From contig JAITIY010000015.1 of NCBI GenBank assembly GCA_031279185.1, forward strand, positions 1 to 37,367: DNA of 37,367 nt, written 5' to 3'. The notes below the pieces were generated by a model, which ran no database searches, had not been told where the DNA came from, and saw only the letters and a program-made list of their open reading frames with translations. This stretch comes from Holosporales bacterium (GTDB taxonomy: Bacteria; Pseudomonadota; Alphaproteobacteria; BNTO01). Position 1 is the stretch's first letter. Each line of letters starts with the position of its first letter. Position numbers and translations under genes: made by a program. Shown piece by piece: positions 1-37,367 of this stretch.

Positions 1-308
1 CTGACAAAATTGCGGCATCAATGTAAGGAGACTCCTGTATTTGTCAGGCCTGTGACATGCTTTTATGGTGTTTTTAGGAAGCTTCATAAAGTATTGTAAA
101 AAAAACATACGAATCATTGTTTGAATCGGGACGAAGACGGCGACAGAAATAGTTTGGCTCTCTATGAACAATGCCGCGCGAATGGAGTATATCTTAACCG
201 TGACGACTCTCGCGGGGCAGTCTCAAAGTACATGAACTTATACAGAACTTATACAAGATTCGTAAATGTTAGCCATAAATGCTAAAATGAAGCGTAGCAA
301 TTAATCAG

Positions 309-566
309 GTGTGCCATGTGATGTTTTCATTGAAAATCCATAATCTGTCATTAGGAGTAAGTATAATCCATGGTGTCCACAAGGTATCGTTTAGCTCAGA
401 ACTTGGACAACACGAAATATTAGCTGGTCACGCCACTTTTTTTACATTATTGGAGCCGCCATTTATGGTTTATTATACATCAGACAAAAGAACTGAAGTG
501 CAAATATTAAATTATGGAAATTTAATATTTGAGTCAAACACATGCAGTGTTTATATAGGGCATTAA
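309..566 (+). CDS. atpC: Divergent F1Fo ATP synthase epsilon subunit-like protein, N-terminal beta domain only
   Basis: 85-aa ORF; the segment GQHEILAGHATFFTLLEP resembles the epsilon motif GE.GI.PGHAP..T.L.P. GTG start at 309 or ATG at 321. Lacks the C-terminal helical domain. Confidence 0.6.
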   Translation: MCHVMFSLKIHNLSLGVSIIHGVHKVSFSSELGQHEILAGHATFFTLLEPPFMVYYTSDKRTEVQILNYGNLIFESNTCSVYIGH

Positions 567-894
567 ATAAATAATCAAGTCAAGTATATAAGTGACTTAA
601 AATAATATACGGATAAAGAAATCATGAAAAATTGCGTGAGAACCAATACTATAATATTCATGTTCAAACACACATGAGAAAAAATCGGCAATGTTGTGTA
701 AATAATTTTCTCATGAACAACTATTATGTTATTACTTGGTGGGGCGTTTGTTTTGATTCGCATTGTTTTGTAAATAAACTGGTTTAGGAAAAACAATGGC
801 AAATCAAACTAAACTCAGAACGCATATTGTAAAATTTGTGTGAGTTAGCTGTATTATGCAACCATCAACATGATAAGTAGTTTGACATAGAAAA

Positions 895-1329
895 GTGACA
901 GCAAAAATGAAATTCAATGGGAAAAAATCTCCACAAAAATTCCAAAAGCAAAATTTGGATCAGCAGAAGCAAAGAAATCAATCGCTATATGCTAAACATC
1001 TAGCACTTGGCAAAGATGCCGCTTCTCAAGGTGATAATGTTGAAGCTGAGAGAAATTTTCAGCAAGCAGAACATTACATCAGACTGCTAAACGACATAAC
1101 AGCGTTAGATGTAAATAGTTCTATATATCCTGTAAATAATGAAACTGAACAACAAAATGAGAAAACATTGGTGTTAGAACCAGAAATTGTAAATTCAATA
1201 CATAGCGAACCTGAAGAACAAAAAGAAAAACCTGTCAAAACGACTTGTAATAAAACGTTAACAAAACCAAAGTACAGTAGACCAAAAAAGAGTATATCAA
1301 TTGATGTAAGTAATAGTGACAACTTATGA
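895..1329 (+). CDS. DUF4167 domain-containing protein
   Basis: Contains ...YAKHLALGKDAASQGDNVEAERNFQQAEHYIRLLND, typical of the alphaproteobacterial DUF4167 family; GTG start. Confidence 0.8.
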   Translation: MTAKMKFNGKKSPQKFQKQNLDQQKQRNQSLYAKHLALGKDAASQGDNVEAERNFQQAEHYIRLLNDITALDVNSSIYPVNNETEQQNEKTLVLEPEIVNSIHSEPEEQKEKPVKTTCNKTLTKPKYSRPKKSISIDVSNSDNL

Positions 1330-1484
1330 TCGTATACTATACTAAATCGCCAGAAGATTTTGTGGCAAAAATCTCTACGCACAGGAACAAAGCTATACTA
1401 AACGTATTGCTTAAGCCTGGCGAAACGACAATACCAACAAACTTTTTGCGATTTGATATAACGACAAAATTTATCGTGTCATAA
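1326..1484 (+). CDS. Small hypothetical protein (52 aa), translationally coupled between neighbours
   Basis: ORF MIVYYTKSPEDFVAKISTHRNKAILNVLLKPGETTIPTNFLRFDITTKFIVS*. Its ATG overlaps the upstream TGA (ATGA) and its stop lies 1 nt before the GTG of cca. Below the ORF-track size cutoff. Confidence 0.5.
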   Translation: MIVYYTKSPEDFVAKISTHRNKAILNVLLKPGETTIPTNFLRFDITTKFIVS

Positions 1485-1485
1485 C

Positions 1486-2700
1486 GTGCGTATAGATCAA
1501 ACTGATTTTTCTGTGCTTTTGAAAAAATCAGAGAACGTTTTGCACATTTTAGTCTCACAAGGTGCAGAAGGTCGCCTTGTTGGTGGATGCGTCCGTGATG
1601 CTATGCTAGGAAAACACGTCGCGGATATCGACATCGCAGTGAACATTCCGCCTAATGATGTAGTTCAATTATTTCAAAGCAAGGGAGTCAAAGTTATACC
1701 AACTGGTATAGATCACGGTACAGTAACAGTCATCTTAGATTACGTAGCCTTTGAATTAACATCACTACGCAAAGACGTTCGTACAGACGGAAGACACGCG
1801 CTGGTAAGCTATACAACAAATTGGATTGAAGATGCTGAACGACGTGATTTTACTATAAATGCTCTTTATCTTGATCAAAATTGTACAGTCCATGACTACT
1901 TCAACGGCATACATGACTTAGAAAGAGGGATTATTCGTTTTATAGGTGATCCTTATCAACGAATAAACGAGGACTATCTTCGTATATTAAGATATTACAG
2001 ATTTGTACAAAGATTCAGTCGTAAAATAGATGATTTGTCATGTGTAGCTGTGAATGAGAATGTGCATAATGTGAAATTTTTATCGAAAGAAAGAGTACAA
2101 TCTGAACTTTTCAAAATTTTGGTAGAACTAAAATCCACATGCATTTTAATACAAATGAAAGATGTACTTTACGAATTATTTCATACAACACCAAATTTTG
2201 ATTTGGCAGAAAAATTAATAAATCACTGCTCCGTCAATTGTTGTACTGCAAATGAATGGATTCCTTTATTAAGATTATTTAGCCTTTTCCCACGAAATAT
2301 TGATTTTTTAAAGCAAAAGTTAAAACTATCGCATAAACAACTTAAATACATAGATGCAATAGTAAGCAATTTAGATAAACGTTTATCGTGTGCAAATCTA
2401 TTTTGTATACGACATAAATGTGGAGATGACGTCGCGAAAGGTTGGTTTGATATGAACGTTGCATTTAGTGATCCTTCCGAAAAGAATTACGAGAACATAC
2501 AAAAATTAGCAAATTCGTTTAATACCGCGATGCCAGCTTTTCCGTTAACTGGAAAAGATTTGATAGACATAGGTATCACACCAGGAATTATCTTGGGACA
2601 AATTCTAAATGAGTGTAAACAGTGGTGGTGTGAGAAACTAGGACAAGTCACGAAGAGTGAAGCTGTGAATTGGTGCAGGACACGAATCAATTCTATGTAA
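1486..2700 (+). CDS. cca: CCA tRNA nucleotidyltransferase / poly(A) polymerase family
   Basis: GGCVRDAMLGKHVADIDIAVNIPP nucleotidyltransferase motif and RRDFTINALYLD. Confidence 0.9.
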   Translation: MRIDQTDFSVLLKKSENVLHILVSQGAEGRLVGGCVRDAMLGKHVADIDIAVNIPPNDVVQLFQSKGVKVIPTGIDHGTVTVILDYVAFELTSLRKDVRTDGRHALVSYTTNWIEDAERRDFTINALYLDQNCTVHDYFNGIHDLERGIIRFIGDPYQRINEDYLRILRYYRFVQRFSRKIDDLSCVAVNENVHNVKFLSKERVQSELFKILVELKSTCILIQMKDVLYELFHTTPNFDLAEKLINHCSVNCCTANEWIPLLRLFSLFPRNIDFLKQKLKLSHKQLKYIDAIVSNLDKRLSCANLFCIRHKCGDDVAKGWFDMNVAFSDPSEKNYENIQKLANSFNTAMPAFPLTGKDLIDIGITPGIILGQILNECKQWWCEKLGQVTKSEAVNWCRTRINSM

Positions 2701-2874
2701 CAAATCTTCAATTACCAAAACTGAACTTAGCAGGCAATGTATAGGTTTTTCACTAAATTTTACTTGCCAATCGATAGATTTAAACTGCTTTTAAGGGACT
2801 GTTGCCAACGTCTGCTGAACGAAATATATTTCATGGTAGCCAGACTTTAATGAAAGATTAATAACGTGTGTAGA

Positions 2875-3777
2875 TCATGCAGAAGTAAAAGTTCTATTAA
2901 GAAAATGTTGATTGTCTAGCCATTTTTCCTTAACTTTAACCAATAAATATAAGTGCACACGGCGACCTAGTATTTTGGCGATGTCTAGCCTGGAGTTGGT
3001 CCCAATAGTTTTCAAAAGAGCCCCATTTTTACCAATTACTATTGGTTTTTGGCTGGCCTTTGCAACTACTACATCCTGGTAAATATGCATACCATCTACA
3101 TCCTCTTGGATTGAAATTGTTTCAACGTAAGTTTGATATGGGACTTCATTATCGAGATGCATGAAAATTTTCTCCATCGTTATCTCTGCAGTCCAACGTG
3201 TTAAATCTAAACCGAAATGAGGAGGATACATCCATTCATGCAAAGGTGCAGCTTCAATAATTTTGTGTATTAGAACATCTATACCTGTACCTCGTATAGC
3301 TGAAATCATAAAAAAATCTTTTATTTCTTCAAACTGTTGAAACTGAAATGCGCGACAAACAATATCCTTGTTTGCAACAATGTCAATTTTGTTAAACACT
3401 AGAAATAACTGAGATGATTTATTTTTTTTTATAATTGAATCTACAAGGTTTAGACTCTTCGTCATGTCTGTTAAAGAAATGTCTACCAGTAAAACTGTAA
3501 TATCCGCATTTTTTAATGCGCGTATGGAATTTTTTCGTAAAATTTCACCAAACGCATTAAATGGCTTAAATATTCCTGGAGTATCAATATATGCGATTTG
3601 CGTTTCATCGTACTCTTGAATTTTTAAAATGTTAAAACGAGTTGTTTGTGGTTTGAATGAAACCGCAGAAACTTTCTCTTGTGCTAAACAATTTAATAAT
3701 GTCGATTTTCCTACATTTGGTGCGCCGCATAGCGTTACAAATCCAAATTTACGATTATTGTCAAACAGATCAGTCAT
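2875..3777 (-). CDS. era: GTPase Era
   Basis: P-loop GAPNVGKSTLLN, DTPG, NKID, and a C-terminal KH domain with VIGKNGALLKTIG. Confidence 0.95.
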   Translation of the reverse strand: MTDLFDNNRKFGFVTLCGAPNVGKSTLLNCLAQEKVSAVSFKPQTTRFNILKIQEYDETQIAYIDTPGIFKPFNAFGEILRKNSIRALKNADITVLLVDISLTDMTKSLNLVDSIIKKNKSSQLFLVFNKIDIVANKDIVCRAFQFQQFEEIKDFFMISAIRGTGIDVLIHKIIEAAPLHEWMYPPHFGLDLTRWTAEITMEKIFMHLDNEVPYQTYVETISIQEDVDGMHIYQDVVVAKASQKPIVIGKNGALLKTIGTNSRLDIAKILGRRVHLYLLVKVKEKWLDNQHFLNRTFTSA

Positions 3778-3823
3778 AAAAACAGAAACATCAATGGGAA
3801 TCTAAGATAAACTAAGAAATACA

Positions 3824-4978
3824 CTATTCAGAATACGTTGTTGGTGCCATTGACATCAACGCAAAAAATACGCCATTTATTCCAACTGGCCTAACTGCGA
3901 TTGCCATATCTGGATTTGTTAGTGATATCTCTAAGTTTTCAGAGTCAATATGTTGTGCGATATCTAACAAATATCGAACATCAAAGTGAAACTCTATAAG
4001 TTCATCATAATCGTAATCAACGTCAATATCCTCATCTGCGGTTCCATTCGAACTAGCGCCAGCGATCGCGGAACATCTCATTAAATTTTTAGATAACGTT
4101 ATTTTGATCATCCTAAATTTATCATTGACAACCGTCCCGACCCTATCAATTGCTTCAGCGAACACTTTAGTTCCAGCAACAAGTTTTTTCTCGTGAACCG
4201 TGTTCAAAATAGCACTAAAATCTGGGAACGATCCGTCAATTAGCCGAGATCCTAATATAGCCGTACTCTTATCCGATATCACTGTTAATTCTATTCTTGT
4301 TTCTGATATCGCTAACGAGACCGGTTCATTCGCTTCATCAAGAAGCTTAACCATCTCTCCAATCATCTTTTTTCCAATGATAATAGACGGCATATCTAAA
4401 GAACCATCTGGAGCTTGTATTTCCACATTCGCTAATCTGTGCCGATCTGTAGCAACTGCACGTAGTACATTAGAATCTCCATCATATGAAAAATTAATTC
4501 CAACAAGTGAGTATCTCATCTCATCAACCGACATGGCGAAACGCACAGTTTCAAACATACTTTTTAGAACTGGAGCCGGAATTACAAAATGACAAGAAAA
4601 TTCATTATTTTCTTGCAGAATACGAGGAAACTCATCCGACGAAACACACGGTATCTCAAAACGTGACCGTCCGGCGGATAGTATTATTTGTGCAGATTGT
4701 TGACTAAACATCAAATCTATTACTACGTTTGATCTAATTTTTTTTAAAATCTCGTAAATCAAAGTAGTAGGAACGCACAAAGACCCTTCTTCTAGTACCT
4801 CACAAGCGAAACTCTCAGACAACGACATAACCATATCCGTAGAAACAACAATCACAGACTCGTTTTGTGTTTGAATCAATGTATGACCAAGAATCAACAA
4901 TGTAGTCCTCTTTTCGATCACGCTTTGCCCGTGAGAAAACGCAGTCAAAAAAACATCTCTATTTACACGAATATGCAT
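3824..4978 (-). CDS. dnaN: DNA polymerase III beta sliding clamp
   Basis: Protein begins MHIRVNRDVFLTAFSHGQSVIEKRTT; VATDRHRLA motif. The ORF track extends to 4999 but ATG 4978 is the likely start. Confidence 0.93.
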   Translation of the reverse strand: MHIRVNRDVFLTAFSHGQSVIEKRTTLLILGHTLIQTQNESVIVVSTDMVMSLSESFACEVLEEGSLCVPTTLIYEILKKIRSNVVIDLMFSQQSAQIILSAGRSRFEIPCVSSDEFPRILQENNEFSCHFVIPAPVLKSMFETVRFAMSVDEMRYSLVGINFSYDGDSNVLRAVATDRHRLANVEIQAPDGSLDMPSIIIGKKMIGEMVKLLDEANEPVSLAISETRIELTVISDKSTAILGSRLIDGSFPDFSAILNTVHEKKLVAGTKVFAEAIDRVGTVVNDKFRMIKITLSKNLMRCSAIAGASSNGTADEDIDVDYDYDELIEFHFDVRYLLDIAQHIDSENLEISLTNPDMAIAVRPVGINGVFFALMSMAPTTYSE

Positions 4979-5002
4979 GAATCCTCCACTGTTGCACACG
5001 AA

Positions 5003-5584
5003 TTACGCTGCATTTATGTCTGCTTTTAGCATGTCAATTCCAAATCTATTCTTAGCACTTGTAATAAGTACGCGACAAGTATCACCAAATTGCTCTTTTA
5101 TTTTTGCTTGTAACGAACACTGTTCTGATTTGTTTAATTTATCAAATTTTGTCATCACAAAAACAAATGAGATACAGTACTGCTGAAATAAACTAATAAC
5201 GTTCAGATCATTGTCGCGAACAAAACGTCTGCTATCAATCAGCAAGTATGCTTTAAGGTTTGACTGTCTTGATTCTAAATATCCAAGTAGCAAATTTTGC
5301 CAATTCTGTCTTATTACTGTTGGCGTATGCGCGAAACCATAACCAGGCACATCCACAATTACTGTTTTTGGGGGAAACGTGAAAAAATTTATAAATTGTG
5401 TCCTCCCTGGGTTTTTAGATGTTTTGGCTAAATTTCTTTGATTACATACAGCGTTGATTATACTCGACTTTCCAACATTTGACGCCCCAAAAAAGGAAAC
5501 CTCTCTGTATCTGTGCATTGGTATATCAGCAACTGTCGCAATACTAAACAAAAATTGAGCATTATTTTTAACAATTATTTCCAT
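5003..5584 (-). CDS. engB: Ribosome biogenesis GTPase YihA/YsxC/EngB
   Basis: GASNVGKSSIINAVCNQ, KTSKNPGRTQFINFF, DVPGYGFA, TKFDKL. Confidence 0.95.
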   Translation of the reverse strand: MEIIVKNNAQFLFSIATVADIPMHRYREVSFFGASNVGKSSIINAVCNQRNLAKTSKNPGRTQFINFFTFPPKTVIVDVPGYGFAHTPTVIRQNWQNLLLGYLESRQSNLKAYLLIDSRRFVRDNDLNVISLFQQYCISFVFVMTKFDKLNKSEQCSLQAKIKEQFGDTCRVLITSAKNRFGIDMLKADINAA

Positions 5585-5732
5585 TTTAACCTAAGAAAAA
5601 GCACCTTTTACTTCATTATCAAGCTTTGTCCATCATGTACGAATTAAATTAACCGACTATCTTGTATAGCACATTTTTTGTATTGCTTCCGCGATTCACG
5701 TAGCGTTAACTCTAACAAAACTTACTTAACGT

Positions 5733-5762
5733 AAAAAAACAGCCACAACTATATTGTGGCTG
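5733..5762 (-). terminator. Rho-independent terminator downstream of groEL
   Basis: 9-bp perfect stem CAGCCACAA(CTATA)TTGTGGCTG at 5740-5762, followed on the minus strand by a 7-nt T run. Confidence 0.85.
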
Positions 5763-5804
5763 ATAAATAAATCAAAATACCTCTCTTTTACATCTTTTCC
5801 GTTT

Positions 5805-7472
<1,668 letters not shown>

Positions 7473-7488
7473 TCATATAACGACAAAA

Positions 7489-7776
7489 TTAGGAAAATAT
7501 TCCCATAATGTCAGACTCTTTCATTACTATGTAATCATGCCCGTTTAATTTAACTTCTGTACCAGACCACTTCCCGAACAATATACGATCCCCAACTTTT
7601 ACTTCAAGCGTGCGTACTTTGCCATTTTCATCAATTGAACCATTTCCAACAGCAATAACTTTACCTTCCATAGGTTTCTCTTTAGCAGTATCCGGTATGA
7701 TGATCCCTCCTGCTGTTTTTTCTTCAGATTCTAATCTTTCTACCAACACGCGGTCATACAATGGTCTGAATGACAT
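7489..7776 (-). CDS. groES: Co-chaperonin GroES
   Basis: [43 protein letters not shown]; directly upstream of groEL. Confidence 0.97.
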
Positions 7777-7809
7777 AAGCAACCTCCTTAAAAAAACGCG
7801 CCGACTCTG

Positions 7810-7836
7810 TCAGCACTCCAACAACCTGAGTGCTAA
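7810..7836 (-). promoter_or_regulatory. CIRCE operator (HrcA binding site) upstream of groES
   Basis: Inverted repeat TCAGCACTC-N9-GAGTGCTAA; consensus TTAGCACTC-N9-GAGTGCTAA with one deviation. Confidence 0.9.
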
Positions 7837-7944
7837 TCTGCCTGATTTATTACGTTATGTCAAGTTTTTTACAAATTTCAACAACTATCATCGTTCTTAT
7901 ATGTATGACAAAGTTTAAATCTCAATAATAAATCGGCAAACTTT

Positions 7945-9138
7945 TTAAAAATTGCATTTCGAATTGTTTAATCTTGCACCATACAATTTTATTCTACGTT
8001 CTGTTTGTTTATAATACGCCGACGCAATAACTAACCCTTGGCCTGCTAAAAGTGTAACTAATGACGTTCCTCCATAAGATACAAACGGCAAAGGAATCCC
8101 AACAACAGGCAACAAACCAACAACCATCGCAATGTTTATTATTGCATATAAAGAAAAAGATACAGTCATTCCTAATATTACCAATCGCCTAAAATTATCT
8201 TTCAATGATAATGCTAAAGAAAGACCAAACAAAATAAATAAGCAGTATAGTGTTAATAAAATCAGTGCTCCAATAAAACCAAATTCTTCACTAAGAAGTG
8301 TAAAAATAAAATCAGTGTGTTTTTCTGGCAAAAAATCAAGCGCCCCTTGCGATCCTTGCATAAAACCTTTACCTAAAAATCCACCAGAACCAATCGCGAT
8401 TTTTGATTGTATAACATGATACCCACATCCTAATGGATCTTTTTCTGGATGCAAAAATGTAAAAATTCTATTTTTTTGATAATCATGTAGAAAATGCCAA
8501 AAAATTGGCAAACACGCAATAAAGCCAATAAAGATCATTACAAAAAAACGTACACGCATTCCTGCAAAAAAAAACATTGCAACACTACAAATCACCAACA
8601 ACATAGCTGTTCCTAAATCAGGTTGTTCAAGTGTAACCAATACTGGAAGAATAACTAGCAAAGAAGGAAATAAAATTAATTTAAGTGGTGATGTTTTTGT
8701 TAATGGAACATCATTAAATCTACGAGCTAATGCCGCCACCAAAGCTATTCGCATGATTTCTGATGGCTGAAATTGAATAGAGGCTATTTGAATCCAGCGT
8801 TGTGCGCCCATTCCAATTTTTCCAAAAAACGCAGTAAACAATAAACAAACAAACGCTGCAACATACAATACGTAAGCGAAACTGTACCATATACGAATTC
8901 GCGTCGAACCAACAACAAGCATAACGCCAAAACCAAATGCGAAATGAGCAAGTTGACGAACACACCATGGATATAAACCGTGTCCTGCGGAATATAGTAA
9001 TAACAAACTAATCCCAATAATTGATAGTAATATTATGAAGAAAATATTAGGAATACTAGCTATTTGGTTAATAGAAAAAAACCTGTTTATTATTGCTGAT
9101 AATTTTATATTTCGATAAAGCTTTGTTTCCATGTTCAT
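7945..9138 (-). CDS. rodA: Rod shape-determining protein RodA (SEDS family)
   Basis: Multi-TM protein with GAQRWI, FQPSE, LPEKHTDFIF, GIPLPFVSYGGTS. Confidence 0.93.
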   Translation of the reverse strand: MNMETKLYRNIKLSAIINRFFSINQIASIPNIFFIILLSIIGISLLLLYSAGHGLYPWCVRQLAHFAFGFGVMLVVGSTRIRIWYSFAYVLYVAAFVCLLFTAFFGKIGMGAQRWIQIASIQFQPSEIMRIALVAALARRFNDVPLTKTSPLKLILFPSLLVILPVLVTLEQPDLGTAMLLVICSVAMFFFAGMRVRFFVMIFIGFIACLPIFWHFLHDYQKNRIFTFLHPEKDPLGCGYHVIQSKIAIGSGGFLGKGFMQGSQGALDFLPEKHTDFIFTLLSEEFGFIGALILLTLYCLFILFGLSLALSLKDNFRRLVILGMTVSFSLYAIINIAMVVGLLPVVGIPLPFVSYGGTSLVTLLAGQGLVIASAYYKQTERRIKLYGARLNNSKCNF

Positions 9139-9140
9139 GT

Positions 9141-12100
9141 TTAGTGGTATTCAAATGGAATAAAACTAGCAGAATCAAACAGCAAGAAATATGCCTTCAC
9201 TTTTTTAGTTGGGAATATCTTCGCTACTATTTCACAATAATTTGTTAATTGCTGTTCGTATTGTAGTGGAATTTCTGTATAGTTCAATATTCCTGTTTTT
9301 AACTCAATAATAATTGCGCTATCTTCGCTAATGTAAAGATAGTCAACACGAAAAGTTTGCCCATCATTTTGTATAGAAACTTCTGGTCTCCCGTTTTTTA
9401 TATAAAAAAATTCCTTTTGATTTACTATTTGCACAACATTCTCTGCTAACGTAGACATAAATGACCATTTCGCATGTGTTGATATTAATTTTTTTAAAAA
9501 AATTAAAACTTCTGTTCGCTCCATTTTCGCAATTTTTTGAACAAAATCATGAATAAGTATTCCTAGCTGTGCTTCTTCGCTTTTATGTGACAGTTCATAT
9601 TGTTCAATTTTTGGAACAAAAAACGTTGATTGTTCTTGTGAATGATATAATTCACTGTTTTGAATGTATGTATCAAACTTTACTCGCAACACTTCGTGAT
9701 CATTTAATGAAATCGATTCAACATCTTGCTTGTGCAAAACATCTTCATATTTCCCTACAAAACATGACTCATTCATCGCTTCGAATATCATTTTGTGCCA
9801 TGAGTTATCCTTGTTACGACCAATAGAAATTAATCCATCTTGTGCTCGCGTCATTGCTACGTAAAGTAAACGTTGGTTTTCTTCTACTAATTTATCAAGT
9901 ACGAAACTGCGAATGTTTTTAGCATTTGTGAGTGAAACTGGTGGAAGCAACATAACACCTTTTGCAAAAAATGAACTGAATTCTAAGTCATATTTTTCTT
10001 CGCTTTTATCTTCAAACCAAACCCATTTTTCCTTTTGAATAGATACAACTGAATCATCAACAAGAATTACAATTGGAGCTTGCAAGCCCTTTGCCCCATG
10101 AATTGTCATAAGCCTTACTTCACAATCCTTTTGTTGCATTTTAAATGTACTGTTTTGTAAAAATTTGCTGAACTCAACTAAATTTGGTGAATTTTTTTCA
10201 AGAAATACACAAACTTTTTCTAAAAAAACATCAAAATGCGATGTGTCATAAAACTTACTAAAATACGGTTTTACGTGCGTTAACGCACGGTGAAAGAATA
10301 TATAAAAATCTGCGCTTGTTTTTATTCTATTTGATTCCTCAATATAAGGCAAAAGTGTACTTTTAATTATAGAGCATAAATCTCCGTTTGCTATTTTTAA
10401 ACGTTCATTCACAACGTCATCACTCAAAATTATTGTCCACAAAAAACTCGTTCTTTTGTGGCACAGTAAAAACAATTGCTCTTCAGTTAAAGCATTATCT
10501 TGTAAAAATGGACTTTTCAATAAACATGCCAGATTGTAGTCATCTAAAGGATTTGACAAAAATTGCACGAAAGCACATAAATCCATCCAAACAAGATTTC
10601 TAGAAATTGGCAATGTGCATTGTATACTTTTTGATAGTAACTTTAATCCAATTGCACGTAAACTCGTACGACGCTTTGTGAGAATAAGGATATCGCTAGG
10701 TGTTATTATTCTGTTAACACAATTGCAAAAAATTTTGCGCTGAAGTAACTCAGAAACACACACCACTACAGCGTCAAATATATCGTTCTCACTATTCGTG
10801 TCGTTTGTAGAAACATCACCATTTGTTTCACCAACAGTAATAATTTGTACAAATCCAGAAATGTTACGAGCTGGAACGTGGCAACTGTAATTATCAACCA
10901 TTCCTTTCGAGAATTTTTGGAATACAGTATCAACGACATGTAATATTACTTGTGCAGTTCTGTAAGATTTAGTCAATTCGATAATTTGAAAAATTCCGCC
11001 ATTATTCTCAATTAATTTTTTGAATACTACCTGTAACGTACGAAATAACCATGGTTTAGCACCTTGAAATCCATAAATTGACTGTTTAATATCTCCAACA
11101 ACAAATAGTGTGTGTTGTGGTGTGTTAAAGAATAAATTAACAAGCTGTAAAGTAACTTGCCATTGTTGTGGGCTAATATCTTGTGCTTCATCAATAAAAA
11201 TATGTTTAATACCAAGCGAAATATTCCTTTTCAAAATTTCATCAGTAGATGCTTTTTCTAATATATTGTTCGTAGTCATTATTAAATCGTCAAAGTCATA
11301 CTGGTTATTTTCTGCTTTTATTTGTTGATACTTCTGAAATATATAATTGGCAATACTAATGAATGCTTGTGTTTTTGATATAAATGCTTGTGTTTTTTGA
11401 TTAGTAAGATCTAAAAAAAAGTTTTGTGCCTGTTCGTACATTTGTTCGTAAAGCTGATGTGATACTGGCAATCCTTGTAATTTTTTCCTTAATGTATTTG
11501 TTGTTGTTAGGAACGCTTTTTCATAATCTTTGTTCAAAATATTCCGAATAGTTTTGTTGTCTGGAAATAAAGTATCAAGAAACATAGCCAGTTCTTGAGT
11601 TTTATCTTCATCAAAGTAGTTAGACGTTCCGTTAAAAGACAGTGTATTTTTTAGAAATGTGTTAAATTTCTCGTAGTCATATGTTTTCAAAAATTTAGAA
11701 AAATCATAACGTTTCGATAACAAAGCAAAAAGATTGTCGTTAATTTGGTCAAACGTTAAGTATTGTAACAAAATTTGAAAATTTTCAGCTGCACTGTTGT
11801 TGTAAAAATCATTGTCATTATCGTCTTCTGTAATGCATGTTTCTTGTACATGCATCAAGACATTTTGTGCTTCAATTTGATCAATAACAGATATTTCTCC
11901 ATAAATCTCAACATAAACAGAAAACTTCGCAATAAAATCTTTACAAAAGCTATGTATTGTTTGGATTCGCAAGGCATTTATATCTTTGATAAAATCTAAA
12001 TATAAAGATTTACTACGCTCTATTTCTGTTTGCGTAGGACTACGATGTAAAAGTTCGCTAAGCAAACCTTCAACATCATCTGATTCATACAAACTCAATA

Positions 12101-12320
12101 ATTTCTGTCGAAGTCTCAGCTTCATTTCCGTAGCAGCGATTGTTGTATACGTAAAACACAAAATTGATGAAAACGGTACGCCATCTATTAATAATCTCAA
12201 CAGCCTATCGATTAACACTTTTGTTTTTCCTGAACCAGCTGACGCTGTAACCCAGCTACTTTTACAAGGATCTGATGCTAAAAACTGATTCATAATAGCG
12301 TTTACCTGATATACAATCAC
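9141..12320 (-). CDS. addA: AddA-type double-strand break repair helicase (UvrD/RecB-like) with C-terminal nuclease
   Basis: ASAGSGKTKVLIDRLLRLL Walker A, DEAQDISPQQW, GDIKQSIYGFQGA, LLYVAMTRAQD, C-terminal IIELKTG nuclease motif. Confidence 0.9.
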   Translation of the reverse strand: MIVYQVNAIMNQFLASDPCKSSWVTASAGSGKTKVLIDRLLRLLIDGVPFSSILCFTYTTIAATEMKLRLRQKLLSLYESDDVEGLLSELLHRSPTQTEIERSKSLYLDFIKDINALRIQTIHSFCKDFIAKFSVYVEIYGEISVIDQIEAQNVLMHVQETCITEDDNDNDFYNNSAAENFQILLQYLTFDQINDNLFALLSKRYDFSKFLKTYDYEKFNTFLKNTLSFNGTSNYFDEDKTQELAMFLDTLFPDNKTIRNILNKDYEKAFLTTTNTLRKKLQGLPVSHQLYEQMYEQAQNFFLDLTNQKTQAFISKTQAFISIANYIFQKYQQIKAENNQYDFDDLIMTTNNILEKASTDEILKRNISLGIKHIFIDEAQDISPQQWQVTLQLVNLFFNTPQHTLFVVGDIKQSIYGFQGAKPWLFRTLQVVFKKLIENNGGIFQIIELTKSYRTAQVILHVVDTVFQKFSKGMVDNYSCHVPARNISGFVQIITVGETNGDVSTNDTNSENDIFDAVVVCVSELLQRKIFCNCVNRIITPSDILILTKRRTSLRAIGLKLLSKSIQCTLPISRNLVWMDLCAFVQFLSNPLDDYNLACLLKSPFLQDNALTEEQLFLLCHKRTSFLWTIILSDDVVNERLKIANGDLCSIIKSTLLPYIEESNRIKTSADFYIFFHRALTHVKPYFSKFYDTSHFDVFLEKVCVFLEKNSPNLVEFSKFLQNSTFKMQQKDCEVRLMTIHGAKGLQAPIVILVDDSVVSIQKEKWVWFEDKSEEKYDLEFSSFFAKGVMLLPPVSLTNAKNIRSFVLDKLVEENQRLLYVAMTRAQDGLISIGRNKDNSWHKMIFEAMNESCFVGKYEDVLHKQDVESISLNDHEVLRVKFDTYIQNSELYHSQEQSTFFVPKIEQYELSHKSEEAQLGILIHDFVQKIAKMERTEVLIFLKKLISTHAKWSFMSTLAENVVQIVNQKEFFYIKNGRPEVSIQNDGQTFRVDYLYISEDSAIIIELKTGILNYTEIPLQYEQQLTNYCEIVAKIFPTKKVKAYFLLFDSASFIPFEYH

Positions 12321-12324
12321 TGCT

Positions 12325-12993
12325 TCATTTACATACCGCAGGTAAGTCGAATGTATCTTTTGGAAATGAGTTAGAATTATTCACTTCTAACGATTTTTGA
12401 TCAAATATTACATTAGTAACACGTCTTTGCTCATCTTTAATACTCCACCCTGCCAAACATTTTATATTGGTGTTTGTGTATAGATGAAACATTAGTACAA
12501 TTTCTGTAGCTCCTATTGTTTTTAAGGTTATATAAATTGTGTGTGAGTCTTCGTCACAATGAACAACGTAAGAATGAAAGTTCTTCTCTACATTGAATTG
12601 TTTTGAAAAAATAGACGTAATTGGAATATAGTCCATAGAATATCTAGATACTGACTTTTTATTAGTATCTATAACAATAATAACGCCATTTTTCACAAAG
12701 AGCAGTAGATCAGGTAGGCAAATTTTAACGTTCACTGAATCAATATTAGTGTAATAAAGTTTCCCGTTAGACATTTGTAATTTACGTTTATAAACAACAG
12801 CTTGCGTAAAATCACATGATAACATTGATATATTGTTCATGTATTGTTCTATTTTACAAACAAATTCTCGCTGTTTTTCTTTCGGAACAGTAGCAAGCTT
12901 ATCTACGTTTGGAAAATTTATTGTTTTTGTGATTTGTGATTCACAAAAAAGAAATTGTTGAAAACAGAAGATACAAATAAGTATAAATAACAT
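12325..12993 (-). CDS. lolA: Outer membrane lipoprotein carrier protein LolA-like
   Basis: Signal peptide, IEQYMNNISMLSCDFTQAVVYKRKLQMSNGKLYY; LolA architecture. Confidence 0.75.
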   Translation of the reverse strand: MLFILICIFCFQQFLFCESQITKTINFPNVDKLATVPKEKQREFVCKIEQYMNNISMLSCDFTQAVVYKRKLQMSNGKLYYTNIDSVNVKICLPDLLLFVKNGVIIVIDTNKKSVSRYSMDYIPITSIFSKQFNVEKNFHSYVVHCDEDSHTIYITLKTIGATEIVLMFHLYTNTNIKCLAGWSIKDEQRRVTNVIFDQKSLEVNNSNSFPKDTFDLPAVCK

Positions 12994-13178
12994 AGGATGA
13001 CTACTAATAAAATCTACTATGCAAATGTTAACATAGCAGTACGCAAGATTATAATGTCACTGTGCTTTTTGAGTGCAATTTAATGTTTATACACATTAAA
13101 TGTTTCGTTTCGCTACTTCTTGCACAGTTTATTGAAAATTTGAGAGAATACATAGCGATGTTTGTAGTTTAAATCATT

Positions 13179-14123
13179 ATGAGATTTTTAGAATTTGAGA
13201 AATCTATTGCTGAATTAGAATCAAAGATTGATGGATTACGTCAACTATCCAGCACGAAAGAAATCAATATTTCTGCAGAAATTAATAAGTTACAGCATAA
13301 AGTGCAAAAAACTTTAGAAAAAATATATGCTTCACTTACACCTTGGCAGAAAGTTTTGGTTGCTCGTCATGAGGATCGTCCTCAATTTCTTGATTACTTG
13401 CACGCAATGTCACACGATTTTGAATTCCTTACTGGAGATAGGTTATTCGCAGACGATTTTGCAATTTTGGGGGGCATTGGTCATTTTAATGAAAGATCTG
13501 TACTTATTATAGGTCAACAAAAAGGGAATGACACAGAATCACGAATAAAGCACAATTTTGGAATGGCTAAACCTGAAGGTTACAGAAAAGCAAAAAGACT
13601 AATAGAGCTAGCAGATAAATTTCGCATGCCTATTATCAGTTTTGTTGATACAAGTGGAGCATATCCAGGGATTGATTCAGAAGAGCGTGGACAAGCTCAG
13701 GCAATTGCTTCATGTATTCAAGCATGCGTAAAGGCCAATGTTCCAATTATAAGTATTGTAATAGGCGAAGGTGGTTCAGGTGGTGCAATTGCGATAGCTA
13801 CGGCAAACAGAGTTCTAATGCTAGAGCATTCGTTTTATTCTGTGATATCTCCAGAGGGATGCGCTTCTATTTTATGGAAAACAGCATCAGCAAACGAAGC
13901 TGCAGCTATGGCACAAAAATTAACTGCGCAAGATTTGCTAGAACTTGGTGTAATCGATAAAATTATCCCAGAACCTACTGGAGGAGCACATAGGAATAAA
14001 AATTTAATGATACAAAATGTTCTAGTTGAAATATGCAAAGAATTAAATGCGTTAGATGTTGTTACAAATGTTAGAGAAGAACGAATACACAAATTCATGC
14101 AAATAAATGCGAGATATAGTTAA
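13179..14123 (+). CDS. accA: Acetyl-CoA carboxylase carboxyltransferase subunit alpha
   Basis: FLEFEKSIAELESKIDGLR; GMAKPEGYRKAKRLIELADKF; FVDTSGAYPGIDSEERGQAQAIA; GEGGSGGAIAIA. Confidence 0.97.
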   Translation: MRFLEFEKSIAELESKIDGLRQLSSTKEINISAEINKLQHKVQKTLEKIYASLTPWQKVLVARHEDRPQFLDYLHAMSHDFEFLTGDRLFADDFAILGGIGHFNERSVLIIGQQKGNDTESRIKHNFGMAKPEGYRKAKRLIELADKFRMPIISFVDTSGAYPGIDSEERGQAQAIASCIQACVKANVPIISIVIGEGGSGGAIAIATANRVLMLEHSFYSVISPEGCASILWKTASANEAAAMAQKLTAQDLLELGVIDKIIPEPTGGAHRNKNLMIQNVLVEICKELNALDVVTNVREERIHKFMQINARYS

Positions 14124-14129
14124 TTTGCA

Positions 14130-14906
14130 TTATATATTAAAACAATTCATAAAATTTTTTGTCGTTTTGTTATAAATATACGTAGGATCAACATTTCGCA
14201 ACTCAGAAATTTTATCAGCAACAAACTTAACGTACGCTGGTTCATTGCGCTTTCCACGATAAGGAACTGGAGCCAAGTATGGTGAATCTGTTTCAACAAG
14301 CAATCTATCAATTGGAACGAATTTTGCAACTTCGTGAACGGTATGTGCGTTTTTAAATGTAACAACACCAGACAAAGATATCATATAACCTAGGTCCAAT
14401 ACTTCACGTGCGAAACACACGTCTTCTCCAAAACAATGAAAAACACCAAAAGATTTTTGGAAAGACCTTACGACATCAAGCGTATCAGAAATAGCATTTC
14501 GTGTGTGTATGCAAACAGGAACATTATTACATGTAGCTAAATTTAATTGATACTCAAACACTTTTTGCTGTTGTTTTTTATTTTCATCGCTTATATCGCT
14601 TCTGTAATCTAATCCAATTTCACCAACACCAACAACAAACTTATTTTTAATGTTTAAAAATGCTCTGTCTAAATCTTCGAAACTTACGTTAAAAGCGTAA
14701 TCCGGATGCACACCTATCGTTGCGTACACATATTGCGGAAACCGATCACAAATTGTAGCTATTTTTTTAAAATCATTTATTTGCGTACTAATAGTTAGAA
14801 GTTTTGCTATTCCAAATTTTCTTGCTCTTTCCACAACATCATCAACATCATCAAAACAATCAAGATGACAGTGCGAATCTACAACACAACTCATATCACG
14901 TAACAT
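14130..14906 (-). CDS. tatD: TatD family metal-dependent hydrolase
   Basis: VDSHCHLDCFDD, GEIGLDYR, VCIHTRNA, GVFHCFGED, LLVETDSPYLAPVPYRGKRNEPAYV. Confidence 0.93.
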   Translation of the reverse strand: MLRDMSCVVDSHCHLDCFDDVDDVVERARKFGIAKLLTISTQINDFKKIATICDRFPQYVYATIGVHPDYAFNVSFEDLDRAFLNIKNKFVVGVGEIGLDYRSDISDENKKQQQKVFEYQLNLATCNNVPVCIHTRNAISDTLDVVRSFQKSFGVFHCFGEDVCFAREVLDLGYMISLSGVVTFKNAHTVHEVAKFVPIDRLLVETDSPYLAPVPYRGKRNEPAYVKFVADKISELRNVDPTYIYNKTTKNFMNCFNI

Positions 14907-14951
14907 TATTGCTCACAAAACGACATTTACACACTTCGTAAAAACTAACAA

Positions 14952-15968
14952 TTACACAATCATTCCATACTCAACAAGCTTTTCAGCAATCTGTATTGCG
15001 TTTAACGCTGCGCCTTTACGAAGATTATCAGCAACTACCCACATATTATACAAATTTTTTGCAAAACAATTTCGCAAACGACTAACAAACACTTCATCAC
15101 GACCAACAACATCCAACGGTGTGTAGAAATGAGAAAAATTATCTGACACAATAATACCAGGAAAATCACGCAAAGCATCAAAAAGCACTAAAAGTGGAAC
15201 ATCATCTTCTAGCTCAAATGAAACAGATTCGCTATGTCCACGTAACACAGGAACACGCACACATGTTGCTGAAATTGACATATTTGTATCAAGAATTTTT
15301 TGCGTCTCAACGATCATTTTCCATTCTTCTTTTGTATCTCCATTGTCTAAAAACGTATCTATCTGTGGAATTACATTATGCAATATTTGATGTTTGAAAT
15401 TACAAATAGTCAAATCTCCAGATTTTTGTTTATTTAATTCATCAACAGCGTACCTTCCAGCACCAGATACAGACTGATACGTAGACACAACAACTTTACG
15501 CACAGCAGAAACATTATGCATAGGTTTTAATGCCATAACCATTTGGATTGTAGAACAATTTGGATTTGCAATAATACGCTGTTTGGATTGTTTTATTTTG
15601 AATGCATTTATTTCCGGTACAACAAGTGGAACATCGTCGTTCATACGAAAATACGACGTATTATCAACAACAAAACACCCAAGTTCAGCAGCTTTTTTAG
15701 CATATATCGCAGATACTGCTGCACCTGATGAAAATAGTGCTATTTTGCATGATGAAAAATCGAACGTGCTTAGTTTTTGAATAATTAATTGACTATTTTC
15801 ATATTGTATTATTTTACCACATGATTTATCCGAGGCAATAACATAAATATTTTGTGATGATATGTGTTTTTCTTTTAATATATTTAAAAATTCTTGTCCA
15901 ACTAATCCTGTTGCTCCAACAATAACGATTTTTACATCAAACATTTTTAAAGACGATTCTTTGCTCAT
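14952..15968 (-). CDS. asd: Aspartate-semialdehyde dehydrogenase
   Basis: KIVIVGATGLVGQEFLNIL; IIANPNCSTIQMVMALKPMH; STYQSVSGAGRYAVDEL. Confidence 0.95.
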   Translation of the reverse strand: MSKESSLKMFDVKIVIVGATGLVGQEFLNILKEKHISSQNIYVIASDKSCGKIIQYENSQLIIQKLSTFDFSSCKIALFSSGAAVSAIYAKKAAELGCFVVDNTSYFRMNDDVPLVVPEINAFKIKQSKQRIIANPNCSTIQMVMALKPMHNVSAVRKVVVSTYQSVSGAGRYAVDELNKQKSGDLTICNFKHQILHNVIPQIDTFLDNGDTKEEWKMIVETQKILDTNMSISATCVRVPVLRGHSESVSFELEDDVPLLVLFDALRDFPGIIVSDNFSHFYTPLDVVGRDEVFVSRLRNCFAKNLYNMWVVADNLRKGAALNAIQIAEKLVEYGMIV

Positions 15969-16027
15969 TGGTACAACAAAATTAATAATATATATAATAA
16001 TATATTATTTTTGTTGTAGTTGTGTAT

Positions 16028-16058
16028 GTGCATATGTGTATTGTCAATACATATGCAC
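16028..16058. repeat. Imperfect palindrome
   Basis: GTGCATATGTGTATTG-T-CAATACATATGCAC: 14-bp arms with a 2-nt insertion in the left arm. Confidence 0.85.
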
Positions 16059-16551
16059 AAAGTTATTAACATAACAATCAATGTGTTAAGTTGTTTTTGT
16101 TGTTTGTTCACAGGTTGTTAATACTTATTTTTTTTGTTAATAACGTGTGCATAAATATTGTGTTTCTCACTGTATACACTGTTTTACGTGTTTAAACTCA
16201 GGTTCTTCATGGTTTATCCACATACATATCAACAACAATCAGAAACAATAAATCAAAAGATGTACTGTGTCTTGATGTGTGCCGCTGAGAACTTTTTGTT
16301 AAACGCAGTATGTTCTCTGTTTTGTTGTTTATTATATCTTAATTAGTATACTGAAATACGGATTGTAAGCGTTTCGTATGCGAAAAACTTTTGTAAATAA
16401 ACATTAAATATACTTTGAATTGTAGCATAAATTTTATGCAATTAACTTGTATAATGACATACAATCTAGTATCATCTTGAAAAGTATAGAGATAAATAAT
16501 TCAGTAACTTTTCAAATGTAATATTAATGCAGTTTTTTAGCATTATTGGTA

Positions 16552-16581
16552 TTGACAAGTATTACATTAATCATGTATTAT
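16552..16581 (+). promoter_or_regulatory. Sigma70-like promoter upstream of the ABC solute-binding protein gene
   Basis: TTGACA (16552-16557), 18-nt spacer, TATTAT (16576-16581). Confidence 0.6.
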
Positions 16582-16616
16582 ACCTTTAAGTGGTGTATAT
16601 TCGGGGTTATTGCCTC

Positions 16617-17375
16617 ATGGTTAGAGTGTTATTTCGTTCTATAAATACAGCTGTGTTCTGTGTTGTTTTGTGTATGCTGTCAGGATGCGGGCAAAAAGAG
16701 CCTCCGCTTGTTGTGTTAACAACTGGTGAAGTCGCCCCTTTTTCAATGAAAGATAAGAATGACAATCTTACTGGATTTGATATTGAATTAGTAAACCTAT
16801 TGGCTGAAACATTGGGGCGTGATGTAGAGTGGAAGTGTGTACGTTTTGATGACATAATCAAGCAAGTGCAGGCAAAACGGGCTGATATAGGAATTGGAGC
16901 TATCTCAATTACTGAAGATCGCGAGCAAAGTGTAAATTTTTCTCCAGCATATCATATTGGTGGGTTTGCATTGCTAATGCTTGAAGGGACGTCAGATAAT
17001 CTGGAAGATTTAATTAGCAAAAAGTTTGGTGTTCGTCAAGGAACTTGGCAAGAAAAGGCTATCAAAACAGCTTGGGCAGATAAACCTAATTTGTTTGTTC
17101 AAAGTTTTGGATCGCAATCCACAGAAGATATCCTTGCTAAACTTCGGTCTGGTGAGTTGGTTGCCTTCGTTTTGGATGCAGATGAAGCCAAACATATTGT
17201 GGACAATAATAATGGGCTGAAGATTGTACCGTTGGATATTGGTGTACTTGGTATGGGAATCGTCACTGCGAAAGGTTCTATTTACTCGTCTCAGGTAGCT
17301 GATTTCTTCGAAAAACATGTCGAGCAAGTTAGAAAACTTGAGACAAAGTGGTTTTCTGCCGCATCTAATAAGTAA
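16617..17375 (+). CDS. Amino-acid ABC transporter substrate-binding lipoprotein (SBP_bac_3 family)
   Basis: Signal with lipobox LSGC; APFSMKDKNDNLTGFDIELVNLLAETLGRDVEW; RADIGIGAISITEDREQSVNFSPAY. ORF track starts at 16590 but ATG 16617 fits the predicted TSS better. Confidence 0.9.
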   Translation: MVRVLFRSINTAVFCVVLCMLSGCGQKEPPLVVLTTGEVAPFSMKDKNDNLTGFDIELVNLLAETLGRDVEWKCVRFDDIIKQVQAKRADIGIGAISITEDREQSVNFSPAYHIGGFALLMLEGTSDNLEDLISKKFGVRQGTWQEKAIKTAWADKPNLFVQSFGSQSTEDILAKLRSGELVAFVLDADEAKHIVDNNNGLKIVPLDIGVLGMGIVTAKGSIYSSQVADFFEKHVEQVRKLETKWFSAASNK

Positions 17376-17401
17376 GCAAACGAGTAGTTGCTGAGAAAAC
17401 T

Positions 17402-17427
17402 AAAAAAAAGCCGCCTATTAGCGGCTT
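17402..17427 (-). terminator. Stem-loop with a U-tract on the minus strand (possibly bidirectional)
   Basis: AAGCCGC-CTATTA-GCGGCTT; reverse complement reads GAAGCCGCTAATAGGCGGCTTTTTTTT. Confidence 0.8.
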
Positions 17428-17542
17428 CACTTTAGACAGTCATAGTCTTTGACGAAAAACACGATAAACGACGCCCTATTTACAAATAATTAATCTGTTA
17501 GTTATATTTTTAAATGACGAAGGTTTTAGGTAAACAATCATT

Positions 17543-18004
17543 ATGAGTCAAAACGATGAATCGCTGAATTCTGTCAGCATTCGTATAGGCGCGTTTATAC
17601 GATTTAGAAGACAGCAACTAGGCATGACTCAGCGAGATTTAGCTCATACATTAAACATTACTCCGCAACAAGTGCAAAAATACGAAGCAGGAATAAATGC
17701 ACTGCGTATCACTAGGCTTATACAATTTAGTAAGGCGCTAAAATGTCCTTTGGAAAATTTTTTGTTGATTTTTAGTAAAATCAATAAGCCAATGACAAAT
17801 AATTTATTGTGTGATAACGAATCTACGTTTGAATGGATGTTTGATAAACAAGAGTCAGTATTGTCTGAGGAGTATATATGCGAGATTGAGATATTTTTAG
17901 CGCAATTTTTGTCACTCAGAACTGAAATGCAGAAAAATATCATGCAATTAGTAAACGCATTGTCTTGCAAATGCGATGATAAAAACACACCACACGTATC
18001 TTAG
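17543..18004 (+). CDS. XRE/Cro-CI family helix-turn-helix transcriptional regulator
   Basis: IRFRRQQLGMTQRDLAHTLNITPQQVQKYEAGINALRITRLIQFSKALKCP. Confidence 0.9.
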   Translation: MSQNDESLNSVSIRIGAFIRFRRQQLGMTQRDLAHTLNITPQQVQKYEAGINALRITRLIQFSKALKCPLENFLLIFSKINKPMTNNLLCDNESTFEWMFDKQESVLSEEYICEIEIFLAQFLSLRTEMQKNIMQLVNALSCKCDDKNTPHVS

Positions 18005-18021
18005 CGAAACTTCCACAGAAA

Positions 18022-19953
18022 TTATCCAATTCTTTCAAAAAGTGCTTCAATATTTTTACGTGACAATTTCACATACGTAGGTCTGCCATGATTACATTGA
18101 CCGGATCGTTTTGTTGTTTCTATTTGTCTTAATAATGCATTCATTTCAGCAAAACTAAGAACGTGATTCGCCCTAACGCTGTTGTGACATGCATGGGTAG
18201 CAAAAATTTTGTGAACATTTTCTAGTAATGCAGACTGTCCAATTATACCATGTTGTTCAGAAATTAAATCTTTAACAAATGCCGCAATATCAGTAGCTTC
18301 ACATATTTTAGGTACTGCAAATACTTCAATGGACATTTCTTCTTCATTGTATTTACAACTAAATCCAATTTTTTGCAAATACAGCAAAATTTCTGCTATT
18401 GCAAGTTGATCTTCGTCATTTAGCGTTATTTTTATTGAAAACATAAGCTTTTGACAAAGTCCACACCACACTATTATACCATCTTTGCTTATTGCTAAAT
18501 CCTTACGCAATTGCTCATAAACAATACGCTCGTGTGCGGCATGTTGATCTATTAAAAACATTGAGTCTTCGTTTTGAGAAATTATAAAACTATCAAAAAT
18601 TTGTGCCTTTGCTTCTCCAAGGAATACGTTCTGATGTTCTGAATCAGATTCCTGATTGTGCTGGTGATCTAACCCGCTTACTACGTTAGTTCGTAAAAAG
18701 TCTGTTCGCGTGTCGTTTTTATGCTCTGTGAAAGCAGGTTCGATATACGTACCACCAATCCTTTTTGCAATAGGATATAGTTTTGATTGCTCATTGGTTT
18801 CACTGTATTTTTCTTTAATGTTTGTATAATTAAGTGCAACTGTATCATCAGCCACCACTGATAAATTAGATGATCTATCTGTACATTGATATACAGTAAA
18901 TTTATTTTGTTGCATATCAGAATTTTCTGACGATACGTAAGATATTATTTTATTAGATAATAAAGCAGAAGTGTTTTGTGTTGTAGACAAAGCGTCGCGT
19001 ATAGCTGATATTAACAAAGAACGTACATTTCCAGGTTGTCTAAATCTCACTTCTGTTTTTGCTGGATGTACATTTACATCAACATCATTTGCATTCATCG
19101 TTATAAATAATGCATAAGACGGATTCTCTCCTGGAATAAGCACATCTTGGTACGAAACTTTTATTGCAGCGGCTAAAGATCTATCTTTTATAAAACGTTT
19201 ATTCACAAAAATATATTGTCCATCATTTTGACGATATGTTGGACAACTCACAAGACCAAAACACTTCATGTCATTCCATTTTCGCTCTACTAATACGCAA
19301 CTTTGGCGAAACTCTTCACCAAAAACATCGTGTACACGTGCAATCCAGTCATTATTTGTAGATTGATACAAAAACACAAGTTTATCACCATTAACAAACG
19401 AAACTTCAATATTAGGATTTGATAATGCCAGTTGCTTAACTTGCTGGGCACACGCAATAAGCTCTGCCGAAGTTGATTTAAGGAACTTGAGCCGCACTGG
19501 TGTATTAAAAAACAAATCTCTTACATATATTGTAGTGCCGCATGCATGCGCTGTTGGTTCTTTCCTTACAATATTTCCGCCGTCCACGGATAACATCCAG
19601 CTAATTTTTTCTTCTGCGTGTTTCGTTTTGATTTCAACTCTACTAATAGAGCAGATAGACGGAAGCGCTTCTCCTCGAAACCCAAAGCTGTTGACCTCGA
19701 GTAAGTTATGCGCTGTAAGTTTTGACGTCGCGTGGCGCAAAATGCACAAATCCAAGTCACTTGCAGTCATGCCACTACCGTTATCTTTTACACAAATATA
19801 ACTTCTTCCTCCATCTCTAACCACAATTTCTATTTTCGTTCCACCTGCATCAATTGCGTTCTCAACCAGTTCCTTAACGATGGATGCTGGTCTTTCAACA
19901 ACTTCTCCAGCTGCAATTTGATTAACTATGTCTGATGGGAGTATTCTTATCAT
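18022..19953 (-). CDS. mutL: DNA mismatch repair protein MutL
   Basis: IRILPSDIVNQIAAGEVVERPASIVKELVENAIDAG; GFRGEALPSI; C-terminal dimerisation domain with CNHGRPTYV. Confidence 0.97.
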   Translation of the reverse strand: MIRILPSDIVNQIAAGEVVERPASIVKELVENAIDAGGTKIEIVVRDGGRSYICVKDNGSGMTASDLDLCILRHATSKLTAHNLLEVNSFGFRGEALPSICSISRVEIKTKHAEEKISWMLSVDGGNIVRKEPTAHACGTTIYVRDLFFNTPVRLKFLKSTSAELIACAQQVKQLALSNPNIEVSFVNGDKLVFLYQSTNNDWIARVHDVFGEEFRQSCVLVERKWNDMKCFGLVSCPTYRQNDGQYIFVNKRFIKDRSLAAAIKVSYQDVLIPGENPSYALFITMNANDVDVNVHPAKTEVRFRQPGNVRSLLISAIRDALSTTQNTSALLSNKIISYVSSENSDMQQNKFTVYQCTDRSSNLSVVADDTVALNYTNIKEKYSETNEQSKLYPIAKRIGGTYIEPAFTEHKNDTRTDFLRTNVVSGLDHQHNQESDSEHQNVFLGEAKAQIFDSFIISQNEDSMFLIDQHAAHERIVYEQLRKDLAISKDGIIVWCGLCQKLMFSIKITLNDEDQLAIAEILLYLQKIGFSCKYNEEEMSIEVFAVPKICEATDIAAFVKDLISEQHGIIGQSALLENVHKIFATHACHNSVRANHVLSFAEMNALLRQIETTKRSGQCNHGRPTYVKLSRKNIEALFERIG

Positions 19954-20015
19954 CCGCTACCTCTGATAACAACGCGAAAATTGTAGCAATCAACAATCCT
20001 GATCTGCGCAAACAG

Positions 20016-22205
20016 CTACAGCATGCAAGTAGAACATGACACTTCTTTGAACATAACTCGTTCTCTGTGTTCGCTCTGCTTGCCAACATTAAAACTGTCA
20101 ACTGATCTTAGATATCCCATGACACGAGTCCAAACTTCGCAACATTGACGCATTTCTTCAGGAATTACTGACAATTCAGGGTTCTGTTTTTTAATTTCAT
20201 TGTCACACTTTGGACAAAACTGATGTTCTCCTGGCAAATATCCATGTTTGTTGCAGACAGAGAAAGTGGGTGTAATTGTAATATATGGGATACGAAACAT
20301 TTTTGTAGTCTTTCTGATCATATTTTTACACGCTTCAGCCGACGAAAACCTTTCGCCCATATACAAATGCAAAACAGTTCCACCGGTGTATTTTTGTTGG
20401 AGTTGCGCCTGATGATTTAGTGCGACAAATGGATCATCTGTGAACCCAACTGGTAACTGAGATGAATTTGTGTAATATGGTGCTTCCTTTACACCTGCTT
20501 GCAATATATCAGGAAATCTTTTTTGATCCTCTTTAGCGAATCTGTACGTAGTACCTTCTGCAGGAGTTGCCTCTAAATTATACAAATGTCCTGTTTCTTC
20601 TTGAAATTTCACAAGATTATCACGCATACGATCTAAAAGACGACTAGCCATTGCAATGCCATATTCATCTGAAATATCGTGAGCATCGTTTGTAAAATTG
20701 CGAATCATTTCGTTTATACCGTTTATACCAATTGTTGAAAAATGGTTTTTCAGAGTTCCAAGATATCGCTTAGTATATGGATATAAACCACAATCCATAT
20801 AGTGAGTCACCATCTTTCTCTTTATTTCTAAGCTTTGTTTCGCGAGTTCCATTAGCGTATCTAATTTGTCCATCAATCCGTTTTCGTTTCCAGAGTAGAT
20901 ATACCCAATACGAGGCGCATTTATTGTCACAACACCAATAGAACCTGTTTGTTCGGCAGAACCAAACAAGCTATTGCCACGTTTCAATAATTCGCGTAAA
21001 TCAAGCTGAAGCCGACAGCACATAGAACGAATCATACCAGGATCTAAATCAGAATTAACAAAATTTTGGAAATAAGGCAGTCCATATTTTGCAGTCATTT
21101 CAAACAACAAATTGGCATTTTCACTGTCCCAAATAAAATCTTTTGTAATATTGTATGTTGGAATCGGAAATGTAAAAACGCGGCTATGTGCATCGCCGTG
21201 CGTCATGACCTCAATATATGCTTTATTGATCATGTCCATTTCTTTTTGTAAATCACCATATGTAAAATCAACAGCTTTCCCGGCGATTACAGGATGTTTT
21301 TTTGCCAAATCTGCTGGACAAACCCAGTCAAATGTAACGTTAGTGAACGGGCATTGCGAACCCCACCGTGATGGAACGTTTAAGTTATACACAAATTCTT
21401 GCATATTTTGAAATAGTACATCATATGAAATATTGTCTATTCGAATAAACGGTGCCAAATACGTATCAAATGAGCTAAATGCTTGTGCCCCAGCCCATTC
21501 ATTTTGTAATGTACCTAAAAAATTTACCATTTGGCCCATTGCACTTGATAAATGCTTCGGAGGATTAGATTCTACTTTGCCATGTACACCGTTAAATCCT
21601 TCTTCAAGAACCATTCTTAGGGACCACCCAGCGCAATATCCAGACAACATGTCTAAGTCATGTATCTGCATGTCTCCATCGCGGTGAGCTTTAGCCACTA
21701 ACTCTGGGTACACTTCATCAAGCCAATAATTTGCTACGACTCTTCCAGATAGATTCAAGATCATACCGCCAAGGGAGTATCCTTGATTTGCATTCGCATG
21801 AACTCGCCAATCCTGTTGCTTCAAATATTCATTTACAGATTGCACTACGTCAAGCGCGTTACGTTTGTCACGACGCGTTCTGTTGTGCTTTTCTCTGTAA
21901 ACAATGTATGCGCGCGCTGTTTTATAATGATTCGATGTAATAAGCGCTTGTTCGACGATATCTTGTATTTGCTCAATCGAAATACCGCCAACATAATCCC
22001 TATGTTTTATGATTTTTTTAACCTGCGCAGTAATTAATCGTGCTTCATTTTCTCCGAACTCACCAGTTTCCGTTCCAGCTTTTTTAATGGCTTGGACTAT
22101 TCGCTCTGCATCAAAACAAACCCTTTTCTGGTTTCGCTTAACTACTTCTGGAAATTCATCGATTTGTATTTTTGACGTCTCATTCTTACGCGCTTGCATA
22201 GTCAC
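20016..22205 (-). CDS. nrdD: Anaerobic (class III) ribonucleoside-triphosphate reductase
   Basis: N-terminal ATP-cone; NWLDE/HDLDMLSGYCAGWSL; zinc ligands CNKHG...CPKC; glycyl-radical motif RVMGYL near the C-terminus. Confidence 0.95.
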   Translation of the reverse strand: MTMQARKNETSKIQIDEFPEVVKRNQKRVCFDAERIVQAIKKAGTETGEFGENEARLITAQVKKIIKHRDYVGGISIEQIQDIVEQALITSNHYKTARAYIVYREKHNRTRRDKRNALDVVQSVNEYLKQQDWRVHANANQGYSLGGMILNLSGRVVANYWLDEVYPELVAKAHRDGDMQIHDLDMLSGYCAGWSLRMVLEEGFNGVHGKVESNPPKHLSSAMGQMVNFLGTLQNEWAGAQAFSSFDTYLAPFIRIDNISYDVLFQNMQEFVYNLNVPSRWGSQCPFTNVTFDWVCPADLAKKHPVIAGKAVDFTYGDLQKEMDMINKAYIEVMTHGDAHSRVFTFPIPTYNITKDFIWDSENANLLFEMTAKYGLPYFQNFVNSDLDPGMIRSMCCRLQLDLRELLKRGNSLFGSAEQTGSIGVVTINAPRIGYIYSGNENGLMDKLDTLMELAKQSLEIKRKMVTHYMDCGLYPYTKRYLGTLKNHFSTIGINGINEMIRNFTNDAHDISDEYGIAMASRLLDRMRDNLVKFQEETGHLYNLEATPAEGTTYRFAKEDQKRFPDILQAGVKEAPYYTNSSQLPVGFTDDPFVALNHQAQLQQKYTGGTVLHLYMGERFSSAEACKNMIRKTTKMFRIPYITITPTFSVCNKHGYLPGEHQFCPKCDNEIKKQNPELSVIPEEMRQCCEVWTRVMGYLRSVDSFNVGKQSEHRERVMFKEVSCSTCML

Positions 22206-22369
22206 CTACCCTATCATCAATTCACTAAATAGAACAATATATAAGGAGTGTATTATATGTTCTTCATCAGAAACTACAATTTTTTTGAGTACAAACTTCA
22301 CAAATGCTTTGCAGAAATCCAGACAACGTGCAACAAAACTTTACTCAAAAACACGTTGTAAGAATCGAA

Positions 22370-23341
22370 CTATTTTTTCATGGCAACGATCTCTTCAATG
22401 GACAGTTGGGTGCAGTGGCTAACTGTTTCTGGCGGGATTCCTGCGGCTAGCATGGAACGGGCGGTTTCTTTTATGCCTTCTTCCTTGCCGATAGCGATGC
22501 CCTCTTCCTTGCCTTTCGCTTCACCAATAGCGATGCCTTCTTCCTTGCCTTCTTCCTTGCCAATAGCGATGCCTTCCTCCTTGCCAATAGCGATGCCCTT
22601 TGCTTCGCCAATAGCGATGCCCTCCTCCAGCCCTTCCTCACGAGCCACAGTCATCTCGCTGTTGTAATCGTTAATCGTCTTTTGTCGCAAATCTGCAATC
22701 GCCCGTACATCATCATCTGCGCTGATATATTTCAGCGCTTCCATCGCCGCTTTAACTTCTTTTATTTCAAGAAACGCGTCATCCATGAATACTGGATTTT
22801 TCAAAAACGACAACCACGCCGTCAGCAAATCTGCCGCATCTGCGTCTTTCGGATTAAATTTCGGTAGTTCGATAAAAATAATCCGCGCGGAGGCCGTCAG
22901 CACCTGATACGGGTCCGGATGATTTGCCTGAAACGTCATGTACGCGTCACTTATTGCGTTATGGCGCTGAGTCACATTCTGCCCAAGGATCCATATGCCA
23001 ATTACGTTTGGCCCTTTATACGACTCGCCCGAGTGTAGCGCCATCGGAACCATGTTTGCCAGGTAACAGAACGCCCTCTGGGGGATTTCGCCCGTGTTTT
23101 TGCACTGAATTTCGATATCCAGCTTGGTACCGTCGTCGGTTGTGGCCTTAACGTCCAAACGGCTAGCTTTGTTTGTTTCTAGGATTTTAGAGATATCCGT
23201 ATTTTCCAGCGTTATGTCTTTTATACGCGGCTTCCCCTTAAACAACGCATTCAAAAACGAAATCAATAACGGCTTTTTATCATCTTTGCCAAATATTGTC
23301 TTAAAAATGTAATCAAGCTTCGGATCTAACAAGTTAATCAT
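22370..23341 (-). CDS. Rpn family recombination-promoting nuclease / PD-(D/E)XK transposase-family protein
   Basis: MINLLDPKLDYIFKTIFGKDDKKPLLISFLNALF...DVKATTDDGTKLDIEIQCKNTGEIPQRAFCYLANMV. The likely start is the ATG at ~23341 (ORF track extends to 23404). Confidence 0.88.
   Translation of the reverse strand: MINLLDPKLDYIFKTIFGKDDKKPLLISFLNALFKGKPRIKDITLENTDISKILETNKASRLDVKATTDDGTKLDIEIQCKNTGEIPQRAFCYLANMVPMALHSGESYKGPNVIGIWILGQNVTQRHNAISDAYMTFQANHPDPYQVLTASARIIFIELPKFNPKDADAADLLTAWLSFLKNPVFMDDAFLEIKEVKAAMEALKYISADDDVRAIADLRQKTINDYNSEMTVAREEGLEEGIAIGEAKGIAIGKEEGIAIGKEEGKEEGIAIGEAKGKEEGIAIGKEEGIKETARSMLAAGIPPETVSHCTQLSIEEIVAMKK
22473..22635. repeat. In-frame degenerate tandem repeat array inside the Rpn-family gene
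   Basis: Repeated GCCAATAGCGATGCC(C/T)TC(T/C)TCCTT-type units encoding GIAIGKEE / GIAIGEAK / GKEE. Confidence 0.9.
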
Positions 23342-23527
23342 TGCGTATGCTCGAACTGTACCCACACTAAGATAATTATACTGTACTTGCGATGCTGACC
23401 GCATGATTTTTACACTAAAGGATCAATACCCCACAGGTCCTTACTCCCTAACAAAAAGAACAACTATAGAGATCGCGTAAAATGCAAGTTTAATTGTATA
23501 TACTGCGCATAGTTTTCGTTTGTTTCG

Positions 23528-23785
23528 TTGATAAATATGGAAATAGTCTATAAAAACTTTCGTAAATACCAACCAGTTTTCTGCAAAAGGTTATCTCTAG
23601 TTCTTGAAGGAATTGCAAGGGCTGGGCGAGCAAATACTGACAAAATTGCAGCATCCATTGCAATCATAAAAGGCATCAAATTTAATTCTGTCTGGATGTC
23701 TATCTTTCACCCACTTGCCTACACATGTAAAAACACTCAAACATGTGATATCTTTAATAGAATGATGCATTTGTACTTAGTTTAA
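23528..23785 (+). CDS. Hypothetical ORF upstream of atpH, possible gene remnant
   Basis: 85-aa ORF ...VLEGIARAGRANTDKIAASIAIIKGIKF...; no family recognised; part of it is repeated at the window start. Confidence 0.3.
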   Translation: MINMEIVYKNFRKYQPVFCKRLSLVLEGIARAGRANTDKIAASIAIIKGIKFNSVWMSIFHPLAYTCKNTQTCDIFNRMMHLYLV

Positions 23786-23792
23786 TTTTATC

Positions 23793-24371
23793 GTGAATCA
23801 ACATATTCTCCAGTTTATGTGCACTTCAGCAGCTGGACGTTATGCATTGGCGTTGTTTAATGTAGCCAAGAATAACAATTCACTAGAACGAACCTTATTT
23901 GAATGTGAAACTGTAATAGAGGTCCTCTCTAAAAAAAGCGCGTATGGTTCTATTTTTACGCGCATGTTACAGGGACGTTTTATTAGTATAAATGAATTTA
24001 TTAAAGCGACAAAATTACAAGATTTTTTTGTACGTTTTTTGCAGTTGCTAATAAAAAACAACAGAATGTCTTTATTAAAAAATATAGTAAGGTTATTCAG
24101 TCATTTGGTTGACAATGAACTTAATCGCGAGTCTTTGATTGTTTACTCGGCAGAGGAAATAGCAGGTTCTTATAAAGAGAAAATCATGGAAAAACTGAGT
24201 AACAGTTTTAAAAAAAATCTTAGAATTACCTATAAAATTAACCCTAATATTTTAGGCGGACTATTAATACAATCTGCTACCATAACGATAGACGTTAGTG
24301 TTAGACATCAAATTGATAAGTTTTCAAAAGAAACATTAGAACGTCTATTGTTTTACGGAGGGAAGTCATGA
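23793..24371 (+). CDS. atpH: F1Fo ATP synthase subunit delta
   Basis: [16 protein letters not shown]...; directly upstream of atpA with ATGA overlap; GTG start. Confidence 0.9.
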
Positions 24372-25927
24372 AAATAAAGACATCTGAAGTCTCTGAACTC
24401 TTGCAACATCAAATAGAAGATTTCGTTCCATCGGCTGATGTATATGAAAACGGTGCGGTTTTATCAGTTTGTGACGGGATAATACATGCTCAAGGTCTTG
24501 AAAATGTACGTGCAGGTGAGTGGGTTGAGTGTATTTCATCCAGAACTGGTGAAATTATCAGAGGGATGGCGTTAAACTTAGAAGCAGATAATGTCGGAAT
24601 TGTTTTAATTGGTAATGGTACTGGAATAGAGGAAGGCGATATCGTACGTCGTACGAATCGTATACTTGATACTCCTGCAGGGAAAAGTCTACTTGGACGT
24701 GTCGTGAACGCGCTTGGCGAGCCAATTGACGGTAAAGGGCCATTGCTTGACGTTGAGCGTGTTCATATAGAACGAAGTGCACCAGGCATAATTGAACGTA
24801 AATCAGTTTGTGAACCAATGCAAACTGGGATAAAGGTAATAGACAGTTTGATACCTATCGGGAGAGGACAGCGTGAACTAATTATTGGAGATAGGCAAAC
24901 TGGAAAAACGTCAATAGCGTTAGATACAATTCTCAATCAAAAAATTCATCATCAAAGTGATAATGACGCGAATAAGATTTATTGTGTATATGTAGCCATA
25001 GGGCAAAAGCAATCTTCAATTTCTAGGTTTGTAAAAACATTAGAAGATCACGGCGCTCTAGATTATTCAATAATAGTAGTGGCAACGGCATCAGATTCTG
25101 CAGTATTACAATATTTGGCTCCGTATACTGGATGTTCAATGGGAGAATACTTTCGTGATCGATGCATGCATGCACTGATTATTTACGATGACTTATCAAA
25201 GCATGCTGTCGCGTACAGACAAATGTCTCTTTTGCTACGTCGCCCACCAGGAAGAGAGGCGTATCCTGGAGATGTGTTTTACCTTCATTCTAGACTATTA
25301 GAACGTGCCGCAAAGTTAAGTGATGCGCTTGGTGGCGGCTCGCTTACTGCGCTTCCCATTGTTGAAACACAAGCTGGAGATGTCGCAGCCTATATTCCTA
25401 CTAATGTAATTTCCATTACAGATGGACAAATCTTCCTTGAAACAGATCTATTTTTTCAAGGAAATCGTCCAGCAGTTAATATAGGAATCTCCGTTAGTAG
25501 GGTAGGTGGAGCTGCACAAACTAGATCAATGAAACGTGTATCTAGCAGTATTAAACTTGATTTAGCACAATATAGAGAAATGGCTGTTTTTTCGCAATTT
25601 TCTTCAGATTTAGATGAAAATACACTAAAATTCCTATCGCGCGGAGAACGACTTACAGAAATTTTGAAACAGCCTCAATATAGGCCAATGTCAAATGCTG
25701 AGCAAGTCGCAATTATTTACGCAGGTGTTAATGGTTATTTGGATGAACTTCCTGTTTCTGTACTAACTCAATTTGAAGAAGAATATATGAAATCACTTAG
25801 ATTTACACACACTGAATTGTTAAAACTATTTGATCAAGAGTCAATTACTGACGAAAACACAAAACAAATAAGTGACTTCATCAAATCTTTCGTTGAATCG
25901 TACAAGTTAAACAACAAAATAGCCTAA
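24368..25927 (+). CDS. atpA: F1Fo ATP synthase subunit alpha
   Basis: [43 protein letters not shown]. Confidence 0.98.
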
Positions 25928-25958
25928 AGATTGTAAGGGTATTTGTTGGAGTATCAAA

Positions 25959-26870
25959 ATGTCAGGACTACAAGATATCAAAAAGCGAATTCGAAGCGTA
26001 CAGTCAACGCACAAGTTGATTTCTGCAATGCAACTAATTGCAGCTTCACGTTTTCGTCAATCAATAAAGTTATTGCAAAATGCCAGGAGTTACGAAGATT
26101 CACTATCAGACGTATTGTATCGTGTTGTAACGATAAATAAAGAAAAATACAACAAAGCAAGACAATGTTTACCATGGTACTTAAAAGAAAAGGATGCGTC
26201 AAAACCACATCTTATTTGCGTTTTTGGTGCACAAAAAGGACTCTGTGGTGGGTACAACTTATCATCAATCAAGGAAGCACTCGCTGTTGAAGAACGTTAT
26301 AATGATAGAAGGTGCTTGTTTGCACCAATTACATTAAAAGCAGCAGAGTATTTCATAAAACGTAAACCAACACAAATCAAACATTTCGCAGGATTGGGAC
26401 ATTTAACAGATACTCATTACATGGATTTAGCAACAAACGTTTTCAATGATATAAATGAATTGTTTAATAACTCAGAAATTGGGTCAATTAGTATTGTTAG
26501 TGGGAAATTTGTGAACACGTTAACGCAACGTATTGAATCGTACGAACTATTTCCATTTGATATAACTAGTAAATTGCAAAAGCAACAAAATGCGCAACAA
26601 ACAGATTATTTGTCAAAGCAATGTTTAGTAGAGCCATCCATTGAAAAAGCGTTGCAACGTGGATTAGAACATCTTGTGCTAGTACATATTTATCGTGCGT
26701 TTATTGAGTCAGAAACGTGTGAAAACGCATCACGAATGACAATGATGGATAATTCCAAACGTAACGCAAAAGAATTAATTAGTAAGCTTAGTGTGCGATA
26801 TAATCGTACCAGACAAGCTAATATTACAAATGAATTAATTGAAATTATTGCTGGTGTAGCTGATAGATAA
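25959..26870 (+). CDS. atpG: F1Fo ATP synthase subunit gamma
   Basis: SGLQDIKKRIRSVQSTHKLISAMQLIAASRFR; C-terminal RNAKELISKLSVRYNRTRQANITNELIEIIAGV. Confidence 0.95.
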   Translation: MSGLQDIKKRIRSVQSTHKLISAMQLIAASRFRQSIKLLQNARSYEDSLSDVLYRVVTINKEKYNKARQCLPWYLKEKDASKPHLICVFGAQKGLCGGYNLSSIKEALAVEERYNDRRCLFAPITLKAAEYFIKRKPTQIKHFAGLGHLTDTHYMDLATNVFNDINELFNNSEIGSISIVSGKFVNTLTQRIESYELFPFDITSKLQKQQNAQQTDYLSKQCLVEPSIEKALQRGLEHLVLVHIYRAFIESETCENASRMTMMDNSKRNAKELISKLSVRYNRTRQANITNELIEIIAGVADR

Positions 26871-26890
26871 ACACACAATGGGGAATATAA

Positions 26891-28405
<1,515 letters not shown>

Positions 28406-28461
28406 ATGAACTAACCTAGTGACGAAGACGTTTTAGTCCTGCGAGGAAAGTAACAACGATT

Positions 28462-28531
28462 CTAGTTTTTAGTTCTTATGCGTATCCTGCGTTTTGGCCA
28501 TTTCCCAACGAGAACTAAAAAGCCATGCTAG
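28462..28531. other. Extended inverted repeat downstream of atpD
   Basis: CTAG-TTTTTAGTTCT (28462-28476) pairs with AGAACTAAAAA (28511-28521) and, after an unpaired GCCATG, CTAG (28528-28531). Confidence 0.6.
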
Positions 28532-28615
28532 TGACAGGGAAATTGTAAAAACGTATGGTGCACGAAAGTAGAAATTTACATATTGCTACATTCTTGTTCA
28601 CTAAGGCAACGATTT

Positions 28616-29536
28616 TCAATCAGCTTGCGTTTCATTCTTATTGTTCTTTTTCTGCTGATTGAGCTTTGCTTCCGTTCCTCTTTTTGCTAAACAATTAACT
28701 ACCTGCACAACGCCCGCTGCATTCTCCGATGCGTTGTCATTTGATAAGAGTGAAAATTCATGCCGAAAAACATTACCAATATCAACGGGTTCTGGAGATT
28801 TTGAATGAGATTTATTCTTATTCAGCTCCTTAACCGCACATCGCAGGTTATTATATAATACATCAGGTATTCTATCACGAACAAGCGGTACTAGATTAGA
28901 CATATCATAACGCAGTTGTGTTGCTCTCATCATCATAGTATATGCTACGTTTGCTGTGAACTCATAGAATTTTTCATATTGATAGTGTGAAACACGTTCT
29001 CCACGCATAGCTCTTGCGTCAATCGCATCTACAAACATCCATGATACGTCTGGAGCAACAATAGCTAAGCACGTACCATGCAATGCCAAAAATGCTGTAT
29101 CGTTTTGTAATGGTCCATTAGCTAGCTGTAGCAACACCCCTGGAGTGAATGCATTACACAAACAATTATCTGATAATAGTTTCCCATTATGTGTGTTTGG
29201 TTTCCTCGGTACAGACACATGTGTAGTGTCACCAAGACATGATGAAAGGTATGTGTAATTCAGGAAATTTTCTTGAAAATTCTTCCTCTTACTACATAAG
29301 GCTACAGCAAACTGATCAAGAACTGTTTGTGGTACTTTGGTTGTCCAAGGAGCATATATGTTTATAAAATTTTCATATACTGATATGTTAGCATCTGTAC
29401 TTGTTGTCTTTTCTGACTGTTTGTGTGATGACTCTGTTTGCGGTTTTTTTTGTTTCGTTGTCTCTGTTGCACAAATATACTTGCCGTCGCATATAACAAC
29501 AGCGAGTACAGCAAGAATAAATTTCCTCATTTTCAA
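28616..29536 (-). CDS. Hypothetical secreted protein with conserved-looking cysteines
   Basis: 306-aa ORF with N-terminal signal peptide (MKMRKFILAVLAVVICDGKYICATE); no family recognised. Confidence 0.7.
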   Translation of the reverse strand: MKMRKFILAVLAVVICDGKYICATETTKQKKPQTESSHKQSEKTTSTDANISVYENFINIYAPWTTKVPQTVLDQFAVALCSKRKNFQENFLNYTYLSSCLGDTTHVSVPRKPNTHNGKLLSDNCLCNAFTPGVLLQLANGPLQNDTAFLALHGTCLAIVAPDVSWMFVDAIDARAMRGERVSHYQYEKFYEFTANVAYTMMMRATQLRYDMSNLVPLVRDRIPDVLYNNLRCAVKELNKNKSHSKSPEPVDIGNVFRHEFSLLSNDNASENAAGVVQVVNCLAKRGTEAKLNQQKKNNKNETQAD

Positions 29537-29714
29537 TCTATTTCCTTATCAAGGCCTATGACATGATTATATTGGAACTGTGTTAACAATTTGTAAAAAG
29601 TGCATATGGTATCAAAAGTGTCCAAGTTTGTTCTAGTTCATACACAATCCTTGAATATTTTCATGATACTGTGTAGCCTCTATACACGGGTATTTAAAAC
29701 ATTAACGTTGTATT

Positions 29715-30092
29715 ATGTTCATTTCACAAGCTTACGCTGCACCAACACAACAAGGATACGGAACTTTGGTATCTATGTTGCCGTTGTTTTTAGTTTTTGC
29801 GGTTATGTACTTTTTTATGATTCGTCCAAATCAAAAAAAAGCAGCAGAGCAACAACGTATGATTAATGCGATGAAACGTGGAGATAAAATCGTAATGAAC
29901 TCCGGTATTATTGGAACTATTAGCAAAGTCAAAGACTCAGAATTTGTTATAGAGATTGCGGATGACGTTCAAATCACAGTTTTAAAAAATTCGGTATCGA
30001 CACTATATACAACAAAAAGTGATGCTGGATCTATTGAAAAATCAGCAAAAGCACGAAAAGATATTGCAGATTCTAGTAAAAAAAAGCACTGA
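29715..30092 (+). CDS. yajC: Preprotein translocase subunit YajC
   Basis: MLPLFLVFAVMYFFMIRPNQKKAAEQQRMINAMKRGDKIVMNSGIIGTI; upstream of secD. Confidence 0.96.
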   Translation: MFISQAYAAPTQQGYGTLVSMLPLFLVFAVMYFFMIRPNQKKAAEQQRMINAMKRGDKIVMNSGIIGTISKVKDSEFVIEIADDVQITVLKNSVSTLYTTKSDAGSIEKSAKARKDIADSSKKKH

Positions 30093-30137
30093 TGATTATC
30101 ACAAATCCAAAAAGCATAAAATAGTAAGAGAAATGTC

Positions 30138-31733
30138 ATGGTAGTTTTTTCAAAATTTAAAATTTTTGTAATTTTATCCATATGTTTCGTTGGAATAGTT
30201 TTTGTATTACCAAACATCGTGCCAAAACAAACACGATCATTACTACCATCATTTATGCGAAAGACAGTAAATTTGGGACTAGACTTGCAGGGCGGATCAT
30301 TGATACAGCTTCAAGTCAACGTTAATGCCGTGATAAAGGAACATTTAGCAAATATTTTGAGTGAAACACGCAGAAGTTTACGCAAACAACAAATAAAATA
30401 TACTGGATTGCGATTAAGGTCCGATGATAAACAAAGTTTTCTTGAGCTTACGCTTTCAGATCTTACACAGTATGATGCTGTAGTTCGCTTGATAGAAAAA
30501 GTTGATAACTCCTTAACGTTTGAAAAAAAGGAAATGGGTACAATTGTCGCCACAATTTCATCACAAGCTATTGCTAAGAGAAAAGCTGAAATCATAACGC
30601 AATCGATGGAAGTCGTTCGTAGAAGAATTGACACTATTGGCGCGAAAGAACCTAATATTCAACAACAAGGCGATGATAGAATAGTTTTACAACTACCTGG
30701 AATAAACGATCCTGCTGAAACACGGCGTTTGCTCGGCAAAACTGCGAAATTATCATTTCAGTGGGTCGATGATTCAGTGCAGCCAGTAAATGAATCAAAA
30801 GGAACCAAAGCATCATTGCCGATCCCTCCAGTTGGAATAGATTACATTCCTGAGGAATCACACGATGGTTCGATAATTTACTTACCAATCAAAAAAGAAA
30901 TAATCATTCATGGAGATACTTTAGTTGATGCTCGCGCTACATTTGATAACAACGGCCGTCCAGTTGTTAGCATTAAGTTTAATAATGTTGGGAAACGGCA
31001 AATGGACGACGCATCACGTAATGTTGGAAAACGGTTCGCAATAGTTCTTGATAACAAAGTGATTAGTTCGCCATCTTTCAATGAACCAATTCCAGGCGGA
31101 TCGGCACAAATTAGTGGACGGTTTACTGTTGAAGAAGCCAATGAGCTCGCCACATTACTTCGAGCTGGGGCATTGCCTGCACCTCTAAATATTGTCGAAG
31201 AATGTGTGGTGGGACCAAGTCTTGGCGCAGATTCTATCTCTTACGGTAAAAATGCTGTAATACTTGCCTTTTTACTGATTTCAATATTTATCTTATTCGT
31301 ATATTCATACATTGGTCTTTTTGCCGATTTCGCTTTAATGATAAACGTCGTGTTGCTAGTCGCTGGGTTGTCTCTAATTGGAGCAACGTTGACGTTACCT
31401 GGTATCGCCGGGATCGCGTTAACTATAGGTATGGCAGTTGATGCAAATGTTTTAATCTTTGAAAGAATTCGCGAAGAAATTAAGTCTGGACTGAGCGTAT
31501 TGGGCGCAATTGATCAGGGATACAAACGTGCATTTACTGCGATTTTAGACTCAAACCTAACCACTATTCTTGGAGCTTGGATACTTTATTACTTTGGCAC
31601 TGGCCCTGTTAAAGGTTTTTCTGTTACGTTGGCCTTAGGTGTTGTTATTTCGATGTTTACGGCGTTAACCGTTACACAATTGTTCTTGGTAGCATGGGTA
31701 AAATGGCGAAAAACGAAACGTATTCCATTTTAA
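30138..31733 (+). CDS. secD: Protein translocase subunit SecD
   Basis: NLGLDLQGGSLIQLQVN; LRAGALPAPLNIVEECVVGPSLGADSI; GMAVDANVLIFERIREE. Confidence 0.97.
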   Translation: MVVFSKFKIFVILSICFVGIVFVLPNIVPKQTRSLLPSFMRKTVNLGLDLQGGSLIQLQVNVNAVIKEHLANILSETRRSLRKQQIKYTGLRLRSDDKQSFLELTLSDLTQYDAVVRLIEKVDNSLTFEKKEMGTIVATISSQAIAKRKAEIITQSMEVVRRRIDTIGAKEPNIQQQGDDRIVLQLPGINDPAETRRLLGKTAKLSFQWVDDSVQPVNESKGTKASLPIPPVGIDYIPEESHDGSIIYLPIKKEIIIHGDTLVDARATFDNNGRPVVSIKFNNVGKRQMDDASRNVGKRFAIVLDNKVISSPSFNEPIPGGSAQISGRFTVEEANELATLLRAGALPAPLNIVEECVVGPSLGADSISYGKNAVILAFLLISIFILFVYSYIGLFADFALMINVVLLVAGLSLIGATLTLPGIAGIALTIGMAVDANVLIFERIREEIKSGLSVLGAIDQGYKRAFTAILDSNLTTILGAWILYYFGTGPVKGFSVTLALGVVISMFTALTVTQLFLVAWVKWRKTKRIPF

Positions 31734-31788
31734 TCGCAGTGTAGTAGTGTCAAGAAAAAACAAGGGATTAACGAGGTGCGGTGCTTAA

Positions 31789-32778
31789 ATGATCAGAATT
31801 ATACCAGATGGAGTAAATATCAATTTTATCGGCAATAAAGGGAAGATCTTTGTATGTTCTATCATTCTGACGGTATCGTCTGTCTTGTTTCTTTTGATTA
31901 AAGGATTAAACTACGGCATAGATTTTAAGGGAGGATACGTTATTGAAGCGAGGTTTCCTTCTCCGCCGAATTTAGATGACCTAAGAAAACAAATGGCAAA
32001 TAACTATAAAGGAGATTTTTCCCTACAACAATTAGGCGTTGATGGGCGTGATATTGTTATAAAACTAGATGCTGATGCCGCATACAAATCTGTGACACGC
32101 GATCCGAGCAGTACAGATCAACAGGTTCTAGAGCAACAAGTAAAGGAAAACCCACAACAAATTATCGATCAAATAAAAGAGTTTTTAGGTCAAAACGTCG
32201 AATATCGTAAAGTTGAAACAATTGGCCCAACAGTTGGGAAAGAATTAATTAACAACGCGATTAAAGCAATTATTTTGTCAATATTTGCAATAGCAATATA
32301 CGTAGCAATTAGGTTTGAATGGCAATTCGCCGTTTGTGGCTTGATCGCGTTGGCTCAAGATTGCATCGGAATCATTGGCGCTTATTCCATTTTATGGATA
32401 GATTTTAACGCCACGGCGATTGTTGCAATATTAACGACAGCATCGTATTCAATCAATGATTCGATAGTTATTTTCGATAGAATTCGAGAGAATATCAAAC
32501 GATACAAAAAAATGCCAATTGAGGAACTTATAAATAAAAGTATCAACGACACATTGTCACGTACTGTTTTAACCGCTGGGACCACTCTATTGGCTGTACT
32601 TGCGTTATGCATATGGGGGGGCGACGTAATTTCTGCGTTCAGTATTCCGATTTTTATAGGAATCGGGCTTGGGACCATCTCATCAATAGCGCTTTCAGCA
32701 CCTTTATTGCTTTTATTTAATTTAAACAGGGACAAAATAGCGATGCGCGGATTAACACAGATGACCGTTGTTAAGTAA
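31789..32778 (+). CDS. secF: Protein translocase subunit SecF
   Basis: GLNYGIDFKGGYVIEARF; VGPTVGKEL-like TIGPTVGKELINNAIKA; YSINDSIVIFDRIREN. Confidence 0.97.
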   Translation: MIRIIPDGVNINFIGNKGKIFVCSIILTVSSVLFLLIKGLNYGIDFKGGYVIEARFPSPPNLDDLRKQMANNYKGDFSLQQLGVDGRDIVIKLDADAAYKSVTRDPSSTDQQVLEQQVKENPQQIIDQIKEFLGQNVEYRKVETIGPTVGKELINNAIKAIILSIFAIAIYVAIRFEWQFAVCGLIALAQDCIGIIGAYSILWIDFNATAIVAILTTASYSINDSIVIFDRIRENIKRYKKMPIEELINKSINDTLSRTVLTAGTTLLAVLALCIWGGDVISAFSIPIFIGIGLGTISSIALSAPLLLLFNLNRDKIAMRGLTQMTVVK

Positions 32779-32806
32779 GGATGAATCTGATACGAGAACA
32801 TGACAA

Positions 32807-33535
32807 ATGAAGAGATTATTAAATAGAAAAGCAGATGAACTACGACCAATTTTTCTAGGACCAGGTTTTGTAAAGAACGCCAAAGGATCCTGTTTTGTAA
32901 AATTTGGAGACACACATGTTATTTGTACAGCAACGATCGAAGAGAAAATCCCATTTTTCCTGAAAAATACAGGTACTGGATGGATTACCGCAGAATACGG
33001 TATGTTGCCGTGTTCATCATCTAATGAACGAATAGAACGAGAAGCCGTGAAAGGAAAACAATCTGGAAGAACACAGGAAATTCAACGCCTTATCGGCAGG
33101 ACACTACGTGCTGCTATAGATCTAACTATGCTTGGGGAACGCCAAATAAAAATAGATTGCGACGTTATTCAAGCTGACGGCGGAACACGTACAGCTAGCA
33201 TAACTGGCGGATATGTCGCGATGTATCAAGCCGTTCATCAATTATTGAAACAACGAAAGATTGCAAAAAATCCAATTATGCATCAGATAGCAGGAATTTC
33301 GTGCGGTGTTGTGGATGGCGTCGCCAGTCTGGATCTTGATTATTCCGAGGATTCTAATGCAGAAGTTGATGCGAATTTTATCCTGGATAGCGAATTAAAC
33401 ATTGTTGAAATTCAAATGACCGCGGAAAAATCACCTGTTTCAAGCGCAACATTTAATGAACTTTTTGACCTAGCTAAAAAAGGCACTCGAGAAATAGCTG
33501 AGCTACAACAACAAGCTATTGCAACATTAAAATGA
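32807..33535 (+). CDS. rph: Ribonuclease PH
   Basis: GDTHVICTATIEEKIPFFL; GWITAEYGMLPCSS; DVIQADGGTRTASITGGYVA. Confidence 0.97.
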   Translation: MKRLLNRKADELRPIFLGPGFVKNAKGSCFVKFGDTHVICTATIEEKIPFFLKNTGTGWITAEYGMLPCSSSNERIEREAVKGKQSGRTQEIQRLIGRTLRAAIDLTMLGERQIKIDCDVIQADGGTRTASITGGYVAMYQAVHQLLKQRKIAKNPIMHQIAGISCGVVDGVASLDLDYSEDSNAEVDANFILDSELNIVEIQMTAEKSPVSSATFNELFDLAKKGTREIAELQQQAIATLK

Positions 33536-33681
33536 CGAAATGCAATTACAGCTAAAACCAATTCTCGGAAGAAATATACATATGAGGTTGATCTAAACAC
33601 TGTATGTGTTGTAAGTTTGGTAAACTTAAGGAGTTGCTTTATTGCTCAATCATAAATTTTTTTAAAATTGTTTCGTACATT

Positions 33682-34254
33682 ATGTCTGTAAAAATTATCC
33701 GGAAACGAAAAGCATTTAAACATAAGCACTGGAACGTGGTTACTGTGCCAAATGTTTTAACATTTGCACGTATTTGCGTAATACCGTTTCTAGTATGCTC
33801 ATTTTTCTTTAATGAATGTATTACCTTAACAATATTCATATTAGCTAGCGTAACAGATTATATGGATGGGTATATTGCTAAAAAATTTAAACAAATAAGT
33901 AGATTTGGTGCTTTTTTAGACCCAATCGCGGATAAATTGCTTATTGCTACTACGTTATTTATGATAGCAGGAACAAAAAAAATAGAAGGAATAAACTTGA
34001 TTCCAGCAGTTGTTGTTTTGTGTAGAGAGTTTATTATTTCCGGGTTACGAGAATTTTTAGCAACTTCCGGTAATGAGCTGTGTGTGATTAGTATTGCAAA
34101 ATATAAAACAACTTTACAAATGGTATCAATCACATGCTTATTGGCGAACTGGTTTATATATGTTCGATACGTAGGTGTATGTTTGTTATGGATTTCAGCA
34201 TTGCTTGCAACAATATCAAGTGTTGTTTATATAAAAGCTTGCCTAAACAAATAG
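33682..34254 (+). CDS. pgsA: CDP-diacylglycerol-glycerol-3-phosphate 3-phosphatidyltransferase
   Basis: NVLTFARICVIPFLV; CDP-alcohol phosphotransferase motif DYMDGYIAKKFKQISRFGAFLDPIADK. The likely start is MSVKIIRK at ~33682 (ORF track from 33604). Confidence 0.93.
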   Translation: MSVKIIRKRKAFKHKHWNVVTVPNVLTFARICVIPFLVCSFFFNECITLTIFILASVTDYMDGYIAKKFKQISRFGAFLDPIADKLLIATTLFMIAGTKKIEGINLIPAVVVLCREFIISGLREFLATSGNELCVISIAKYKTTLQMVSITCLLANWFIYVRYVGVCLLWISALLATISSVVYIKACLNK

Positions 34255-34318
34255 ACAGATCTGAACACTTATGAATCGTTTGTTTCGCAATACCATTTAT
34301 TTTCATTAACGTGTTACA

Positions 34319-35506
34319 ATGCCTTTCTCTTTCACATTTTCTACATCACCAAATTCCTGTATGCGAATCGGTAAGATAACAACTCCACACGGCATCATTC
34401 ATACCCCTGCCTTTATCTTTTGCGCGACAAAAGGAGCCATCAAAGGCGTCACAATGGAGGATATGCGTATTGAACAATCTCAGATTATACTTGCTAATGC
34501 GTATCATTTAATGCCTGCTGTTGAAACAATTCATTCTCTTGGTGGTTTTGCACGTATGTCAGGGTGGCAAGGACCAACGTTGACAGATTCAGGTGGTTAC
34601 CAAATTTTTAGTATGGGGTACGGATCTGTGTCTGAGGAAATAAAAGGGAACAGACACTTTCAAAATACTAAGCATAATGTAAAAATTACAGAAGCAGGCG
34701 CAACATTTAAGCAATACACAAACGGAAACTTATTGTTCTTATCTCCGGAAAAATCCATAGAAATTCAGGAGAAAATAGGGGCGGATTTAATCGTGGCTTT
34801 CGATGAATGTACTCCATACCATGTAGATAGAAACTATACTGAAGAGTCAATGCGACGTAGCCATCGTTGGGAAAAGCGAAGTCTAATGCATTTCAATAAA
34901 TTAGAACTACAAAAAAACGATGAAACACTGCCACAAGCACTATACGGAGTTGTGCAGGGAGGCGTGTATGAAGATTTACGACACGAAAGCTGTAATTTTA
35001 TAAATAATGAGGATTTTTTTGGACAAGCAATTGGAGGTTCACTTGGCGCAACAAAAGTACAAATGCAGAGTGTTGTGGCAACGACAATGCAATATTTGCG
35101 AAAAGACAAACCAATCCATTTACTTGGCATTGGGCGTATTGAAGATATTTTCAATGGAGTAGAATTAGGTATTGATACGTTTGATTGTGTTCATCCGACA
35201 CGTCTTGCTAGACACGGTGGAGCATTGATAAAACATGGTGATGCTGACATAGATACCAGCCACATAAACCTCAGGAATCACAGATTTATTGCGGATGATA
35301 CTCCAATTGGAAAATCTTGTCTGTGCCAAACGTGCAGGACATATAGCCGTGGTTACATCAATCACCTTCTAAAAAATCAAGAATTATTGGCAATTGTACT
35401 AATCGCACGACACAACGTTCGCTTTATGAATGATTTGATGGCGGCAGTTCGTCAAGGCATTACGTCTAACACCTTGCAACAAGTAAAAAAAATGTGGCTA
35501 AGTTAG
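34319..35506 (+). CDS. tgt: Queuine tRNA-ribosyltransferase
   Basis: TPHGIIHTPAFIFCATKGAIKGVT; TLTDSGGYQIFSM; GVVQGGVYEDLR; zinc site CLCQTCRTYSRGYINHLL. Confidence 0.97.
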   Translation: MPFSFTFSTSPNSCMRIGKITTPHGIIHTPAFIFCATKGAIKGVTMEDMRIEQSQIILANAYHLMPAVETIHSLGGFARMSGWQGPTLTDSGGYQIFSMGYGSVSEEIKGNRHFQNTKHNVKITEAGATFKQYTNGNLLFLSPEKSIEIQEKIGADLIVAFDECTPYHVDRNYTEESMRRSHRWEKRSLMHFNKLELQKNDETLPQALYGVVQGGVYEDLRHESCNFINNEDFFGQAIGGSLGATKVQMQSVVATTMQYLRKDKPIHLLGIGRIEDIFNGVELGIDTFDCVHPTRLARHGGALIKHGDADIDTSHINLRNHRFIADDTPIGKSCLCQTCRTYSRGYINHLLKNQELLAIVLIARHNVRFMNDLMAAVRQGITSNTLQQVKKMWLS

Positions 35507-35597
35507 TGCACATCAATTATACGCGGCTAAACGCTATACCATTTCGTTATTATAGCAATGTAAGTGTTTCAAACAATTAGCTCTTAATACTATAAAA

Positions 35598-37367
35598 CTA
35601 ACTATATTGTAGTTGGGGCAAATCAATTTTCACTGCAAGACGTGTCGCTAACATAGTTAGGTCTTCGTTTGTGCACGTTATTTCACTACAAATCTCATCA
35701 ATTTGATTACGTGGTGCAATAACTGAAATTTGAGGTTGCTGAATCGTAACGTCAGTATTACCAATATACGTATTAACTAATGCTACAACTTCTTCATGTG
35801 TTTGCTGCATTAACAATTCATTCGGCGTACTTACTAACGTTTTCATTTGGCGACCTGCAATATCCAACTCCACAATAATTTGTTCTACAGCTTGAACAAT
35901 CACTTTTGACTGACAAGACTGACATAACGTTCCGGATCTAGTCATATATTCTTGTATTGTTTGAAACGTATCTTTTAGTGATGATTCTATACCCTGTATT
36001 CCATTACAAACACTTAACACTGTTAGTACACTCTGACCTTTAAGTCTGTTTACAAGCGTAAGCAAACATAACCGCACCATCGAAACCAAATCTTCATATA
36101 AATCAGGTAAAAAATCACAGTCATTACGACAGCTAGATGTAAATACGTCCCAACTCGGATATTTTGATGTAGTGTGCATGGTCATTATTTCTACTACACT
36201 GTTTTCTAGTGTACGGAACTCATCGTTTATATATGCAAACAGACAATGTTTATCTTCTTGTTTTAATATTTCTATATTCATTGTAAAATGCAGCTTTTCT
36301 ATTGTTTGTGCGATAAATAATAAAAAATTACTGAACTGTTCAATAAAACCATAAATATCTGGTAATGTATCTAACACTGTTTTTATCTGCGGTAACTGTT
36401 TCGTTAGCGTATAAATGCATCTCGCATGTACATCACAACAATTGTGTGTCCATAGAGACCGTAACATACGCTCTGTCCTGTATATCATACGCTCTATCGT
36501 TTTCATTAGGCATGGAGTTACATCGGTTTGTACAGTTGGGCCGCAAAAAGGTATATCCATTAATACTTTTAAAACAGGAATGTGGTGATACAGAGTTTTT
36601 AAGTTTTCATTAAATGCAGCAACAAACTTTGTCATTCCTGGCCTAAGTTTATCTGGAGTATTTTTGTCAAGTTCTATACAAAATATATTCCACGCGACTG
36701 ATATCGCTGTTAAATTTTCTACAACGCATTGTACATTGTTTTCTATTGTGCGGTTTTCAGCATTTGGTTCTATAGTAAAAGGCACAAAAACATCAAACGT
36801 TGTTTTAATTTGAAGAAGTGAGTCGTTTAAAGCAAATAACACTGGATTAATTATTTTTGTCGGACAACTATTCGTGAAAGAGATGTGTTGCAAATAATCT
36901 AACGTTTTTATTAAACGTATCGAGTTGGCAATTAGATTAGGCCAAAAAATTTGATAATTTTCGGTAAATTCGATGAATTTTTCTTGATTAGTGATCTGTT
37001 CCAGAGCAGTTGATATGCATAATAAATAATCGCTGATATTACTAATTGTTAAGTTTAAAACGCTTGCGCAGCGATTATCAGAATGTTCGACTATTGCATT
37101 AAATATTTGCTGAATGCCAGTCTTCGCGAGGAGAACATATTCAAAATGTTGAGTCAACTTTGGAAATTCATCACATTTAGCACAAAAGATGCACTGATCG
37201 TCATTGTAATTGGCATTTAACCAAGCCGATACATTATCTATCAGTTCTAATACTACAACGGCAAATTTATTTATATCTGTAGAAAATCTAGCATGATGCT
37301 GAATCGTGCGGACAGTATGCCACATTTCATTAAATGTAAGCCACCGTTTCAAAATACTGTCAAAAGA
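35598..37367 (-). CDS. Large hypothetical helical, cysteine-containing protein (5'-truncated by window edge)
   Basis: At least 584 codons open to the right window edge; the ORF-track start at 37352 is a TTG, and the frame stays open upstream (SFDSILKRWLTF...). No family recognised. Confidence 0.75.
   Translation of the reverse strand, partial: SFDSILKRWLTFNEMWHTVRTIQHHARFSTDINKFAVVVLELIDNVSAWLNANYNDDQCIFCAKCDEFPKLTQHFEYVLLAKTGIQQIFNAIVEHSDNRCASVLNLTISNISDYLLCISTALEQITNQEKFIEFTENYQIFWPNLIANSIRLIKTLDYLQHISFTNSCPTKIINPVLFALNDSLLQIKTTFDVFVPFTIEPNAENRTIENNVQCVVENLTAISVAWNIFCIELDKNTPDKLRPGMTKFVAAFNENLKTLYHHIPVLKVLMDIPFCGPTVQTDVTPCLMKTIERMIYRTERMLRSLWTHNCCDVHARCIYTLTKQLPQIKTVLDTLPDIYGFIEQFSNFLLFIAQTIEKLHFTMNIEILKQEDKHCLFAYINDEFRTLENSVVEIMTMHTTSKYPSWDVFTSSCRNDCDFLPDLYEDLVSMVRLCLLTLVNRLKGQSVLTVLSVCNGIQGIESSLKDTFQTIQEYMTRSGTLCQSCQSKVIVQAVEQIIVELDIAGRQMKTLVSTPNELLMQQTHEEVVALVNTYIGNTDVTIQQPQISVIAPRNQIDEICSEITCTNEDLTMLATRLAVKIDLPQLQYS

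Follow-up and report, generated by a model that had tools for sequence, protein, structure and literature searches.

The DNA analysed here (the window) is a complete contig of 37,367 bases (C17) from a draft genome of 779,504 bases in 72 contigs that is 84% complete. Near its left end, 23 kb from the F1 genes atpHAGD, lies an open reading frame listed at 309-566 (+ strand, 85 aa) with GTG at 309, present as the original prediction had noted. The true start is probably the ATG at 321, giving 81 aa, because AGGTG stands nine bases ahead of it and the starts of the relatives' proteins align there (M-F-S/T/P-L). From this ATG the protein reads MFSLKIHNLSLGVSIIHGVHKVSFSSELGQHEILAGHATFFTLLEPPFMVYYTSDKRTEVQILNYGNLIFESNTCSVYIGH. 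The features are:

307..311, + strand: putative ribosome-binding site AGGTG for ATG 321, proposed from the sequence
321..566, + strand: atpC, epsilon subunit of the F1Fo-ATPase without the C-terminal domain (CTD), beta-sandwich only, 81 aa (PF02823, fold, family relatives)
895..1329, + strand: DUF4167 protein gene, downstream neighbour of epsilon (PF13763, E 1.8e-10)
1486..2700, + strand: CCA tRNA nucleotidyltransferase / poly(A) polymerase family gene (PF01743, E 1.4e-32)
23793..24371, + strand: atpH, delta/OSCP (PF00213, E 4.6e-31)
24368..25927, + strand: atpA, alpha (PF00006, E 2.4e-82)
25959..26870, + strand: atpG, gamma, the expected binding partner of epsilon (PF00231, E 1.2e-65)
26897..28405, + strand: atpD, beta, last gene of the F1 operon, with no atpC behind it (PF00006, E 6.1e-67, and the list of open reading frames)

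That the run from atpH to atpD (23793-28405) is not followed by atpC was confirmed: the next open reading frame, of no recognised family, is on the minus strand (28616-29536, 306 aa, no Pfam or PHROGs match). Position behind atpD, which is typical of atpC but does not define it, is thus not found in the window. Rfam and tRNA searches across the window returned no matches.

The protein is homologous to the F1 epsilon subunit and is folded as one, in agreement with the claim that the frame is epsilon-like. The 85-aa translation just reached the PF02823 (ATP synthase epsilon beta-sandwich) cut-off of 27 with a score of 27.0 bits (E 4.6e-6), covering profile positions 16-75 out of 80, and in the genome-wide search it scored 26 bits, slightly below the cut-off, as the sole PF02823 match in the 780-kb draft, in which no second atpC was found. 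The NCBI full-length equivalog TIGR01216 matched weakly (18.7 bits vs. a cut-off of 67.25, E 0.0014), which fits a single-domain form that has diverged. A local profile that included alphaproteobacterial epsilons gave E 7e-15, with the window protein itself in the profile; no second match to PF02823, TIGR01216 or the local profile occurs within the window, and epsilon had no match in the PHROGs search. The AlphaFold model (pLDDT 87) is all-beta, with seven strands and no helix. Its input alignment included 13 other short alphaproteobacterial epsilons, and the profile match to the PDB and the structure model both drew on an alignment containing other epsilons. All 50 matches listed by Foldseek against the PDB belong to ATP synthase, as epsilon chains, mitochondrial delta chains or models of either, the best among those listed being E. 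coli epsilon (6oqr_H, E 1.9e-5, TM 0.85), and the CTD-deleted Bacillus PS3 epsilon 8yh8 matched the window protein over its whole length (TM 0.85/0.79). It is very improbable that we are dealing with a beta-sandwich protein recruited elsewhere while the ATP synthase runs without an epsilon: the gene is indeed relocated and operon-free, and its similarity to the curated model is weak (18.7 vs. 67), but its invariant-His loop and fold are those of epsilon, the F1 and Fo genes are all kept, and no other epsilon was found.

The window epsilon stops at the boundary of the N-terminal domain (profile position 75 of 80 in PF02823), and the inhibitory CTD with its ATP-binding and inhibitory helices is absent. 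No frameshifted remnant of it lies 3' of position 566, where stops interrupt all three frames. The CTD model PF00401 found no match in the nine genomes of the family described below; this is a weak test, because the model also fails on the Caulobacter control. Since the CTD varies within the epsilon family and PF00401 misses Caulobacter epsilon, the absence of the domain leaves membership in that family intact. Green sulphur bacteria possess CTD-less epsilons, and an open-access literature search for naturally CTD-less forms returned engineered truncations only.

We compared the window gene with its counterparts in eight other uncultured "Holosporales" MAGs, which with the window genome make up the family (drafts 74-91% complete). 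The accession series of the contigs carrying atpD in this family is one that we take to be that of termite-gut MAGs. A review describes Paracaedibacteraceae in termite guts that form an uncharacterised clade (PMC11909080). Each of the eight other genomes contains a single PF02823 match, whose open frame spans 84-125 aa (80-116 aa from the starts). Invariant among the family epsilons, which all finish at the same strand, are an early Phe, the Gly and the His in the G..x.IL..H loop, and the closing Gly. G003 has the longest protein (L034:4986-5336, 116 aa), since one of its beta-sandwich loops is expanded by a low-complexity stretch of some 35 residues in which Lys, Ser and Ala abound. Mean differences between pairs of family epsilons are 0.54, 0.39 and 0.68 at the first, second and third codon positions, which indicates that the gene is under purifying selection. 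The predicted absence of the CTD is borne out and is common to the whole family; homology to epsilon, fold, conservation, single copy and, throughout the family, separation from atpD are shown as well.

These comparisons also bear on two doubts: that the frame is a remnant of an atpC in decay, or that the true atpC sits in sequence absent from the draft. The draft is incomplete (84%, in 72 contigs), the gene begins 309 bp from the contig end, and identity to the relatives is only 25-39%. Against this, eight relatives each have one short and no long epsilon, substitutions are biased to the third codon position, the frame is intact and its C-terminal end, at the domain boundary, is conserved, and no CTD remnant follows in any frame, so that such a reading is largely refuted and we regard it as having almost no chance of being right.

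The displacement of epsilon from atpD by 23 kb likewise held up, and non-adjacency extends to all family members. In the eight relatives atpD and epsilon occur on separate contigs, with other genes flanking epsilon; for G005, where atpD was not found, and for G006, where it is near a contig end, it is these flanks that carry the argument. In no family member did a sensitive local profile detect an epsilon in the DNA examined around atpD. There is no conserved epsilon neighbourhood among the eight relatives, the shared neighbours being one HD-type gene in G001 and G004 and one further pair in G005 and G008. Of the original wording that the subunit was "relocated", the separation from atpD stands, but it is not peculiar to the window genome, and either atpC or the atpHAGD block may have moved. 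A move of the atpHAGD block, which would have left atpC close to the CCA gene, its ancestral neighbour on the 3' side, is possible though not the likelier course: a CCA-type gene directly follows atpD in G001 of the family and in the distant alphaproteobacterium L059, epsilon is followed in the window by the DUF4167 gene and then the CCA-type gene, and a PD-(D/E)XK transposase gene lies upstream of the atp operon, but the CCA arrangement is known from two cases only and the neighbours of epsilon differ in every relative.

The transposase family gene (PDDEXK_2, 22370-23404) lies just upstream of the atp operon; homologues occur in G004 close to epsilon (L035:8730-9059) and in G003 close to atpD (L126/L049), and such a transposase may have brought about the rearrangements. 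Within a single genus of the family, atpD stands alone, apart from atpG (L127, L128, L129 and L130, in G004, G006, G007 and G008), and there the F1 operon is breaking up further. In a separate alphaproteobacterial group that includes deep-sea 'Dive' MAGs (L059, L063, L069), no epsilon was detected around atpD, the DNA of L063 stopping soon past that gene.

Truncation and relocation can be told apart by comparison with a neighbouring clade of 15 rows, consisting of 'Holosporaceae' and other gut alphaproteobacteria, whose epsilons have 78-97 aa and are beta-sandwich only (L056, L068 and L085, in which merely the open frames are longer upstream, are counted as short). In most of this clade the epsilon gene overlaps or closely trails atpD: the two adjoin or lie no more than about 300 bp apart in L051, L052, L056, L060, L062, L066, L070, L071, L087, L089 and L094, and in L091 and L096 one gene is inserted between them (about 2.4 kb). 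Because most of this clade keeps a CTD-less epsilon beside atpD, the loss of the domain and the separation of the gene are separate events. In a tree of beta subunits, which carries long-branch caveats, the other 70 rows form a group with 84% support that includes neither the family nor the short-epsilon clade. L041 and L078 intervene, and the L078 epsilon (115 aa) retains a partial tail; given this placement, the losses of the CTD amount to between three and four label changes rather than one fixed count.

Searches for a haem-copper oxidase (COX1), cytochrome bd and the succinate dehydrogenase/fumarate reductase flavoprotein (TIGR01812) found none of these in any of the nine family genomes. 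The inhibitor subunit zeta (PF07345) was likewise found in 0/9, the same search being positive in G027 and in the Caulobacter control. In drafts that are 74-91% complete a single absence of oxidase or zeta is weak evidence, and the pattern across nine genomes is strong. An ATP/ADP-type (TLC) nucleotide transporter is present in 8/9 family genomes. The Fo genes a, b' and b and a match to the c subunit are present in G000, which also encodes divergent complex I membrane subunits (NuoL, NuoM, NuoN and probable K and J; L169:3951-7768 and L168:5681-7141); with these complex I-like subunits the cells may still carry out some respiratory proton pumping, and hence ATP synthesis. The window itself carries NrdD, an anaerobic ribonucleoside-triphosphate reductase with an ATP cone (20016-22205), which is a sign of an anaerobic lifestyle.

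In E. coli, Bacillus PS3 and others the epsilon CTD is known to be inhibitory, and the original prediction held that its loss would alter the regulation of ATP hydrolysis. This part of the prediction is weakened. Removal of the CTD raises hydrolysis in E. coli and C. thermarum (summarised in PMC8039183), and the domain is absent both family-wide and in the neighbouring short-epsilon alphaproteobacteria, as would be expected if the main brake had been removed and ATP hydrolysis clearly de-repressed relative to the ancestors. In Paracoccus denitrificans, however, the alphaproteobacterium studied most closely, deletion of the epsilon CTD, alone or together with zeta, causes no substantial activation of hydrolysis, and inhibition by Mg-ADP has a major part (PMC8039183); another group reports that in alphaproteobacteria epsilon has a structural, non-inhibitory role and zeta is the inhibitor, zeta being missing from Holosporaceae and Rickettsiales (PMC9317440). 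The two groups disagree on the weight of zeta and agree that removal of the epsilon tail alone does not free the enzyme there. We therefore consider loss of a main brake unlikely. Since the CTD is not the main brake in P. denitrificans, its loss in the family took a domain that was perhaps already non-regulatory; the epsilon tail may have been free to be lost, and the effect on regulation is probably less than the original prediction supposed.

Taken together, these findings make it very likely that the window gene encodes a working epsilon that has been cut to the beta-sandwich and serves rotor coupling, in an F1Fo without dedicated protein brakes that is probably largely an ATP-driven proton pump. 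Made from its own transcription unit, the subunit would join F1 in trans, and by analogy with other F-ATPases its domain would clamp the foot of gamma to the c-ring, a clamp that would make the F1 and Fo rotors turn together. The enzyme would be without either of the dedicated protein brakes known from bacteria: with neither the epsilon CTD nor zeta, it would depend on Mg-ADP inhibition only. For the direction of operation we infer ATP-driven proton pumping; in anaerobe-like, host-associated cells F1Fo would often hydrolyse ATP and so hold the proton gradient, with ATP coming from fermentation or from import through the TLC transporter. More tentatively, and with somewhat more doubt than conviction, we extend this to an anaerobic, host-dependent family that runs a brake-less F1Fo mainly in reverse, on imported or fermentative ATP, to maintain its proton motive force while its F1 operon comes apart (with epsilon unlinked in every genome, and atpD apart from atpG in one genus).

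The combination of a natural CTD deletion with the loss of zeta and of the oxidases is the point of interest, as it amounts to a natural, clade-wide experiment on the purpose of the epsilon CTD. Comparison with relatives that keep the tail or zeta could show whether brakes are lost once the F-ATPase quits respiratory ATP synthesis. The family also illustrates that a normally essential rotor subunit can quit its operon yet stay conserved, and it corrects the assumption behind the original prediction, in that loss of the tail need not change regulation in alphaproteobacteria.

What the window gene encodes is a familiar protein, reduced and relocated in a way that one family shares. With the N-terminal domain of E. 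coli epsilon (PF02823; 1aqt/6oqr_H) it shares the beta-sandwich fold and the invariant-His loop, and like E. coli-type epsilons it occurs as a single copy per genome together with all the F1 and Fo genes, whereas it differs in having no C-terminal helical hairpin, in not following atpD and in its low identity (about 18%). In zeta (PF07345) alphaproteobacteria have an alternative brake on hydrolysis within the same class, which is absent in 9/9 genomes here. The short epsilons of gut alphaproteobacteria and 'Holosporaceae' MAGs (78-97 aa) are likewise beta-sandwich only, but their genes are, save in L091 and L096, still beside atpD and those of the family are not. In domain extent the window protein equals the engineered CTD-deleted epsilons of Bacillus PS3 (8yh8) and P. 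denitrificans (PMC8039183), of which the latter supports an enzyme that assembles and makes ATP (PMC8039183); those truncations were made in the laboratory, whereas the form in the window is natural.
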